Shown: positions 1 to 64,000 of the stretch, in pieces | Numbering within the stretch: position 1 is the first letter of the stretch | Layout: the number at the start of each line of letters is the position of its first letter | NCBI RefSeq assembly: GCF_000014005.1 | Contig: NC_008009.1 | Location: 2,170,001-2,234,000 of the forward strand | Length of the DNA stretch: 64,000 nt | Direction: 5' to 3' | DNA from: Candidatus Koribacter versatilis Ellin345 | Lineage (GTDB): Bacteria > Acidobacteriota > Terriglobia > Terriglobales > Acidobacteriaceae | Notes under the pieces: generated by a model | The model's database searches: none | Told to the model about the DNA's origin: nothing | The model's input: the letters and a program-made list of their open reading frames with translations, nothing else | Made by a program: the position numbers and the translations under genes

Positions 1-337
1 ACGCCATCGCGGCAAACGCGAGCACATTTTGGTATCCGCCCTGGCCAGCCAAGCCGTTGTGGATATGCACTTTGACCATCGCCACCAGCATGTCCACCAT
101 CACGAGCAGCGCGGCGATCCGCGTGCCAAAGCCCACGATCAGCAGGATGCCGCCGAGGAATTCAGCCGCTATCGAGAGATACGCCAGCCATCCCGGCATT
201 CCGAGATGAGCCACCATCTCGACGTGGTGACTCATGCCTCCATGGATCTTTTGCCAGCCGTGCACCGCCATGATCAGGCCGAGCACAACTCGCAGCGCGA
301 GCAATCCCAACGGTTGTAATCGATTTAGGAATCCCAC
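1..337 (-). CDS. DoxX family membrane protein (C-terminal end beyond window)
   Basis: The 112 visible codons start at a GTG at 337, preceded by GGAG eight bases upstream, and read off the left edge of the window. The protein begins with VGFLNRLQPLGLLALRVVLG and continues with a MAVHGWQKI segment and two hydrophobic stretches (AAEFLGGILLIVGFGTRIAA and the following MVDMLVAMV). The LRxxLG...HGxxK layout is typical of DoxX/SURF4-like four-helix inner-membrane proteins. It begins three bases after the stop of the upstream reductase, so the two are probably co-transcribed. The family is linked to redox or sulfur metabolism, but the substrate here cannot be read from sequence. Confidence 0.75.
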   Translation of the reverse strand, partial: MGFLNRLQPLGLLALRVVLGLIMAVHGWQKIHGGMSHHVEMVAHLGMPGWLAYLSIAAEFLGGILLIVGFGTRIAALLVMVDMLVAMVKVHIHNGLAGQGGYQNVLAFAAMA

Positions 338-340
338 TGC

Positions 341-1519
341 TTACGCTCCGACCTCGCATTCCTCAGGTTGTGCGACTGCCACTTCGTACGCGATCGGCAG
401 GCCGCGCTGCGCCATCTCGTCGAGGAACTTTTCGGCGGGAACATCGCGTTCCTGCAGGACGTCGCCACGCTTAGTGATCTCGCCGCTTGCCATCATCTGC
501 AGAACGATCGAAGCGGGCCACGCGGTGGTGCGCATCATCGAGGTCAGTTTCGTCTCGGGATCGGTCTTGTCAATTAAGGTGAACGAAGCGACCTCACCGT
601 TTTGATGCGCCTCGACGCGCAGGATCGTGGCCTCCGACGCATCGTCCACGAACTTCTCCAGGAAGAGGCTCGTAGTCATTTGGCGCGGAGTGATTTCGTG
701 CTGCCCGATCTTGCGCTTTTCGCTGGAGAAGAACCCGAAGTCATAAAGGCTGCGAATCATTGCGCAGTGGCCCTTGTAGCGGATCGTCTTTTCGAAGCAT
801 TCGCCCACGTTCTTGCCGAAGGTCTCCGGCATGGTGGAGGTGCCGCCCGAGGTGTGAAACGCTTCCAGCGCCGGCCATCCCTCGATATTGAACTCTTCGA
901 TTTCGCTCAGCGGATCGATCATGGTGAGCTCACCGTCGCGCAGGATTCGCGCCGGTTCGCAGTATTCGTTAATCAGGCCTTCCACGGAAAACACGAGCTG
1001 ATAGTTAAACGGGGCCTTCGGATTCTGCGGCAATCCGCCGACGTAAACCTTCAACGAATCGGCCCTGCCACCAACGCGACGCAGCAATTCGCCACCCAGG
1101 ATGGAAGCCATGCCGGGCGAGAGCCCGCAATCCGGCGCAAGGCCAACGCCGTTCTTCTTCGCTTCCTGTGCCAGCTCAAGCGTCTGGCGAACCACAACGT
1201 TGTTTCCACCAAGATCGGCAAAATGACACTTGCTCTCGATCGCCGTCTTAGCCAGCCCGAGATTGAAGAAGTAGGGAACCGCCGACAAAACGCCGTCATG
1301 GCCCTTCATCAGTTGCGCGACCTTCTCCAGGTCGGCAGCATCAACAGAAGCGCCCTCCACCTTCTTGTTATCCGTAAGGTTGTTGATGCGCTCTACCGCC
1401 TCTGCGACGCGCCTGGCATCGGAATCGGCCAGCGTCACCTCGGATACCTGCGGCTGTCGCGCCATGTCGTACGCAGCAGCCGAGCCCATCATTCCAGCCC
1501 CAATTACCAGTAACTTCAT
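341..1519 (-). CDS. Saccharopine dehydrogenase family reductase
   Basis: This 392-residue protein opens with a Rossmann nucleotide-binding motif, VIGAGMMGSAAA (residues 5-16), followed by an acidic residue at the end of strand 2 (LADSD). Further motifs such as CHFADLGGN and LAPDCGLSPGMAS fit the saccharopine dehydrogenase / lysine 6-dehydrogenase-like family, which handles NAD(P)-linked oxidation of amino acid adducts. A strong GAGGG Shine-Dalgarno lies six bases before the ATG. There is no adjacent lysine biosynthesis gene; the DoxX gene follows at three bases. Lysine 6-dehydrogenase, saccharopine reductase or another amino acid dehydrogenase are all possible, so only the family is assigned. 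Confidence 0.85.
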   Translation of the reverse strand: MKLLVIGAGMMGSAAAYDMARQPQVSEVTLADSDARRVAEAVERINNLTDNKKVEGASVDAADLEKVAQLMKGHDGVLSAVPYFFNLGLAKTAIESKCHFADLGGNNVVVRQTLELAQEAKKNGVGLAPDCGLSPGMASILGGELLRRVGGRADSLKVYVGGLPQNPKAPFNYQLVFSVEGLINEYCEPARILRDGELTMIDPLSEIEEFNIEGWPALEAFHTSGGTSTMPETFGKNVGECFEKTIRYKGHCAMIRSLYDFGFFSSEKRKIGQHEITPRQMTTSLFLEKFVDDASEATILRVEAHQNGEVASFTLIDKTDPETKLTSMMRTTAWPASIVLQMMASGEITKRGDVLQERDVPAEKFLDEMAQRGLPIAYEVAVAQPEECEVGA

Positions 1520-1581
1520 ATAAGGCCCTCAGTTTTAAATGACAACTAATTAGCTTAAATCATCGCACCACAATGTTGGTA

Positions 1582-1608
1582 CCCCAGCCTTCCCGAAGGG
1601 AGGCTGGG
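1582..1608. other. Strong hairpin in divergent promoter region
   Basis: An inverted repeat pairs CCCAGCCT (1583-1590) with AGGCTGGG (1601-1608), extended inwards by CCC/GGG pairs around a GAA loop. It sits between the divergently transcribed reductase (start 1519) and the membrane protein (start 1608 or 1641). There is no T tract, so it is not a normal intrinsic terminator. If translation of the membrane protein began at GTG 1608, its GGGAGG ribosome site would be buried in this stem. That is one reason to prefer the ATG at 1641. Confidence 0.5.
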
Positions 1609-1640
1609 TGAACACAAACTCCTCTAGTATCCTGTCTCCA

Positions 1641-2714
1641 ATGCCTCGCCCATCCGCTTTCGGCCGTGGATTTCGCACGCTGCGTCGCGAGCCCGCGGTG
1701 CTTGCCGCGGAGATCGGATGGCGCTGGCTCTTTGGCGGCATCGCAACCGCACTGCTGCTTTGGGCGACGCTTTCGTTCCTTCACGCGGTTGACGTTTCGC
1801 GCTCCAACCAATTCCTGCTGGGCACGCTCAATCCCGAACTGATGAGCTACGCCCTGCGCGACATGTTCCACGGCAAATGGTGGATGTTCGCACGCCTCAC
1901 TGCCATCGTAAGCATCTCGCTGTCGTTACTGTGGATTATCACCGCGACCATCGCCCGCTCGGTAACCACGCGCGTGCTGGTTGAGCGCGCAGCGGAAGAT
2001 TACGAGACCGAACGCGAGACCGCTCCCAACCTCGGTGCGATCTTCGGCATTCAGTTCGTCCGCATTGCACTGCTGTGGATCGGCCTCGCTGCTTATTTCT
2101 TAAGCTCGCTGATTGCCGCTCGGCTCACCGTGCGCGGCTCTGAAACGCATACCGGTGCATTCCTCGTCCTCTTCCTGTGCATGTTCAGCGTGGCAGCAAT
2201 CGTCCTTTCGTTCTTCAACTGGATATTGTTTCTCGCGCCGATCTTCGCCATCCGCGATTCGCTCTCCTTCACCTCAGCGACGATCGAAGCCTGGCAGTTC
2301 TCCCGGGCTCGCGCCGGTAGCCTCTTCGGCTTGAACCTCGCACATGCAGGCTTCCGTCTCGTCTGGCTGGTATTCATGAGCGGCGTGATCTTCGTGCCGT
2401 TCGGCTTCGCCCGCATCCTCCCGAAGTCCGTTGTACTCCTCGCGACCGTCGTTCTCTCTCTCGTATACTTCGCCGTCGCCGATGCACTGTTCGTAGCCCG
2501 CTGGGCGGGCTTCATCGAGATAGCTGAACAGGAACTTCATCCGGAGCCCGAGGTGCCGCCGCAGCCCTTCTACCAGCCGCCCGCGCCGCAGGAAACGATG
2601 CCCCAGGATGCGGAGATCGAGGCAGCCACGTTTGAAGGAGCGCAAATCGGGGCCGACCCCGAGCCTTTCGACGTAGAACCTACGTCCGTCCCTCCGGAAA
2701 CTCCCGGAAACTAA
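1641..2714 (+). CDS. Multi-pass membrane protein, unknown function
   Basis: The protein is 357 residues from the ATG at 1641; a GTG at 1608 would add 11 residues. It has about six hydrophobic segments, for example WLFGGIATALLLWATLSFL, ARLTAIVSISLSLLWIITA and VVLLATVVLSLVYFAVADAL, and ends in a hydrophilic proline- and glutamate-rich tail of about 60 residues. No catalytic motif is visible. The shape resembles general inner-membrane proteins of the glycerophosphoryl-diester-phosphodiesterase-membrane or DUF975 type, but I cannot assign a family. guaA follows in the same direction after about 40 bases, so the two could share a transcript. Confidence 0.75.
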   Translation: MPRPSAFGRGFRTLRREPAVLAAEIGWRWLFGGIATALLLWATLSFLHAVDVSRSNQFLLGTLNPELMSYALRDMFHGKWWMFARLTAIVSISLSLLWIITATIARSVTTRVLVERAAEDYETERETAPNLGAIFGIQFVRIALLWIGLAAYFLSSLIAARLTVRGSETHTGAFLVLFLCMFSVAAIVLSFFNWILFLAPIFAIRDSLSFTSATIEAWQFSRARAGSLFGLNLAHAGFRLVWLVFMSGVIFVPFGFARILPKSVVLLATVVLSLVYFAVADALFVARWAGFIEIAEQELHPEPEVPPQPFYQPPAPQETMPQDAEIEAATFEGAQIGADPEPFDVEPTSVPPETPGN

Positions 2715-2756
2715 CTTCCTGCTTTACACTCTTTGTCACCTCTGAGAAACTCAAAA

Positions 2757-4304
2757 GTGGACACCCAATCAATCGTCATCCTCGACTTCGGTTCGCAATA
2801 TACCCAGCTGATTGCGCGCCGCATCCGTGAACAGAACGTCTTCTCGGTTGTCCTTCCGTGCACCGCTAAGCTCGACGAAATCCAGAAATACAATCCTGCC
2901 GCGATCATTCTCTCGGGCGGACCTTCGTCGGTTTACGACGCCGATGCGCCGCCGGCCGATCCGCAGGTGCTGCACCAGGGCCTGCCAGTGCTCGGCATCT
3001 GCTACGGCCTGCACTGGATGACCCATAATCTCGGCGGCAACGTGCGTCCGGGCGCGAAGCGCGAGTACGGCCACGCCGAAGTCGAGATCGTCAAAGACTC
3101 GCCGCTCTTCGCGCACCTCACCGGACCGCTACAGGTCTGGATGTCGCACGGGGATGAGGCCGACAAACTTCCAGATGGCTTCACGCTCTTTGCGCAGTCT
3201 CCGAACGCTCTCGCCGGAATGCATAATCTCGAAAAGAACTGGTACGCGATCCAGTTCCATCCGGAAGTTCACCACACCCGGCAGGGAACTGAGATCCTTC
3301 GCAACTTCCTCTTCGAGATCGTCAAGATCAAGCCTAACTGGACGCCCGCGCGCTTCATCGACGAAACCGTCGAGTCCATCCGCAAACAAGTGGGCGATGG
3401 CCACGTGATTTGCGGCCTCTCCGGCGGCGTTGATTCTTCGGTCGCCGCAACCCTCGTCCATCGCGCCATCGGCAAGCAGCTCACCTGCATCTTCGTGAAC
3501 AACGGCGTGCTGCGCATGAACGAGTTCGAGAGCGTGCAGACCAACCTGCGCGACAAACTTGGCCTCAACATCGTCGGCGTGGATGCCACCGATCGTTTCC
3601 TCGGTAAACTCGCCGGCGTCACTGAGCCGGAGAAGAAGCGCAAGATCATCGGCAACGAATTCATCGCGGTCTTCGAAGAAGAAGCGCACCGCATCGAACA
3701 AGAAAGCGGCAAGGTCGACTGGCTCGTGCAAGGCACGCTCTATCCCGATGTCATCGAGTCACAGTCGGTGCGTGGCCCGTCGCAGGTTATCAAGAGCCAC
3801 CACAACGTCGGCGGCTTGCCGGAGAAAATGAAGCTCAAGCTGATCGAGCCATTGCGCGATCTGTTCAAAGACGAAGTGCGCCGCATTGGCCGCGACCTCG
3901 GCATGCCGGAAGACGTGCTCAATCGCCAGCCCTTTCCTGGTCCCGGACTTGCGGTTCGCATCCTCGGCGAAGTCACCGCCGACCGGGTTGCGCTTCTGCA
4001 GAAGGCGGACCACATCGTGGTCAGCGAGATCAAGCGTGCCGGACTCTACAACAAAATCTGGCAGTCATTCGCGGTGCTGCTTCCAGTGATGTCCGTGGGC
4101 GTGATGGGCGACCAACGAACATACGCGTACACCTGCGCGATTCGCAGCGTTCACTCGGAAGACGGCATGACTGCCGATTGGGTCCCGCTCCCGTACGACG
4201 TGCTGAAGGCGATGAGCAATCGCATCGTCAACGAGGTGAAGGGAATCAACCGCGTGGTTTACGACATCACGTCGAAACCGCCGGGAACGATTGAGTGGGA
4301 GTAG
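2757..4304 (+). CDS. guaA: GMP synthase (glutamine-hydrolysing)
   Basis: GuaA converts XMP, ATP and glutamine to GMP. From the GTG at 2757 it is 515 residues, close to the family norm; a TTG at 2733 would add eight atypical residues. The N-terminal class I amidotransferase domain shows GGPSSVYD, the nucleophile Cys82 (GICYG) and the His168/Glu170 pair (FHPEVHH). The ATP-pyrophosphatase P-loop SGGVDSS starts at Ser222. The C-terminal dimerisation domain has PFPGPGLAVRILGE and ends in the conserved KPPGTIEWE. The residue usually Gln after the nucleophile (CYGMQ) is His here (CYGLHW). No purine riboswitch is visible upstream. Confidence 0.97.
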   Translation: MDTQSIVILDFGSQYTQLIARRIREQNVFSVVLPCTAKLDEIQKYNPAAIILSGGPSSVYDADAPPADPQVLHQGLPVLGICYGLHWMTHNLGGNVRPGAKREYGHAEVEIVKDSPLFAHLTGPLQVWMSHGDEADKLPDGFTLFAQSPNALAGMHNLEKNWYAIQFHPEVHHTRQGTEILRNFLFEIVKIKPNWTPARFIDETVESIRKQVGDGHVICGLSGGVDSSVAATLVHRAIGKQLTCIFVNNGVLRMNEFESVQTNLRDKLGLNIVGVDATDRFLGKLAGVTEPEKKRKIIGNEFIAVFEEEAHRIEQESGKVDWLVQGTLYPDVIESQSVRGPSQVIKSHHNVGGLPEKMKLKLIEPLRDLFKDEVRRIGRDLGMPEDVLNRQPFPGPGLAVRILGEVTADRVALLQKADHIVVSEIKRAGLYNKIWQSFAVLLPVMSVGVMGDQRTYAYTCAIRSVHSEDGMTADWVPLPYDVLKAMSNRIVNEVKGINRVVYDITSKPPGTIEWE

Positions 4305-4626
4305 ACTTCGGCTAAACCGTTCATTCCAAGCCTTTTAATATTCAATTGTCAAAGAACTGCTTTGCCTTGCGGCAGGTGGGCTCTAGGCCCACTGTAACTT
4401 GCTACCTATTTCCAGAATATCAAATGGAAGGGGTTATTCGGCACGCAGAGGGTGGTCTGTATGCTGCTGATTGTAAGCTAGTTAAGGGGCATGTCCCACC
4501 ATCCGGGGTCTTGACAGACGACGTTTGTGGGATGGTTTTTCGGGCTAAGTACGGCTAAAGGGCTACGAAGAAATGACACAGCGATCTGACCGGCCGGCCG
4601 CGTCCTACCCGACCTTGCGTGCGCCT
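4305..4626. other. Intergenic region, no confident gene
   Basis: These 322 bases separate guaA from a convergent TPR gene and are more AT-rich than their surroundings. Three small inverted repeats follow one another: TGCC-TTGC-GGCA, GTGGGC-TCTAG-GCCCAC (4376-4392), and ACCATCC (4498-4504) with GGATGGT (4530-4536) running into TTTTT. The last could act as the guaA transcript end, but its loop is long. A 70-codon frame from a TTG at 4346 has no recognisable product or ribosome site and was not called. Confidence 0.5.
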
Positions 4627-5379
4627 CTATTTCGACGCCACCGCCGTCTCCTGATCAATGCTGCTTAAGACTTCGCGCGCGAGCGCAATCATCGGCGCGC
4701 TGGTTTGCGGCGTGATGGACGCTTCCAACTCCACTCGAGCGGCAGCGTACTGATGGAGTCCGGCGAGTGCCCGCCCGCGGAGGAAATGAACGGCCGGAGC
4801 TACCTCGCGGTCGGCGCCCAGCAGGGACGCCTGATTGATCGCAGTTAGCGTGTGCTCGTAGTCGTGCTTGCCCATCCACGACTTCGACATCTCGTAATGC
4901 GTCTCCCACGAGGTGGCGTTGATGTCGTTGTAGTGGTTCAGATTGATGAGCGCCTCGTCGTACTTTCCAACGCGATTCAGCGCAGCGCCGTGATAGAGGA
5001 ACGTCAGTACAAACGTTGGGTCGATTTCAATGGAGCGCACGAAGTCCAAGTCGGCGGATTCGTATTGCTGCTGTTTTAACTTGATGTATCCGCGCAGGGT
5101 GAGCGCGTTGGGAAATCGTGGGGCGATGGCGAGCGCGGCGTCTGCTCGCTTCAGGGCTTCCTCAATGTGTCCTCTGCTGAACTCGCTGAGTGCTTTTGAA
5201 AACTGGTCGCGTGCTTTGTCAGGCACGCGGAGTTGCACAACCGAAATCGTGTCGTGCGGGTTTGACGGTCCGCGGGCAGCGTTTTGCGCCGCAGCGGCGC
5301 TGGTTAAGGTCCATACAACCAGGCAGGAGGAAACAGCAATCCTGCACCGAAAATCGGTGACTGCACTGCGTCTGCCCAT
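4627..5379 (-). CDS. Secreted TPR-repeat protein
   Basis: This 250-residue protein has an N-terminal signal peptide (RIAVSSCLVVWTLTSAAAA, cleavage probably after AAAAQ). At least three tetratricopeptide units follow between about residues 55 and 220: ALKRADAALAIAPRFPNALT, ADLDFVRSIEIDPTFVLTFL and ALINLNHYNDINATSWETHY. Such repeats mediate protein-protein contacts, here probably in the periplasm or at the outer membrane. An AGGA ribosome site lies eight bases before the ATG. No catalytic domain is present and the partner is unknown. It stands alone, convergent with guaA. Confidence 0.8.
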   Translation of the reverse strand: MGRRSAVTDFRCRIAVSSCLVVWTLTSAAAAQNAARGPSNPHDTISVVQLRVPDKARDQFSKALSEFSRGHIEEALKRADAALAIAPRFPNALTLRGYIKLKQQQYESADLDFVRSIEIDPTFVLTFLYHGAALNRVGKYDEALINLNHYNDINATSWETHYEMSKSWMGKHDYEHTLTAINQASLLGADREVAPAVHFLRGRALAGLHQYAAARVELEASITPQTSAPMIALAREVLSSIDQETAVASK

Positions 5380-5568
5380 GTCGCCATCCTGGTTTTGAAC
5401 AACCCCGACTAATGGGCGGGTACTTTAGGATTCTCGGCGCAGCACGTCAAGCAAATTCTTCGACACGATGTTTCGGTTGTGTCTCACTCGTCAAGGCTGT
5501 TGCGAATCTCTACAACAGACCGTAAAGGCGTGCCTTTCACCCGAAGTGCGGCTTTCGAGTTGCGCAGT

Positions 5569-7188
5569 TTACTCGAGTTCGACTTCGATCTTCTTTGCGT
5601 CGGCGTCGAGGCGCGTAATTTTGAAGCTGCGGATTTGGCCGGCACGGAGATCTTCAGACTTCGAACTCGCGGACGCACCGCTCTTCCACTTGTTTTGAAG
5701 CATGGAGGTAAGGGAAGAGAGATCGGCTTTCGCGGTGGCCGCCGCTGCGGGTTGAGCTGCCTTTTGCGTGAACTTGGCTTCGGCCTGGATGCCTTGGCCG
5801 AGTTCCGCGCGTCCGCGCTCGCCATTGACCTCGAGCACACGTCCGCTCACGATGTCGCCAAGTTTGTGCTCGGCGATGTATTCGTCGAGGCCGGTGGGGA
5901 TGAGCTGCTTCATGCTCAGCTTGATCTGGCGCTTCTCGGGATCGATCGCTAGGACCATCGCCTGCACGCGCTGGCCGAGCTTCACGACATCTTGCGGATG
6001 ATCTACGCGCTTGTCGCTGAGTTCACTGACGTGCACCATGCCTTCCACGCCTTCGGTCAACTGCACGAATGCGCCGAACTTTTGAACGCTGGTGACTGGG
6101 CCTTCAATTACGGTTCCGGCGGCGAACTTCTGTGACGCGTCTTTCCAGGGATCGCCGAGCGCCTGCTTCAGTCCGAGAGCAATGCGCTTTTCTGCCGGAT
6201 TGATGCCGAGGATGACAGCTTCGACGCTGTCGCCAGTTTTCAGGAGATCGCTGGGCTTGCGGACCTTTTTCGCCCATGACATTTCGGAGACGTGAATCAT
6301 TCCCTCGATACCGGGCTCAAGCTCAACGAATGCGCCGAAATCCATCAGGCGAGAGACCGTTCCGCGCACGCGGTCGCCGACTTTGTATTTCGACGGCACT
6401 GAGTCCCACGGATGCGGCTGAAGCTGTTTCATGCTCAGTGAAATGCGCCGCTTTTCGGGGTCGACTTTTATGACCTTGGCTTCGACTTCCTGGCCAACGG
6501 TCAGGACATCAGCCGGGCTGTTGACGCGCGACCACGAGATTTCAGCCACGTGCAGAAGGGCATCCACGCCGCCAATGTCTACGAACGCGCCGTAATCGGC
6601 GAGGCTTCGGACGGTGCCGTGAACAGTCGCGCCTTCCTGCAACTCTTCGTAGCGTCGGCCTTCCTGCGCGCGGGTTTCTTCTTCAAGAACGGCGCGACGG
6701 TCAACAACAACGTCTTCATCGGCTACATCGATCTTGGTGATGCGGCAACGAATTTCACTGCCGACGAGCTTTTCCATCTCGGCGGCATCGCGGGTGCCGG
6801 TACGCGAGGCGGGCATGAATGCACGTACGCCCACGTCAACGGTCACGCCGCCTTTTATAACGCCGGTTACGGTGCCCATGATGGTGGCTTCGTCAGCGAA
6901 GGCCTTCTCAAGCGCGGACCAGTCGGTGGGAATCTGCACCCGGGTGCGCGAGAGCAGATAATAGCCGCCCTCCGGATCGCGTCCGGCGATGGAAACCAGA
7001 AGCTTGTCGCCGGGATTTACGGGCTTGGTGAAAACCGAGACTGGCAGGGTGCCTTCGGTCTTGTAACCGATGTCCACGAAAACAAATTCATCGTTGACCG
7101 AGACGACGGTGCCTTCGATTTGGCCTTTGCTGTTACGCGCGTGGTCGTATTGCTTGAGGATGTCGCTGAAGTTATCGGAATCAGACAT
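5569..7188 (-). CDS. rpsA: 30S ribosomal protein S1
   Basis: S1 binds mRNA on the small ribosomal subunit. From the ATG at 7188 the protein is 539 residues with five clear S1 OB-fold repeats and a degenerate sixth. Typical repeat cores are DYGAFVDIGGVDALLHVAEI, DFGAFVELEPGIEGMIHVSE and KFGAFVQLTEGVEGMVHVSE, with linkers such as DPEKRRISLSMKQL. Repeats 1 and 2 are the divergent ribosome-binding type. The frame is open for another 70 codons upstream, but that stretch is low-complexity basic sequence, and MSDSDNFSDILKQYD is a normal S1-like start. No good Shine-Dalgarno precedes it, as is usual for rpsA. It is a single-gene unit here, without cmk. Confidence 0.95.
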   Translation of the reverse strand: MSDSDNFSDILKQYDHARNSKGQIEGTVVSVNDEFVFVDIGYKTEGTLPVSVFTKPVNPGDKLLVSIAGRDPEGGYYLLSRTRVQIPTDWSALEKAFADEATIMGTVTGVIKGGVTVDVGVRAFMPASRTGTRDAAEMEKLVGSEIRCRITKIDVADEDVVVDRRAVLEEETRAQEGRRYEELQEGATVHGTVRSLADYGAFVDIGGVDALLHVAEISWSRVNSPADVLTVGQEVEAKVIKVDPEKRRISLSMKQLQPHPWDSVPSKYKVGDRVRGTVSRLMDFGAFVELEPGIEGMIHVSEMSWAKKVRKPSDLLKTGDSVEAVILGINPAEKRIALGLKQALGDPWKDASQKFAAGTVIEGPVTSVQKFGAFVQLTEGVEGMVHVSELSDKRVDHPQDVVKLGQRVQAMVLAIDPEKRQIKLSMKQLIPTGLDEYIAEHKLGDIVSGRVLEVNGERGRAELGQGIQAEAKFTQKAAQPAAAATAKADLSSLTSMLQNKWKSGASASSKSEDLRAGQIRSFKITRLDADAKKIEVELE

Positions 7189-7244
7189 GCAGGAAAGAGT
7201 TCTCGCGAGTGGTGTAACAGAAAGGATATCACCTCGCGGCGATG

Positions 7245-7784
7245 CTAATTGTGCGGCGTGGAGTCGGTTTTTTGCGGCTCCGGTGCGGGCGTGGCCTGGG
7301 GAATGTTTTTGGTGAGAGCGAAGCTCTTCTCGATCTTGTCGAATTGGACGCGCAGGGAAGAATAAGCAGCATCGGATGTGGCGGCGAAGAAGCACCACCC
7401 CGATTTGGTTGCCACCACATGCACCAGGGTGTCCACGCTGCGTTCGTCGTAGGCCTGGAAGTTGACGAACACCCCGTCATCTCCACCGAGGGTCGCGACG
7501 CCTTTCTCGGTTTCCACGGCATTTACGTACGACTCTCCGGAAGCTCCCAGCGCCGCCTCTCCCACCTTCGCGGCGGAGGGTTGGCCGGGAATGTACATGA
7601 TATGAATCACCGAATCGCCCATGGTGAGCTTCATGTGGTCAGGCAGCTTGATCACGCGCCAACCAATTGGGACAGCGACGGTGAAGCGATGGTCGTCGTC
7701 ACTCACAATGTTTTGAGCTGCCGCAAGCGATGCCATTACCGAAGCCAGGAAGGTGAGAAGTAACGCGTATCGCAGTGTTCGCAT
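7245..7784 (-). CDS. Secreted protein of unknown function
   Basis: The 179-residue protein has a clear signal peptide (LRYALLLTFLASVMASLAAA-Q). The mature part has a FTVAVPIGWRVIKLPDHMKL segment, resembling the small PsbP/DUF1795-like alpha-beta fold often found in exported bacterial proteins, and a single Trp-Cys (GWCFFAATSD) before a charged C-terminal tail rich in Pro and Thr. I cannot assign a function. It lies 56 bases upstream of rpsA on the same strand, so read-through is possible. Confidence 0.7.
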   Translation of the reverse strand: MRTLRYALLLTFLASVMASLAAAQNIVSDDDHRFTVAVPIGWRVIKLPDHMKLTMGDSVIHIMYIPGQPSAAKVGEAALGASGESYVNAVETEKGVATLGGDDGVFVNFQAYDERSVDTLVHVVATKSGWCFFAATSDAAYSSLRVQFDKIEKSFALTKNIPQATPAPEPQKTDSTPHN

Positions 7785-7826
7785 GGCTCGGCGAGGTCCT
7801 TTCGGAGTGGCTTATCGCACTTTATA

Positions 7827-8291
7827 TCACTCGTCGCTGTTCTGGCTCTCTTTCGAATGCCATTCGATGAGGTGTTTCGTCAGCAGCACGAGCCCCACGA
7901 TTTGGGTCCACTCCGACACGATGTTGCCGGCTACCTGCCCCCACTTGCCATCGGGGGCCGAGCGCGCAAAGAGGAAGATCCATCCGGTGCCGGTTACGAG
8001 CAAAAACAGGGTGAGGGAATGGTCGTACACCCAAAGCAGAGGCTCGCGTAACAGTTTGGGGTCTGGATCTTTGCTCTCCGAAGAGCCTTTTTCGTAGAGA
8101 TGTTTGGTGGCGTAGATCATCACCACCATGCCCGTCCAGTCGGCGACGGCATTGCCGAAGAACGATCCCCAGTGGGTTTGCGGGTCCCAAAGGCTGTAGA
8201 GAACGATCCACAGCACCAGGATTCCGAGTGCCGTCAAACCGAGGCCATGGCGGTGCCAAAAGGTCGAGTGTCTGCCTTGTTTCCGCTTCAT
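7827..8291 (-). CDS. Small membrane protein with internal duplication
   Basis: The 154-residue protein has four predicted transmembrane helices arranged as two similar halves. Residues around HWGSFFGNAVADWTGMVV...TKHLYE and KWGQVAGNIVSEWTQIVG...TKHLIE align nearly position by position: WG, GN, V, D/E-W-T, then TKHL-x-E. This points to an ancient two-helix duplication. The conserved polar residues (Asn, Asp/Glu, Thr, Lys-His) would lie in or near the membrane. No known family is recognised. Its start at 8291 is divergent from the PadR regulator, so it may be a regulatory target. Confidence 0.7.
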   Translation of the reverse strand: MKRKQGRHSTFWHRHGLGLTALGILVLWIVLYSLWDPQTHWGSFFGNAVADWTGMVVMIYATKHLYEKGSSESKDPDPKLLREPLLWVYDHSLTLFLLVTGTGWIFLFARSAPDGKWGQVAGNIVSEWTQIVGLVLLTKHLIEWHSKESQNSDE

Positions 8292-8365
8292 ATGGATACT
8301 GAGAGGTAAGAAGCTGGTCGGAGAGTTGCAGCAAGTTACGCTAAATCAGCGCGTTACGAAATTGC

Positions 8366-8396
8366 TTGACAACATACTGTGTTACATACAGTATGT
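8366..8396 (+). promoter_or_regulatory. padR promoter with overlapping palindromic operator
   Basis: A consensus -35 hexamer TTGACA (8366-8371) is followed 17 bases later by a weak -10 (CAGTAT, 8389-8394). A perfect 9-base inverted repeat overlaps this spacing: ACATACTGT (8372-8380), seven bases, then ACAGTATGT (8388-8396). PadR-family operators are typically ATGT/ACAT-type palindromes at their own promoters, so this is very probably the autoregulatory site. The predicted transcription start is only about eight bases before the ATG at 8409, implying a nearly leaderless mRNA. Confidence 0.75.
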
Positions 8397-8408
8397 GACA
8401 CATCCTAT

Positions 8409-8774
8409 ATGGCGAACGGTACACAATCCGCTGCCGAGTTGTTAGAGAACCTTCGGCTGGAACTTCGTCGAGGCTGCCTGGTGTTGGCGGTGCTGGCCCA
8501 GCTTCGTACCGAGCGCTATGGATACACCTTGCGCAAGGCGCTCGAAGATGACGGCCTGCCGATTGATGAAGGCACGCTCTACCCATTGCTGCGACGGTTG
8601 GAGTCGCAGGGGCTGCTGATGAGCCAGTGGCGCGAGGAAGAGAAGCGGAACAAGCGCTTTTACCGTTTGTCGCCGGTGGGGGAAGAAGTTTTGGGGAAGT
8701 TGCTGGTGGAGTGGCGGGGAATCAATGGTTCGATTGGAAAGCTGGTCAACGAGGTGAGTCATGCAACTGATTGA
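8409..8774 (+). CDS. PadR family transcriptional regulator
   Basis: The 121-residue protein carries a PadR winged-helix domain: RRGCLVLAVLAQL, YGYTLRKALEDDGLPIDEGT, LYPLLRRLESQGLL and the wing RNKRFYRLSPVG, with a short C-terminal dimerisation helix. PadR proteins repress by binding palindromes near their own promoter; a strong candidate lies immediately upstream. The ATG at 8409 is chosen because an earlier GTG at 8379 lies inside the operator. The gene overlaps the next one, a HAAS-domain membrane protein, by 14 bases, the usual PadR-plus-effector pair. Confidence 0.93.
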   Translation: MANGTQSAAELLENLRLELRRGCLVLAVLAQLRTERYGYTLRKALEDDGLPIDEGTLYPLLRRLESQGLLMSQWREEEKRNKRFYRLSPVGEEVLGKLLVEWRGINGSIGKLVNEVSHATD

Positions 8775-9777
8775 TCGCTATTTATATGCCGTAGGACGAC
8801 ATCTGCCGAAGGAACGCCGTGACGACATCCTCGCCGAACTGCGCGCCAACATTCTGGAAATGGCGGAGGACCGCGAGCAGGAGCTCGGACGTCCGCTGAC
8901 GATCGCGGAAGAGGAAGAGATCCTCAAGAAGCACGGGCATCCGATGCAGGTGGCTTCGCGGTATTTGCCAAAGCGCTATCTGATCGGCCCCGGCGTCTTT
9001 CCGTTCTATTGGTACACGATGAGGATCGTGTTGCCATGGGTGATGCTGCTCTACACGGTTGCAAATTTTGGGCGTTTCATCACCGAGCCCGTCACCGTGC
9101 AGCGGCTTGTCGAGATTGTTTTCGGATTCTTTCCGGTTGCATTCTACTTTGCCGCTTGGATGACGCTGGTTTTTGGGCTGCTGGAATATGCGCGCGAAAA
9201 CTACATGTCGAACCCCAACCTTCTCTACTCGTGGAAGCCGAGCAAGTTGCCGCAGGTGCCGCAGCCCCAGCCGGAGGTTCCGGAGAAAAGGCCCAACCCG
9301 ATCTTCGACTTTATCGGCAGCCTCTTCGGGTTGGCATTCCTCATCATGCTTCGGCAACACCCGATGTGGATTCTTGGCCCGGCGATGAACTACCCGCACG
9401 TGCCGCGTCCGGCAGCTATTTGGACGACTGTGTACGAGATGGCGATCGTGTTCGTCAGCATTCAACTGGCAATGAAGGGCATGGTGATTTTCTCGCCGAA
9501 CTCGCGGGGCTGGCGGATTGCCACGATGCTGGTTACAAAGTTGAGCGCGATTACGATCATCGGATTTCTGCTCACCGCGAATGAGTTCGTGGTGCCAGGA
9601 CCGGGAAGTGACGCCAGCCTTAACGATGCGGTGCGGCAGATCAACTTTGCGTGCCACCTGGGCTGGCGCGCGGTGATGATCATTGTCGTGCTGCAGTTCT
9701 TCTGGGAGATAGCAAAGCTTGCGTATCCGAAGCTGCGATCGGTGAAGCAACTGCCGAAGCTCTTTCTGGTGCCGTAA
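8761..9777 (+). CDS. HAAS-domain membrane protein, PadR partner
   Basis: The 338-residue protein starts with a cytoplasmic HAAS-type helical domain (IDRYLYAVGRHLPKERRDDI, ILAELRANILE, LGRPLTIAEEEEILKKHGHP; residues 1-70), then about six transmembrane helices, including IVLPWVMLLYTVANF, LIMLRQHPMWILGPAM and VMIIVVLQFFWEIA. HAAS domains accompany PadR regulators and are thought to pass signals between membrane and regulator. Its start overlaps padR by 14 bases, so translational coupling is likely. The ECF sigma factor 65 bases downstream may belong to the same circuit. What it senses is not visible. Confidence 0.85.
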   Translation: MQLIDRYLYAVGRHLPKERRDDILAELRANILEMAEDREQELGRPLTIAEEEEILKKHGHPMQVASRYLPKRYLIGPGVFPFYWYTMRIVLPWVMLLYTVANFGRFITEPVTVQRLVEIVFGFFPVAFYFAAWMTLVFGLLEYARENYMSNPNLLYSWKPSKLPQVPQPQPEVPEKRPNPIFDFIGSLFGLAFLIMLRQHPMWILGPAMNYPHVPRPAAIWTTVYEMAIVFVSIQLAMKGMVIFSPNSRGWRIATMLVTKLSAITIIGFLLTANEFVVPGPGSDASLNDAVRQINFACHLGWRAVMIIVVLQFFWEIAKLAYPKLRSVKQLPKLFLVP

Positions 9778-9842
9778 GTATTCGCGGGCTTGGCGTGCAT
9801 TGTCGTATGCTCCTCGTCGCAATGCACGCCATCTATGCGTAA

Positions 9843-10418
9843 ATGGCCCGCAAATCAGCAGTCGATCCCGCCGTAGTCACCGCAGCAATGAATGGTGATC
9901 GAGAAGCGTTCGAAGAAATCTACCTGCAATATCGAACCTTGGTCTTTGCGGTGTGCAATCGCTTGGTGAAGAACCAGGCCATCAGCGAAGAACTCGTCCA
10001 GGACACCTTCCTTCTGCTGCTTCGCAAAATTCATCTCTTCAAAGGTCGCTCGCAGTTTGGGACATGGCTGTACCAGATCGCGCGCAACACGGCGCTGATG
10101 TACATCCGCGACCAGCAGGCGAAGGACAACAACGAATCGCTTGGGCAATGGCAGGAAGACGCCACCAAGGTGGTTCAGTTGGAGCGCGTGCTGCGCGTGC
10201 AGGACAGCAACCTGCGGAGCATCACCGATCGCGTAACGCTTGAGCGGTTGATAGCGAAGATGGCGCCAGGGTATCGGTCTACGCTGTTGCTGCACGATTT
10301 CCACGGCTACGAGCACCGGGAAATTTGCGAGATCATGAACGTCCGGCAGGGGACGAGCAAATCGCAGCTTCATAAGGGACGCAAGCGGCTGCGCGCCATG
10401 CTGGAAGCGGCGGCGTAA
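9843..10418 (+). CDS. ECF RNA polymerase sigma factor
   Basis: The 191-residue protein shows sigma region 2 (FEEIYLQYRTLVFAVCNRLV, ISEELVQDTFLLLLRKIHLF, FGTWLYQIARNTALMYIRD) and region 4 (LERLIAKMAPGYRSTLLLHD, EICEIMNVRQGTSKSQLHKG), joined by an acidic linker. The length and absence of region 3 place it in the extracytoplasmic-function group. No ZAS-type anti-sigma gene is adjacent; the HAAS membrane protein just upstream is the only candidate regulator. It directs RNA polymerase to stress- or envelope-type promoters; its targets are unknown. Confidence 0.9.
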   Translation: MARKSAVDPAVVTAAMNGDREAFEEIYLQYRTLVFAVCNRLVKNQAISEELVQDTFLLLLRKIHLFKGRSQFGTWLYQIARNTALMYIRDQQAKDNNESLGQWQEDATKVVQLERVLRVQDSNLRSITDRVTLERLIAKMAPGYRSTLLLHDFHGYEHREICEIMNVRQGTSKSQLHKGRKRLRAMLEAAA

Positions 10419-10431
10419 CACTGATCCGAAG

Positions 10432-10842
10432 TCAGGCGGCTTGGCGGGATTTGCGGGCTTCGCATTCGTCGCGGATGGCGTCGTATTGTTTCGCTAGCTC
10501 CGACAATTCTTCGTCCGAGAGCTTTTCTATATTGATCATCTCGTTGTGCGCGTGGTGAATCGAACGGATGATTTCATCAAGCTTCAGGTGGATGGCACGC
10601 GCGTCGCGGTTCTGCGTGTTCTGGATGAGGAAGACCATGAGGAACGTGACGATGGTGGTGCCGGTATTGATGATGAGCTGCCAGGTGTCGGAGTAGTGAA
10701 AGATTGGCCCGGTGACAGCCCACGCGACGATGATGATGACCGCGGCGAGGAACGACCAGCGGGTGCCGACGAGGTTCGAGGCAGTGGTGGCAAAACCCTG
10801 AAAATCTAAGTGTTTTTCTTCTTTCGACGTGGACTGCGCCAT
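10432..10842 (-). CDS. Low-affinity iron permease family protein
   Basis: The 136-residue protein matches the bacterial Iron_permease (PF04120-type) family. Two transmembrane helices (FLAAVIIIVAWAVTGPIF and LIINTGTTIVTFLMVFLIQN) are followed by the signature NTQNRDARAIHLKLDEIIRS and a charged C-terminal helix. The ATG at 10842 has a GGAGAGG ribosome site seven bases upstream; the frame is open further but without a better start. Despite the family name, iron transport by the short bacterial members has not been firmly shown. It is convergent with the sigma factor gene. Confidence 0.88.
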   Translation of the reverse strand: MAQSTSKEEKHLDFQGFATTASNLVGTRWSFLAAVIIIVAWAVTGPIFHYSDTWQLIINTGTTIVTFLMVFLIQNTQNRDARAIHLKLDEIIRSIHHAHNEMINIEKLSDEELSELAKQYDAIRDECEARKSRQAA

Positions 10843-10910
10843 TGGTTGGCCTCTCCGGGCTTGCACTGAATATGATGCAGGGCGGGTGGTAGAGCGTTGT
10901 GGCTGGCGTG

Positions 10911-11013
10911 GGCGGAACAGCAGATCCTTCGTCGCTCCGCTCCTCTAGGACGACAGGAGGGAGTGGTCGGGCTGCGGGCGGTGGCTTGGGCTGGCCGCGA
11001 GGCGATGTTGCGG
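10911..11013. repeat. Intergenic repeat A, copy 1
   Basis: About 100 bases are shared with 12841-12940 in the same orientation. Both start with GGCGGAACAGCAG, continue with TTCGTCGCT-CGCTCCTCT-GA-GACA, and end with GGGCT-GCCGC and GTTGCGG. The minus-strand reading resembles the TGTCATCC...GAGGAGCGCAGCGACGAA repeats scattered between genes in Acidobacteriota. The two copies flank the cyclase gene as direct repeats. Confidence 0.75.
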
Positions 11014-11089
11014 GATAGAGGCTTCCCTGGGCTGGGATGACAAAACGCCGCTGATGGCTCGCGGATTTTCGGATACACTTCCGGCATCC

Positions 11090-12829
11090 ATGGCGGAACG
11101 GCAACTTACCGCGGGAGTAGAGACGGCCTGGCAGATTGCAGGCGACCTTGCGCTGCAGTGCAGCAGTGCGCTGATTGAGCCGGTCCATCTGATCTACGGG
11201 CTGGCGGCGCTGGAGCGGCGCTCGCCGCACATTTCTGCTGTTTCCGATCCGGGGAAATCGGCCGATTTGCAGCGGGAGCGCCTGGAGATCGCACAAACTT
11301 TTAAGAGCGCCGGGCTGGAGGCGCAGGATGTGCGGCGCCGCGTCCGCGATTTGTTGCATCCCCCGGAGAGCGCCGGATCAGGCTCCGCACCCAAGGTCAT
11401 CAGTCGCTCGCCGGAGACGAAGAAGGTGTTTGCTCGCGCGTTGGAGCTCGCTGACGGAGCGCCGACCAGCACTCGCGCACTGCTGACGGCACTGGTGGAA
11501 AGTGGAGACGAGGCGATTGCGAAGGTCTTCACTACGGAAGAGCTCGCGAAACTGCTGCCAGGGCGGGCACAACATTCGATGATCGTGCTCGATGAGGCCG
11601 TGATCAGCACAATGGAGCACAACGAAGTCGGCGAATCGCTCGATGCGTCCATCGTGATACGGCCGGACGCGAGTGGCTCGAGCGCCGACAAACTCGTATC
11701 GCTCTGCGAGATCACATGGAAGTTCGGGGTTGGTGCGAATCTGCAGACATTCCTGGAAGAGATCCTGCGCGAACTCTTGCGTGCGTTGCCGAACGCGGAG
11801 CGTGCTTCCGTTTTAATGCTGGAAGAAGAAGGGATGCGGTTGTTGCTCAAGGCCCACATACCGGCGGGGACGCCGGTGGTGAGCGTCACTTCGGTATCAC
11901 GGGCTCTGGAGACGAAGACCGCGTTCATTTGGAAGAGGGAAGAAGAGCTCACGGTGAGCCAGCAATTCGGACAGCTGGAAGCCGGAATTTATGCGCCCCT
12001 GATTGCCAACAATGAAGCGTTTGGCGTGATCTGTCTCGATTCGACCAAAACTGGCGTGAGGTTTCATCAAGCGGATTTATCGCTGGCGGTGGCGCTGGCT
12101 CATCAACTCGCGCTGGCAGTTGCGAACTACCGGTTGCAGATGAAACTGCAAGCCAATGCGACGGTGATGGAGCGGCTGCTGACGAACTTCTCGCCGCGAA
12201 TCCGCAAACGTCTGTTGGAAAGGGCGCAGCAGGGAAAGCTCAGGCTCGGCGGGGAGCGGTCGTCGGTTTCGATATTGTGCTCGGATATTCGTGGCTTTAC
12301 GCGGATGAGCGCGACCATGGACGCGGAGGACGTGGTCGCGATGCTGAATGATTACTTCCTGGCACTGACCGACTGCATCTTCCGCAATGACGGTACGGTG
12401 GACAAGTTTGTTGGCGATGCGATCCTGGCGGTGTTCGGTAGTCCCGATGCGGACCCGCAGCATCACCACAAAGCGGTGAAGGCCGCGATGGAGATGCAGG
12501 TCGCGATGCGCGAGCTGAACCAGCGGCGCGGGGCACGCGGAGAACCGGTGTGCGAGATTGGCATCGGGGTGCATACCGGCGATGTGTTGCATGGCTTCAT
12601 CGGCTCACCGGAGCGAATGGAGTACACCATCATTGGCGATGCCGTGAATCGAACGTCGCGCTTTTGCGATGGCGCGGGAGCGGCGGAAATCGTGATCAGC
12701 CCCGAAATACACCAGTACGTATGGAACGCGGTTTCCGCGGTGCCGGTGTCGATCCCGACGAAGCACGAGGGACTGCTGCAGGCGTATCGGGTGGAGAAGT
12801 GGCGGGAGACAAAGTCCGCTTCGCAGTAG
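11090..12829 (+). CDS. Class III nucleotide cyclase with Clp_N and GAF domains
   Basis: The 579-residue protein has three modules. Residues 1-140 resemble the Clp N-terminal (R) repeat domain: LIEPVHLIYGLAAL, then SPETKKVFARALELADG and TRALLTALVESGDEA. A GAF-like sensor follows at about 210-365 (VLMLEEEGMRLLLKAHIPAG, YAPLIANNEAFGVICLDSTK). The C-terminal class III cyclase domain keeps metal-binding Asp in CSDIRGFT and FVGDAILAVFG, the purine-contacting Lys in VDKFVGD, and transition-state Asn/Arg in GDAVNRTSRF, so it should be active and probably makes cAMP. An ATG at 11054 would add 12 residues. It is monocistronic and bracketed by repeat A. Confidence 0.9.
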   Translation: MAERQLTAGVETAWQIAGDLALQCSSALIEPVHLIYGLAALERRSPHISAVSDPGKSADLQRERLEIAQTFKSAGLEAQDVRRRVRDLLHPPESAGSGSAPKVISRSPETKKVFARALELADGAPTSTRALLTALVESGDEAIAKVFTTEELAKLLPGRAQHSMIVLDEAVISTMEHNEVGESLDASIVIRPDASGSSADKLVSLCEITWKFGVGANLQTFLEEILRELLRALPNAERASVLMLEEEGMRLLLKAHIPAGTPVVSVTSVSRALETKTAFIWKREEELTVSQQFGQLEAGIYAPLIANNEAFGVICLDSTKTGVRFHQADLSLAVALAHQLALAVANYRLQMKLQANATVMERLLTNFSPRIRKRLLERAQQGKLRLGGERSSVSILCSDIRGFTRMSATMDAEDVVAMLNDYFLALTDCIFRNDGTVDKFVGDAILAVFGSPDADPQHHHKAVKAAMEMQVAMRELNQRRGARGEPVCEIGIGVHTGDVLHGFIGSPERMEYTIIGDAVNRTSRFCDGAGAAEIVISPEIHQYVWNAVSAVPVSIPTKHEGLLQAYRVEKWRETKSASQ

Positions 12830-12840
12830 TGGCTCCGATT

Positions 12841-12940
12841 GGCGGAACAGCAGGTTGTTCGTCGCTGCGCTCCTCTGGATGACAAGAGAGGGTAGTGGAG
12901 GTCGGGGCGGTGTTGTGGGCTAGCCGCTTGGCAGTTGCGG
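12841..12940. repeat. Intergenic repeat A, copy 2
   Basis: This is the second copy of the sequence at 10911-11013, in the same orientation, starting 12 bases after the cyclase stop codon. Differences are scattered single substitutions and small indels, so the copies are old rather than fresh duplicates. Confidence 0.75.
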
Positions 12941-12946
12941 AGAAAA

Positions 12947-13348
12947 TTAGCCGTGTTCGACGCGGGATTTGATGTGCGCGTAGGCGTCTTCGATGAGATG
13001 GGCTAATGCGGCGGAGTTCACCGGGGATCCGGCCTTCAACTTTACGTGACGCATGAAGCGGCCGTCGCCTTGCAGCAGGTGGGCGGGATCGCGGAGAGAC
13101 GCGCCGTGAAAAAAGCCCACATTGACGTGGCTGGTGAAGACATTGACGTAGCCGAAGGGGGCGTCGCCGAAGCAGGCGACGGGGCAACCGTCATGGAGGA
13201 GCTCGAGGACCTCGTCGCCGGCGGCGCGCATGACTTCGAACCATTCCCTCGCGATGGCGCCGAGTTCGCCGGGATGCTGGTGGAACCAGGCGTCGATGGC
13301 GGGGGAGCGGGGGACGGCACCGTTGAAGGTCAGGAAATTGGGCTTCAT
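12947..13348 (-). CDS. DUF1801 family protein
   Basis: The 133-residue protein has the DUF1801/YdhG-like fold signature. It has an early helical region (IDAWFHQHPGELGAIAREWF), a central strand pair with CPVACFGDAPFGYVNVFTSH, and the HVNVGFFHGASLRDPAHLLQ segment, followed by MRHVKLKAG and a C-terminal helix. Members are small cytoplasmic proteins of unknown biochemical role. It is followed closely by repeat A and preceded by the tRNA-Arg gene on the same strand. Confidence 0.8.
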   Translation of the reverse strand: MKPNFLTFNGAVPRSPAIDAWFHQHPGELGAIAREWFEVMRAAGDEVLELLHDGCPVACFGDAPFGYVNVFTSHVNVGFFHGASLRDPAHLLQGDGRFMRHVKLKAGSPVNSAALAHLIEDAYAHIKSRVEHG

Positions 13349-13382
13349 AGTGCGAGTGAGTATATGCGGGGAAAGGGAAGAA

Positions 13383-13459
13383 TGGTGCGCCCGGAGAGAT
13401 TCGAACTCCCGACCTAATGCTCCGGAGGCATTCGCTCTATCCAGCTGAGCTACGGGCGC
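13383..13459 (-). tRNA. tRNA-Arg (anticodon CCG)
   Basis: The minus strand folds into a full cloverleaf. The acceptor stem is GCGCCCG/CGGGCGC with discriminator A, and the D arm is GCTC/GAGC. The anticodon stem AATGC/GCATT encloses the loop CTCCGGA with anticodon CCG. The T arm is GGGAG-TTCGAAT-CTCTC. The 3' CCA is encoded (13383-13385). The body is 74 nt plus CCA. It reads the CGG arginine codon. Confidence 0.97.
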
Positions 13460-13556
13460 GCAAAGTCATTATAGCTGACGCTGGACAATCTCCGGAGGGA
13501 CGCGTACAACGGAAGGTCTGATTCGCGGTTCTAAGCCAGAGGGACGAATTCGTGCG

Positions 13557-13616
13557 CGGATAGGGGTCTCCGACTCCGTTTCGCTTCGCGAAACTCCGCT
13601 CAGGATGACAGGGGTG
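13557..13616. repeat. Intergenic repeat C, copy 1
   Basis: The sequence GGATAGGGGTCTCCGACTCC, a TTCGCTTCGCGAA palindrome, then CCGCTCAGGATGACAGGGG precedes the small membrane protein gene. A shorter related copy occurs at 37466-37511 (GGATAGGGGTCCTTCGACTG ... TTTCGCTCAG). It belongs to the same general class of Acidobacteriota intergenic repeats as repeat A but is a different sequence. Confidence 0.55.
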
Positions 13617-13621
13617 ATGGA

Positions 13622-13909
13622 ATGCAGAATTGGAAGAAGGCAGTGATTTGTGGCTCCGTGGGTGCGGGGGCGATTTTGTTCTTTACCGGACGTCGTTCGG
13701 TGGGCACCGCGCTGGCTGCGGGTGGATTAGCGGTGCTGGCATCGGAGTATCCGGAGCGCTTTGAGGCGATCTGGGACAATGCGCCGGAGTACCTGTCGCG
13801 CGGGACGCAGATTTTTGCGACGCTGCAGAAGATTGGCGAGCGCTTTGCTGAAGCCGCGGAAGAGCGTGGGGCGGCGGCTTGGGATGAGATTCGGGAGTAC
13901 AGCCGGTAA
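13622..13909 (+). CDS. Small hypothetical protein with one hydrophobic segment
   Basis: The 95-residue protein begins MQNWKKAVICGSVGAGAILF and has a Gly/Ala-rich hydrophobic region (residues 8-40, with TALAAGGLAVLA). An amphipathic helical part follows (YPERFEAIWDNAPEYLSRGT, ERFAEAAEERGAAAWDEIRE). This suggests a membrane-anchored or membrane-associated helical protein. I recognise no family. A strong terminator follows 62 bases after the stop, supporting a real monocistronic gene. Confidence 0.65.
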   Translation: MQNWKKAVICGSVGAGAILFFTGRRSVGTALAAGGLAVLASEYPERFEAIWDNAPEYLSRGTQIFATLQKIGERFAEAAEERGAAAWDEIREYSR

Positions 13910-13971
13910 CACCGAATCTTTAAACACGACGGAAACGAAGTTTTTTAGGAATTAGGAGTTAGGTTTTAGGG

Positions 13972-13996
13972 ACGGCAGCTCGTGGCTGCCGTTTTC
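13972..13996 (+). terminator. Intrinsic terminator
   Basis: The stem ACGGCAGC (13972-13979) pairs with GCTGCCGT (13985-13992) around a 5-base loop, and is followed by TTTCGTTT. It ends transcription of the small membrane protein gene. Confidence 0.8.
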
Positions 13997-14017
13997 GTTT
14001 GCGCGCAATACACAGCG

Positions 14018-14344
14018 TTATTCGATGCCTAGTTGTTTGCGGGCTTCGGGGCTTAGGCGCTCGGGGGACCACGCGGGTTCCCAGATCATTTCGACTTTCA
14101 CGTTGACGACGCCTGGGAGTTGGAAGAGACGGCGCTGGACGGACTGGCTGATGTCGGTATGCGAGGGGCATCCGGGCGAGGTGAGCGTCATGTCCACCTC
14201 AATGTCTTCTCCAGTGGCGCTGGGGACTTCCGTGGGCTTGATGCGGACGTTGTAGACCAGGCCGAGGTCCACGATGTTCACGGGGATTTCGGGGTCGTAG
14301 CACTCTTTGAGGGCGGTGAGGATTTCGTCGTTCGTTAACGGCAT
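14018..14344 (-). CDS. sufT: Metal-sulfur cluster assembly factor (MIP18/DUF59 family)
   Basis: The 108-residue protein is a SufT/PaaD-type MIP18 domain: ILTALKECYDPEIPVNIVDL with the signature DPEIPVNIVDLGLVY, then DMTLTSPGCPSHTDI with its conserved Cys, and VNVKVEMIWEPAWSPERLS. Family members help mature Fe-S proteins. No suf or isc genes are adjacent, and the gene is convergent with the preceding small protein. The symbol follows the common name for stand-alone DUF59 proteins; PaaD-like roles are less likely without phenylacetate genes. Confidence 0.87.
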   Translation of the reverse strand: MPLTNDEILTALKECYDPEIPVNIVDLGLVYNVRIKPTEVPSATGEDIEVDMTLTSPGCPSHTDISQSVQRRLFQLPGVVNVKVEMIWEPAWSPERLSPEARKQLGIE

Positions 14345-14370
14345 ATTCCTAGTTTAAGGCAAAAATCTCA

Positions 14371-14447
14371 TCCACAGAGGACACAGAGGGACACGGAGGA
14401 ATTTTGAATTCAAGAAATCTTCTGTGAGACTCTGTGATCTCTGTGGT
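14371..14447. repeat. Intergenic repeat B, copy 1 (imperfect inverted repeat)
   Basis: TCCACAGAGGACACAGAGGG on the left and CTCTGTGATCTCTGTGG on the right form an imperfect inverted repeat around an AT-rich centre (TTTTGAATTCAAGAAA). A related copy lies at 25857-25925. It ends eight bases before the stop codon of the DUF3857-like gene and lies upstream of sufT. Confidence 0.7.
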
Positions 14448-14454
14448 TAAGAAA

Positions 14455-16386
14455 TTACGCTTCGCGGTTGCGGGGGCCGGGGTGGATGGTCAGGAGGTTG
14501 CGTTTGCGCTCGACCGAAGGTGGGGTGGACCAGCCGTTTTCGTTTTCGACGACACGGATGATGGCGGGGTCGGCGATGATCGTATCGGGCGTGGTGGATT
14601 TCTCCCAGATCTGGGCGCGGAGGCCGTCGCGGAACTCGGTTCGCGAGGCGGGGGTTTCGCCACTGGCGATGACGTAGCCGGGGGTTTCGACCGAGGGCGA
14701 GAGGACCACGAAACGGGCGTCGAGCAATGGGCAGTCGAAGGTGTTGAAGACGAACTGGAAGGCCTCGGGATGCGCGGCCATGCCGCCGTCGCCAATGTAA
14801 TTGACGACGTACTCTTCTTCGATCTCGTCGCCAGGTTGCGGAGAAGAGGCGAGAGAGGCGTCGCCGTTGACGATGCGTGAGGTCAGGAGTTGTGCGCCCT
14901 CGGGCAACGGGAGCGTTTGGAAGGTCTGGATGCCTTCGTCGTTCATCAACTGGACGACGCGATGCATGTAGAGCGAGACGCTGCCGTCGGGACGCGAGAT
15001 CGCGACTTTGTCTTGCAACAGGACGACCGCGGGCGCGCCGGCGGTCTGCAGCGGTGCGGGCGCCGGACGCCGGTAAGCGGCGAAGAACGGCGGATCAGGC
15101 ACAAGGCCGTCGACGGAGGTTGCGTTCTGCGCCATGCGACGGTAGTTGCGGGCGTTGGGTGCGACCGCGAGAAATTCGGCGGCAGCGCGGTCGGCGGAAG
15201 TGTTGTTGCCGAGGCGCTGCAATTCGGAGATCAACAGACGACGGGCATCGCGATCAAGCGGCCACTCGCGGACATATTCGTTCAACTCATCGAGGGCTTC
15301 AAGGTAGCGGTTGTTGCCGGCGAGCCAACGCGCGTGGTCGAGAGGGTCGGACGGAGCCGCTGGTTTACGTGTGGCCAGAAGTAGGTGGCCAATCTGGGTG
15401 GCGGCGAGATCCGCTGTATTAAGCTTGGCGGCGGCAGAAGCGAGATCGCCGGTAGCGGCCAACGCTGCGGCTTCGATGTAGGCAGACTCGTGGGGCGGAA
15501 GATGGAGCGTCGCGACGGTTGCAGGATCGAACGTCAGCGATTTCGCGATGCGAATGCGCGGCGTGACGTCGCCGGGGCGGAAAGTGATCCGCAATTGGTG
15601 GACGCCAGATTCGAGAGCGACGGCGCCGGTGACGCCTTTATCATCCATCGTGATTTGCGTGGCATTGAGATCGCCGGTGATGGTGAATGTGCCAGATTCG
15701 GTGGCTAGGTATTCGGCCTGCGCGACGTACTTGGCGTTGCGCGGCAGGTAATCGGGGACGCGAACACGGGCGTCGGGGAACTCGAAGCGTTCGGAAGCGG
15801 AGCCACCGTTGACGCGGGCGATGCTCCAGTTAGTGATCCAGCCGGAGGCGAGCGCGAGGGCGCGTAAGTCAGTGTTGGGGAGGCCTTGCAATCCGGCGGT
15901 GTAGAGGGCTTCGATCGCGGCAGCGGAACAAACCGAGTCTTTTGCGGCGACGGCTTCGATCTGGGATCGATGGTCGCGGAAGACCTCGCTGTTCTGGCCG
16001 GTCGCCTCGAGACGCATGGCAGCGATCAGGCCACGTGGGTCCGCATCTTTAGCAAGACGACAGATTTCAGTCGCGCTTTTGAGCTCAGTCCGGGCGTCGG
16101 CACTGGCATGAGCGATCTCCATGGCGAGAAACCATGGCTCAATGGTGTGCGGCGCCCGAGCGAGTTCCAACTGGGCGAGCTTGGTGGCGCGGGGAAGGTC
16201 GTCCCGTTCAAAGAGAGCCACACGGGCCGTTGCCGCGGGACGCGCGGGCTGAGCTTTCTTCGGGTGGTGGGGAACCGTGTCGCGGGTGTAATCAGCGGCA
16301 GCGAAAAGAGATGTGGTGCAGAGCAGGCAAGCGCTCATCCGCAGAAACAAGCGGCGGTGGGAGCGGAGATCTTGCTGTACGCTCAT
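14455..16386 (-). CDS. Secreted DUF3857-like protein, apparently C-terminally truncated
   Basis: From the ATG at 16386 the protein is 643 residues with a signal region (FLRMSACLLCTTSLFAAADY). The middle is helical and TPR-like (ALDELNEYVREWPLDRDARR). The last 170 residues resemble the DUF3857 domain that precedes transglutaminase domains: SVSLYMHRVVQLMNDEGIQT, LLTSRIVNGDA, PQPGDEIEEEYVVNYIGDGG and FQFVFNTFDCPLLDARFVVL. The usual transglutaminase domain is missing and the frame stops next to repeat B, so the gene may be shortened. Function is unknown; cell-envelope location is likely. Confidence 0.75.
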   Translation of the reverse strand: MSVQQDLRSHRRLFLRMSACLLCTTSLFAAADYTRDTVPHHPKKAQPARPAATARVALFERDDLPRATKLAQLELARAPHTIEPWFLAMEIAHASADARTELKSATEICRLAKDADPRGLIAAMRLEATGQNSEVFRDHRSQIEAVAAKDSVCSAAAIEALYTAGLQGLPNTDLRALALASGWITNWSIARVNGGSASERFEFPDARVRVPDYLPRNAKYVAQAEYLATESGTFTITGDLNATQITMDDKGVTGAVALESGVHQLRITFRPGDVTPRIRIAKSLTFDPATVATLHLPPHESAYIEAAALAATGDLASAAAKLNTADLAATQIGHLLLATRKPAAPSDPLDHARWLAGNNRYLEALDELNEYVREWPLDRDARRLLISELQRLGNNTSADRAAAEFLAVAPNARNYRRMAQNATSVDGLVPDPPFFAAYRRPAPAPLQTAGAPAVVLLQDKVAISRPDGSVSLYMHRVVQLMNDEGIQTFQTLPLPEGAQLLTSRIVNGDASLASSPQPGDEIEEEYVVNYIGDGGMAAHPEAFQFVFNTFDCPLLDARFVVLSPSVETPGYVIASGETPASRTEFRDGLRAQIWEKSTTPDTIIADPAIIRVVENENGWSTPPSVERKRNLLTIHPGPRNREA

Positions 16387-16689
16387 TCGGATAGAAGTAT
16401 GCCCTGATGGCGTCAAACCACCAGGGCCCTTGCTGATCTCACTCTCGAAACCCGGCTGCACTCATTTTCCCCCAGGATTCAAAGTTCAGAGGGCTTCGAT
16501 TGTTGGCTTCAGTGAGACCGATTATGCGGCCCACGGCTGGCATCGGCTATGCAGCTTAGTTCTTAAGGCTGCGGAAAATTGACCTTAGCTCTTTATGTCA
16601 GCGCCAACAAAATTCAACCCAGCTACAAACGTTTTTGGGAGTCACAGACATCCTAATCAGCGTCTGGAAGCAGACGGAGTGAGGTGGCT

Positions 16690-17310
16690 ATGACGCCCGG
16701 TGGTCGACTTGCACTTGCGATTTGGTTGACACTTTGTACCACGATTTTGGTCGCGCAGGAGCGTCACCTCGGTAATGACTCCGCGAGTACCCTCTTTACC
16801 GAGTCGCCCTTCGCCCATGGGTACATGCATGGGTACGAGGCTGGGTTTCACTTTGGAGACCTTGACCTTCAGTTGGGAAGGGAACCACGCGATCCGGCGG
16901 TCATCGCCGAATTCAAGCGCGATGGTTTTCAGAACTACTTCGGATCCAAAAGCTCTTACAAGTTCGGATACCACGATGGCTTTCGCGCCGGCTATTCCGA
17001 TGCGACGCATGAGCTGCCGTTCCGGGCAATTGTGAACCTTCGGCAAGCGGCGGAGGGGCTTACCGTGAAATCGCTGGTGCGTCCGTTCGACGATGGCTTC
17101 CGCGATGGCTACTCCCACGGGCGACGAAAAGGCGGTGAAGACGGGCGTGTCGCACCCCAGGCGAATCCCATCAATCCGCCATGCCTTGGATTGCCCGATG
17201 AATATTGCAGCGGCTTCGCACGGGGATTCACGATTGGGTACCGTGATGGATTCAACAACCAGTCGCGGCGCCAGCCGACGCGGAATGTGGAAGTGAGTTC
17301 GGCGAAATAA
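16690..17310 (+). CDS. Exported protein with glycine-aromatic helical repeats
   Basis: The 206-residue protein has a signal peptide (LALAIWLTLCTTILVA-Q). The mature part contains four blocks with Gly every four residues beside aromatic residues: FAHGYMHGYEAGFHFG, YKFGYHDGFRAGYSDA, FDDGFRDGYSHGRRKG and FARGFTIGYRDGFNN. A four-residue period gives a glycine face on a helix, suggesting helix packing or membrane association. Two Cys (CLGLPDEYC) may form a disulfide. The ATG at 16690 has GAGG five bases upstream, better than the GTG at 16684. No family is recognised. Confidence 0.7.
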   Translation: MTPGGRLALAIWLTLCTTILVAQERHLGNDSASTLFTESPFAHGYMHGYEAGFHFGDLDLQLGREPRDPAVIAEFKRDGFQNYFGSKSSYKFGYHDGFRAGYSDATHELPFRAIVNLRQAAEGLTVKSLVRPFDDGFRDGYSHGRRKGGEDGRVAPQANPINPPCLGLPDEYCSGFARGFTIGYRDGFNNQSRRQPTRNVEVSSAK

Positions 17311-17335
17311 AAATGGGGAGCATTGCTGCTCCCCA
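17308..17335 (-). terminator. Intrinsic terminator of the korDABC operon
   Basis: The stem TGGGGAGCA (17314-17322) pairs with TGCTCCCCA (17327-17335) around a 4-base loop. On the minus strand it runs into TTTTTATTT. It lies 20 bases after the korC stop. Confidence 0.85.
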
Positions 17336-17354
17336 GAGGGTAAATCGCTAACTA

Positions 17355-17963
17355 CTACACGCCGTCATAGACCTTGACGGTGTTTTCATCAACGCCAGTT
17401 TCGGGCGTGGTTTGCAGAGCCTGGACGCCGTATTCGTATCCGCGATCGAAGGCCTTCAGGTTCAATTCGCGGAAACTCGGCGGAACGGAGCTGGCTACGG
17501 CTTCGCGCAGAGATTCCTTCTGAAGGATGTTGGTCACGGCGGCGGTGAAGCCGACCATCACGATGTTGAGGATCATGCGCTTGCCGAGTTCTTCGGCGAG
17601 GCGCGTGGCGGGGGCGCTGTAAACGCGTCCGGCTTGCGACATGCCGGTGATCTTCACCAAATCTTGTTCGACGATCAGAACGCCGCCGGGCTTCAACTCG
17701 GGACCAAACTTGGTGTAAGCCTCTTGCGACATGACGATCAGGATGTCGGGATTCGTCACGTAGGGGTAGAGCACGGGTTTGGAGTCGATGACGACCTGCG
17801 CGCTACAGGCGCCGCCCCGGGCTTCCGGGCCGAAGCTCTGGGTCATGGTGGCGAATCCGCCTTCAAGGATCGAAGCGGCCTTGCCGATGACGATTGCGGA
17901 AAGGATGACGCCTTGGCCGCCAAAGCCGGCGATACGAATTTCGGTTAGCTGCAGTCGCTGCAT
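17355..17963 (-). CDS. korC: 2-oxoacid:ferredoxin oxidoreductase, gamma subunit
   Basis: The 202-residue protein has the gamma-subunit start EIRIAGFGGQGVILSAIVIG, then TQSFGPEARGGACSAQVVID, and DILIVMSQEAYTKFGPELKP. With the alpha, beta and ferredoxin subunits it forms an enzyme that oxidises 2-oxoglutarate (or a related 2-oxoacid) to the acyl-CoA and reduces ferredoxin, or runs in reverse for CO2 fixation. It is the last gene of korDABC, overlapping korB by 19 bases, and is followed by a strong terminator. Confidence 0.92.
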   Translation of the reverse strand: MQRLQLTEIRIAGFGGQGVILSAIVIGKAASILEGGFATMTQSFGPEARGGACSAQVVIDSKPVLYPYVTNPDILIVMSQEAYTKFGPELKPGGVLIVEQDLVKITGMSQAGRVYSAPATRLAEELGKRMILNIVMVGFTAAVTNILQKESLREAVASSVPPSFRELNLKAFDRGYEYGVQALQTTPETGVDENTVKVYDGV

Positions 17964-18844
17964 GACGTCGCCTCCTCGCAGGTGAGTTCGTCTGTCTCCA
18001 CGTATTGCTCGCCGAGGCTGTCGTGGAGTTTGTTGCGCATGAGTTCCATGTAGTTGGGGCGTTCGATGTCCACGAACTTGCCGACGATGATTTCGCCCTG
18101 GCGGCTGAGTGGAACATCTTTCGTATTCGCGCCGTGCTTCACCTTGCTCATAGCCTTGTAGTACTTCATGGTGTCGAGGCCGTCGCCCATCTTGTTGCGG
18201 CGCTGGTAGAGCGTGGGGCAGGGGGAGACGATCTCGAGGAAGCAGAAGCCTTTCTTCGAGAACATCTCCTGCATCGTCTTGGTGATCTGGCGAACGTGGA
18301 AGGTCGTCCAGCGCGCGACGTACACGGCGCCAGCGGCTTCCGTGAGATACGGCAGGTTGAAGGCCGGATCGAACGTACCGTAGGGCGCGGTCGAGGTGAT
18401 GACGTCGCCGGGTGTCGCGGGACCGGTTTGGCCGCCAGTCATGGCATAGATCAGGTTGTTCACGCAGATGACCTTGAGATCGATGTTGCGGCGGGCAGCG
18501 TGAATCAGGTGGTTGCCGCCGATCGCAAACAAGTCGCCGTCGCCGCTGTAGACCACGACTTGGCGCTTGGGATTGGCAAGCTTTAGACCTGTGGCGAAGG
18601 GAATCGCGCGTCCGTGGGTAGTGTGGAACGAGTCGAGATTAACGTAGCCGGCGACGCGACCGGTGCAGCCAATGCCGCTGACGATGGCCATGTCGTTGAC
18701 GTTCATGCATGACTCGATCAGCGCTCGCGAGAAGCAGTTGACGGTGGTGCCGATGCCGCATCCCGGACACCAGATGTGGGGCATGCGATCAGTCCGCAGG
18801 AATGGCTCTACCGGATTGCCCGGATGGATGAGATCGGTGCTCAT
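17945..18844 (-). CDS. korB: 2-oxoacid:ferredoxin oxidoreductase, beta subunit
   Basis: The 299-residue thiamine-diphosphate subunit has Fe-S ligand Cys in WCPGCGIGTTV, and the core SGIGCTGRVAGYVNLDSFHT and HGRAIPFATGLKLANP. The TPP/Mg motif is VYSGDGDLFAIGGNH...VNNLIYAMTGGQ. Its C-terminus ends in an unusual cysteine-rich tail, CEEATSCSDCS. It overlaps korA by the ATGA-type four bases. The KorB type (about 300 residues, with IYAMTGGQ) favours 2-oxoglutarate over pyruvate, though the substrate cannot be proved from sequence. Confidence 0.93.
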   Translation of the reverse strand: MSTDLIHPGNPVEPFLRTDRMPHIWCPGCGIGTTVNCFSRALIESCMNVNDMAIVSGIGCTGRVAGYVNLDSFHTTHGRAIPFATGLKLANPKRQVVVYSGDGDLFAIGGNHLIHAARRNIDLKVICVNNLIYAMTGGQTGPATPGDVITSTAPYGTFDPAFNLPYLTEAAGAVYVARWTTFHVRQITKTMQEMFSKKGFCFLEIVSPCPTLYQRRNKMGDGLDTMKYYKAMSKVKHGANTKDVPLSRQGEIIVGKFVDIERPNYMELMRNKLHDSLGEQYVETDELTCEEATSCSDCS

Positions 18845-19998
18845 CGCAACACCTCCACAATCGCGTTCAGGATGTCTTCAGGCCGATGGACGGTGCCGCC
18901 GGCGTGGGGAACAAGCTTGGTGCGGCACTGGCCGTTGGCGGCGCGCTCGACTTCGCGCACCATTTGTCCGAGGTTGAGTTCGGGAACCACGATGCCTTTC
19001 ACCTTCGAGGCAATTTCACGAATCTGCTTTTCGGGGAAGGGCCACGCGGTGATGATGCGGAACTTGCCGACCTTCAGGCCGCGGTCTTTCGCCATGTCGA
19101 TGGCACGCTGTGCGACGCGTGAGGTAATGCCGTAGGAGACGACAACGACTTCGGCGCCTTCGACGTCCTGTTCTTCGTAGAGGACGATGTCGTCCACGTG
19201 GTCGAGAATCTTGTTCTTTAGGCGCTTCATCAGCGAGTCCTGCGTTTGCGGAGTCATGTTGGGGTAGCCGCGCTCGTCGTGAGTGAGGCCGGTGACATGG
19301 ACGGAGTAACCCTGGCCGAGGTGTGCCATCTCGGGGGCTCCGTTCTCGTCGGGAGCGTAGAGATGGAAGTTGTTCGGGTCTTTGGTGGTGAAGTGGCGCG
19401 GCTCAACTTCGATCTGGTCGGCAGTCGGGATGACGACCTTTTCGGTCATGTGGCCAACGACTTCGTCGAGCATGACCAGCGCCGGTACGCGATATTTCTC
19501 GGCATAGTTGAAAGCTTTGATGGTGAGGTCGAAGCATTCCTGCGGAGAGTTCGGGCAGAGCGCGATGATCTCGTAATCGCCGTGTGAACCCCAGCGAGCC
19601 TGCATCATATCGCCCTGGGCCGGGAGCGTGGGAAGGCCCGTCGAGGGACCCCCGCGCTGGACGTTGACGAAGACGCAGGGGGTTTCGGTCATCACGGCGT
19701 AGCCGAGGTGCTCCATCATGAGTGAGAAGCCCGGGCCGGAGGTGACGGTGAATGCCTTCGCGCCGCCCCAGACCGCGCCCTGCAGGGTGATTGAAGCCGC
19801 GAGTTCGTCTTCCATCTGGATAAAGGTGCCGCCGACAGTCGGAACGCGAGCTGCGAAGCGCTCAACGACTTCGGTTGACGGCGTAATCGGATATCCGGAA
19901 GAGAAGCGGGCGCCGGCAGCGAGTGCGCCTTCACAGCAGGCGTGGTCGCCATCGAGGAAATGAGAGCCAGTGAGAACACCAGCGGGATCAGCTTGCAC
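18841..19998 (-). CDS. korA: 2-oxoacid:ferredoxin oxidoreductase, alpha subunit
   Basis: The 385-residue alpha subunit has the conserved SGYPITPSTEVVE, FIQMEDELAASITLQGAVWG, TSGPGFSLMMEHLGYAV and RGGPSTGLPTLPAQGD motifs of KorA/PorA proteins, and a C-terminal transketolase-like part (VVVVSYGITSRVAQRA, VPELNLGQMVREVERA). It contributes the acyl-binding half of the active site. The gene overlaps the ferredoxin gene upstream by 11 bases and korB downstream by four, so the operon is tightly coupled. Confidence 0.94.
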   Translation of the reverse strand: MQADPAGVLTGSHFLDGDHACCEGALAAGARFSSGYPITPSTEVVERFAARVPTVGGTFIQMEDELAASITLQGAVWGGAKAFTVTSGPGFSLMMEHLGYAVMTETPCVFVNVQRGGPSTGLPTLPAQGDMMQARWGSHGDYEIIALCPNSPQECFDLTIKAFNYAEKYRVPALVMLDEVVGHMTEKVVIPTADQIEVEPRHFTTKDPNNFHLYAPDENGAPEMAHLGQGYSVHVTGLTHDERGYPNMTPQTQDSLMKRLKNKILDHVDDIVLYEEQDVEGAEVVVVSYGITSRVAQRAIDMAKDRGLKVGKFRIITAWPFPEKQIREIASKVKGIVVPELNLGQMVREVERAANGQCRTKLVPHAGGTVHRPEDILNAIVEVLR

Positions 19999-20272
19999 TG
20001 GAGGCCTCCTCGGGTGCGGAATTTTCGTCTTCGGGCTTGGCGGCCTCGGCCTTGGCTTCTTTCATGCGGAAGCCGTAAATGGCGAAGTCGGGACAGAACA
20101 TGCCGCAGAGATCGCAGCCACTGCATTTGTCGGGATTAACGGCGTGGGGCGGATGATAGCCCTTTGAGTTGAATGCGGAGGAAAGCTCCAGGACCTTCGT
20201 GGGGCAGAACTCGACGCAAAAGCCGCAGGCTTTACATCGCTCCACCACGATCTGCACGGTACCTCGTGCCAT
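19988..20272 (-). CDS. korD: 2-oxoacid:ferredoxin oxidoreductase, ferredoxin (delta) subunit
   Basis: The 94-residue protein holds two 4Fe-4S clusters: CKACGFCVEFCP (residues 13-24) and CSGCDLCGMFCP (residues 48-59), followed by an acidic Ala/Glu-rich tail. The ATG at 20272 has GAGG five bases upstream; the open frame continues 29 codons further without ferredoxin-like sequence. It is first in the operon and passes electrons to soluble ferredoxin. Confidence 0.92.
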   Translation of the reverse strand: MARGTVQIVVERCKACGFCVEFCPTKVLELSSAFNSKGYHPPHAVNPDKCSGCDLCGMFCPDFAIYGFRMKEAKAEAAKPEDENSAPEEASSAS

Positions 20273-20509
20273 GGCTACCTCGTTTCCGGCGGTTAACCGG
20301 AGAGAAATCGCGCGGGGATAACCATCCCCAGCGTCGCCTGATTGTCTATGGCAATGCACAACAGGGAAGTGACGCTTATCACACAGGCTTGTGAGGTAAG
20401 CACATGCGGCGGGCTCATCGTGGAGATCGGGAATTTACGTTTCCGAGGCATCCCAAGTAGCTGATCGCGCCATCCAAACTCGCGGAAACGAGTACCCTTA
20501 CAGGCTTTC

Positions 20510-22171
20510 ATGGCGCCGATTGACGTTGATGGAGGGCTGTGCGGATCGCTTCCGCCAGACCGTATGACCCAAGCCGGAATCCAACGTTCGCGGGACGACG
20601 TTCCCAAGACTGACGCGCCCCTGACGATCGCTTACGTCGACGATAGCGATCCGCAGCGGTACGCGATTTCGCGCATGCTTTCGGCTGCAGGCTTCCATGT
20701 GAAACAAGCTGCGACGGGACAGCAGGGTCTCGATCTGGCGCAGGAGCTGCCGGACCTGATGCTGCTGGATGTGCAGCTTCCGGACATCAATGGAATTGAA
20801 GTTTGCCGGCGAATCAAGAGTGATGCGCGCACGTGCGAGATCCCGATCCTGCAAGTTTCCGCCGCGTTCACCGATCCGGAACACAAGGCGGCGGCGCTGG
20901 AATCGGGCGCAGATGGCTACCTGACTTTCCCATTTAACTCGGTAGAACTGGTGGCGATTGTGCGCGCGCTGATGCGCACGAAGCGTGCGCAGGCGGAGTT
21001 GAAGGAGCGCTACACCGAGTTGCAGGCCGCGCACGAAGCGCTTGCGGAACGCGAGAAACAATTCCGCGCGGTATTCGACAACGCCATGGACGCGATGATT
21101 ATCTGGGACGATCGGGGCCGGTTCACGGCGGCGAACCCGGCGGCGAGTGAGTTGTTCGCGGTGCCGAGGGAACGGCTCGTAGGGGCGACAATTGAGGACT
21201 TCTTAAGTTTCAAGGACAGGGAAGAGGTTGCCGGCTCGCTGCGCGCGTCGGAGATATCTGGTCGACGTGGCGAGTTCGAACTGCGCAAGCCGAATGGAGG
21301 CGTCCGGCAGATCGAATACACAGCGACCGTGGATTTCCAGGCGCACCGTCATCTGTCCATCATGCGCGACATTACCGCCCGCAAGGCGGCCGAGGCAGAG
21401 GTGCGAAAGCTAAATGCCGAGTTGGAGCGTCGGGTGGAGCAGCGCACGGCGCAGTTGCAGGAAGCGAATCAGGAGTTGGAGGCGTTTTCGTATTCGGTGT
21501 CGCACGACCTGCGCGCACCGTTCCGGCACATCTCAGGATTTTCAGATTTGTTGCTGCGGCACCTGACGAATACCGACGAGACGACTCGGCACTATGTGCG
21601 GACGATTGCCGAGTCGGCGCAGTACGCGGGCGCACTTGTGGACAATCTGCTGGCGTTCTCGCGGATGTCGCGCTCACAACTGCGCTGGATTCCTGTGGAT
21701 ATGAACCTGCTGTTGAAGGAAGTTGTCCGCGATGTGATGCGCGAGGCAAACGGGCGCGTGATCCACTGGACTCTGCCGGACCTGCCAATCGTGTTTGCCG
21801 ACGGCGCGATGCTCAAGCTGGCGATGCGTAACCTGCTGGCAAACGCGGTGAAGTACACGCGGCACAAGGCGGAGGCGGACGTGGAAGTGGGCGTCCGCGA
21901 GCATGCGAATGAGTGGGAGTTTTGGGTAAAAGATAACGGCGTTGGCTTCGACGAGAAGTATGCAGACAAATTATTTGGCGTGTTCCAGCGGCTGCATCGC
22001 ATGGAGGAGTTTGAAGGGACAGGGATAGGCCTCGCCAGCGTGCGGCGGATCGTACAGCGGCATGGCGGACGGGTTTGGGCCGAAGGCGTAGTGGACGAGG
22101 GGGCGGCGTTCTATTTCACGTTGCCGAAGGTACAAGAAGACGCGATGGAGGAGAGCGATGGCAGAGCTTAA
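20510..22171 (+). CDS. Sensor histidine kinase (REC-PAS-HisKA-HATPase)
   Basis: The 553-residue kinase begins with a receiver domain (about 35-160; phosphoacceptor Asp in LMLLDVQLP). A PAS sensor follows (about 180-300; FRAVFDNAMDAMIIWDDRGR), then a coiled coil (LNAELERRVEQRTAQLQEAN), a HisKA domain with the phospho-His in YSVSHDLRAPFRHISGF, and an ATPase (NLLANAVKYTR, VKDNGVGFDEKY, GTGIGLASVRRI). The conserved receiver lysine (usually K-P) is Phe here (YLTFPF), so signalling by the receiver may be altered. The arrangement resembles phytochrome-type kinases that work with Rcp1-like regulators, one of which overlaps by 14 bases. Confidence 0.92.
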   Translation: MAPIDVDGGLCGSLPPDRMTQAGIQRSRDDVPKTDAPLTIAYVDDSDPQRYAISRMLSAAGFHVKQAATGQQGLDLAQELPDLMLLDVQLPDINGIEVCRRIKSDARTCEIPILQVSAAFTDPEHKAAALESGADGYLTFPFNSVELVAIVRALMRTKRAQAELKERYTELQAAHEALAEREKQFRAVFDNAMDAMIIWDDRGRFTAANPAASELFAVPRERLVGATIEDFLSFKDREEVAGSLRASEISGRRGEFELRKPNGGVRQIEYTATVDFQAHRHLSIMRDITARKAAEAEVRKLNAELERRVEQRTAQLQEANQELEAFSYSVSHDLRAPFRHISGFSDLLLRHLTNTDETTRHYVRTIAESAQYAGALVDNLLAFSRMSRSQLRWIPVDMNLLLKEVVRDVMREANGRVIHWTLPDLPIVFADGAMLKLAMRNLLANAVKYTRHKAEADVEVGVREHANEWEFWVKDNGVGFDEKYADKLFGVFQRLHRMEEFEGTGIGLASVRRIVQRHGGRVWAEGVVDEGAAFYFTLPKVQEDAMEESDGRA

Positions 22172-22628
22172 ACCGATTCTGCTGGTAGAGGACAACCCAA
22201 AAGATATTGAACTGACCCTGGCAGCGCTGGCGGACAACCGGCTGGCCAACGAAGTAATTGTCGTCCGCGATGGCGAAGAGGCACTGGATTATCTCTTCCG
22301 GCGGGGCATTTTCAAGCTGCGCGCAGCAGGCAATCCGGCGGTGGTGTTGCTCGATCTGAAACTGCCAAAAGTGGACGGCTTGGAAGTACTGGAGCAGGTG
22401 AAGACCGACGCGATGTTGCGGACGGTGCCGGTCGTGATGCTGACGTCGTCGCGCGAAGAACCTGACCTGAACCGGAGCTACAAGATGGGAGTGAATGCTT
22501 ACGTAGTGAAGCCGGTGGAATTCACCGAGTTCACGCAGGCCATACGGGAGATCGGTTTGTTCTGGGCGGTCATTAATCAGCCACCGCCGGGAAGCGTGGT
22601 TCCGAAGGTTGCGGTCGCGTTGAAATAG
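22158..22628 (+). CDS. Rcp1-type single-domain response regulator
   Basis: The 156-residue receiver has acidic pocket residues in ILLVEDNPKD, the phosphoacceptor Asp in VVLLDLKLPKVDGLEVL, Thr/Ser in PVVMLTSSREEPD and the conserved Lys in YVVKPVEF. The long loop between strands 2 and 3 (DGEEALDYLFRRGIF) is the Rcp1 hallmark. With no output domain it probably relays phosphate to another protein. It lies between two histidine kinase genes, starting 14 bases inside the first, and may connect them. Confidence 0.93.
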   Translation: MAELKPILLVEDNPKDIELTLAALADNRLANEVIVVRDGEEALDYLFRRGIFKLRAAGNPAVVLLDLKLPKVDGLEVLEQVKTDAMLRTVPVVMLTSSREEPDLNRSYKMGVNAYVVKPVEFTEFTQAIREIGLFWAVINQPPPGSVVPKVAVALK

Positions 22629-22644
22629 ATTGTGCGAGGGCCAT

Positions 22645-23790
22645 GTGCTGAGAGTCTTGTTGCTGGAAGATAGTCCGCTGGATGCGGAACTCACGATTTC
22701 CACGCTGAAGGCAGGCGGCATTCACTGCCAGACGAAGCGAGTGGAACGGCGGGATGAATACATCAACGCCATCCGGGAGCGCGGATTCGACGTCATCCTT
22801 GCCGACTATGCTCTGCCCGATTTCGACGGGGTGAGTGCGCTGCGAATTGCCGCGGTGCAGGTGCCGGATATCCCGTTCATCTTCGTGTCCGGGAGCATCG
22901 GCGAGGAACTGGCGATTGAGTCGCTCAAGCAGGGCGCGACTGATTACGTGTTGAAAGAACGCTTGGTACGCCTGGTGCCATGCGTGAACCGTGCACTCCG
23001 TGAGACGCATGACCGCCGCGACCGCAAGCGTGCGGAAGAAGCGCTGATGCACAACGAGAAGATCGCCATGCTCGGCAGGCTCGCAGCGACCGTGGCGCAT
23101 GAAATCAACAATCCGCTGTCGTCGGTGACGAACGTTCTTTATCTGCTCAGCACACAGCCGGAACTGACCAACGATTCGCGCATCCTGATCGAGATGGCGC
23201 AGACCGAACTGAAGCGCGTGGCGGAGATCAGTCACCAGACGCTGAGTTTCTATCGCGAGTCGCCACATGCGGTGCCAATTGATATCGCGGAGTTGCTCGA
23301 AGGCGTGCTCTGGCTGTTCGACCGTCAGATCCGCGAGAAGGACATGGTGGTGGAGCGCAGGGTGGAGTATCGGAAGAAGTTTCCGGCTTTTCCCGGAGAG
23401 CTCCGGCAGGCGCTTTGTAATCTGGTGTCGAATGCGATCCAGGCGATCCCGCCGAATGGGCGGATGGTGCTGCGCGTCCATGAGACGACACGGCGTAACA
23501 CGGGCGAGCGCGGGCTGAGCTTCATCATCGCTGATAGCGGCGGGGGCATTGCGCCGGAAGACCGTTTCCACATCTTTGAGCCGTTTTTCAGCACCAAAGG
23601 TGAGAACGGCACGGGCCTTGGGCTGTGGGTAACCAAGGGCGTCGTGGAGAAGCATCGCGGCACGATTCGCATGCGGAGCCGCCAGGGAGAGAATTCCGGT
23701 ACGACGTTTTCGATCTTTCTGCCGTTCCAGCAAGAAGTGCTGCCCTTGACCGAGAATCCGCGGAAACCAGTGGTGGACGCAGTGGCGTAA
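22645..23790 (+). CDS. Hybrid sensor histidine kinase (REC-HisKA-HATPase)
   Basis: About 381 residues. An N-terminal receiver (VLLLEDSPLDAEL, phosphoacceptor in DVILADYALPDFDG, Lys in YVLKERL) is followed by a HisKA domain with the phospho-His in TVAHEINNPLSSVTN. The ATPase domain shows NLVSNAIQAIP, DSGGGIAPED and NGTGLGLWVTKGVVEK. A GTG at 22645 with GAGGG seven bases upstream is chosen over a TTG at 22630. With no membrane segment it is cytoplasmic and probably driven by the receiver, which may be phosphorylated by the upstream kinase or share phosphate through the Rcp1-like regulator. Confidence 0.9.
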   Translation: MLRVLLLEDSPLDAELTISTLKAGGIHCQTKRVERRDEYINAIRERGFDVILADYALPDFDGVSALRIAAVQVPDIPFIFVSGSIGEELAIESLKQGATDYVLKERLVRLVPCVNRALRETHDRRDRKRAEEALMHNEKIAMLGRLAATVAHEINNPLSSVTNVLYLLSTQPELTNDSRILIEMAQTELKRVAEISHQTLSFYRESPHAVPIDIAELLEGVLWLFDRQIREKDMVVERRVEYRKKFPAFPGELRQALCNLVSNAIQAIPPNGRMVLRVHETTRRNTGERGLSFIIADSGGGIAPEDRFHIFEPFFSTKGENGTGLGLWVTKGVVEKHRGTIRMRSRQGENSGTTFSIFLPFQQEVLPLTENPRKPVVDAVA

Positions 23791-23850
23791 GCGCTGATAC
23801 ATCCCTTCGATTTAGAATGGAGCACTTTTGCTCCTTAGCTCGGAGGATAT

Positions 23851-25812
23851 GTGCAGCGTCATTTCTTTACCGCTCTAGCACTCGTTGCCCTCTCGTTCGG
23901 CGCGCTCGCGCAGCCAGCTTCCAATCAGAACGACACCGTGAAGCCCGGGGACAATCTCGTCCTCGAGAATATTCCGCCGGTTCCAACTTCGATTGATGAG
24001 CAGACACGTCGCTACGGAGACTTTCGCACGGCAGCGCATTTGGATTGGCATCCGCAGCGGCACGAGATGTTGATCTCCACGCGTTTCGCGGATGTGCCGC
24101 AGGTGCATTGGGTGAAGACGCCAGGCGGGGAGCGACGGCAGATGACGTTTTATCCGGACCGCGTGCTCGGTGCCCAATTTGAGCCCGGCGGACGTTACTT
24201 TGTCTTCGCGAAAGATGTTGGCGGTGGCGAGTGGTTCCAGTTCTATCGGTTCGATGTGCAAAGTGGCGAGATCACGCTGCTGACGGACGGGAAGTCGCGA
24301 AACACAGGCATGGTCTTCGCGCATGAGGGCACGCGGATTGCGTACTCCTCGACGCGACGCACCGGGGCTGACAACGATTTGTGGGTGATGGATACGGCAG
24401 ATCCGAAGACGGACAAGCTGCTCACGCAGTTGCAGGGCGGCGGCTGGGACCCGGCAGATTGGTCGCATGACGGAAAGCAGATCCTGCTGGTGGAAGGGAA
24501 GTCCATCAACGAGAGCAATCTTTGGCTGGTGGATGTTGCCAGTGGCGAGAAGAAGCAAATCACGGCCAACCAGACGTCAGAAAATCAGGTGAGCTACGAC
24601 AATGCGCGGTTCTCGCGCGATGGGCGCGGGATTTATGTGTCCACCGATTTCGACTCCGAGTTCCACCGGCTAGCGTATTTCGATCTGGCGACGATGAAGC
24701 CGAAGTTCCTTACGACAGACATCAAGTGGGACGTCGAGGAATTCGATGTCAGCGAGGACGGCAAGACGCTCGCGTTCGTGACGAACGAGAATGGGATCGG
24801 CAAGCTGTACCTGATGGACACGGCCACAGGGAAGTATCGGTCGGTGACGGCATTGCCGATTGCGATCATCACCGGAGCAAAGCTGCATCGCGATGGCCGC
24901 GTCGTCGCGGTGAATGTGACCTCGGCAAAGTCGCCGACCGATGTGTACTCGGTAGACGTCGCCAGCAGAAAAGTTGAGCGCTGGACGGAGAGCGAAACCG
25001 GCGGGCTGAACGCCAGCAATTTCGTTGAAGCACAGTTGGTGAAGTGGAAGACTTTTGATGGAAAAGAGATCAGCGGTTTTCTCTACCAGCCGGATGCGAA
25101 GAAGTTTCCGGGCAAGCGGCCGGTGATCATCAATATCCATGGCGGACCGGAGGGACAGATACGGCCGGGCTATCTCGGGCGCAACAACTATTACCTCAAC
25201 GAAATGGGAGTGGCGCTGATCTTCCCCAACGTGCGGGGATCCACCGGATACGGGAAGACGTTCACAAAGCTGGACAACGGTTTCAAGCGCGAGGACACAT
25301 ATAAAGACATCGGCGCACTGTTTGATTGGATCGGCACGCAGCCAGCACTCGACGCCAGCCACGTGATGGTGACCGGCGGCAGCTACGGCGGACACATGAC
25401 TTGGGCGGTGACGGCGTACTACAACGACAAGATCCGATGTTCGCTACCGATCGTGGGGATGTCGAACCTGGTGACGTTCCTTGAGCACACGGAAGCGTAT
25501 CGGCGTGATTTGCGGCGGGTGGAGTATGGCGATGAGCGGGATCCTAAGATGCACGAGTATCTCGAGAAGATTGCGCCGATGAACCATCTCGACGCTATGC
25601 ACAAGCCGATCTTCGCGGTGGTGGGGAAGAACGATCCGCGGGTGCCGTGGACGGAGTCGCGGCAGATTCTCGACAAACTCAACGCCCAGGGAACGCCAAC
25701 GTGGTTCCTGATGGCGAACGACGAAGGCCACGGCTACGCGAAGAAGAAGAACCAGGATTTTCAGTTCGACGCGACAGTGATGTTTGTGAATAGCTGTCTG
25801 CTGGAGAAATAG
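23851..25812 (+). CDS. Secreted S9 family (prolyl oligopeptidase-type) peptidase
   Basis: The 653-residue protein starts at GTG 23851 with GGAGG four bases upstream and has a signal peptide (FFTALALVALSFGALA-Q). Residues 30-400 form a TolB/DPP-like beta-propeller (WSHDGKQILLVEG, ARFSRDGRGIYVSTD). The C-terminal alpha/beta-hydrolase carries a complete triad: Ser511 (GGSYGGH), Asp595 (GKNDPRVPW) and His627 (EGHGYAKK). Such enzymes are acylaminoacyl- or dipeptidyl-peptidases that release short peptides in the periplasm. It is an independent unit after the kinase cluster. Confidence 0.93.
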   Translation: MQRHFFTALALVALSFGALAQPASNQNDTVKPGDNLVLENIPPVPTSIDEQTRRYGDFRTAAHLDWHPQRHEMLISTRFADVPQVHWVKTPGGERRQMTFYPDRVLGAQFEPGGRYFVFAKDVGGGEWFQFYRFDVQSGEITLLTDGKSRNTGMVFAHEGTRIAYSSTRRTGADNDLWVMDTADPKTDKLLTQLQGGGWDPADWSHDGKQILLVEGKSINESNLWLVDVASGEKKQITANQTSENQVSYDNARFSRDGRGIYVSTDFDSEFHRLAYFDLATMKPKFLTTDIKWDVEEFDVSEDGKTLAFVTNENGIGKLYLMDTATGKYRSVTALPIAIITGAKLHRDGRVVAVNVTSAKSPTDVYSVDVASRKVERWTESETGGLNASNFVEAQLVKWKTFDGKEISGFLYQPDAKKFPGKRPVIINIHGGPEGQIRPGYLGRNNYYLNEMGVALIFPNVRGSTGYGKTFTKLDNGFKREDTYKDIGALFDWIGTQPALDASHVMVTGGSYGGHMTWAVTAYYNDKIRCSLPIVGMSNLVTFLEHTEAYRRDLRRVEYGDERDPKMHEYLEKIAPMNHLDAMHKPIFAVVGKNDPRVPWTESRQILDKLNAQGTPTWFLMANDEGHGYAKKKNQDFQFDATVMFVNSCLLEK

Positions 25813-25856
25813 TGGCTTTGCCGCGCCGCGTTTCGGTGATCCAAGCATTCTTTTCA

Positions 25857-25925
25857 ACACAGAGGCTCAGTGTTCCCAGAGGTTTTTAATTGAAAGAATC
25901 TCTGGGTCCTCTGTGCCTCTGTGGT
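25857..25925. repeat. Intergenic repeat B, copy 2 (imperfect inverted repeat)
   Basis: ACACAGAGG and CCCAGAGG on the left pair with CTCTGGG and CCTCTGTGCCTCTGTGG on the right around TTTTTAATTGAAAGAA. It is related to 14371-14447. It lies between two convergent genes and could also act as a two-way transcription stop. Confidence 0.7.
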
Positions 25926-25943
25926 GAAAGCGATGCCCATCGG

Positions 25944-26891
25944 CTAATAGTCCGTCCCGGGATCCGAGAAGAACTCCTGCATATCGGGCGCGTTCGCCGC
26001 CTTCGAAAGATCGTTTTTCAATCCCAGGTATTCGCATATTAGCCGCAACACGCTCTCATGTTGATAGAACGTGGTTGAGGCGTAGTGCGGTTTGACGTTC
26101 TTTCCGATGACGATCACCGGAACATGCCCACCACCATGGTCGTTATCGTTGTCCCAGGACTCGTCCCACGTGATGATCAGTAGCGTATTGCCTGACTGAA
26201 AGCTCGTCGTGTTGAAGAGCGGGTCGAGGTTCGTCTGGAGCCATGCGTCGCCGGCTGCCACTTTGTCATCATTGGTGCAGTTTCGTCCACCGCCTCCGCA
26301 GTCGTGCATGTTGTGGGTTTGGTCGGGGATGAGGAGCGCGAAGGACGGCAGGGAATCGCTGGTGACATCGGCGGTGTACTGGTCGAGGCCGACCATGTTG
26401 TTGGCCTCAAAGTGATACTGCGCGATGTCGGTGAAATAGGCATAAGGGTTATGCGTTTTGGCGTAGGGGTAAGGGCCGTCACCGTGGTAGCCGACGCGCG
26501 GAATGCTTTCGAGATAAGCCTTCCATCCCATGGCTGCTTGGCCCATCTCGCGGGCAAGGTTATCGTCGCTAACCTTCTGGGCAAAGTTGAGATCGTTGGT
26601 CACGCTGGAACCGACCGTGAGCATGAAGTAATTGCCGATGGAGGGGTGAACGTCGGCGTAGAAGTTCTGCGCCACCGCGTACTCGTTGGCCAAACGATTG
26701 AGATACGGGGCGTGCGCGTTGCCGATGATCGCCTGGTAGCGCTGGTTCTCAAGAACAACGAGAACGACTTTGTGGGTCGCCGGTTTTATGGGTTTGAGCG
26801 GTGCTGGAGCTTGATTGATGAGGTCTATTCCACGACAACCAGCCAGCGAAAGGAGGCACAGGAGGATACTGCCGAGACGAAGGGATCGCAT
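25944..26891 (-). CDS. Phosphoesterase-family lipoprotein
   Basis: The 315-residue protein has a lipoprotein signal peptide with lipobox LAGC (Cys19). The mature part fits the phosphoesterase (phospholipase C / acid phosphatase AcpA) superfamily of the alkaline phosphatase fold. Motifs are VVLVVLENQRYQAII (metal Glu/Asn), YADVHPSIGNYFML, LLIPDQTHNMHDC, LIITWDESWDNDNDHGGGHV and VIVIGKNVKP. The DHGGGHVP metal site is intact, so it should hydrolyse a phosphate ester at the cell surface. The natural substrate is unknown. Confidence 0.87.
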   Translation of the reverse strand: MRSLRLGSILLCLLSLAGCRGIDLINQAPAPLKPIKPATHKVVLVVLENQRYQAIIGNAHAPYLNRLANEYAVAQNFYADVHPSIGNYFMLTVGSSVTNDLNFAQKVSDDNLAREMGQAAMGWKAYLESIPRVGYHGDGPYPYAKTHNPYAYFTDIAQYHFEANNMVGLDQYTADVTSDSLPSFALLIPDQTHNMHDCGGGGRNCTNDDKVAAGDAWLQTNLDPLFNTTSFQSGNTLLIITWDESWDNDNDHGGGHVPVIVIGKNVKPHYASTTFYQHESVLRLICEYLGLKNDLSKAANAPDMQEFFSDPGTDY

Positions 26892-27152
26892 TTTCAGGGC
26901 CCAGAACTTCTTTCCTAACCAGCACTGATTGCGATTCAGAACTGCCGGTTGTCCGATCTAAGTGTCTGCTGGTTTGTAAAGCCTTGTCAGATGCGGGATT
27001 CGGCAGAGCGAGACGTTGGAGATCAGTTTGGATTCCGGGGTACTACGAGAAGATCGTAGTCCCACTCTCAGGAGAAAACCTCATTGAGGCAGAGTTGCAC
27101 AAACGGTACGTTGGGCAGGTCTTAATTCGCTGCTCCTTTGAGGTAATACTGG

Positions 27153-27860
27153 ATGAGGAAAGTTTCCCTGTGCTTTGCGTTTCTGCTACTTGCAATCCTA
27201 AGTACACTGCCCGCCGTGGCCACCACCGTCAAGAACCTGGAAGCCGAATCGAACTGGTTGACCTGCACTACATGCGGCAATAAGGACTCCGGCGGATACG
27301 CCGCGCCGCACTCGATGACCCAGAAGGTGAAGTCGCCTTCGCTGAATGGCAGCGCCTCGCAGTTCTGGCTTGGCGGCGGTGTTCCCTATTCCGATGTGAT
27401 CTGGTGGAAGCGGCTCGGCGGCAGCCAGTCGAGCAATTTCATCTACGACCTCTGGTTTTATGTGAAAGATCCAACCGCTGCGCAGGCTCTGGAGTTTGAC
27501 GTCAACGATTCCATTAACAACCAATGGTACGTCTTCGGGACGGAGTGCAACTACCGCCAGACCAGGACCTGGCGCGTATGGGACACGAAGAATGCCAAGT
27601 GGATCAGCACCGGTATAGCGTGTGCGCCGCCGAAAGCTTACAGCTGGAACCATGTGACGCTGGAGTTCAAGCGGGCGAACGGGAAAGCGAACTTCGTGGC
27701 GGTAACGCTAAACCGATCGAAACATTACATCAACCAGTCGTATTACCCAAAATCAAGTCCCGGCGGATACCAGACCAGCGTTGCGTTTCAGATGGACGGC
27801 AATTATCAGCAAAAGGACTTTTCGGTTTGGATCAATCAGATGTTGCTGACGCACTGGTAG
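27153..27860 (+). CDS. Secreted protein of unknown function, lectin-like features
   Basis: The 235-residue protein has a signal peptide (LCFAFLLLAILSTLPAVA). The mature part is rich in Trp, Tyr, Asn and Ser and probably all-beta, with segments such as SQFWLGGGVPYSDVIWWKRL, SNFIYDLWFYVKDPT and NHVTLEFKRANGKANF. Two Cys pairs (CTTC and the later CNY/CAPP) could form disulfides. The pattern resembles carbohydrate-binding jelly-roll proteins, but I cannot name a family. GAGG lies nine bases before the ATG and a strong terminator follows. Confidence 0.7.
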   Translation: MRKVSLCFAFLLLAILSTLPAVATTVKNLEAESNWLTCTTCGNKDSGGYAAPHSMTQKVKSPSLNGSASQFWLGGGVPYSDVIWWKRLGGSQSSNFIYDLWFYVKDPTAAQALEFDVNDSINNQWYVFGTECNYRQTRTWRVWDTKNAKWISTGIACAPPKAYSWNHVTLEFKRANGKANFVAVTLNRSKHYINQSYYPKSSPGGYQTSVAFQMDGNYQQKDFSVWINQMLLTHW

Positions 27861-27884
27861 AGGCCGTTGGTTCTGAATTGCAAA

Positions 27885-27912
27885 AAAGCGCGGCTTCGGT
27901 CGCGCTTTATTG
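27885..27912 (+). terminator. Intrinsic terminator
   Basis: AAAGCGCG (27885-27892) pairs with CGCGCTTT (27901-27908) around an 8-base loop, followed by ATTGTT. It closes the secreted-protein gene and separates it from the carbamoyl-phosphate cluster. Confidence 0.75.
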
Positions 27913-28024
27913 TTGCGCGGCGCTTCCCGCAGGGTTAAAGCCATTTTTCTGGTACGGGTCTGATTGGCATCGCTAAATTGATGCCCTGATACGAGGCCAG
28001 CAGCCGTTTTACCTCACCCCGCTG

Positions 28025-28040
28025 TGTGACAGGCCTCACA
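28025..28040 (+). promoter_or_regulatory. CRP-like binding site TGTGA-N6-TCACA
   Basis: A perfect match to the CRP consensus half-sites (TGTGA at 28025-28029, six bases, TCACA at 28036-28040) lies about 85 bases before the first gene of the carbamoyl-phosphate cluster. The intervening 85 bases are AT-richer and end close to the ATG without a clear Shine-Dalgarno. No convincing -35/-10 pair was found, which would fit an activator-dependent promoter. Binding by a CRP/FNR-type regulator is inferred, not shown. Confidence 0.6.
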
Positions 28041-28123
28041 GCCATTCGGCCTGTTGTGGAAGCACCATCTACGCGGAGAAAAGTGTCCCCACATTATGGG
28101 TCTAATGACGCTTTCTACTTCGC

Positions 28124-29461
28124 ATGAAAAAGGTATTGATCCTCGGCGCCGCCGGCAGGGACTTCCACAACTTCAACGTTGTCTTCCGTCATAACCCCGA
28201 ATTTCAGGTCGTAGCCTTCACCGCAACCCAGATCCCCGACATTGCCAACAAGACCTATCCCGCAGTGTTAGCAGGGCCGCACTATCCTAAAGGGATCCCG
28301 ATTCTTGAAGAAGACCAGATGGAAAAGATCATTCGCGAGCAGAGCGTGGATGTGGTGGTCTTCTCCTATAGCGATGTGAAGCACGAAACCCTGATGCACC
28401 TGGCCTCGCGGGCTGTGGCTGCCGGCGCTGATTTCTGGTTGCTGGGTGCGGAACGCACCGAGTTGAAGTCGAAGGTTCCCGTCATTTCCGTCTGCGCTGT
28501 CCGCACCGGATGCGGAAAGAGCCCGGTATCGCGCAAGATCGCGCAGGAACTTAAGAAGCACGGCTGGAAGCCGGTCGTGATTCGCCACCCCATGCCGTAT
28601 GGTGACCTCGCGAAGCAGACCTCGCAGCGTTTTGCCACCATGGAAGACCTGGTGAAGCATGATTGCACGATTGAGGAGCGGGAAGAGTACGAACCGCACA
28701 TCATGGAAGGCCGCGTTCTGTATGCAGGCGTGGATTACGAAGAGATCATGCGGAACGCCGAGAACGAGGGCGACATCATCCTGTGGGACGGCGGCAACAA
28801 CGACACTCCGTTCTATAAGAGCGACCTCGAGATCGTTGTTCTTGATCCGCATCGTCCGGGCCACGAGCTGACCTACTATCCTGGCGAAGTGAACTTCCGC
28901 GCCGGCACCGTGCTGGTGATCAATAAGGTTGATACGGCGAACCGCGAGAACATCGAGATCGTTAAGAAGAACATCGCGAAGTTCAATCCGACCGCCCAGG
29001 TGATTGAGACTGCATGCAAGGTCACGATTCCGGCAGCGGAAGAAGTTCGCGGCAAGCGCGTGCTAGTGGTAGAAGACGGTCCGACGCTTACCCACGGCGA
29101 AATGCCCTACGGCGCTGGCGTGGTGGCAGCGAAGAACTACGGCGCTGTGACAATGGTCGATCCCCGTCCCTTCGCGGTGGGCTCGATCAAGAAGACCTTT
29201 GAGAAGTTCCCGCATCTCGGACGCGTTCTGCCTGCCATGGGCTATAGCGACCAGCAGCGGCACGAACTCGAACTGACGATCGCCAACACGCCGTGCGATC
29301 TGGTGCTGATTGCGACGCCGATTGACTTGGCAAAGGCGATCAAGATCGAGAAGCCAACGCTCCGCGTGAGCTACGAAGCTGTCGAGATGGGAGGACACGA
29401 ACTGACCGACCTGATCGATAAATTTACCGCTGAGCACAAGGGCGTGGCGGTGGGGAGATAG
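28124..29461 (+). CDS. COG2403-type P-loop protein related to cyclic 2,3-diphosphoglycerate synthetase
   Basis: The 445-residue protein has an N-terminal Rossmann-like part (KKVLILGAAGRDFHNFNVVF, then VVVFSYSDVKHETLMHLASR). A P-loop domain follows, with VRTGCGKSPVSRKIAQEL near residue 130, a Walker-B-like IILWDGGNNDTPFY, and a guanine-type VINKVDTANRENI. This layout matches proteins called predicted GTPases (COG2403) or cyclic 2,3-diphosphoglycerate synthetase-like. The archaeal enzyme makes cDPG using ATP; bacterial members have no established role. Here it leads a cluster with ornithine carbamoyltransferase (3 bases downstream), carbamate kinase, an ATCase paralogue and ornithine aminotransferase, so a role in that pathway is inferred. 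Confidence 0.85.
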   Translation: MKKVLILGAAGRDFHNFNVVFRHNPEFQVVAFTATQIPDIANKTYPAVLAGPHYPKGIPILEEDQMEKIIREQSVDVVVFSYSDVKHETLMHLASRAVAAGADFWLLGAERTELKSKVPVISVCAVRTGCGKSPVSRKIAQELKKHGWKPVVIRHPMPYGDLAKQTSQRFATMEDLVKHDCTIEEREEYEPHIMEGRVLYAGVDYEEIMRNAENEGDIILWDGGNNDTPFYKSDLEIVVLDPHRPGHELTYYPGEVNFRAGTVLVINKVDTANRENIEIVKKNIAKFNPTAQVIETACKVTIPAAEEVRGKRVLVVEDGPTLTHGEMPYGAGVVAAKNYGAVTMVDPRPFAVGSIKKTFEKFPHLGRVLPAMGYSDQQRHELELTIANTPCDLVLIATPIDLAKAIKIEKPTLRVSYEAVEMGGHELTDLIDKFTAEHKGVAVGR

Positions 29462-29464
29462 CCG

Positions 29465-30436
29465 ATGTTCGCATCCGACTTTCTCTCGATTCGCGACTTC
29501 ACGCCGCAGCAGATACGGCATCTGCTCGACCTCGCCATGCACATTAAGGCGATGCCGCAGGCCTACTCGCGCTCGTTGCGCGGGAAGACCATGGCGTTGA
29601 TCTTCGAGAAGCCGTCGCTGCGGACCCGGGTTTCGTTTGACGTGGGCATCCAGCAGCTTGGTGGTTTTTCCGTCTATCTCTCGCCTGCTGAGATCAACCT
29701 CGGCAAGCGGGAGGGCGTGTATGACGTGGCCAAGAACCTGGAGCGCATGGTGCAGGGAATCATGATTCGCACCTTTGCGCACCGGATCGTGGAGGACATG
29801 GCGGCATTCGCGTCCATTCCGATCATTAACGGCCTTACCGACTACAGTCACCCCTGCCAGGCGATGGCCGATTACATGACCATCTTCGAAGCCAAAGGAC
29901 GCCTATCCGGGCTGAAGTTGGCTTACGTGGGCGACGGCAATAATGTTGCGCACTCGCTTATGTTCGCCGGCGCACAGCTCGGTGTTCACGTGTGGGTGGC
30001 AACTCCTGATGGTTACGAGCCCGATCATGCGGCGCGCGAATGGGCGACCAGGCGCGCGGCAGAGACCGGCGGAAGTTGCACCATCACCAACGATCCGGTG
30101 GCGGCCGTAGAGGACGCCGACGTGATCTACACCGACGTGTGGGCGAGCATGGGCCAGGAGTCCGAGGCTGCGCTGCGCAAGAAGATCTTCCTGCCGTATC
30201 AAGTGAACGGGAAACTCTTTGCGCAGGCTAAGCCGGACACGATCTTCATGCACTGCCTGCCGGCACATCGCGGCGATGAAGTGACCGACGAGGTCATCGA
30301 TTCGCCACGTTCGTTCGTCTTCCCAGAGGCCGAGAACCGGCTGCATGCACAGAAGGCGATCATGCTGGAACTTATGCGCGACGAGTCCGTCGAGCACGAG
30401 CACGGCGTGCTGCACGAAGTGGAGATGGTGAAGTAA
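29465..30436 (+). CDS. argF: Ornithine carbamoyltransferase
   Basis: The 323-residue enzyme interconverts ornithine plus carbamoyl phosphate with citrulline. All key motifs are present: carbamoyl-phosphate loop SLRTR (51-55), HPCQ (129-132), the ornithine SMG loop (228-230) and HCLPAHRG (263-270, catalytic Cys). No arginine biosynthesis gene is adjacent; instead it is followed by carbamate kinase and an aminotransferase, which suggests a catabolic (ArcB-like) direction. Sequence alone does not separate anabolic from catabolic forms. The start is three bases after the preceding stop, so the two are coupled. Confidence 0.93.
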   Translation: MFASDFLSIRDFTPQQIRHLLDLAMHIKAMPQAYSRSLRGKTMALIFEKPSLRTRVSFDVGIQQLGGFSVYLSPAEINLGKREGVYDVAKNLERMVQGIMIRTFAHRIVEDMAAFASIPIINGLTDYSHPCQAMADYMTIFEAKGRLSGLKLAYVGDGNNVAHSLMFAGAQLGVHVWVATPDGYEPDHAAREWATRRAAETGGSCTITNDPVAAVEDADVIYTDVWASMGQESEAALRKKIFLPYQVNGKLFAQAKPDTIFMHCLPAHRGDEVTDEVIDSPRSFVFPEAENRLHAQKAIMLELMRDESVEHEHGVLHEVEMVK

Positions 30437-30442
30437 ACGGGA

Positions 30443-30483
30443 CCCCGGCGGTGGGCGTTGACCTGGTCCGGTCGCCGCCGGGG
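30443..30483 (+). other. Intercistronic hairpin
   Basis: CCCCGGCGG (30443-30451) pairs perfectly with CCGCCGGGG (30475-30483) between argF and the carbamate kinase gene. No T tract follows, and the right arm's GGGGA is next to the kinase start at 30495. It may stabilise the upstream mRNA or modulate translation of the kinase rather than end transcription. Confidence 0.55.
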
Positions 30484-30494
30484 AAAGTGAATTC

Positions 30495-31487
30495 ATGTCG
30501 AAGACCGCTTTGATTGCAGTAGGCGGCAACTCGCTCATTCGCGCGGGCGAAAAAGGCACTATCCAGGAACAACTCGCTAATACCCGTCGCACGGCCGCCG
30601 CCATGGTGGGTCTGGTGAAGCTTGGGTACCGCCTGGTGATCACCCACGGCAACGGGCCGCAGGTCGGTGCGCAATTGCTGCGCTCCGAGCGCGCGTCCGA
30701 CGTGACCTACAGCCAGACACTCGATGTGTGTGGTGCCGCCAGTCAGGGCGAGATCGGGTTCCTGCTCGCGCAATCGTTGCAAAACGAACTAAAGGATGCG
30801 GGGCTTCACACGCCGGTGGTTTGTGTGGTGACGCAGACGCTGGTGTCGGCGATGGACCCGGCGATGCTGAAGCCTACCAAGCCGATTGGACCGTTTTATT
30901 CGCGTGCGGATGCGGAAGAGAAGAAGCGTGCACTGGGCTGGAGCATTGTGGAAGACGCAGCACGTGGCTATCGGCGCGTGGTGCCTTCTCCTGAGCCGAT
31001 CGAGATCCTCGAATTGGAAGTCATCCGCGACCTAATTAACGATGGTGTTTTGGTGATCTCCACCGGTGGTGGCGGCATTCCCGTGATGCGCGAGAACGGT
31101 GCGCTGAAGGGCGTGGAAGCAGTAATTGATAAAGACCGTGCTTCGTCGCTGCTGGCTGCCGAGATGGGTGTGGACTTGTTTGCGATTTCAACCGACACCG
31201 ACTTCGTTTACCTCAACTACAAGAAGCCTGACCAGAAGCCCATCCATGCGATCTTCGCCTCGGAGTTGAAGAAGCACTACGACGAAGGCCATTTTCCGCC
31301 CGGCAACATGGGGCCGAAGGTGGAGTCGGTGCTGCGCTTCCTCGAATCTGGCGGTAAAGAGGCGGTGATCACTTCGTTCGAGCATCTGACCGCTGCGGTG
31401 ACCGGAATCGCGGGAACGCACGTCCTGGCGGACACGATCGAGAAGCCCACCATCAACAACGTGATTGAAATGCCGGTGAAAGGGTGA
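30495..31487 (+). CDS. arcC: Carbamate kinase
   Basis: The 330-residue enzyme of the amino acid kinase fold has LIAVGGNSLIRAGEKGTIQE, VITHGNGPQVGAQLLRSE, QGEIGFLLAQSLQNEL, VISTGGGGIPVM, EAVIDKDRASSLLAAEMG and FAISTDTDFVYLNY. It converts carbamoyl phosphate and ADP to ATP, CO2 and ammonia, the energy-yielding last step of arginine or citrulline breakdown. Length and motifs are normal. It lies between ornithine carbamoyltransferase and an ATCase-like gene, with which it overlaps by four bases. Confidence 0.94.
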   Translation: MSKTALIAVGGNSLIRAGEKGTIQEQLANTRRTAAAMVGLVKLGYRLVITHGNGPQVGAQLLRSERASDVTYSQTLDVCGAASQGEIGFLLAQSLQNELKDAGLHTPVVCVVTQTLVSAMDPAMLKPTKPIGPFYSRADAEEKKRALGWSIVEDAARGYRRVVPSPEPIEILELEVIRDLINDGVLVISTGGGGIPVMRENGALKGVEAVIDKDRASSLLAAEMGVDLFAISTDTDFVYLNYKKPDQKPIHAIFASELKKHYDEGHFPPGNMGPKVESVLRFLESGGKEAVITSFEHLTAAVTGIAGTHVLADTIEKPTINNVIEMPVKG

Positions 31488-32452
31488 GTGCGATGCAGAT
31501 CACCGAAGAGCCCAAAATTCGTATAGAAAGCAGTCGTCCCAGCATGAACCTCCGCCACGTCGTCGAGTCGCAACAATTCACTGTGCCTTTGTTGATGGAA
31601 CTCTTCGATCGCACACGGCTGATGGAACGCATCGTGGCGCGCGGCGGGACGCTCGACTACCAGAACCGCATCCTTGCCAGCTTGTTTTACGAGCCTTCGA
31701 CGCGGACTCGGTTCTCGTTCGAAGCCGCGATGCATCGACTCGGCGGACGGGTGCTCTCTACCGAGCATGCGCGGTATTTCTCGTCGGCGATCGAGACCGA
31801 GCAGGTGGAGGATTCGATTCGCATCATCGGCAGCTATAGCGATGTGATCGTGATTCGACACAACCAGGAAGGCGGGGCGCGGCGAGCGGCAGCAGTGTCG
31901 CCAGTTCCGGTCATCAATGCCGGCGACGGCGAAGGCGGGCAGCATCCGACGCAGGCACTTCTCGATTTGTTCACCATCTATCGCGAACGGCCTATTGAGG
32001 GACTGAGCGTGGCGTTCATCGGCGAACTCGATCGCGGGCGGACGGTTCGGTCGCTGGCGTATCTGCTGGCGAAGTTCGATCGCGTGAAGATCTACTTCGT
32101 CAGCCCGCCGGAATTGCAAATGAAGCCTGACATTCTCGAGTACCTCGACCGTCATGAGGTGAAGTACGAGATCGAGGCGGACATCAATAAAGTCGTGGGC
32201 GAAGTGGACGTCGTGTACCAGACGCGGATTCGGCCAGACCGCGTTAGCAGCGTGGCGAGCCAAATGCGCTATGCGATTGACTCAAGCGTGCTGCCGAAAC
32301 TGAAACCGAATGCGATGATCCTGCACCCGCTGCCGCGCACGGTGGAACTCGACAAGACCGTGGATTCGGATCCGCGGGCGTTCTACTTCCGGCAGGCCGC
32401 CAACGGCCTGGTGGTGAGGATGGCGCTGCTGACGATGCTTTTAGATCGATAA
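31484..32452 (+). CDS. Aspartate carbamoyltransferase paralogue with altered active-site loop
   Basis: The 322-residue protein aligns along its length with PyrB. Carbamoyl-phosphate motifs are intact: STRTR (72-76), HPTQ (154-157) and HPLPR (281-285). The 80s loop reads SSAIETEQVEDS (100-111), where active ATCases have S-x3-K-G-E-x4-D, so the essential Lys84 of E. coli PyrB is Glu104 here. The aspartate-binding pair Arg229/Gln231 is Arg248/Arg250. These changes argue against normal aspartate carbamoylation; a different acceptor or a regulatory role is possible. A GTG at 31484 overlaps the kinase stop; an ATG at 31493 is an alternative. Confidence 0.85.
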   Translation: MSAMQITEEPKIRIESSRPSMNLRHVVESQQFTVPLLMELFDRTRLMERIVARGGTLDYQNRILASLFYEPSTRTRFSFEAAMHRLGGRVLSTEHARYFSSAIETEQVEDSIRIIGSYSDVIVIRHNQEGGARRAAAVSPVPVINAGDGEGGQHPTQALLDLFTIYRERPIEGLSVAFIGELDRGRTVRSLAYLLAKFDRVKIYFVSPPELQMKPDILEYLDRHEVKYEIEADINKVVGEVDVVYQTRIRPDRVSSVASQMRYAIDSSVLPKLKPNAMILHPLPRTVELDKTVDSDPRAFYFRQAANGLVVRMALLTMLLDR

Positions 32453-32461
32453 AGATTTCCG

Positions 32462-32486
32462 GGCGCCGCTGGCTGCGGCGCCTTTT
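32462..32486 (+). terminator. Terminator or attenuator inside the carbamoyl-phosphate cluster
   Basis: GGCGCCGC (32462-32469) pairs with GCGGCGCC (32475-32482) around TGGCT, followed by TTTT. It lies between the ATCase-like gene and rocD. It would end or reduce transcription, so rocD may have a separate promoter or a lower level. Confidence 0.75.
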
Positions 32487-32521
32487 GAACGTTAAGCTTG
32501 AAAATGGAGAGTTGGTAAGCT

Positions 32522-33730
32522 ATGGCAGTCATGGAAAGTCTGCAAACGAAAGAACTCATCGAGCTCGAAGAAAAATACGGAGCTCACAACTACCATCCCC
32601 TTGACGTCGTCATCGAGCGCGCCGAGGGCGTTTGGGTCTACGACGTTGAAGGGAAGAAGTACCTCGATTGTCTGGCGGCCTACTCGGCCGTGAACCAAGG
32701 CCATTGCCATCCTAAAATTCTTAAAGCGTTACTTGAGCAATCGAAGAAAGTGACGTTGACATCGCGGGCCTTCCGCAATGACCAGCTTCCGCTGCTTTGT
32801 GAGCAGTTGCATCAGTTGAGCGGGATGGATGCAGCCCTGCCGATGAACTCCGGCGCGGAGGCCGTGGAGACGGCGGTGAAGGCCGCGCGCAAGTGGGGCT
32901 ACAAGGTGAAGGGCATTCCGGAGGGAAAGGCCGAGATCGTCGTTTGCTCGAACAATTTCCACGGGCGGACCGTCACCATTATCAGTTTCTCGACCGACGA
33001 GCAGTATCGCGACGGCTTCGGGCCATTCACGCCCGGGTTCAAGGTGATTCCGTTCGGCGATGCGAAGGAATTGAAGCACGCGATCACTTCGAATACCTGC
33101 GCGTTCATCGTGGAGCCGATCCAGGGTGAAGCGGGGATCGTGATGCCGCCGGATGGATTCTTAAAGGAGGCGGCGCAGCTCTGCCGCGATCACCGTGTGC
33201 TGTTTGTGTGTGACGAAATTCAATCGGGACTGGGTCGCACCGGCAAGCTGTTTGCCTACGAGCATGAGGGGGTCAAGCCGGACATGATCATCGTGGGCAA
33301 GGCGCTGTCGGGTGGTTTCTACCCGGTGTCGGCGGTTCTGGCGAGCAAGGAAGTCCTTGGAGTATTCAAGCCTGGTGACCACGGCAGCACGTTCGGCGGC
33401 AATCCGCTGGCTTGCGCGGTGGCTCGCGCGGCACTCACGGCGTTGGTAGACGAGAAGATGGTGGAGCGTTCGGCCGAGCTCGGTGCGTATTTCCTTGCCA
33501 AGCTGAAGACGCTGAAGAGTGACAAGCTGAAGGAAGTCCGCGGACGCGGGTTGTGGATCGGTATCGAATTGACTGTGCAGGCGCGGCCGTACTGCGAGGC
33601 GCTGAAGGAACTCGGCATCCTCTGCAAAGAGACCCACGATCACGTTATTCGCATTGCGCCGCCGTTGGTCATCACGAAGGAAGAGATTGACTGGGCGTTC
33701 GAGCGGATCAAACAGGCGATTGAGAAGTAG
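32522..33730 (+). CDS. rocD: Ornithine aminotransferase
   Basis: The 402-residue class III PLP enzyme transfers the delta-amino group of ornithine to 2-oxoglutarate, giving glutamate 5-semialdehyde. The N-terminal [20 protein letters not shown] is diagnostic of RocD. Further motifs are [43 protein letters not shown], the PLP lysine Lys260 in VGKALSGG, and [20 protein letters not shown] lies ten bases before the ATG. It would use the ornithine released by the catabolic carbamoyltransferase two genes upstream; a terminator-like hairpin separates them. Confidence 0.93.
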
Positions 33731-33749
33731 TTTTCTTTCGCGAAGGGAC

Positions 33750-33773
33750 GGGCTGCTGCGGCAGCCCTTTCTT
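33750..33773 (+). terminator. Intrinsic terminator of rocD
   Basis: GGGCTGC (33750-33756) pairs with GCAGCCC (33761-33767) around TGCG, followed by TTTCTT. It ends the carbamoyl-phosphate/ornithine region; the next gene is convergent. Confidence 0.8.
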
Positions 33774-34167
33774 ATTGCACGGCTTTTTGGAGGAGCATGC
33801 CGGCGCCCGCGAGGTTTGCTATTAGACCTTTCGGGACGCCATGGCGTTCGCGCAGATAGTCGGGATCGTTATAGCTCACCCAAACCTTGCCGTCGGCGTC
33901 TTCCCATACGAGTGCCTTAAGCGGCAGATCGAGCGCCAGAGTGGGCGCCGCGACCATGAGAGGTGTACCGGCTTTCGGGCTGCCGAAAATGATGACTTGG
34001 GCAAAGTGCATTTGGAGGCCGACCCTCGCGGCTTCGCCGCTGTGATCAATGACAGCAAAGATAGTGAGGCCTTTGTCTTTGAGAGCGGTCTGGATGCGCG
34101 AGACAGTCTCCGTGGCGGAGCGGGCGCTCGGGAAGTGGATCATGCCGTTTGACGGTAGGGAACTCAT
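33772..34167 (-). CDS. DUF302 family protein
   Basis: The 131-residue protein matches DUF302: SATETVSRIQTALKDKGLTI, FAVIDHSGEAARVGLQM, AQVIIFGSPKAGTPLMVAAP, LALDLPLKALVWEDADGKVW and SYNDPDYLRERHGV. These are small soluble or exported proteins of unknown activity with a conserved FG-x-P...L-P-L-K-x3-W core. No signal peptide is visible. It is a single-gene unit. Confidence 0.87.
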   Translation of the reverse strand: MSSLPSNGMIHFPSARSATETVSRIQTALKDKGLTIFAVIDHSGEAARVGLQMHFAQVIIFGSPKAGTPLMVAAPTLALDLPLKALVWEDADGKVWVSYNDPDYLRERHGVPKGLIANLAGAGMLLQKAVQ

Positions 34168-34269
34168 GGCTGCGGCTCCTTCATTGCGCTATGAAAGATG
34201 CCGCGGTCACGCGAAGGATTCACAGAGCGGCGGCCATTGCGGGTAGAGGGACCGCCGCTCTCCGGCAAA

Positions 34270-34632
34270 CTATCCGCGCTCTTTTGCGCCCTGGAGTTCC
34301 AGCACCTGCACCTGCAGTTGCTTCACTTCCTTGCGCAGTTCGACTTCGGCGGAGTGGATATGGTGCTTGAGCACTTCCACGCCGCCCCAGAGGAACATGA
34401 TGCAGGCGAGAAACGGCGCGCGCGGGAGCTGCGACCAGGTGTCGCCGAACCAGAGGTACGCGGCGGCACTGATGGCGCAGAAGATCCAGAACGACGTGGC
34501 GATGACGCGCTCAACACGGATCCGCCTGCGGTCTGTTTCCACGATGGTTGCGACCTTCTTGCGGTAGTCGGCGAGTTCGCCGGAGTCAGGAAGTTGCGAG
34601 AGCAGTCGGTTTTGCATTGGATTTTCAGGCAT
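34270..34632 (-). CDS. Small two-helix membrane protein coupled to an ECF sigma factor
   Basis: The 120-residue protein starts at ATG 34632, eight bases inside the end of the sigma gene, with GGAG upstream. It has a cytoplasmic N-terminal helix (LADYRKKVATIVETDRRRIR), two transmembrane segments (VIATSFWIFCAISAAAYLWF and FLACIMFLWGGVEVL) and a C-terminal coiled coil (SAEVELRKEVKQLQVQVLEL). Position suggests an anti-sigma or accessory role, but no ZAS zinc motif is present, so this is inference from context. Confidence 0.75.
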   Translation of the reverse strand: MPENPMQNRLLSQLPDSGELADYRKKVATIVETDRRRIRVERVIATSFWIFCAISAAAYLWFGDTWSQLPRAPFLACIMFLWGGVEVLKHHIHSAEVELRKEVKQLQVQVLELQGAKERG

Positions 34633-35173
34633 TGTTTTCTCCATCCATGATCTTGCGTAGAGCTTTCTTGGCGTAGTGCAGGCGTGATTTGACGGTCCCC
34701 TCAGCGCATCCAACGATCCCCGCGGTCTCGGAGACGGTGAAGCCTTCGAGGAAAAAGAGCGTCAGTACCTCGCGATGCGATGGTTCGAGTTTGTCGAGGG
34801 CATCATGGATTGCGCGCGCATCGTCGGCGTCAAACGAAGCCGGCTCGGCGATGTCGTCGGTTTCCAACTCCGGAGATTCAACGGCTTCGCGACGGTTGCC
34901 GCGTCTTAGGTCGTCAATCGCTACGCCGTGCACTATGCTGTAGAGCCACGGGCGCAACGAGCCAGGATCTTTCAGCTTGCGCATGCCCCGGAAGGCTCGA
35001 ATCCAGGCTTCCTGCAGGACGTCGAGTGCGCGGTCGCGATTGCCGGTGAGCTTGAATGCGTAATACAGCAGCGGCATTTCCAAGGTGGACACGAGAGCGT
35101 CGTAAGCACCGTCTTCGTTGGTTTGGCACCGGAGCGCCAGCCATTCGTCGCGAGTTCGAGTCTCGGAATCCAT
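34625..35173 (-). CDS. ECF RNA polymerase sigma factor
   Basis: The 182-residue protein shows sigma region 2 (PLLYYAFKLTGNRDRALDVL, QEAWIRAFRGMRKLKDPGSL, RPWLYSIVHGVAIDDLRR) and region 4 (LDKLEPSHREVLTLFFLEGF, TVSETAGIVGCAEGTVKSRL). It is overlapped by a small membrane protein gene on the same strand, typical of sigma/anti-sigma pairs. It is not closely similar to the other ECF factor at 9843, so the two belong to different groups. Confidence 0.91.
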   Translation of the reverse strand: MDSETRTRDEWLALRCQTNEDGAYDALVSTLEMPLLYYAFKLTGNRDRALDVLQEAWIRAFRGMRKLKDPGSLRPWLYSIVHGVAIDDLRRGNRREAVESPELETDDIAEPASFDADDARAIHDALDKLEPSHREVLTLFFLEGFTVSETAGIVGCAEGTVKSRLHYAKKALRKIMDGENNA

Positions 35174-35214
35174 CTGCTTATATGTCGCTGGGCGAGGCCA
35201 AAAGGTTCAAATAG

Positions 35215-35246
35215 AAAAACCCCACCCTAACTGCGCTAGAGTGGGG
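35215..35246 (-). terminator. Intrinsic terminator of the amidohydrolase gene
   Basis: On the minus strand CCCCAC (35246-35241) pairs with GTGGGG (35225-35220) around a 15-base loop, followed by TTTTTCTAT. It lies just after the stop of the amidohydrolase gene at 35264. Confidence 0.7.
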
Positions 35247-35263
35247 TACCCATTCAGCGACCG

Positions 35264-36544
35264 TTAGTGGGCGTGGATTTCGTCTTTGTACACCTCGCCG
35301 CCCTTCATCACGAACTTCACTCTCTGCAGTTCTGTGATGTCCTTCAACGGGTCGCCGGTGACGGCGATCAGGTCACCGAACTTGCCGGCTTCGACGGTAC
35401 CGATCTTGTCGGTCATGCCGAGCAGGTCGGGCGCGCCGATGGTCGAGCTTTGAATGGCCTGGAGTGGCGTCATGCCAAGATCGACGTAGGTCTTGAATTC
35501 ATGACCGTTGAGGCCGTGCGGATAAACGGCGGCGTCGGTGCCAAAAGCGACCTTCACGCCGCTGGCGAACGCGTGCGAAATGTTCTTGCGGAGCAGGGGT
35601 AGCACGACATTCATTTTGGCTTTCACGTATGGCGGAATGCCGATCTTGTCGGCGTTCTCGGGCAGCCACTCGGTGAGATAGAGCGTGGGGACAAGGTAGG
35701 TGCCGTGCTGCTTCATGAGCGCGATGGCTTCATCGTTGATATAGGTGCCGTGCTCGATAGAATCCACTCCGGCCTCAGTCGCCCACATAATGCCCTGCAC
35801 GCCGTGTGCGTGCGCGGCGACCTTGCGGCCGAAGCGGTGCGCCTCGCTGACGATCATTTTCATTTCCTCGAGCGTGTACTGCGAGTGCTCGGGGTTATCG
35901 CCCTTCGACATAACGCCACCGGTGGCCATGAACTTGATGACGTCGGCGCCGTACTTGATGTTGTCGCGGACCTTGTGCTGCACGGCGTCAACGCCGTCGG
36001 CAACCCCGTCGCCGTAGGAGTGGTCTTCCCAGGGTTGGAGATTGTTATCGCCGTGGCCGCCCGAGATGCTCAATGCCGGACCGCTGACGAGCATGCGCGG
36101 GCCAGGGACGTGGCCATCGTTGATGGCATCACGGAGAGCAACATCGGCAAAAGCACGCGCTCCAACATTGCGGACGGTCGTGAATCCGGCTAGGAGCGTG
36201 ATGCGTGCATTTCCTGCGCCATTCAAAGCTTCTTTTTCCGGCGAGATCGTCAGGCCCTTCAGGCCGACATCGCCGGCGTCATAGGTGAGGTGCGTGTGCG
36301 CGTCTGTGAGTCCGGGCAGCACCGTCGCGTTGGAGAGATCGATGACCTTCGCGCCTGCCGGAGGAGCGCCTGAGCCGACGCTCTTGATTACGCCGCTCTC
36401 GATGACGATGTTGACGTTGTTCTGGTACTGACCAGTTTTGACGTCGAGCAGATGGCCGGCTTTCACGACGACCACGTTGTTGGGAGTGGATTGCGCGAAG
36501 GCAAGCGTACAGAGGAACAAGAGAACCGCAATCAGCCTTTTCAT
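35264..36544 (-). CDS. Secreted metal-dependent amidohydrolase
   Basis: From ATG 36544 the protein is 426 residues with a signal peptide (LIAVLLFLCTLAFA-Q). The amidohydrolase barrel shows the metal motif DAHTHL, a later KVAAHAHG, IEHGTYINDEA and the catalytic Asp in FGTDAAVYPHG. This is the imidazolonepropionase-like / Xaa-Pro dipeptidase subgroup common as exported enzymes in Acidobacteriota. The frame continues 16 codons upstream, but the Met with a following signal sequence is preferred. It probably cleaves dipeptides or cyclic amides in the periplasm. Confidence 0.9.
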   Translation of the reverse strand: MKRLIAVLLFLCTLAFAQSTPNNVVVVKAGHLLDVKTGQYQNNVNIVIESGVIKSVGSGAPPAGAKVIDLSNATVLPGLTDAHTHLTYDAGDVGLKGLTISPEKEALNGAGNARITLLAGFTTVRNVGARAFADVALRDAINDGHVPGPRMLVSGPALSISGGHGDNNLQPWEDHSYGDGVADGVDAVQHKVRDNIKYGADVIKFMATGGVMSKGDNPEHSQYTLEEMKMIVSEAHRFGRKVAAHAHGVQGIMWATEAGVDSIEHGTYINDEAIALMKQHGTYLVPTLYLTEWLPENADKIGIPPYVKAKMNVVLPLLRKNISHAFASGVKVAFGTDAAVYPHGLNGHEFKTYVDLGMTPLQAIQSSTIGAPDLLGMTDKIGTVEAGKFGDLIAVTGDPLKDITELQRVKFVMKGGEVYKDEIHAH

Positions 36545-36641
36545 CAGTAGGGCAACTCCAGGGAAATTGTGAATCGCCGGATTGTAAAACAAAAAGCGTC
36601 AGGCATGTCGCCTAGCGCTTTGAACTCACCAAGGACTTGCC

Positions 36642-37355
36642 TCACCCCATCTTATGTCCGCAGTCGTCGCAGAACTTGGGCGCGGTATCGAACTCCTTGC
36701 CGCATTGCGGACACTTCGGCTTAGCCGGGGCCATGTGACCACCGCACTCCGGACAGAACTTCGTACCCACGTTGACCATGGTTCCGCATTGCGCGCACTT
36801 GGTCTTGGCGATGGCTTCGGTGCCGCATTCGCTGCAGAACTTGCCGTTGATCTTGCCGCCGCACTTGGGACAGGTTCCGGCTGCCTCGCCCTCGAGGTCG
36901 AGGTTCTTGGTCATGTCCACGTTTTGCAGCTTCTGGTGGATCTGGTTGATCGTCTCTTCGTTCTGGGCGACGGCGAGTTCTTGCTGGATATCCGGCGCGC
37001 ACGCATTGCACAAGCCCTTGGTCGCGTTCCAGCAATTCTCCGGACAAACCCACTTGCCGCAGCGCTTGCACTGCTTGAAGAGCTGCTTGATCTCTTCGAC
37101 GGCCGCGTGAAGGGCATCGTCATGACCTTTGCCGCCGACTGCGCGCTGGACCTCAAAGGCGCCCGATCCCGCGCGGCTAATGGCGCCACCGAACAAGTTG
37201 CCGGCTGCGCGTAACAGGCTCCCAGCGGTGCCCACCACCGAAGGCTTGAACGTGCTCATGTACCCGTTATGACATTTGTCGCAGTAGAACTTGTACTGGT
37301 ACCCAAGGTCCGTGGAGAGATCGTCGTAGTTTTCGGTGAACTGGATGTAGGACAT
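36642..37355 (-). CDS. Zinc-ribbon-rich protein
   Basis: The 237-residue protein has an N-terminal FYCDKCHNGYMSTF, a glycine-rich linker, CKRCGKWVCPENCW with CNAC, and then four consecutive C-terminal zinc ribbons (CPKCGGKINGKFCSECG, CAQCGTMVNVGTKFCPECG, CPQCGKEFDTAPKFCDDCG). At least 20 Cys are arranged as CxxC pairs. The C-terminal array resembles double-zinc-ribbon (DZANK) proteins. It could be a protein- or nucleic-acid-binding scaffold; no enzymatic domain is seen. Neighbours give no clue. Confidence 0.8.
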   Translation of the reverse strand: MSYIQFTENYDDLSTDLGYQYKFYCDKCHNGYMSTFKPSVVGTAGSLLRAAGNLFGGAISRAGSGAFEVQRAVGGKGHDDALHAAVEEIKQLFKQCKRCGKWVCPENCWNATKGLCNACAPDIQQELAVAQNEETINQIHQKLQNVDMTKNLDLEGEAAGTCPKCGGKINGKFCSECGTEAIAKTKCAQCGTMVNVGTKFCPECGGHMAPAKPKCPQCGKEFDTAPKFCDDCGHKMG

Positions 37356-37465
37356 GACGGATTTACGTTATCGCAAGTCTCTGGAGGCGGCAATGATTGA
37401 GCATGCGCTTCCTCTATGTTTTCGGGAAGAATCACGTTTTGGAAGAATGAGCGGGACAGATTGTT

Positions 37466-37511
37466 GCGAGGATAGGGGTCCTTCGACTGCGGGCTTCGCC
37501 GTTTCGCTCAG
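37466..37511. repeat. Intergenic repeat C, copy 2 (partial)
   Basis: GCGAGGATAGGGGTCCTTCG ... TTCGCCGTTTCGCTCAG resembles 13557-13604 (GCGGATAGGGGTCTCCGACT ... CCGCTCAG). It lies directly after the stop side of the tolC-like gene. Confidence 0.5.
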
Positions 37512-37519
37512 ACATGTGG

Positions 37520-38809
37520 TTATTTCTTTGTTGCGGCCCAGTCGTAGATCTCACCGGTCGCGCGCATGAGTTGGAGTTGCGTCTTCTGGTACTCCAGTTG
37601 GGCGTCGAGATAAGCGGCGAAGCGATCGGAGGCGTCCACGCGGGCGTTTTCGACGTCGCGGGCGGTCGCATTGCCGGACTCAAGGCGTCCCTGCGCGGCA
37701 TCCACACCGGTGTTGGCAATTTCGTATTCGAGCTTTGCGACGTCAACGGCGGCGGAGATCTGAGCGAGCTCGCGCTGCAGCTTGAGTGTCTGCTCGGTAA
37801 CCTGGTCTCGCGCGTTCTCAGCTTCTTTCTTTGCTTTGATCGCATCGGCGTCAGCGGCGGCGGCGACATCGCGCTGCGAAGCACTGAAGATCGGGAAGCG
37901 GATATTCAGCCCGATACTCGCGTTGTTGCGCTCGTACTTCTTGTAGAACTCGTCGTAGTTGTTGTACTTCGCGAGCATCGCGTATTGTGCGGCGAAGTCA
38001 ACCGTGGGCATCCACTGCTTGTGTTCCGCCTTCGCTCTCGCATCTTCAGCCTGGGCCTTTTGATCGGCCGCTTTAACGACCGGGCTGTTGGCGATGGCGA
38101 TCGATGCGAGATCGGTCTCCTGCTTCACCTCGGGAAACTTCGGCAGCGATTGGGTCTCGGTCTGGAAGTCGGCGGCGCCGATGCCGGTGAGTTTCGAAAG
38201 CCGCTCTCGGAGTACGTCCACGTCCGCTTGCAATTCCGCGATTTTCATCCGGGCGCGCGCAGAGTTCAATTGCGACTTCTTCAATTCCAACTGGCTATCT
38301 ACGCCTTCGTTGACGCGCTGCGTGGTGATGAACTCGGCCTTGTGCGCAGCGTCCTCTTGTTGCTTTAGGACTTTGAGCTTCGACAACGCGAGATCGAGCT
38401 GGAAGTATGCGGTTGCAGTGTCGAGGATGACCTGGTTACGCCGGTCGAGCGTTTGCGAAGAAGCCGCTTCCCACTGAAACCGCGCGGACTTGATGTACTC
38501 GCGCTGCGGCATGTTCAGCAGCATGGAGTAGGTGTTGAAGTTAAGGATAGATGGCGCCGCCCCTTCCAGGGTCAGAGGGAATCCGAACGAATAGCCGAGG
38601 CCGGAACCGATCACGGCGTTGGGAATATAGGCGTGCCGGGCCTGTTGCAGACCGGCTTGCGCGTGCGCTTCTTCCGCAGCCGCGATGGCCATCGTCCCGC
38701 TATGTTTCAGGGCTGCATCGATTGCTTTGTTAAAAGGAACTGTCTCAGCGCGCAGCGTGGTCGCCGCGAGCAGAGAAAGCAAAGCGAGCTTCTTAAAGGA
38801 ATGTCCCAT
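37520..38809 (-). CDS. TolC family outer membrane efflux protein
   Basis: The 429-residue protein has a signal peptide (LALLSLLAATTLRA) and two OEP repeats of long amphipathic helices: AIDAALKHSGTMAIAAAEEA, QVILDTATAYFQLDLALSKL, SQLELKKSQLNSARARMKIA, and later NASIGLNIRFPIFSASQRDV with VEYEIANTGVDAAQ-type helices. TolC-like trimers form the outer-membrane channel of efflux and type I secretion systems. It is the third gene after the HlyD-like adaptor and a TPR protein; no inner-membrane transporter is nearby. Confidence 0.9.
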   Translation of the reverse strand: MGHSFKKLALLSLLAATTLRAETVPFNKAIDAALKHSGTMAIAAAEEAHAQAGLQQARHAYIPNAVIGSGLGYSFGFPLTLEGAAPSILNFNTYSMLLNMPQREYIKSARFQWEAASSQTLDRRNQVILDTATAYFQLDLALSKLKVLKQQEDAAHKAEFITTQRVNEGVDSQLELKKSQLNSARARMKIAELQADVDVLRERLSKLTGIGAADFQTETQSLPKFPEVKQETDLASIAIANSPVVKAADQKAQAEDARAKAEHKQWMPTVDFAAQYAMLAKYNNYDEFYKKYERNNASIGLNIRFPIFSASQRDVAAAADADAIKAKKEAENARDQVTEQTLKLQRELAQISAAVDVAKLEYEIANTGVDAAQGRLESGNATARDVENARVDASDRFAAYLDAQLEYQKTQLQLMRATGEIYDWAATKK

Positions 38810-38870
38810 TCTTGCGCTTCAACAACGCTTCAGTATAAACGTGGCTTCGTGGCGATAAGGAAGCGGCGGA

Positions 38871-39839
38871 TCACCCTTGCAGCTTATCCAGCGCGGCCTG
38901 CGCCTTTTTGAACTCACTCGCCATGCTCAGTGCAGAACGATACTCGGCTACCGCTTCCGAGGATTTCTTCATCTTCTCCAGAACCTGACCCATCAGGTAG
39001 TGGGCGCGGAAGGGCGGAGCATCTTCGTCGAAGCGGCCTTCAGCGAGGTATTGCTTGAGGTATTGCACGGCGCCCGGCAGGTTACGTCCAGAGCGGTTAA
39101 GGATCGAGGCCGCGTCGTACAACACCGCAGACGGGCGATCCGCTCCACTAACCGCCGTCACGATCGCCTGCTCCATCTCCGGATAACGCTTCTGTGTTTG
39201 ATAGAACGACGCAAGGTTCAGGTAATAAGGCGCTGGGTTCTTGGCGTGCGCAATCGCCGCGCGGAACTCCTGCTCCGCGACATCCAGGTCTTTTTTCTGT
39301 TGCGCCATGCGGGCGCGAATGAGGTGCGAGGCGGCTTCGTCGAAGCGGGCGGTTGCGTCTGCCTGCTGTTCGGCCTTGTCCATGCCGCCACCCATGAAGC
39401 CGGGAGCCTGGATGTAATACTCCGAAAGATCGAGCCGTGCCTGGCTCGCGACGGGATTCAACTGCACCGCGCGCTCGAACTCATTCTTCGTCTTTCGTGC
39501 AAGCGTCGCGGCGCCAATCATTCCAACCGTGTCAGCTTTTTCGCCGTAAGCGCGTCCCATCCAGCCGTGAAATTCGCTGCTGTTGGGCTGAAGCTTCAAC
39601 GCCTTCTGATTGGCGGCAATGGCGTCGTCCCAGTCTTCAATCGCGTAATACGCCCGCGCGAGAAGATTGAGCGCCTCTGCATCGGATGGGTTCGCTTTTA
39701 CCTTCTGCTGCAACTGGGTGATAGCGTCATCGATGCGACCAGCGCGGATGAGCTGAACCTCAGCATCGGCGGCGTACGCAGCAGGCGCAAGTCCGCTGAA
39801 CGTAAGTAGAAGACAAAAGGTAAAGAAACGACGCATCAT
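38871..39839 (-). CDS. Secreted TPR protein in efflux operon
   Basis: The 322-residue protein has a signal peptide (FFTFCLLLTFSGLAPAAYA). TPR-type repeats follow through most of the length: ITQLQQKVKANPSDAEALNL, AIAANQKALKLQPNSSEFHG, FERAVQLNPVASQARLDLSE, AEQEFRAAIAHAKNPAPYYL and VAEYRSALSMASEFKKAQAA. It overlaps the adaptor gene by four bases (ATGA) and precedes tolC, so it probably acts in the periplasm with the export apparatus. Confidence 0.85.
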   Translation of the reverse strand: MMRRFFTFCLLLTFSGLAPAAYAADAEVQLIRAGRIDDAITQLQQKVKANPSDAEALNLLARAYYAIEDWDDAIAANQKALKLQPNSSEFHGWMGRAYGEKADTVGMIGAATLARKTKNEFERAVQLNPVASQARLDLSEYYIQAPGFMGGGMDKAEQQADATARFDEAASHLIRARMAQQKKDLDVAEQEFRAAIAHAKNPAPYYLNLASFYQTQKRYPEMEQAIVTAVSGADRPSAVLYDAASILNRSGRNLPGAVQYLKQYLAEGRFDEDAPPFRAHYLMGQVLEKMKKSSEAVAEYRSALSMASEFKKAQAALDKLQG

Positions 39840-41185
39840 TGTCCGGCTACTTTGACCTTCATCCCGTCCTGCAGGGGCTGCATGTTCAGGGAGTTCAACG
39901 CGACGAGGGTCTTTTCCGGGAGGCCGGAAATCTCGACGCGCGTAAGGTTTGAGATGCCGGTTTGGATGTTCTGGCGCTTGATGTGGCCGTCAGCAACCAC
40001 GTAAACGTATTTGTCGCCGCCGTCCTGGCGTACGGCTTCGCGCGGCACGGTGATGACATCGTTCTTTTGCGCCGTGATGATCGAGACCGTCACGTTGATA
40101 TTCGGCAGCAGCTTGCCGTCGTCGTTTGGAACGTTAACCAGGATCTCGCCGACCATTCTCGTGCCACGCGTTACGACCGTGGATGGAACGCGGGTCACGG
40201 TGCCAGTCCAGGTGCGGCCGGGCAGTGCGTCCCAACTCACGTTGACCTGCTCGCCTTGCGAAAGGCGACCAAGGTCCGGCTCGTCAATGAATGCACGCAC
40301 TTCGATGGTCTTCAATTCAGCTACGCCAACCAGCAGATCGCCAGGATTGACGAACGTTCCTTCGCGTACCGGCAGGGAATAGACCGTGCCTTCCACGTCA
40401 GAACGGATGTTCGTCTGTCCGAGAGTTGCTTGTGCGGCGTCGTACGTTGCCTGCGCTTCTTTTTCCGAAGCCTGCACCCGCGTTGCATCCTGTGGAGAGT
40501 AGCGCTGGGTGCCAGTCTGCTGGAGAGAGCTCACCGCTGCTTCTGAAACTCTGAGCTGGTTCTCAGCAGCCTGTACTTCCGCCGGAGAGGCAGCCCCGGA
40601 TTGCAGCAACTTCTGTAGCGCGGCGAGATTGCGTTGCGCAGCATCGCGGTCGGCCTGGGCCTTCACCAATTGCGATTGGCGATTGATGACCTCTTCGCGG
40701 CTGCCGCCGTTCTGCACGGCGGCTTGCTCGGCTTGGGCGGTCTTCAACTGGGCAAAAGCACGTGCCGATTGAGCGCGGACGGAGGCATCATCAAGCGTAA
40801 GCAGGATCTGGCCTTTTTTTACGTGGTCGCCCGCCTTGACGTAGATCTTTTGGACGGTAGTGGAAATTGGGGCGTGCGCCTGGAAATCCGCCACGGGTTC
40901 CACTTTACCGTTGGTCGAAATGGTAGCTGTGAGCGAGCCGCGCTGCACGCGGTCGGCGCGGATGGATGACGTTCCCTTGCGGGTGACCAGCATGGTCGCC
41001 CCGACAATAACGGCAAGCAGCAGGATGCCGGGCACGAGCATGCTGCGACGGCCACCGTGTCCAATACCGTTGCCGTTCAGATGGTTATGAGAGGTTGCGG
41101 CCATGCGTCTCGAATTTTTTAGTATAGCGTACTGCTCTGTCTGATCCGGCGTAGTAGCAGGTTCGAAAGGAGCGATTTTAGGCAT
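39836..41185 (-). CDS. HlyD/RND-type periplasmic adaptor protein
   Basis: About 449 residues. A single N-terminal transmembrane helix (VPGILLLAVIVGATMLV) is followed by a lipoyl/barrel-sandwich half (STNGKVEPVADFQAHAPIST, KVKKGQILLTLDDASVRAQS-like), a long coiled-coil hairpin with AEQAAVQNGGSREEVINRQS and NLAALQKLLQSGAASPAEVQ, and a membrane-proximal beta domain (EISGLPEKTLVALNSLNMQP). It bridges an inner-membrane pump to TolC. ATG 41185 has GAGGG nine bases upstream; ATG 41104 is an alternative. It heads the HlyD-TPR-TolC operon. Confidence 0.9.
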   Translation of the reverse strand: MPKIAPFEPATTPDQTEQYAILKNSRRMAATSHNHLNGNGIGHGGRRSMLVPGILLLAVIVGATMLVTRKGTSSIRADRVQRGSLTATISTNGKVEPVADFQAHAPISTTVQKIYVKAGDHVKKGQILLTLDDASVRAQSARAFAQLKTAQAEQAAVQNGGSREEVINRQSQLVKAQADRDAAQRNLAALQKLLQSGAASPAEVQAAENQLRVSEAAVSSLQQTGTQRYSPQDATRVQASEKEAQATYDAAQATLGQTNIRSDVEGTVYSLPVREGTFVNPGDLLVGVAELKTIEVRAFIDEPDLGRLSQGEQVNVSWDALPGRTWTGTVTRVPSTVVTRGTRMVGEILVNVPNDDGKLLPNINVTVSIITAQKNDVITVPREAVRQDGGDKYVYVVADGHIKRQNIQTGISNLTRVEISGLPEKTLVALNSLNMQPLQDGMKVKVAGQ

Positions 41186-41375
41186 TCCAGCCATCCCTCA
41201 TTGGACGCAATCTGACGCCATAAGTTGCGAAAAACAGCATCTACTTTGGTTCATGACACCCATTGTCATTTAAGCGACATCTGAAGTGGCAACAGCAAGC
41301 GACATCAGCGGGTGTGAACCCCAGGCAGTATGCCGGTTTCGCCGAGTTTCACCCTTCGCCACAGGGATGCGCCAC

Positions 41376-42401
41376 ATGTCGGAACGGGCCGAATCAAAAG
41401 AGCTCGCGGTTTTGAGTCCAAAGAGTCCAGCTGCTCACCAAGTCGAACCCGAAGCACCAGCAAAAGATGCGCCGAAACCTCCGCGGCACCGAAAGCTAAC
41501 GCTGCGCGGGTGGAAGAACGTTCTTCGACGGAGCGCGGTCGACATCGATAACAACCACATTATGGCGTTCGCCGGATCGTTGGCGTACTACTTCGTGCTC
41601 TCGTTGTTTCCGGCGCTAATCGCGTTGGCTGCGGTTGTTTCGCTGCTACCGATGCCAGACTTGTTCCAGAACATCATGTCGGTGTTCGGGCGTGTGCTGC
41701 CAGACGAGAGTATGAAGTTGGTGTCGAAGGTGGTTGCCGACGTCATTCGTCCCCACAGCGGCCGCCTGCTCTCGTTCGGATTGATCGGCAGCCTTTGGAC
41801 AGCGTCCAGCGGCTTCAGCGGAATGATTGAGTCTCTGAACGTCGCTTACGGCGTTCCAGAGACTCGAGCCTGGTGGAAGACACGCTTGTTGGCGATCGGC
41901 TTGACGCTCCTCGTCGGCGGCATGCTCACGGTCTCGATTCTCTGTATGACCGTTGGCCCACATTTTCTGGAAATCTTTGCGGACAAAATCGGATTCGGCC
42001 CGATGTTCCTGCTCACCTGGAAGATCGTCCGCTGGCCAATCGCGTTTGCACTCGTTGTACTGTCGATCGAAGCAATTTACTTCCTGGCGCCGAATGTGCG
42101 GCAACACTTCATGCATACCCTGACCGGCGCACTGATCGCGGTGGGGGCGTGGGTCGTGCTTTCGTTGGCGCTGGGTGTTTACTTTGGGAAGTTCGCGCAC
42201 TTCAACAAGACCTACGGGGTGCTCGGCGCTGCCATCGGATTGCTGACCTGGCTCTACTGGACGTCGCTGGCGATCCTGGTCGGAGGGGAAGTGAATTCGG
42301 AGATCATCCAGGAAACAGGGGATGGCAAGCTGCCCCTCAAGCAGCCGCCGCCGGACAAGGTGAAGCCTGTGCCGGCAGATGCGGCGCAGTTGGCGGCCTA
42401 A
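41376..42401 (+). CDS. YihY/BrkB family inner membrane protein
   Basis: The protein is about 341 residues from ATG 41376, which has AGGG nine bases upstream; earlier GTG/ATG codons at 41286 and 41367 are possible. After a charged, proline-rich N-terminus come about six transmembrane helices with family motifs: MAFAGSLAYYFVLSLFPALI, GFSGMIESLNVAYGVPETRA, VRQHFMHTLTGALIAVGAWV and TYGVLGAAIGLLTWLYW. The family was once called RNase BN, but that activity belongs to another gene; its role is unclear. It is followed after 27 bases by queF. Confidence 0.9.
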   Translation: MSERAESKELAVLSPKSPAAHQVEPEAPAKDAPKPPRHRKLTLRGWKNVLRRSAVDIDNNHIMAFAGSLAYYFVLSLFPALIALAAVVSLLPMPDLFQNIMSVFGRVLPDESMKLVSKVVADVIRPHSGRLLSFGLIGSLWTASSGFSGMIESLNVAYGVPETRAWWKTRLLAIGLTLLVGGMLTVSILCMTVGPHFLEIFADKIGFGPMFLLTWKIVRWPIAFALVVLSIEAIYFLAPNVRQHFMHTLTGALIAVGAWVVLSLALGVYFGKFAHFNKTYGVLGAAIGLLTWLYWTSLAILVGGEVNSEIIQETGDGKLPLKQPPPDKVKPVPADAAQLAA

Positions 42402-42428
42402 ACCGCCGATGCCATTTAGAATGGCTGT

Positions 42429-42827
42429 ATGCCGAAACAACCTGCCTATACTGCGGAGCATGCTGCCGCGGGCTTAGACGCCAACTTCCCCGAGATCGAA
42501 GTCTGGCCGAACCAGTTTCCGAATTACGAGATCGAGATTGATGTGCCCGAGTTCACGTCGGTATGCCCCAAGACCGGACTTCCAGATTTCGGCACGCTCT
42601 GGATTCGCTATATGCCAAACAAGAGCTGCCTCGAGCTGAAGTCGCTCAAGGAGTATCTGTTCACGTATCGCAACCTCGGCATCTTCCAGGAAAACATTGT
42701 GAACCGCGTGCTCAACGACGTGGTGAAGGCAACAAAGCCGGTGTGGGCCGAAGTGCGCGGCGTGTTTAATGCGCGCGGCGGGATTGGGACGACAGTGGTG
42801 GCACGGTATCCGAGGCCGAAGAAGTAG
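42429..42827 (+). CDS. queF: NADPH-dependent 7-cyano-7-deazaguanine reductase (preQ0 to preQ1)
   Basis: The 132-residue protein is the short (YkvM-type) QueF. The catalytic Cys46 sits in FTSVCPKTGLPDFG with the proton-relay Asp53. The NADPH-binding QueF motif is LELKSLKEYLFTYRNLGIF (Glu69 onward), followed by ENIVNRVLNDVV. It reduces the nitrile of preQ0 to the aminomethyl group of preQ1 in queuosine biosynthesis. No preQ1 riboswitch or other que gene is visible in the window. Confidence 0.95.
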   Translation: MPKQPAYTAEHAAAGLDANFPEIEVWPNQFPNYEIEIDVPEFTSVCPKTGLPDFGTLWIRYMPNKSCLELKSLKEYLFTYRNLGIFQENIVNRVLNDVVKATKPVWAEVRGVFNARGGIGTTVVARYPRPKK

Positions 42828-42830
42828 CCG

Positions 42831-44327
42831 CTACTCTGGCGGTTGTTTCGCTCCTGGTTGGTAAGAACAACCGTCCGCCTCCCCGGCTTTCTTGCTCGCA
42901 TACAGCCAGCATGCGAGATGGAGTGCTGGCTTCTCATATCGCGGAAACCATTCGAAACTGGCGGTCGAAACCGCAAGGTCTTCGACCTTCATCCAGGCAG
43001 TCTCGGGAATGTGGGTGCGATCGGTCCAGAAGTAAACGCTGCACTGAGTGCGCGGCGCGCAAAGCGTGTCGCCGACGCGTTGATAGTAGTCGCGTTCGCG
43101 CTTTATGGATTCCGGAACTACCACGAAGTGAATTGTGCCGTCGCCTGTTCCATCGGGAACGGCGCGAATTTCTTCCCAATCTCTCGGCGTCTGTGGATCC
43201 CAAGATTTGCGGTCGTACCGACTCGTGGGCGCCGGACCTTCGTCATACTTCAGCACGGGATGCGTGTCGCGCGTGCAGCGATGATAAGTCGTGTCGCCGG
43301 TCTTGATCTCAGTTTCGCTGATCACCTTGTAATGCGGGTCTTTGGTGATGTACGTCGGACGGCTCTGTTCGGGATCGTCACAACCTCCGGGTCCGCAGAA
43401 TGCAACTGAGTACTTACCCTCGCCGCCGTGGTGCATGATCTGCAATCCAAATGCGTCGTCGCACTTCGCTTTCCAGAAGCCAGTGAAGTCTTTTAAGTCG
43501 TCGCGCTCGCCGGGATAGTCGTCCTTCGCGAGCACTTTGCGGATGTCACCTACCGTCTGGTACTTCGCTTTCGTCTTGCCGGCACCGTAGTCGTAGGTGG
43601 TGCTCTGCTTGGTTTTTGTGGTCTGTACGCCCAACTCCAAGATGGTCCAACCCTGGAGCGACAACTCGTCCGGGATGCGCGCATTGTCCGCTGTAGCTAG
43701 CTCTCCCGAGAGTCCCATTGACTCCTGCTTTGGAGGTGCGGACTTGGTCCGATCGGATTGATAGAAGGAGAAATTCAAGACATATTCGATCGTGTTTTGT
43801 GCGGTGCGTTTTATATTTCCACTAACCGTCCACGGCGGCGCAAAGTAACCCTCCGCACTCATCGTCGCGAGGTGAATGCCTGTTTTCTGGTTGGCGTAAT
43901 CCACCGTTTTTGAAGTCTCGATCTCGGCGGGCCCTTTCGGGTATATCTCGCCAAGAATGCGCTTTACCAGTTTCAGATTCAGTGCCATCGCGTCGGCGCC
44001 ATCCATCTCGTAACCCCCGGGCGCGATGTTGCCGCGCACTGCCATAACGCGGCCACCGACGAGTAGGACGTCGCCTTTGTAATTGCCTTCGGGCCCTCTC
44101 GCATCGGTTGAAAACTGGATGTCGAAGCTCTGCGTGTCGAATTGACCGCGCCATGACGCGTAGCCTTCCTGGCCTGCGTCCGTCTGCCGCATTGAAAACT
44201 TGTTTAACGAGTCCCATGCGGTCGGTTTCCCGCAGGCCTCGTCGCAGTCGCTTTGTGCGAGGAGCATGAGTGAACTCAAGGCGACGAAGATAAGCAGAAC
44301 GAATGCGCGAAGCGGGCGTGTGGTCAC
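42831..44327 (-). CDS. Large secreted protein of unknown function
   Basis: The 498-residue protein has a signal peptide (LRAFVLLIFVALSSLMLLA-Q). The mature part is probably all-beta with many Tyr/Trp and ten or more Cys, including CDEACG near the N-terminus and CGPGGCDDPE in the middle. Two regions can be distinguished: a beta-rich N-terminal half (NYKGDVLLVGGRVMAVRGNI, APPWTVSGNIKRTAQNTIEY) and a C-terminal half with DFTGFWKAKCDDAFGLQIMH and YSVAFCGPGG, resembling a small ligand-binding beta domain. I recognise no family. It is convergent with queF. Confidence 0.7.
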   Translation of the reverse strand: MTTRPLRAFVLLIFVALSSLMLLAQSDCDEACGKPTAWDSLNKFSMRQTDAGQEGYASWRGQFDTQSFDIQFSTDARGPEGNYKGDVLLVGGRVMAVRGNIAPGGYEMDGADAMALNLKLVKRILGEIYPKGPAEIETSKTVDYANQKTGIHLATMSAEGYFAPPWTVSGNIKRTAQNTIEYVLNFSFYQSDRTKSAPPKQESMGLSGELATADNARIPDELSLQGWTILELGVQTTKTKQSTTYDYGAGKTKAKYQTVGDIRKVLAKDDYPGERDDLKDFTGFWKAKCDDAFGLQIMHHGGEGKYSVAFCGPGGCDDPEQSRPTYITKDPHYKVISETEIKTGDTTYHRCTRDTHPVLKYDEGPAPTSRYDRKSWDPQTPRDWEEIRAVPDGTGDGTIHFVVVPESIKRERDYYQRVGDTLCAPRTQCSVYFWTDRTHIPETAWMKVEDLAVSTASFEWFPRYEKPALHLACWLYASKKAGEADGCSYQPGAKQPPE

Positions 44328-44428
44328 TGGATGTCTTCTCTGCGCGACAGATTAGCGACGTCGTTGCCGGTGCGTCTAGACAATTCAGCGAGTGTCACGC
44401 AGGCGCGTGATATCCTCTCCGCCACCCC

Positions 44429-45685
44429 ATGTCCTCCAGCATCACAGCGCGTTCCATCGTAAGTCCTGCCGCCGCGCGCGTTACGCTGCTCATCCTCACG
44501 CTGCTCAACTTCTTTAACTACATCGATCGCTCAATCCTGTTCGCAGTGCAGCCGCAGGTGCAGGCGGAGTTCCATTGCAGTGACCGGCAGATCGGCTTGC
44601 TGACCTCCGCGTTTTTCTTCACCTACATGTGTTTTGCACCTTTCGTCGGTCCGTTGGCGGACCGGTTTACCCGCAAATACATCATGGCAATTGGGGCCAT
44701 CGTGTGGAGCGTGGCCACGCTGCTCACAGCCGTGACGCATAGTTACGACGTGCTGCTCTTCCGCCATGCCATTGTCGGCATTGGCGAGGCGACATTCGTC
44801 ACCATCACGCCGTCGTTTGTCTCCGACCTGTTTCCCGAAGAAAAGCGGGCGCGCATCATGGCCATCTTCTATATGGCCATTCCCGTGGGAACCGCGATTG
44901 GATACCTGGTGGGCGGATATCTCGGCCATCGCCACGGATGGCGAATGCCGTTCTACGTCTGCGCGATTCCCGGCATGATCATGGGTTTGCTGCTGCTGCT
45001 GGTGCCCGAGCCGGTGCGCGGATCCCACGACACCATCGTCGCGACCCACGAACGTTCGTCGTTCTTAGGACTCTTCCGCAATGGCGCGTTCTGGACTTGC
45101 TCGCTGGGCATGGCGATGATGACCTTCGCTGTCGGCGGGCTGCAGGTGTGGATGCCCACATTCCTCAACCGCATGCGCGAGATACCGCTCGACGCGGCCA
45201 ATTTCCGGTTCGGACTGCTCACTGTGGTCGGCGGGCTGGCAGCGGCCTTCGCTGGCGGATGGCTTGGCGATCGTATGCTGAAGCGCAGCGCGGGCGCCTA
45301 TTATCTCGTCTCCGGGATTGGTATGGCCGTGTGCCTGCCCTTCATGATCGTCGCGATTACGGCGAAGGGCCCGATTATGTACGTCGCAATCCTGTTGGCG
45401 GAGTTCTTCATCCTGCTCAATACTGCGCCATTGAATGCCGCGCTGGTGAACTCGGTCTCAGCGAACATCCGTTCGACGGCGGTAGCCGTGAACCTGTTCA
45501 CCATCCATCTGCTCGGGGATGCGTTCTCGCCAACGATCATCGGCTGGATCTCCGACAAGACCAACCTTCAGGTCGGTTTCATCCCGACGGTCGTCGCGGT
45601 TATCCTTTCTGCTGTGATCCTCTTCATTGGTATTCGCACTGCTCCCAAGATCAGCATCGCGGGTTCGACTGGCGCCCACGCATGA
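44429..45685 (+). CDS. MFS transporter (spinster-like)
   Basis: The 418-residue protein has 12 predicted transmembrane helices and MFS signatures: FNYIDRSILFAVQPQVQAEF, FVGPLADRFTRKYIMAIGAI (motif A) and AIVGIGEATFVTITPSFVSD, which is typical of spinster-type sugar/lipid transporters. The central loop and C-terminal half (GWLGDRMLKRSAGAYYLVSG) are normal. Its TGA stop overlaps the start of a GT2 glycosyltransferase gene, implying coupled function, possibly export of a glycolipid or isoprenoid. The substrate is unknown. Confidence 0.9.
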   Translation: MSSSITARSIVSPAAARVTLLILTLLNFFNYIDRSILFAVQPQVQAEFHCSDRQIGLLTSAFFFTYMCFAPFVGPLADRFTRKYIMAIGAIVWSVATLLTAVTHSYDVLLFRHAIVGIGEATFVTITPSFVSDLFPEEKRARIMAIFYMAIPVGTAIGYLVGGYLGHRHGWRMPFYVCAIPGMIMGLLLLLVPEPVRGSHDTIVATHERSSFLGLFRNGAFWTCSLGMAMMTFAVGGLQVWMPTFLNRMREIPLDAANFRFGLLTVVGGLAAAFAGGWLGDRMLKRSAGAYYLVSGIGMAVCLPFMIVAITAKGPIMYVAILLAEFFILLNTAPLNAALVNSVSANIRSTAVAVNLFTIHLLGDAFSPTIIGWISDKTNLQVGFIPTVVAVILSAVILFIGIRTAPKISIAGSTGAHA

Positions 45686-46869
45686 TTTGGTGGCACGCGC
45701 ATTGGGAGGCGCTCGTCGCCTTCGCGATTGGCTTGGTATGGCTCTCGCGTCTGCTTGCCGCGTCGCGTGGCATGCCGAAGCTCGCAGAGATCTCTCGTCC
45801 AGAGTGGGACCTGCGGCCTGATCCCGCGCCGCGTGTGAGTATCGTGGTTTGCGCGCTGAACGAGGAAGGGAAGATTGAGCCGGCGCTACGCTCGCTGCTG
45901 GAACTGGATTATCCCGATTACGAAGTTGTGGCGGTGGACGACCGCTCGACGGATCGCACCGGCGAAATCATGGACCGCATCGCCGAGGAGTATCGCGCCA
46001 ACGCGCATCATCACTTGCGCGTCGTTCACGTCACCGAGTTGCCGCCGGGCTGGCTCGGCAAGGTTCACGCTATGTGGAGTGCGACCCGCGTCGCGGATGG
46101 CGACTGGATCCTGTTTACCGATGCCGACGTGGTCTTTCAGAAGGAAACTCTACGCCGCGCGATCGCTTACGCAGAACGCGAGCGCGCCGATCATGTCGTC
46201 CTGTTTCCGACGATGCTGATGTACACTTGGGACGAGCGCATGATGATCGCATTCTTCCAGGCGATGTTCGTGTTTGGGCATCGTCCATGGAAGACCGCCG
46301 ACCCGAAGTCGCGCGACCACATGGGCGTCGGCGCGTTTAACCTCATCCGCCGCAGCGTCTACGAGAAGATCGGTACCTACGCGCGGATGAAGATGGCCGT
46401 GGTGGACGACATGAAGCTCGGCGAGATCGTAAAGAAGGAAGGTTACGCGCAACGCAACGTCTTCGGCCGCGACCTCATTCAGTTACATTGGCATTCCGGA
46501 GCGCTCGGAGTCGTGCGCGGGCTAACCAAGAACTTCTTCGCCATCCTGCGCTTCAATCCTTTCCTTACGCTTGGCGTGATCCTCGGCATGCTGCTCTTCA
46601 ATCTCACGCCGTTTGTCGGGGTCTTCCTGACGCACGGATGGGCGCGCGCGGGGTACGCGCTGGCCTTGGCTTCGATTGCCGGCATTTACTACGGAATGTC
46701 GGACCGCTCCACGATTCCGTGGTATTACGTGGTGCTGCATCCAGTCAGCACGGTGCTCTTCGCGTACACCGTGGGGAGATCGATGGTGGTCACGCTGGCG
46801 CAGGATGGGATTACATGGCGCGGAACGCATTACTCGCTCAACGAGCTGCGGAAGGGCGTAGACGTTTAG
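45682..46869 (+). CDS. GT2 family glycosyltransferase, membrane-anchored
   Basis: The 395-residue protein starts at ATG 45682, overlapping the MFS stop by four bases. It has an N-terminal helix (LVAFAIGLVWLSRLLA) and a GT-A domain with VSIVVCALNEEGKIEPALRS, EVVAVDDRSTDRTGEIM, LPPGWLGKVHAMWSA, the DxD in LFTDADVVFQ, GVGAFNLIRRSVYEKIG and a catalytic-base DDMKLGE. Three C-terminal helices follow. The LPPGWLGK-type motif is seen in HpnB/CrtQ-like enzymes that modify hopanoids or carotenoids, but the acceptor is not certain. Confidence 0.9.
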   Translation: MIWWHAHWEALVAFAIGLVWLSRLLAASRGMPKLAEISRPEWDLRPDPAPRVSIVVCALNEEGKIEPALRSLLELDYPDYEVVAVDDRSTDRTGEIMDRIAEEYRANAHHHLRVVHVTELPPGWLGKVHAMWSATRVADGDWILFTDADVVFQKETLRRAIAYAERERADHVVLFPTMLMYTWDERMMIAFFQAMFVFGHRPWKTADPKSRDHMGVGAFNLIRRSVYEKIGTYARMKMAVVDDMKLGEIVKKEGYAQRNVFGRDLIQLHWHSGALGVVRGLTKNFFAILRFNPFLTLGVILGMLLFNLTPFVGVFLTHGWARAGYALALASIAGIYYGMSDRSTIPWYYVVLHPVSTVLFAYTVGRSMVVTLAQDGITWRGTHYSLNELRKGVDV

Positions 46870-46874
46870 CGGCT

Positions 46875-47312
46875 CTACACAAACACAATCGGGTTCCTCT
46901 GCTCCTGCGCAGCCCTCACCAGTACCGACATATCTTCCAGAAACTTGGCCGTGATTTTCGAGGCGCGCGAGCCAAGGCGGTCTTTGGCCGATTGCAGTTC
47001 CACATCAAGCGGAATGAGCTCCGATTGTTCGACGATGTCGCCACTGTGCGAGTAATCGTAGAGCACCCGATCCGTAAGAACGGATTCAGCGGCCCCCAGC
47101 ATGGGGCCGAGTTCCTTCGATACTTCGACGATCTCGTGCGAAGTGCCCAGCTTGATGCGGACTGCTTGCCGCTCCTCGCGAGGGTGGACCTTCTTTTTTT
47201 CCGGATCGGTGAAGTAAATGGCTCCCGTGCGGACGTCAACCTCGGCGCCTTCCTTCTCCATGTCGAAGGGTAGGTTCTCCTTTGCGCGATAAACCACGGC
47301 AATCAAGCCCAT
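46875..47312 (-). CDS. Hypothetical protein
   Basis: The 145-residue soluble protein begins MGLIAVVYRAKENLPFDMEK, with acidic patches (VDVRTGAIYFTDPEKKKVHP) and a C-terminal helix (DVELQSAKDRLGSRASKITA, LEDMSVLVRAAQEQRNPI). It has no signal peptide or Cys motif. I recognise no family. It lies 33 bases after the OB-fold protein gene on the same strand and may be the last gene of that unit; it is convergent with the glycosyltransferase. Confidence 0.65.
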   Translation of the reverse strand: MGLIAVVYRAKENLPFDMEKEGAEVDVRTGAIYFTDPEKKKVHPREERQAVRIKLGTSHEIVEVSKELGPMLGAAESVLTDRVLYDYSHSGDIVEQSELIPLDVELQSAKDRLGSRASKITAKFLEDMSVLVRAAQEQRNPIVFV

Positions 47313-47345
47313 GAACGCACCTCGTCTCAGGACATTGATTGCAGT

Positions 47346-47855
47346 CTATTCCGGTACCGAGTCGTCGTTCATGGGATCCGCCTGGTCCTGCAGCGTGCGT
47401 TTCGTTTTGGAACGCTTGGCCTTCTTCCCATGGAAGCTGCCGGCGCTGAAGTTGCCGTGGCGCGCAACGTCGTAATTCTTCGGCAGCGGCGGGATGTGCC
47501 AGGCGATTTCGCCGTGGATTTGCGAAGCCTCGCTCAGCACAATCTCCGGACGCCCCTGGTAGAGCTTGATCAGACCGTCGATTTCGATCTCCTGCTCGGC
47601 AAGGGTGCGGACGTCGCCGATGTCCTCAAGCTTGGAAGGGAAGACCACAACGGTAAACGGACAGAGTTGGTAGTTCTCACAGAAGTTCAGGTAATGGGTG
47701 CCGCTGGCGCTGGCGGTCACCTTCAGCACACGTCCGCGAATGCACACGATTTCGCCAATGTGTTCGGGAGCTTTATCAATGGGATAGCAGTCGGCGCGCA
47801 GGCAAATGGCGCTGCCGAAGCACAGCGCCACGCACAACAGGGCCCGGGTCAGCAT
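47346..47855 (-). CDS. Secreted OB-fold-like protein
   Basis: The 169-residue protein has a signal peptide (RALLCVALCFGSAICLRA). A compact beta-rich domain follows, resembling an OB fold: EIVCIRGRVLKVTASASGTH, LCPFTVVVFPSKLEDIGDVR, EIEIDGLIKLYQGRPEIVLS. Four Cys in CYPID, EIVCIRG and CENYQLC may form disulfides. The tail is basic (HGKKAKRSKTKRTLQ). Its ATG overlaps the stop of the upstream AhpD/CMD-family gene (TAATG), so the two are translated together. Function is unknown. Confidence 0.75.
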   Translation of the reverse strand: MLTRALLCVALCFGSAICLRADCYPIDKAPEHIGEIVCIRGRVLKVTASASGTHYLNFCENYQLCPFTVVVFPSKLEDIGDVRTLAEQEIEIDGLIKLYQGRPEIVLSEASQIHGEIAWHIPPLPKNYDVARHGNFSAGSFHGKKAKRSKTKRTLQDQADPMNDDSVPE

Positions 47856-48379
47856 TATTTCGTAGGTTCCATCTTCAGCACATCGTTAAAGCGGTTGAAG
47901 TAGTTGAAGAGCCCGATCGCCGCCGCGAGCTCGATGATCTGGCCTTCGTCATAGTAGCGGCGCAATTCGGCCCAGAAGGCGTCGTCCACCTCGTGGGGGC
48001 GCTGTGTTTCGCGTTCGGCCAATTCGAGGGCTGCTTTCTCGGCATCCGTAAAGTCAGTGCGATTGCGGAAGTTTGCGAGGTCGGCGATTTGTTCCTTCGA
48101 CCAGCCGTGCTTTTCTGCCAACTGGCAGTGGGAGTTCAGTCAATACTCGCAATGATTGAGCTGCGAGGTGCGAACGATGACCAACTCTTTCAGCTTTGGG
48201 CCGATGGTGCCGGTCTCCATAACCGCCCGGAAATGCGCGATCATAGTCCTGAGGATCTCGGGCCGATGCGCGACCGTCCGAAACATGTTCGGCACGTTCC
48301 CGCGGACCTTCATAAAGTGGTCGTAGATCTCGCCGGTGGGCGCGTCGACTTCCGATTTGTCGAGACGTCGAATTCTCAT
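47855..48379 (-). CDS. AhpD/carboxymuconolactone decarboxylase-family protein, probable selenoprotein
   Basis: Two frames join at an in-frame TGA (48142-48140) to give a normal 174-residue CMD/AhpD-like protein. Before it: PKLKELVIVRTSQLNHCEY; after it: LNSHCQLAEKHGWSKEQIAD. The family active site is C-x-x-C-x3-H, and TGA replaces exactly the second Cys (Cys77-Glu-Tyr-Sec80-Leu-Asn-Ser-His84). A hairpin with a G-containing loop starts 11 bases after the TGA. AhpD-like CxxU proteins have been predicted before. ATG 48379 has AGAGG five bases upstream. Such thiol/selenol proteins reduce peroxides or act in disulfide exchange. The alternative is a nonsense mutation or sequencing error. Confidence 0.8.
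48115..48142 (-). promoter_or_regulatory. UGA-Sec codon and bacterial SECIS-like hairpin
   Basis: The mRNA reads UGA (48142-48140), 11 bases, then stem CUGCC (48128-48124), loop AGUU (48123-48120) and stem GGCAG (48119-48115). Sixteen bases separate UGA from the loop, and a G is second in the loop. Both fit published bacterial SECIS criteria (loop 16-37 bases after UGA, G among the first two loop bases, at least four upper-stem pairs), at the short end of the range. Confidence 0.6.
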
Positions 48380-48510
48380 CACTACCTCTTTACGTGAAAT
48401 GCAAGCACCTAACAATCCTACGCGGGTGGATGCTTTCCCGGAAACGGAAGCAAACGCGGCGGGAATAACCCAAAATACATTCGGCGCATCCAACGAGAGT
48501 TCCACCTAGA

Positions 48511-48840
48511 ATGACCCAAACTATGGCCGTCCAAGTCACCCTGTATCTGAATGAATCCGACCGCTGGCACAGTCGTCCGTTGTATTTGGAGTTGCTGAAT
48601 TATCTGCGCTCGGAAAACGTGTACGGCGCCGCCGTGTTTCACGCCGTCGCAGGCTTTACCGGCCGCAGCCGCGTAAAAACCGCGAGCCTGGTGGATGCCG
48701 GCGGCAATCTCCCGCTGGTGCTCACCTTCGTTGACCTCGACGAGCACGTCCAACGGGTGCTCCCGAAGCTAAAAGAGATGGCCGCTCACAGGCTCATCGT
48801 GCGCGAGAACGTGGTGGTGGAGCAGGGAAGTTTGGATTAA
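48511..48840 (+). CDS. DUF190 family (PII-like) protein
   Basis: The 109-residue protein has the DUF190 layout: VQVTLYLNESDRWHSRPLYL, ELLNYLRSENVYGAAVFHAV, AGFTGRSRVKTASLVDAGGN, LPLVLTFVDLDEHVQRVLPK and RLIVRENVVVEQ. Members share the ferredoxin-like fold of PII proteins and often sit beside CrcB fluoride channels; no crcB gene is present here. It is divergent from the AhpD-like gene. Confidence 0.9.
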   Translation: MTQTMAVQVTLYLNESDRWHSRPLYLELLNYLRSENVYGAAVFHAVAGFTGRSRVKTASLVDAGGNLPLVLTFVDLDEHVQRVLPKLKEMAAHRLIVRENVVVEQGSLD

Positions 48841-48846
48841 CCGCCG

Positions 48847-49827
48847 TCAGCACGCCCATGGCGCACAATTCTGACTCAAAGTCTGCATCTCTTCCGCTGA
48901 CAGTCCTAGCCGCTTCAAATTCACGATCGCGTCGCTCGGCATCTGGACACTGAAATCCGATCCGAACACAAAATGTTTAAACCCGATCCTCCGGATCTCC
49001 TGAGCGAATCCCTGTGGGCTGTCATCTGGCGCCGGAACAAATGACAAATCAAAAAGTATCCTTCGCGTCCGCGGGTCGTTCCTCACGATGTGGTCTCCAA
49101 AGGTGCGCAGGACCGCGAGATTATTCCCATTGCGGCTCGGCATACCTCCACCGGCGTGCGCGATCTGTACCCATGAATCGCCGGCACTGGGGAGAATCTC
49201 GGTGATGAACAACTCTGCGTCGGATGCGTTGAAGTTTCCGCCTCCCACGTGAATCACCATCGGTAGGCCTTTTTTCGCTGCTTCTGCCAGGATGCGGCTT
49301 ACTTTCTTTCGGTCCTCCGCGTTCCTGACGTTCACCGCGGACGCGTTGAAGTGCAGCTTAAGTCCGGCGAACTGCGACTTCGCACCCCAATAGCGGACTT
49401 CCTCGACGGCTGAATCCTGCAACGGATTCACGGAGAAAAACCCAACCAGTCGCTTGGGATACTTTGCCACTTCGGCGGCCGTGAACTCATTTTCCAAACG
49501 AACCTTCTTGGCTGTCTCGCCTGCGGAAAGATGGACCGACGGCCTCGCATACAAATAGGCGCCCGACAAGATCACGCCCTTCGAGACATGTGCGTCATCG
49601 AGAGCTTTTATCGCGTCGGCGGCAAGCACCGCTGGGGGCTGATCGGATTTGAGACACTCGCAATCAGGACAATCACCAAGGCGCGCGCACAGATCGGCTG
49701 ACGATAAATGCATGTGGTGATCGGCCCGCCACGATTGAACAGCTCGGGCGTTAGACGATTGCGCAGTAGCGAAGGGAAGGAGAGCAAGAAATATGCAGAG
49801 AACTGATGTGCGGCGCAGTCCGATCAT
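48847..49827 (-). CDS. Secreted amidohydrolase_2-type metal-dependent hydrolase
   Basis: The 326-residue protein has a signal peptide (TSVLCIFLALLPFATA-Q). The amidohydrolase barrel shows RADHHMHL (metal site), FAGLKLHFNAS, PMVIHVGGGN, VQIAHAGGGMPS and FVFGSDFSVQMPS (Asp). A Cys cluster CDC-C at CPDCECL (about residues 53-59) is unusual. The family covers decarboxylases and hydrolases acting on aromatic or lactone substrates; the substrate here is unknown. It is convergent with the DUF190 gene, only six bases apart. Confidence 0.87.
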   Translation of the reverse strand: MIGLRRTSVLCIFLALLPFATAQSSNARAVQSWRADHHMHLSSADLCARLGDCPDCECLKSDQPPAVLAADAIKALDDAHVSKGVILSGAYLYARPSVHLSAGETAKKVRLENEFTAAEVAKYPKRLVGFFSVNPLQDSAVEEVRYWGAKSQFAGLKLHFNASAVNVRNAEDRKKVSRILAEAAKKGLPMVIHVGGGNFNASDAELFITEILPSAGDSWVQIAHAGGGMPSRNGNNLAVLRTFGDHIVRNDPRTRRILFDLSFVPAPDDSPQGFAQEIRRIGFKHFVFGSDFSVQMPSDAIVNLKRLGLSAEEMQTLSQNCAPWAC

Positions 49828-49881
49828 GGTTCGCGAATATACCAGTGAGGCCTGTGGATCGGGATTACCTGTCGCCTAGTT

Positions 49882-50721
49882 CTACGGCTTCGCTCCCGAA
49901 TCCATCTCCGTATACCCCGTGATCTTTGACTCGACTTTGAACTTCCGGTAATCGCTGTAATGCAACACCACATTCGCGCCTTTGCGGCTGAAGAGAATGC
50001 GATACCCGAGGTGAACCTCCCCATACGATGGCATCCAAATTTCGCCGTTCACTTTCTCCTGCTCGAAAATGATGTTGCCACCCTTCTTCACCGACGCGAG
50101 ACCGGCTCCCACCTTGAATCCATCAAGCAGATGAGCTTCCAGGCGTACGGCCTGCCTGGCGTCTTCATCAATCCAGATCGTGCCGCCGAGGGATTCCAGA
50201 ACTTTCTCGGAAAGATTGTGCGGCTTGAAGTCCGCACGGGGCGCGAAGTCGAACGCATACACTTCGCGGCCGCGAATCGTCTCGCGACGGAGGTTGTAGA
50301 AGCGATCCGCGGCAAGAAATTTCGATAACGTGATGGCGTCTTTATCCGGCTCTTCGCCGGCTTCTTCTTTGCGAATTCGCTCGCGGGCTTTTTTCTCTTC
50401 CTTCGCGACCTGCTCGTCCTGCTTCTTCTTTTCAGAGTCGTTAAGAGGCTTGCCGTCTTTCACCAGCAGCCTGTCGATCTCCCAGGCGCCGACGAAGAAC
50501 ACCTCGTACTCGTTGACTTCGGTCTTCTTGACCTTGCCGTCGTCGTCGGTCTCCTGCACGTCGTCCCGGCGATGGAAAATGTAGTTTTTGCGCGAATCTT
50601 CAAGCTGCTTCTGGTTGGCGACCACAGCCTTGATGAGCGACTCGGCGTCGGGCGCCGGAGTGTCGGCGGCGACGAGAGACGTTGCCATAAGCAGGAGCAG
50701 AACGCGAGACCACATGCGCAA
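49882..50721 (-). CDS. Secreted LolA-like protein of unknown function
   Basis: The 279-residue protein has a signal peptide (SRVLLLLMATSLVAA-D). It has a highly charged helical segment (SEKKKQDEQVAKEEKKARER) and a beta-rich C-terminal half: ETIRGREVYAFDFAPRADFK, GGTIWIDEDARQAVRLEAHL, NGEIWMPSYGEVHLGYRILF and NVVLHYSDYRKFKVESKITG. The latter resembles the half-barrel of LolA/outer-membrane-sorting proteins. The natural ligand is unknown. It is followed by an amidohydrolase gene on the same strand. Confidence 0.75.
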   Translation of the reverse strand: MRMWSRVLLLLMATSLVAADTPAPDAESLIKAVVANQKQLEDSRKNYIFHRRDDVQETDDDGKVKKTEVNEYEVFFVGAWEIDRLLVKDGKPLNDSEKKKQDEQVAKEEKKARERIRKEEAGEEPDKDAITLSKFLAADRFYNLRRETIRGREVYAFDFAPRADFKPHNLSEKVLESLGGTIWIDEDARQAVRLEAHLLDGFKVGAGLASVKKGGNIIFEQEKVNGEIWMPSYGEVHLGYRILFSRKGANVVLHYSDYRKFKVESKITGYTEMDSGAKP

Positions 50722-50745
50722 AAGACTAGCAGGCTGCGTCGCCGA

Positions 50746-51240
50746 TTACGAACCGCTCTTCAGCAGTCGTTCGATCTTCTGCTCGCAGACCGGAAGATCC
50801 ACCACGCCAGCATAACTTGCCGAGATCGTTCCATTGCGCGCGATCAGCACGCTCTGCGGCATCGGCCCCACATGATAGTGCTCCGATAGCGTCGCATCGC
50901 CCAACACAACCGGATAGTTCAGCGGATGCTCCGACAGGTACGGCTTCACCGATTTCCACCCGTCGTCATCCATCGCCGCGCCGACGATGACCAACCCCTT
51001 CGGTCCGTACTTCTTCTGTAACTCGACAAACCACGGCATCTCCGTTTTGCAACCGTGGCACCACGTCGCCCAGAAGTTCAGCAGCACGACTTTGCCCTTC
51101 AACTCGGCGAGGTGCACAGGCTTGCCTTCGGAGTCGGTGAGGTTGAAATCTGGAGCTGGCTTGGGCTGGCTGTCGGCGGCAATTGCCGCCGCCGACAGAA
51201 TCCAGATTGCAATTGCCATGAAGCTGCTGGCCCGCTTCAT
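50746..51240 (-). CDS. TlpA-like thiol:disulfide oxidoreductase
   Basis: From ATG 51240 the protein is 164 residues with a signal peptide (FMAIAIWILSAAAIAA). The thioredoxin fold contains VVLLNFWATWCHGCKTEMPW with active-site Cys61-His-Gly-Cys64, GLVIVGAAMDDDGWK, and the cis-Pro loop in GPMPQSVLI. TlpA/ResA-type proteins reduce disulfides in periplasmic proteins such as cytochrome c. The start overlaps the end of a small HTH protein gene (ATGA), so the two are translationally coupled. Confidence 0.92.
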   Translation of the reverse strand: MKRASSFMAIAIWILSAAAIAADSQPKPAPDFNLTDSEGKPVHLAELKGKVVLLNFWATWCHGCKTEMPWFVELQKKYGPKGLVIVGAAMDDDGWKSVKPYLSEHPLNYPVVLGDATLSEHYHVGPMPQSVLIARNGTISASYAGVVDLPVCEQKIERLLKSGS

Positions 51241-51440
51241 TGCCCACCCACTGCCTGCGAAAACTGCGGAGTTCGCGGCACGAGTGCGTTGAGGGCAAAC
51301 TTCCACAGCTTGCCTTGCTTAAAGGCTCCCGGTATGCGTCCACGGCTGGCGCGGAAGCGCAAGGTGCGCTCGGGGACGTTCAACCGCTTGGCGGCTGCAT
51401 GCAGGCAAAGTACGCGCCCTACAGTCGTTACATGTTCCAT
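51237..51440 (-). CDS. Excisionase-like helix-turn-helix protein
   Basis: The 67-residue protein has a MerR/excisionase-type HTH: HAAAKRLNVPERTLRFRASR, then GRIPGAFKQGKLWKF, the usual order of helix-turn-helix and wing. Such proteins act in phage excision but also as small chromosomal regulators. No integrase or attachment site is seen nearby, so a regulatory role is more likely. It overlaps the TlpA gene start by four bases, an uncommon pairing. Confidence 0.7.
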   Translation of the reverse strand: MEHVTTVGRVLCLHAAAKRLNVPERTLRFRASRGRIPGAFKQGKLWKFALNALVPRTPQFSQAVGGQ

Positions 51441-51544
51441 ACCTTCTCCTCATCACGAAAGAAATTTCATTTTCGGAGTGCCGCGCCGGCGAAACGAGCG
51501 CGACAACAATTGCCATAAAGGCAAAGTGGAAGTGTGGAACGAAG

Positions 51545-52114
51545 CTAGATACGCAGAGGAAGGGGCGCCGCAACCGGCGGATCGAAATCGAAACTCAGAG
51601 CTGCTGCGCGAACGCGGCTAACGTCCGGCACTCGCAGTCCGCGGCGGAACTCAGCATTGACGCAAAACGCTCGCGACGAAACTACAGCCAGCCTTGGCTG
51701 CAAGGTTCGTTGTGCCGTCGCCTTCGGCAGGGAAGTCCCCGCCGGATCGAGCACCAGCACCGTCTCGTACGGCCCGTTCGCGCTGAACAATCGAATGGTC
51801 GCAACTGGAGGGAACGACGAATCGAGCAGTGGATCGGCAGAAGCTTTGTGGTGGAAGGTGCAGACGAGCTTGCAGTGTTTCGCGTCAACAAAGACCGAAA
51901 CTTCCCAGCCCGTAACCGGCGTCCCCGCAGCGTTTGCATAAGCCAGGCTGACCTGCGGCTGCGCTGTGGCGTATTGCGGATCCAGCGGCAGGACGAAGAC
52001 TGGATCGTCCGCACTCAGCCCTGCCGGATTGTGGGCTGTCGCTCGCGCTGACGTGGCAAGGCAGAGGAGCACCGCCAGCATCCAGCAGAAGCGAAGGTCG
52101 TACGAACGCCGCAC
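51545..52114 (-). CDS. Secreted protein of unknown function
   Basis: From GTG 52114 (signal peptide FCWMLAVLLCLATSARA) the protein is about 189 residues. A beta-rich core follows: VSLAYANAAGTPVTGWEVSV, VDAKHCKLVCTFHHKASADP and YETVLVLDPAGTSLPKATAQ. The frame is open further upstream to 52213, but that stretch overlaps the likely nuoI promoter. The Cys pair CKLVC may form a disulfide. I cannot name a family. Confidence 0.6.
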   Translation of the reverse strand: MRRSYDLRFCWMLAVLLCLATSARATAHNPAGLSADDPVFVLPLDPQYATAQPQVSLAYANAAGTPVTGWEVSVFVDAKHCKLVCTFHHKASADPLLDSSFPPVATIRLFSANGPYETVLVLDPAGTSLPKATAQRTLQPRLAVVSSRAFCVNAEFRRGLRVPDVSRVRAAALSFDFDPPVAAPLPLRI

Positions 52115-52235
52115 GAACCGAAGTATAGGCAGTAACGCGGCGCGATTCAACCGACCTTGCCGGAAATGTGCGCTCGTGGCCTTCGCCGCCGGGTTGGTCT
52201 TAGCCCACTCCATTCGCTATACTTGTTTCATTCTT

Positions 52236-52763
52236 ATGGGTTACCTGCGAAATATTGGCGCAATCGCGAAAGGCATGGGCATCACGTTCTCCGAGATGTT
52301 CAAGCCCACCACTGTCGAAAATTATCCCGACGGCCCCGGTGTTCTGCGCGGCGCGGTCTTCCAGGAGCGCTTCCGCGGCATGCACGTGCTCCAGCGCGAC
52401 GAGAACGGCCTCGAAAAGTGCGTGGCCTGTTTCCTGTGCGCCGCCGCCTGCCCATCGAACTGCATTTACATCGAAGCCGCCGAGAACACCGAAACCAACC
52501 GCGTGAGCGGCGCCGAGCGCTACGCCAAGGTCTACAACATCGACTACAACCGCTGCATCTTCTGCGGCTATTGCGTCGAGGCCTGCCCCACCGACGCCAT
52601 TACCCACGGCCACGGTTTCGAGCTCGCCACCTTTAACGCCAGCAACCTGGTCTATCGCAAAGAACAATTGCTCTCTGGGAAACCGGCACACATCGGCGCC
52701 AACGAGATTTTCGCCAGCGATTCCCGGGAACAGCAGCGCCTGGACCAGAAAGCAGCGAAATAA
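52236..52763 (+). CDS. nuoI: NADH-quinone oxidoreductase subunit I
   Basis: The 175-residue protein has an N-terminal membrane-associated helix (LRNIGAIAKGMGITFSEMFK) and two 4Fe-4S motifs, CVACFLCAAACPSNC and CIFCGYCVEACPTDAI (clusters N6a/N6b of complex I). It passes electrons towards quinone in complex I. No other nuo gene is in the window, so it is detached from its usual operon. A TATACT -10-like hexamer lies 12 bases before the ATG and no Shine-Dalgarno is visible, suggesting a short leader. A terminator follows. Confidence 0.93.
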   Translation: MGYLRNIGAIAKGMGITFSEMFKPTTVENYPDGPGVLRGAVFQERFRGMHVLQRDENGLEKCVACFLCAAACPSNCIYIEAAENTETNRVSGAERYAKVYNIDYNRCIFCGYCVEACPTDAITHGHGFELATFNASNLVYRKEQLLSGKPAHIGANEIFASDSREQQRLDQKAAK

Positions 52764-52792
52764 CCGGTATTAGATAAAGAATGGAAATCCTG

Positions 52793-52822
52793 CAACTCCG
52801 CCAAAAGCGGAGTTGTACTCTT
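52793..52822 (+). terminator. Intrinsic terminator of nuoI
   Basis: CAACTCCGC (52793-52801) pairs perfectly with GCGGAGTTG (52807-52815) around CAAAA, followed by TACTCTTT. It confirms nuoI as a single-gene unit. Confidence 0.75.
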
Positions 52823-52847
52823 TGCTGCTGTCTGCTAAATTTTGACC

Positions 52848-53852
52848 GTGTTCAAAAAAGACAAACTGATGTTCGGCAGCATCGCGTGCGGTGCCGTTTA
52901 TGGTCTCATCATGCGCGGCCTCATCCGCATTCAGGAGTTGCACCCCAACTCGTTGACGTCCATATCGTTCATCTGGGTGATGTCGGTTGCCTTCATCATG
53001 GTGGTCCCCTTCGCGATGGGATACATCGCCGTCGGGATGAATGCGCGTAGCGCGCCGGTTTCATGGGTGCGGCGGATTTTTCTGCCGTGGCCGGCGGTGC
53101 TGCTGTCACTGTTCGGATGCCTGATTGTTGCCTGGGAAGGAACCATCTGCCTGGCTATGGTCGCCCCCATCGCCCTGCTCTTCGGCACGCTCGGGGGAAT
53201 CACGGCGGGCGTGCTGCTCCGCCCTCAACAGCCCCGGACAGCTACGTTTTCTATGGTTGTCGTCGTCGTGCTGCCATTTCTGGTGTGGCCTCTGGAAGCG
53301 CGGCTCACCCACACACAGGACATTCGCAACGTGGAATCCGATGTCCTGATCCACGCCTCACCCGAGACCATCTGGGCAAACATCGAACGGGTGCGAAGCA
53401 TTGATGCCAGCGAACTTCCGACGTCGTGGAACCGGAAGGTCGGCTTTCCCCGCCCGATTGAGGCCACCCTCAGCCACGAAGGAATCGGCGGCGTGCGCCA
53501 CGCCACCTTCGCGGGCGACGTGCTATTTATCGAAACCATCGACGTGTGGGAGCCGCGGCGCAGGCTCGGATTCTCGATCCACGCGGACACGAGCAAAATC
53601 CCTGCGACAACCCTCGACGAACACGTGACCGTCGGAGGCGAGTACTTCGACGTGTTGCATGGTGAGTACATCCTTGAACCTGCGGGTACGGGAACAATCC
53701 GACTGCGGTTGATCAGCAATCATCGTGTATCCACTGATTTCAATTGGTACGCCCGGCTCTGGACGGAAGCGGTCATGCGCGACGTGCAACAGAGCATCTT
53801 GTACGTGATCCAACGGCGTTGCGAGGCAGACGCGACGTCGACGGTGAAGTAG
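52848..53852 (+). CDS. Membrane protein with C-terminal SRPBCC domain
   Basis: About 334 residues from GTG 52848. The N-terminal half has about four transmembrane helices (SIACGAVYGLIMRGLIRI, FIWVMSVAFIMVVPFAMGYI, LPWPAVLLSLFGCLIVAW and FSMVVVVVLPFLVWPLEAR). The C-terminal half is a START/SRPBCC-type fold: VLIHASPETIWANIERVRSI, GVRHATFAGDVLFIETIDVW, RRLGFSIHADTSKIPAT and YILEPAGTGTIRLRLISNHR. SRPBCC domains bind hydrophobic ligands; a membrane-anchored lipid-binding protein is a reasonable guess. An ATG at 52869 is an alternative start. Confidence 0.8.
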   Translation: MFKKDKLMFGSIACGAVYGLIMRGLIRIQELHPNSLTSISFIWVMSVAFIMVVPFAMGYIAVGMNARSAPVSWVRRIFLPWPAVLLSLFGCLIVAWEGTICLAMVAPIALLFGTLGGITAGVLLRPQQPRTATFSMVVVVVLPFLVWPLEARLTHTQDIRNVESDVLIHASPETIWANIERVRSIDASELPTSWNRKVGFPRPIEATLSHEGIGGVRHATFAGDVLFIETIDVWEPRRRLGFSIHADTSKIPATTLDEHVTVGGEYFDVLHGEYILEPAGTGTIRLRLISNHRVSTDFNWYARLWTEAVMRDVQQSILYVIQRRCEADATSTVK

Positions 53853-53985
53853 CTTTCGCCGATGCCGGATAATGTGGAAATCCGGCTGCTCGATGCAGCG
53901 GGTTTCGTTTGCATGGCACGCGCACCCTCCGGACACCGCGCATCGTTATAATTCTAAAAGGCTCACTGCTGCATCGAATAAGCAA

Positions 53986-55084
53986 ATGAAAAGACCTGAC
54001 CAACATCCGATCGAGCGGATCCTCGAAGATCGCATCGCGATCATTGACGGCGCCATGGGTACGACCATCCGCACGTATGGCATGGCCGAGGCCGATATTC
54101 GCGGAGAACGCTTCAAGGATTCCAGCAAGGGCTTGCTGAACAACGGTGACCTGTTCTCGCTCACCCAGCCCCAGATGATCGGCGACATTCATCGCCGTTT
54201 CCTCGAGGCGGGTGCCGACATCATCGAGACCAATACCTTCGGCGCCACCAGCATAGTTCAAAGCGAGTTCTTCGTGGACGATCCGCGCGAGCACGGGGGC
54301 CGCAAGGATGCCGACTTCTACCAGAAGATCATCGACGATCAATTCCTCGGCGACCTCGCTTGGGAGATCAACGAGACGTCGGCGCAGCAATGCCGCGAAT
54401 GGGCAGACCGCGTCGCGAATGCGACCTCGCGCCCGCGCTTCGTGGCCGGAGCTCTCGGTCCGTTGACTGTGTCGCTCTCCAACTCGCCCGATGCCGACGA
54501 TCCGGGTTTCCGCGTCGTCACCTTCGATCAGGTGAAGATCGCTTACATTCAGCAAGTGCGGGCACTGATTGCCGGAGGCGTGGACTTCCTTCTCGTCGAG
54601 ACGATCTTTGATTCTTTAAACGCGAAGGCCGCGCTGGTTGCCATCCGCGAGGTCTTTGATCAGGACGGCAAAAATATCCCCGTCATGATTTCCGCAGCTG
54701 TGGGTCGGGGCGGCGAGACCATGATCTCCGGGCAGACCGTCGAAGCCTTCTGGAACGCGGTCAGCCACGTGAAGCCGCTGTCTGTCGGCCTCAACTGCTC
54801 GTTGGGCCCCGACTTGATGTATCCGTTCCTCGAAGACCTTTCCGCGAAAGCGGATGTGGCGATCTCCTGCTATCCCAACGCGGGCTTGCCGAATCCTTTG
54901 GCCGCAACCGGCTTCGATTTCGGACCGCCCGACATGGCGCGTTATCTCCGCGAGTTCGCGGAGGCCGGGTTAATCAACATCGCCGGCGGTTGCTGCGGCA
55001 ACACGCCGGAACACATCGCGGCGATCGCCAAGGCGCTCGAAGGCCTGCCGCCACGCAAGATTCAGCCGGTAGGGGAGACGCAGC

Positions 55085-55095
<11 letters not shown>
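53986..55095 (+). CDS. Methionine synthase, homocysteine-binding part (split MetH)
   Basis: From ATG 53986 the protein is 369 residues and equals the N-terminal homocysteine S-methyltransferase domain of Met[27 protein letters not shown], and zinc ligands in GLNCSLG and [11 protein letters not shown]. It works with the cobalamin part encoded next. A TATAAT hexamer (53947-53952) lies 34 bases before the ATG with only a weak -35. No cobalamin or SAM riboswitch is seen. The frame stays open upstream without homology. Confidence 0.92.
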
Positions 55096-57814
<2,719 letters not shown>

Positions 57815-57845
57815 AAAAAGGGAAGCCCGCTCCGAAGAGCCGGCT
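57815..57845 (-). terminator. Intrinsic terminator of the dipeptidase gene
   Basis: On the minus strand AGCCGGCTC pairs with GAGCGGGCT (one G-G mismatch) around a TTCG tetraloop (57845-57824), followed by TCCCTTTTT. It lies 20 bases after the dipeptidase stop; metH is convergent. Confidence 0.75.
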
Positions 57846-57864
57846 CCTCACTTCCAGAACAGTT

Positions 57865-59244
57865 TTACTTCTCGCTGCCCAAAATCTCAAAGAAGCGGGC
57901 CAACGATTCGATCCCGCGATGGAAGTTTGGAATGTGGAACTTCTCATTCGGCGCGTGCAGATTGTCATCCGGCAACCCAAAGCCCATCATCACCGAGGGA
58001 ATCTTCAAGTCATTCGCGAACTGCGCCACAATTGGAATCGATCCGCCCGACCGCGTGTATACGGTGTCTTTGTGGAAGATCTCATGCAGTGCGTGCGTGG
58101 CAGCCTTGATGTACTTGTTCTTGGTGCCAACCACGATCGCGGCGCCCTTGCTGTGCACCTTGAACTTCAACTGGATGCCCTTCGGAGTCAGCGACGTCAC
58201 GTACTCGGTGTACTTCTTTAGGATGTCGTCGGGGTCCTGGTTTGGCACCAGTCGCATCGAGATTTTCGCCGACGCCTTCGCCGGGATCACCGTCTTCGCG
58301 CCCTGTGCAACAAAGCCGCCCGGCATGCCGTGCACTTCCAGCGTCGGCCGCGCCCACGTACGATACAGCACCGGATACTTCGGTTCGCCTGTCAGTACAT
58401 CCGAACCAACTTCCTTCTGCCGATACTCTTCTTCATTGAACGGCAGCGAATGCCACGCCTTCAGTTCCGCAGCCGTCGGCTTCTTCACACCTTCATAAAA
58501 GCCCGGAATCAGGATCTTCCCGTTGGCGTCCTTCAGCTTCGCAATGATGGTCGAGAGCGCAAACAGCGGGTTCGGCGCTGCGCCACCATAAACACCGGAG
58601 TGCAGATCGGTCGCCGCGCCGCGGGCCTCAATCTCGGTGTAAACCAGTCCGCGCAAACCCACGCAAATCGTTGGAAGGTCCGGCGCAAACAGCTCGGTAT
58701 CGCAGATGAGCGCGAAGTCGGCCTTCAACTTGTCGGGATTGGTCTTGACGTATTCTTCGATCGCTTCGCCGCCGACTTCTTCTTCACCTTCGAAGAGCAC
58801 GCGAGCGTTGATCGGCAGTTTGCCGCCGTGAGTCTGGAAGAGCGACTCGAACGCCTTCACTTCCATCCATAGTTGGCCTTTGTCGTCCACGGCGCCGCGC
58901 GCGTAGAGATTGCTGTTGCGCTCGGTGGGCTCAAACGGCGGCGTATGCCACTCATCCAGCGGCTCGGCCGGCTGCACGTCGTAGTGCGCATAGCACAGCG
59001 CCGTCGGCTTGCCCTCGGCATGGAGCCAGTCGCCGTACACCAGCGGATGCCCCTTGGTCTCGATTACCTGCACGTTCTCGAAGCCAATACGCTTCAGTTC
59101 TTCGGCCACGAAATTGGCGGCCTTGCGAACGTCATCTTTGTGCTCTTCTGCCGTGCTGACGCTAGGAATGCGGAGTAGTGCTTTGAGCTCTTCCAGGAAC
59201 CGCGACTGATTTTCGCGTGCGTACCCAACCGCTGCTGAAGCCAT
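57865..59244 (-). CDS. M20 family dipeptidase/carboxypeptidase
   Basis: The 459-residue metallopeptidase starts at ATG 59244 with AAGGAG eight bases upstream; a GTG nine bases earlier touches the ribosome site and is unlikely. The M20 motifs are FEGEEEVGGEAIEEYVK (catalytic Glu and metal Glu), ALCYAHYDVQPAEPLDEWHT (metal His/Asp) and NLYARGAVDDKGQLWMEVKA, with a lid domain containing LRGLVYTEIEARGAATDLHS. It fits the CNDP-like dipeptidase group that cleaves dipeptides in the cytoplasm. No signal peptide is seen. Confidence 0.93.
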   Translation of the reverse strand: MASAAVGYARENQSRFLEELKALLRIPSVSTAEEHKDDVRKAANFVAEELKRIGFENVQVIETKGHPLVYGDWLHAEGKPTALCYAHYDVQPAEPLDEWHTPPFEPTERNSNLYARGAVDDKGQLWMEVKAFESLFQTHGGKLPINARVLFEGEEEVGGEAIEEYVKTNPDKLKADFALICDTELFAPDLPTICVGLRGLVYTEIEARGAATDLHSGVYGGAAPNPLFALSTIIAKLKDANGKILIPGFYEGVKKPTAAELKAWHSLPFNEEEYRQKEVGSDVLTGEPKYPVLYRTWARPTLEVHGMPGGFVAQGAKTVIPAKASAKISMRLVPNQDPDDILKKYTEYVTSLTPKGIQLKFKVHSKGAAIVVGTKNKYIKAATHALHEIFHKDTVYTRSGGSIPIVAQFANDLKIPSVMMGFGLPDDNLHAPNEKFHIPNFHRGIESLARFFEILGSEK

Positions 59245-59376
59245 TCGGGACACTCCTTATATGAATACACGCGGGCCAGAGCCCGCAACCAAACTTCCAA
59301 GTATACAAGGAGCAGGGCAGCCAAGCGCCGTCACGGCCCCCGTGGAAGGGGCGAACAGCGCCGATTTGGCAGGTAC

Positions 59377-59718
59377 TTAGTCTTTTTCTGGGTTAGCTCG
59401 CCGTCGCCTGCGTACCGGCTTCAAAGCCTGCTTAAAGTCAGGATCGCGGCGCAGCCATTCGGTAATGCGTCCCTTTTCTTCATCTGCGAGCAGGAACCGT
59501 ACTTTCGGTCCGCACTGCGCACATGGCGGGAACACCGTGAATCGCACTTTCGAAGCATGGGTGATGCGATGCTTCTGATGGCACACCCAATACGTTCCTG
59601 GAGCCGGCACCACGTCGCCCGGACGAAACGTCGCCGGTTGCAGAGCGTGGGAAGTCTCCGTCTGTGCGGCGCTGATGGATTCGTCGGAAGAATAATTCGC
59701 ACGAACCGCGGTAGCCAC
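59377..59718 (-). CDS. Small hypothetical protein with a Cys/His metal-site pattern
   Basis: The 113-residue protein starts at GTG 59718 with GGAGG eight bases upstream. A PGDVVPAPGTYWVCHQKHRI segment followed by HASKVRFTVFPPCAQCGPKV gives Cys-x3-His and Cys-x2-Cys groups that could bind zinc. The N-terminal PGxxxPAPGTY motif resembles small YjzC-type proteins. The tail is very basic (VRRRRRANPEKD), suggesting nucleic acid contact. Function unknown. Confidence 0.7.
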   Translation of the reverse strand: MATAVRANYSSDESISAAQTETSHALQPATFRPGDVVPAPGTYWVCHQKHRITHASKVRFTVFPPCAQCGPKVRFLLADEEKGRITEWLRRDPDFKQALKPVRRRRRANPEKD

Positions 59719-59848
59719 TGGTCAAGCCTCCGATTGCACAAGACCATTCCAGCATGGTTTTCGTGTAACCGGGTCACGCGGTTGTAAACGAGTTGTAAAC
59801 AATACGGTTCCGGGATGCGCCCGGTTAACAGCCACATCCCGGCGTAAC

Positions 59849-60079
59849 CTACGAAGCCTTGCGATGGTCCAGCGAGTCATCCTCCGCTGGGTCCGGAATG
59901 CTCGACGGCGGATCGCTGGTAGGGAAGGAGTCAGCGAGCGTCTTGTCATGCATCTTCTCGCGAATCTCCTCTTCCTCCTGGTTCGTCGGACGCTCCTCCG
60001 GATCGCGCCGGCTCCCCGTGTGTTCCGGCTCATTCGGCGTCACTTGTGGCGCTCCAGGCTTCTTCTGCTTATCGTCCAT
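59849..60079 (-). CDS. Small acidic hydrophilic protein with FPTSDPPS motif
   Basis: The 76-residue protein starts at ATG 60079, nine bases after GGAGG; an ATG at 60088 touches the ribosome site. It is highly charged and probably disordered (EERPTNQEEEEIREKMHDKT) and contains ADSFPTSDPPSSIPDP, a version of the SFPASDPP motif found in many short bacterial proteins of unknown role. No other domain. Confidence 0.7.
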   Translation of the reverse strand: MDDKQKKPGAPQVTPNEPEHTGSRRDPEERPTNQEEEEIREKMHDKTLADSFPTSDPPSSIPDPAEDDSLDHRKAS

Positions 60080-60236
60080 GTATCCCATCCTCCCTTAACT
60101 GCAACCCGTAGGATGCCCACCCCGCCCCAAATGTCGTTTCCGCAACTCGCGTTTGCAAGTGATTGATAGCGCGTTCATAACCCGTCTGAATCCAAATTAG
60201 TTGTTGCAACATCTATCTCTAGCGAGGAACAAGGAA

Positions 60237-60938
60237 ATGATCACCCTACGCCCCGCTGCCGAACGCGGCCACACCAACCACGGTTGGCTCGAAACCTACC
60301 ACACCTTCTCGTTTGCTGATTTTCACGATCCCCGGCGCATAGGGTTCCGCGAGCTGCGCGTCATTAACGATGACCGTGTCGCTGCGGGCGAGGGCTTCAG
60401 CCCGCACTCGCATCGCGATATGGAGATCATCACCTACATGGTGGAAGGGCAACTCGAACACCGCGACAACCTGGGCAACGGCGCCGTCCTCAAGCCGGGC
60501 GATGTCCAGCACATGACAGCCGGTACCGGCGTGGTCCACAGCGAGTTCAACCACTCGCAAGAGAAGCCGCTGCGCCTGCTCCAGATCTGGATCTTCCCGG
60601 AGAAGAAGGGACTTGTCCCGGATTACCAGGACCGTCACTTCGATCCTCAGGACCGCGTGGATCGTCTGCGTCTGATTGCCTCAACCGACGGCCGCGACAA
60701 CTCGCTGATCATCAACCAGGACGTGGACCTCTATGACAGCTCTCTGACCCATGGCACCGAAGTGCAACTCGCGCTTCGCCCCGAGCGTCACGCGTGGCTC
60801 CAGGTCATCAACGGCGAACTGGCACTGAACGGCCAAACCCTTAAGACTGGCGACGGCGCCGCCATCTCCGCCGAAACCGCGCTCAAAATCAGGGGACAGT
60901 CGGAAAATGCAGAATTCCTGCTCTTTGACCTGAAATAA
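60237..60938 (+). CDS. Pirin family protein (YhhW-type bicupin)
   Basis: The 233-residue protein starts at ATG 60237 with GAGGAACAAGGA upstream. The N-terminal cupin has WLETYHTFSFADFHDPRRIG, the metal ligands PHSHRDMEIITYMVEGQLEH and MTAGTGVVHSEFNHS, and the C-terminal cupin is present but lacks ligands, as usual. YhhW-type pirins can act as quercetin 2,3-dioxygenases in vitro; the natural role is uncertain. A strong terminator follows. Confidence 0.93.
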   Translation: MITLRPAAERGHTNHGWLETYHTFSFADFHDPRRIGFRELRVINDDRVAAGEGFSPHSHRDMEIITYMVEGQLEHRDNLGNGAVLKPGDVQHMTAGTGVVHSEFNHSQEKPLRLLQIWIFPEKKGLVPDYQDRHFDPQDRVDRLRLIASTDGRDNSLIINQDVDLYDSSLTHGTEVQLALRPERHAWLQVINGELALNGQTLKTGDGAAISAETALKIRGQSENAEFLLFDLK

Positions 60939-60965
60939 CTTGAATAAGTCGTAACACGATGTAAT

Positions 60966-60999
60966 AAAATGCCTTCCTGCAAGGGGAAGGCATTTTTCT
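60966..60999 (+). terminator. Intrinsic terminator of the pirin gene
   Basis: A perfect 12-base stem, AAAATGCCTTCC (60966-60977) with GGAAGGCATTTT (60985-60996), encloses a 7-base loop and runs into TTTCTTTT. Confidence 0.9.
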
Positions 61000-61095
61000 T
61001 TTGCGCTGAAGTGACGTCCGCTCACCTTCGCTCACAAAACTTCACGCATCAGTTCGCCCTCGTCTCGCGTCGAACCTATATAGGGGAGGTGGAGG

Positions 61096-61542
61096 ATGGT
61101 CACCTTAAAACTTGTTCGTTTAATTGAGAGTCACTGCGACGATCTCGCCGCAGACTTGGCCGAGCGTTTGCACCGCTCTTCGCGCACTGCCGGGTTCCTG
61201 GTCATCCCGCGCGCAGAACTGGTTTATGCCACTCGAGATCTCTATCGCAATCTTGGCGATTGGATGCTGAGCAAGACCGAAGCTGAAATCGAGAATCGTT
61301 TCGTCGGTGTCGGCAAACAACGCTATGGCCAGAAGGTCCCGATCGACGACGTCGTCTGGGGCATCATCATGTCGAAGGAAACGCTCTTCGGGTACCTGCG
61401 CCATGAATCGTTTGCGGACCATGCGCTCGACCTGTTTAACGAACGCGAGTTCCTGCAATTGCTCGACGGTTTCTTTGATCGCGCCATCTACTACGCAGTG
61501 CGTGGCTACGCACAGGCAAAGACCACGCGCGCCGTCGCGTAA
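61096..61542 (+). CDS. RsbRD_N-like helical sensor domain protein
   Basis: The 148-residue protein starts at ATG 61096 after GGAGG and is all-helical: LIESHCDDLAADLAERLHRS, LVIPRAELVYATRDLYRNLG, DDVVWGIIMSKETLFGYLRH and LLDGFFDRAIYYAVRGYA. This matches the N-terminal RsbRD_N-type domain of stressosome RsbR co-antagonists or of histidine kinases, but it is free-standing, with no STAS or kinase domain. It may bind a ligand or partner in a stress pathway; no rsb genes are adjacent. Confidence 0.7.
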   Translation: MVTLKLVRLIESHCDDLAADLAERLHRSSRTAGFLVIPRAELVYATRDLYRNLGDWMLSKTEAEIENRFVGVGKQRYGQKVPIDDVVWGIIMSKETLFGYLRHESFADHALDLFNEREFLQLLDGFFDRAIYYAVRGYAQAKTTRAVA

Positions 61543-61589
61543 GCGGTAGTAGATGACATATCGGTCCTGCTGCCCGATAATCGGGCTGC

Positions 61590-62084
61590 ATGGCTCCAAG
61601 ACTGCACGGCAAAGGGCATCATCACAAAATCCCCCGCAACTTCTGTTACGGCTGCGGTCCCGACAACAAAGAAGGCCTCCAACTAAAGTTCGTCTATAAC
61701 CCTGAGCGCCATTCCATGGTCGCGAAAGTGCGCCTCCGCGCCCGCTACACCGGCCCTCCCGGCCATGCCCACGGCGGCGTAATCGCCACCGTTCTCGACG
61801 AAGCCATGGGCAAGGTGATGAAGATCCACAACGTCATCGCCCTCACCTCGCGCATGGAAATCCAATACCTCAAGCCCGTGCCGCTGAATACGCCGCTCAT
61901 CGCGGAAGGGAAGCCGAAATCCCATCGCGGCCGCCGCTACTGGACAGTTGCAGAAATTCGCAACCATGAGGGCCTAGTCTTGGCCCGCAGCCGAGGCCTC
62001 TTCGTTCAGATAGACCCAATGGCGAAATTCGGCAAGCACCTCGAAAAAATGCTCAAACGCGTCGGCAAAAACATCAAAGACTAA
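61590..62084 (+). CDS. Hotdog-fold thioesterase (PaaI-like)
   Basis: The 164-residue protein has the hotdog core with CYGCGPDNKEGLQLKFVYN at the front and the signature YTGPPGHAHGGVIATVLDEA (HGG-x-x-A-x-x-D/E). IALTSRMEIQYLKPVPLNTP and the C-terminal ARSRGLFVQIDP follow. CYGCGPxN-type proteins are acyl-CoA thioesterases of the 4HBT group. The DUF4442 hotdog protein 33 bases downstream is probably in the same operon. Confidence 0.88.
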   Translation: MAPRLHGKGHHHKIPRNFCYGCGPDNKEGLQLKFVYNPERHSMVAKVRLRARYTGPPGHAHGGVIATVLDEAMGKVMKIHNVIALTSRMEIQYLKPVPLNTPLIAEGKPKSHRGRRYWTVAEIRNHEGLVLARSRGLFVQIDPMAKFGKHLEKMLKRVGKNIKD

Positions 62085-62117
62085 CGGGTAAGGCGGGCAT
62101 TCAGGCCCTCGTGACTG

Positions 62118-62612
62118 ATGCGCAAACTCATCCAAGCCAAGATCAAGAAGTTCATCCGCTACTACCCGCCGCTCCTCGGCGCCGGCATCAAAATCGCCCG
62201 TATCTCCCCCGACGTCCGCGAGATCGACGTCGAAATGAAGCTGCGCTTCTGGAACGCCAACTATGTCGGCACCCACTACGGCGGCTCGCTCTACTCCATG
62301 ACCGATCCGTTCTACATGCTCATGCTCATCGAAAACCTCGGCCGCGAGTACATCGTCTGGGACAAAGCCGCCACCATCCGCTACAAGAAGCCCGGCCGTG
62401 GCAAGGTCACCGCCCAGTTCCGCATCACTCAGGATCAACTCGACGACATCCTCCAGGCCCTCCAGCACGCCGAGAAAACCGAGCGCATCTTCGCCATCGA
62501 CGTCAAAGACGAGCAAGGCGACGTCGTTGCCGCCATCGAAAAAACGATTTCCATCCGCAAGAAATCAGCCACCTCGCGGGGTACCGCTGCTCCTCCGAAC
62601 GCGATAAAATAG
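62118..62612 (+). CDS. DUF4442 hotdog-fold protein
   Basis: The 164-residue protein matches DUF4442: FIRYYPPLLGAGIKIARISP, VRFWNANYVGTHYGGSLYSM-type core (LRFWNANYVGTHYGGSLYS), TDPFYMLMLIENLGREYIVW, DKAATIRYKKPGRGKVTAQF and DVVAAIEKTISIRKK. These proteins are predicted thioesterases or acyl-CoA-binding proteins. It is the second of two tandem hotdog genes; pdxS follows 69 bases later. Confidence 0.87.
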   Translation: MRKLIQAKIKKFIRYYPPLLGAGIKIARISPDVREIDVEMKLRFWNANYVGTHYGGSLYSMTDPFYMLMLIENLGREYIVWDKAATIRYKKPGRGKVTAQFRITQDQLDDILQALQHAEKTERIFAIDVKDEQGDVVAAIEKTISIRKKSATSRGTAAPPNAIK

Positions 62613-62681
62613 AAAGTTCCAGACAGTTAGTGTGATCGGCCATACGGCCCAGCCGTCTCTCCCCGATCCCAAGAAGGACTT

Positions 62682-63680
62682 ATGGCAGAAAACAACGGAC
62701 ACTACGCACTGCGCCTGAAGACCGGCCTAGCCGAAATGCTCAAGGGCGGCGTAATCATGGATGTAATGAACGCCGCGCAGGCCGAAATCGCGCAGGAATC
62801 CGGCGCCACGGCCGTCATGGCTCTGGAGAAGGTACCCGCCATGCTTCGCGCCGAAGGCGGCGTCGCCCGCATGGCCAGTCCCAAGGTGATCAAAGAGATC
62901 ATGCGCACCGTGGACATCCCGGTCATGGCCAAGTGCCGCATCGGCCACTTCGCCGAGGCGCAGATACTCCAGGAACTCGGCGTCGATTACATCGACGAGT
63001 CCGAAGTCCTCACCCCCGCCGACGAAGAACACCATGTCGACAAGCACGCCTTCAAGACGCCGTTTGTCTGCGGCGCCCGCAACCTCGGTGAAGCTCTCCG
63101 CCGCATCGCCGAAGGCGCAGCCATGATCCGCACCAAGGGCGAAGCTGGCACCGGCGACGTCATCCATGCCGTCAAGCACATGCGTCAAATCTTGAAAGAA
63201 ATGAAGCAGTTGACGGTGATGCCTGAAGAAGAACTTTATGCGGCAGCCAAGAACCACCAAGCACCCTACGAGCTCATTCGCACGGTCGCCAAAGCTGGCA
63301 AGCTCCCCGTGCCGAACTTCTCCGCTGGCGGCATCGCCACTCCGGCAGACGCCGCTCTCATGATGCAGCTGGGCGCCGAGGCCGTCTTCGTAGGCTCCGG
63401 CATCTTCATGAAGGAGCGAGCTACCCCGCTCGAGGTAGGAAAGTGGAGTGAACAGGACGCCAAGCAAGGTCGCTGCTCGAGCAATCAGGTAGGTACCCCA
63501 CGAAATCCTGAAGAGCGCGAAGAAGCCATGACTCGCGCCAAGGCGATCGTCGAGGCCACTGCACACTTCAACGACCCCAAGGTCTTGGCCGAAGTTAGCG
63601 AGAAGGTCACGGGAACGATGAAGGGCCTCGCCGTCTCGGCTATCGAAGAGAAGGAACTGCTACAGACCCGTGGCTGGTAA
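62682..63680 (+). CDS. pdxS: Pyridoxal 5'-phosphate synthase, PdxS subunit
   Basis: PdxS condenses ribose 5-phosphate, glyceraldehyde 3-phosphate and ammonia to PLP, with ammonia from PdxT. The 332-residue barrel has the catalytic Asp27 ([10 protein letters not shown]), Lys84 ([11 protein letters not shown]) and Lys152 ([11 protein letters not shown]) and the [20 protein letters not shown] / FVGSGIF phosphate site. After GSGIF an insertion of about 30 residues (243-274, [18 protein letters not shown]) precedes [20 protein letters not shown]; most PdxS proteins have only two or three residues there. AAGGA lies close before the ATG. No pdxT is in the window. Confidence 0.93.
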
Positions 63681-63720
63681 AGCTGTGAGTGGCCGCCCCT
63701 CGGGTGTCCCGCCAAAACGC

Positions 63721-63754
63721 AAAAGGCGCAGATACGCTCTGCGCCTTTTCTTTC
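63721..63754 (+). terminator. Intrinsic terminator after pdxS
   Basis: A perfect 12-base stem, AAAAGGCGCAGA (63721-63732) with TCTGCGCCTTTT (63738-63749), encloses TACGC and runs into CTTTC. With A-rich left and T-rich right arms it can work in both directions between convergent genes. Confidence 0.9.
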
Positions 63755-63785
63755 GCTTAGTCCCACATCGCAGCGCGATTCATGC

Positions 63786-64000
63786 TCACGCCGGAACCGT
63801 ATGCCCTTCGCTCTCTCGCAAGCGCTTCCGTCTTCGGGAATTTAGCCACCACTCAACGACGATGGAATTGGTGGAGAACCCCACCCAAAATGCTATGCCG
63901 AAAAACTGGCTTGGCGCGAGGTGCGTAATGCGGCTCGTCGCGAAGAAGACACCCATCACGGGACGGGTGGTGGCGATTCCAAGAAGCACTACGACCGCGC
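63786..64000 (-). CDS. C-terminal end of a membrane protein (start beyond window)
   Basis: About 71 codons are visible with no stop back to the right edge. They contain two hydrophobic stretches (VVVLLGIATTRPVMGVFFAT and FFGIAFWVGFSTNSIVVEWW) and a basic tail (NSRRRKRLRESEGHTVPA). This is the C-terminal part of an inner-membrane protein; too little is seen for a family. It converges on pdxS across the shared terminator. Confidence 0.6.
   Translation of the reverse strand, partial: AVVVLLGIATTRPVMGVFFATSRITHLAPSQFFGIAFWVGFSTNSIVVEWWLNSRRRKRLRESEGHTVPA

Follow-up and report, generated by a model that had tools for sequence, protein, structure and literature searches.

AhpD-like selenoproteins with a CxxU active site belong to COG2128 (YciW)/TIGR01926 and have already been catalogued, mostly from metagenomes (PMC13188914; PMC9312934; as 'AhpD-like 1' in PMC2398784). 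The available text of a 2006 survey gives two AhpD-like cases and four selenoproteins of Acidobacteria, and places families of fewer than five members, AhpD-like included, only in Deltaproteobacteria and Clostridia (PMC1794560). The gene described here is, on the basis of that placement in the available text, apparently absent from the survey's list. The bacterial SECIS consensus comprises a stem of 4–16 bp, a loop of 3–9 nt that has G within its first two positions, a distance of 16–37 nt from the UGA and a minimum free energy of ≤ −7.5 (PMC13188914). Among the Cys-containing relatives, PA0269 is a weak H2O2 reductase with a proton relay formed by E36, C48, Y50, C51 and H55 (PMC3141380), and Mycobacterium tuberculosis AhpD is an adaptor for AhpC.

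We analyzed a 64,000-nt stretch (the window) of the Candidatus Koribacter versatilis Ellin345 genome, in which a model-made annotation (the original prediction) had proposed a selenocysteine (Sec) in an AhpD-like protein and had pointed to a precedent for the family, which the catalogues above provide. The window protein shares with the AhpD-like CxxU family the subfamily, the CxxU motif with Sec in the second position and the alternation between Sec and Cys, but the gene represents an Acidobacteriota branch and its putative SECIS is unlike that of all orthologues examined. PA0269 (2o4d/2ijc) and M. tuberculosis AhpD have a similar CMD fold, but both carry Cys where Sec is predicted in the window protein. 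The protein family is already known, and the unexpected part is the apparent replacement of the SECIS. In a literature search that was not exhaustive, we found no description of a SECIS replacement of this kind and no paper naming Koribacter together with a selenoprotein.

An AhpD-like gene with a single in-frame TGA

The gene occupies positions 47855–48379 of the reverse strand and codes for 174 amino acids, from an ATG at 48379, preceded by the RBS-like AGAGG, to a TAA at 47857–47855. As predicted, the AhpD-like frame is interrupted only once, by a TGA at codon 80 (48142–48140), which coincides with the second Cys of the C-x-x-C-x3-H site and gives the active-site motif C77-E-Y-U80-L-N-S-H84. 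Codon 80 corresponds to Cys51 of PA0269 and Cys133 of M. tuberculosis AhpD. The predicted resolving Cys is encoded by the TGC at codon 77 (48151–48149) and is present in 34/34 Sec homologues. The overlap with the next gene was also correctly called: the TAA shares one base with the ATG at 47855 (TAATG).

The protein belongs to the CMD domain family (PF02627, 69.1 bits; cut-off 23) and to the 'peroxidase-related enzyme' family (TIGR01926, 90.4 bits; cut-off 81.8). The NCBI models for the YciW-related (seleno)protein (NF053654, 86.7 vs. a cut-off of 310) and for AhpD_rel_CFYUT (NF041238, 36.5 vs. 175) did not reach their thresholds. Because these curated seleno-models miss the gene, ordinary gene calling is expected to split it.

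The protein beyond the TGA is under strong purifying selection. Codons 93–174 show a dN/dS of 0.03 relative to the sister gene (L052). On the window's terminal branch, which is shorter than the sister's, 2 non-synonymous and 16 synonymous codon changes accumulated after the TGA, similar to the 3 and 20, respectively, before it. With a site ratio of 194:52, neutral drift would have produced ∼60 non-synonymous changes; the 2 observed argue that a full-length product was probably required throughout most, if not all, of the window branch.

Selenocysteine decoding in the genome

The genome, a single contig of 5,650,368 bases, contains the complete Sec-decoding set that the original prediction had proposed to look for: selA (560 bits), selB (361), tRNA-Sec (66; selC) and selD (363). 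The selD gene itself carries one in-frame TGA, followed by a SECIS of 8 bp with loop GGU, whose geometry and position are those of the SECIS of the family described below. At least three formate-dehydrogenase-like genes and at least three CMD genes with CxxU are further likely selenoprotein genes, and these numbers are lower bounds. Given this machinery and the other likely selenoprotein genes with a TGA, the organism appears to read UGA as Sec.

The second CMD/peroxidase-related selenoprotein family of the genome (L148, 3835282–3835845, forward strand) has the motif CFYU-IESH. Its homologues (L153–L182) carry the TGA in nearly all loci examined, and its SECIS has the loop AGUU in 28 Sec genes, within the nearly invariant hairpin ACGCAGAGUUUCUGCGU. 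Three formate-dehydrogenase-like genes (L149, L150 and L151, at 542097, 1082286 and 2712751) have one TGA each, followed by a hairpin with a GGUC or GUC loop. A CMD gene with CxxU at 4613836–4614048 (forward strand; L147) is accompanied by the hairpin AUUCUGCC-GGU-GGCAGAAU, and another at 2034023–2034274 (forward strand; L146) is without an obvious G-loop hairpin.

Sec and Cys forms among the homologues

Searches covering 396 genomes from the phylum, together with a named genome collection, yielded 110 homologous loci, of which 105 were distinct. Alignment of the homologues revealed the Sec/Cys alternation that the original prediction had anticipated: codon 80 is TGA in 34 of the 105, the window gene included, and TGC or TGT in the other 71. 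The relatives are thus not confined to Cys codons, and the nearest one (88% identity) has the TGA. The 34 TGA homologues always keep the first Cys and have no stop elsewhere, whereas in many Cys homologues Thr replaces the first Cys (TxxC). Together these observations make Sec at codon 80 well supported by comparison of the sequences.

SelA scored over the cut-off in the genomes of 34/34 Sec genes and in 11/40 of the Cys genes tested (Fisher p 7.6e-12, an association confounded by phylogeny). In an independent-pairs test of Sec against selA, the independent changes were too few for significance. A tree was built without the Sec site and the SECIS columns, with one distant TxxC row as outgroup. 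It places the window gene among the Sec forms, which branch off at various points near the base of the sampled set. Most Cys forms fall into two derived groups, and TxxC emerges from within CxxC, although support is weak for many of the inner branches. This layout suggests that the Sec form appears to be ancestral in the sampled Acidobacteriota, with at least two Sec-to-Cys conversions, a direction that would run against the reported bacterial trend from Cys to Sec. With this gene, the soil phylum Acidobacteriota joins the sources of AhpD-like selenoproteins, and it is a rich one. Relatives that now have TxxC proteins (L028–L034 and L076–L131) are mostly without selA, and in these the resolving Cys was lost as well, after the Sec-to-Cys change.

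The family SECIS is broken in the window gene

The other 33 Sec genes share a SECIS with a 7-bp stem and an invariant GGC loop at +21 to +23 after the UGA. The stem is complete (7/7 pairs) in 32 of them and has 6/7 pairs in one; overall, 99.6% of the cells are paired, and compensatory changes on both sides are found in 6 of the 7 pairs. The covariation score was 0.62, compared with 0.25 after shuffling and ≤0.22 in slid controls. At the same site, the Cys homologues are 32% paired, like the slid controls.

In the window gene, the SECIS that is shared by its acidobacterial Sec orthologues (a property of the clade, not a published family-defining feature) is absent. At the corresponding site (48126–48110, with the GGC loop expected at 48119–48117), only 2 of the 7 pairs remain possible, which makes the gene the sole outlier among the 34. 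Scored with a covariance model for the family SECIS, it reached 10.4 bits; the range was 62–72 bits among the other Sec genes that were scored and 9–18 bits among Cys genes. When the model was run on the gene's own genome, the best match reached 18.3 bits (E 0.07), suggesting that the model is specific to the family and that it finds no convincing intact copy there. The 3′ arm of the window site still retains the signature AGAA--GCACGG of the sister SECIS, so the ancestor of the window gene probably had the canonical element.

A putative replacement hairpin

A different hairpin, CUGCC-AGUU-GGCAG, is present at 48128–48115. The original prediction had described a 5-bp stem that starts 11 bases past the TGA and encloses the loop AGUU, and in this it was accurate, but the element is not the SECIS of the family and is not homologous to that of the gene's own orthologues. 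Its loop (48123–48120) lies at +17 to +20, starting 4 nt nearer the UGA than the family loop and at exactly the distance seen in the L148 family. The proposed agreement with bacterial SECIS rules held for stem, loop, G position and spacing (5 bp; AGUU, whose second base is G and third U; 16 nt between UGA and loop). The spacing is at the lower limit of the consensus, however, and the energy is at or just short of its limit: −6.8 kcal/mol for the bare hairpin and −7.9 kcal/mol once it is extended by two bases at either end, when compared with the published ≤ −7.5.

Agreement with generic rules counts for little by itself. A permissive SECIS rule (stem ≥5 bp) was also passed by 43/75 Cys homologues (57%) and by 83% of synonymous re-codings, and was dropped as too permissive. 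We then used a tight rule (stem ≥5 bp, loop of 3–5 nt, G[GU], with the G at index 20–23, where the U of UGA has index 0), which 34/34 Sec homologues and 0/71 Cys homologues satisfied. At equal stability, 0.8% of synonymous re-codings and 0.6% of random same-site substitutions satisfied it, and at any stability about 5% of either; these probabilities are indicative, as the rule was framed after the window had been seen, although its range derives mainly from other Sec genes in the genome.

The new 5′ arm, CTGCCAG, matches exactly, as its reverse complement, a CTGGCAG that lies next to this site in the sister gene (88% identity). One local template switch would account for five substitutions, and ∼1% of random draws do equally well. 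Three further substitutions (C21U, C30A and G31A) are superimposed on this proposed event.

On sequence evidence, the window gene is probably a real AhpD-like (COG2128/TIGR01926, CxxU) selenoprotein gene with a replaced SECIS. A cluster of changes would have destroyed the ancestral SECIS in the window lineage; these changes are best explained by one short template switch, in which CTGGCAG would have been written in reverse into the 5′ arm, and the resulting hairpin CUGCC-AGUU-GGCAG would have taken over as SECIS. An AGUU loop at +17 to +20 would presumably have been recognized already by SelB in another CMD selenoprotein. SelB and Sec-tRNA would then read UGA-80 as Sec. That one and the same template switch broke the SECIS and made the rescuing hairpin, moving from a GGC loop at +21 to +23 to an AGUU loop at +17 to +20, is a more tentative proposal, which we regard as possible but somewhat doubtful. 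If true, it would imply that a SECIS had been turned over, with Sec kept, among orthologues whose proteins are still 88% identical. A SECIS that was broken and replaced would be a natural experiment on the tolerance of SelB to changes in loop and spacing and on SECIS turnover in evolution. Since Sec insertion would depend here on a different, apparently newly formed hairpin, the case for the window gene itself is weaker than that for the family.

Alternative explanations

The main rival to a replaced SECIS is a broken one. The window gene would then be a recently broken selenoprotein gene, whose SECIS was lost to a local mutation and in which the UGA mostly terminates, leaving a 79-amino-acid fragment, and the 5-bp hairpin is incidental. 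The collapse of the canonical stem, the model score in the range of the Cys homologues and the position of the gene as the only outlier among the Sec genes are all consistent with this reading. So are the amino acid changes at positions 82, 85, 86 and 90 on the window branch; V86Q and R90K shift towards the residues of Cys homologues, which would fit a simple release from the SECIS constraint. The substitution pattern in the C-terminal codons, however, is far from neutral drift and, as a rough estimate, leaves room for a functionless period of at most ∼1/10 of the branch, yet three substitutions already overlie the proposed switch. The new hairpin is also unlikely to have arisen by chance. We consider a broken gene unlikely. 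Sec insertion guided by some other fold, for instance a longer hairpin at 48126–48100 with loop AGAAAA, is more improbable still. That hairpin has the lowest energy of all folds of the local RNA (−13.4 kcal/mol), hence it is more stable than the AGUU hairpin, and it has a G second in the loop, but its loop is farther from the UGA (index 26–31) than those of the genome's clear G-loop SECIS elements (20–25), and the RNA of the sister L052 has competing long folds as well, although its SECIS is conserved.

The changed patch might have come from outside the gene: gene conversion from a Cys form may have introduced it, given the LNSHTQLA of L054/L056/L059. The window DNA is not close to these three genes, however, and a Cys donor would be expected to bring TGC, whereas codon 80 is TGA and the signature of the sister persists in the 3′ arm. 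That same signature, and the position of the gene among the Sec forms in the tree, also speak against the TGA being a sequencing error or a chance nonsense mutation in a Cys gene. The SECIS region does resemble that of Cys homologues, but the sister genome (87–88% identity) and 32 others carry TGA at the matching codon, and a TGA common by descent makes a sequencing error implausible. We give this explanation hardly any credence. Thus, a selenoprotein gene with a replaced SECIS remains the preferred reading.

Predicted fold and gene neighborhood

An AlphaFold model of the protein (pLDDT 94.6) matched the peroxidase-related CMD structure 2prr in Foldseek with a TM score of 0.88. In the alignment, the five PA0269 relay residues (E, C, Y, C, H) are matched, with the same spacing, by E65, C77, Y79, U80 and H84. 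The product would be an all-helical CMD-fold thiol/selenol peroxidase-like enzyme. By analogy, Sec-80 would attack the (hydro)peroxide and C77 would resolve, with peroxidase activity and substrate inferred from the family. A new Cys, C85 (codon 85, 48128–48126), adjoins the active-site His, five residues past the Sec; among near relatives it is found in the window protein alone, and the others have Thr or Ser.

The downstream gene (47346–47855, reverse strand), whose start overlaps the selenoprotein stop, codes for a probably secreted protein of 169 amino acids. A homologue of it is also located 3′ of the gene in 12 related loci, and in the sister L052 the overlapping start is likewise present, as ATGATG. 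In the window, genes for an MFS transporter, a glycosyltransferase and the 169-amino-acid protein adjoin the selenoprotein gene (44429–47855), and these three are found near it in several related genomes too, indicating a conserved neighborhood.
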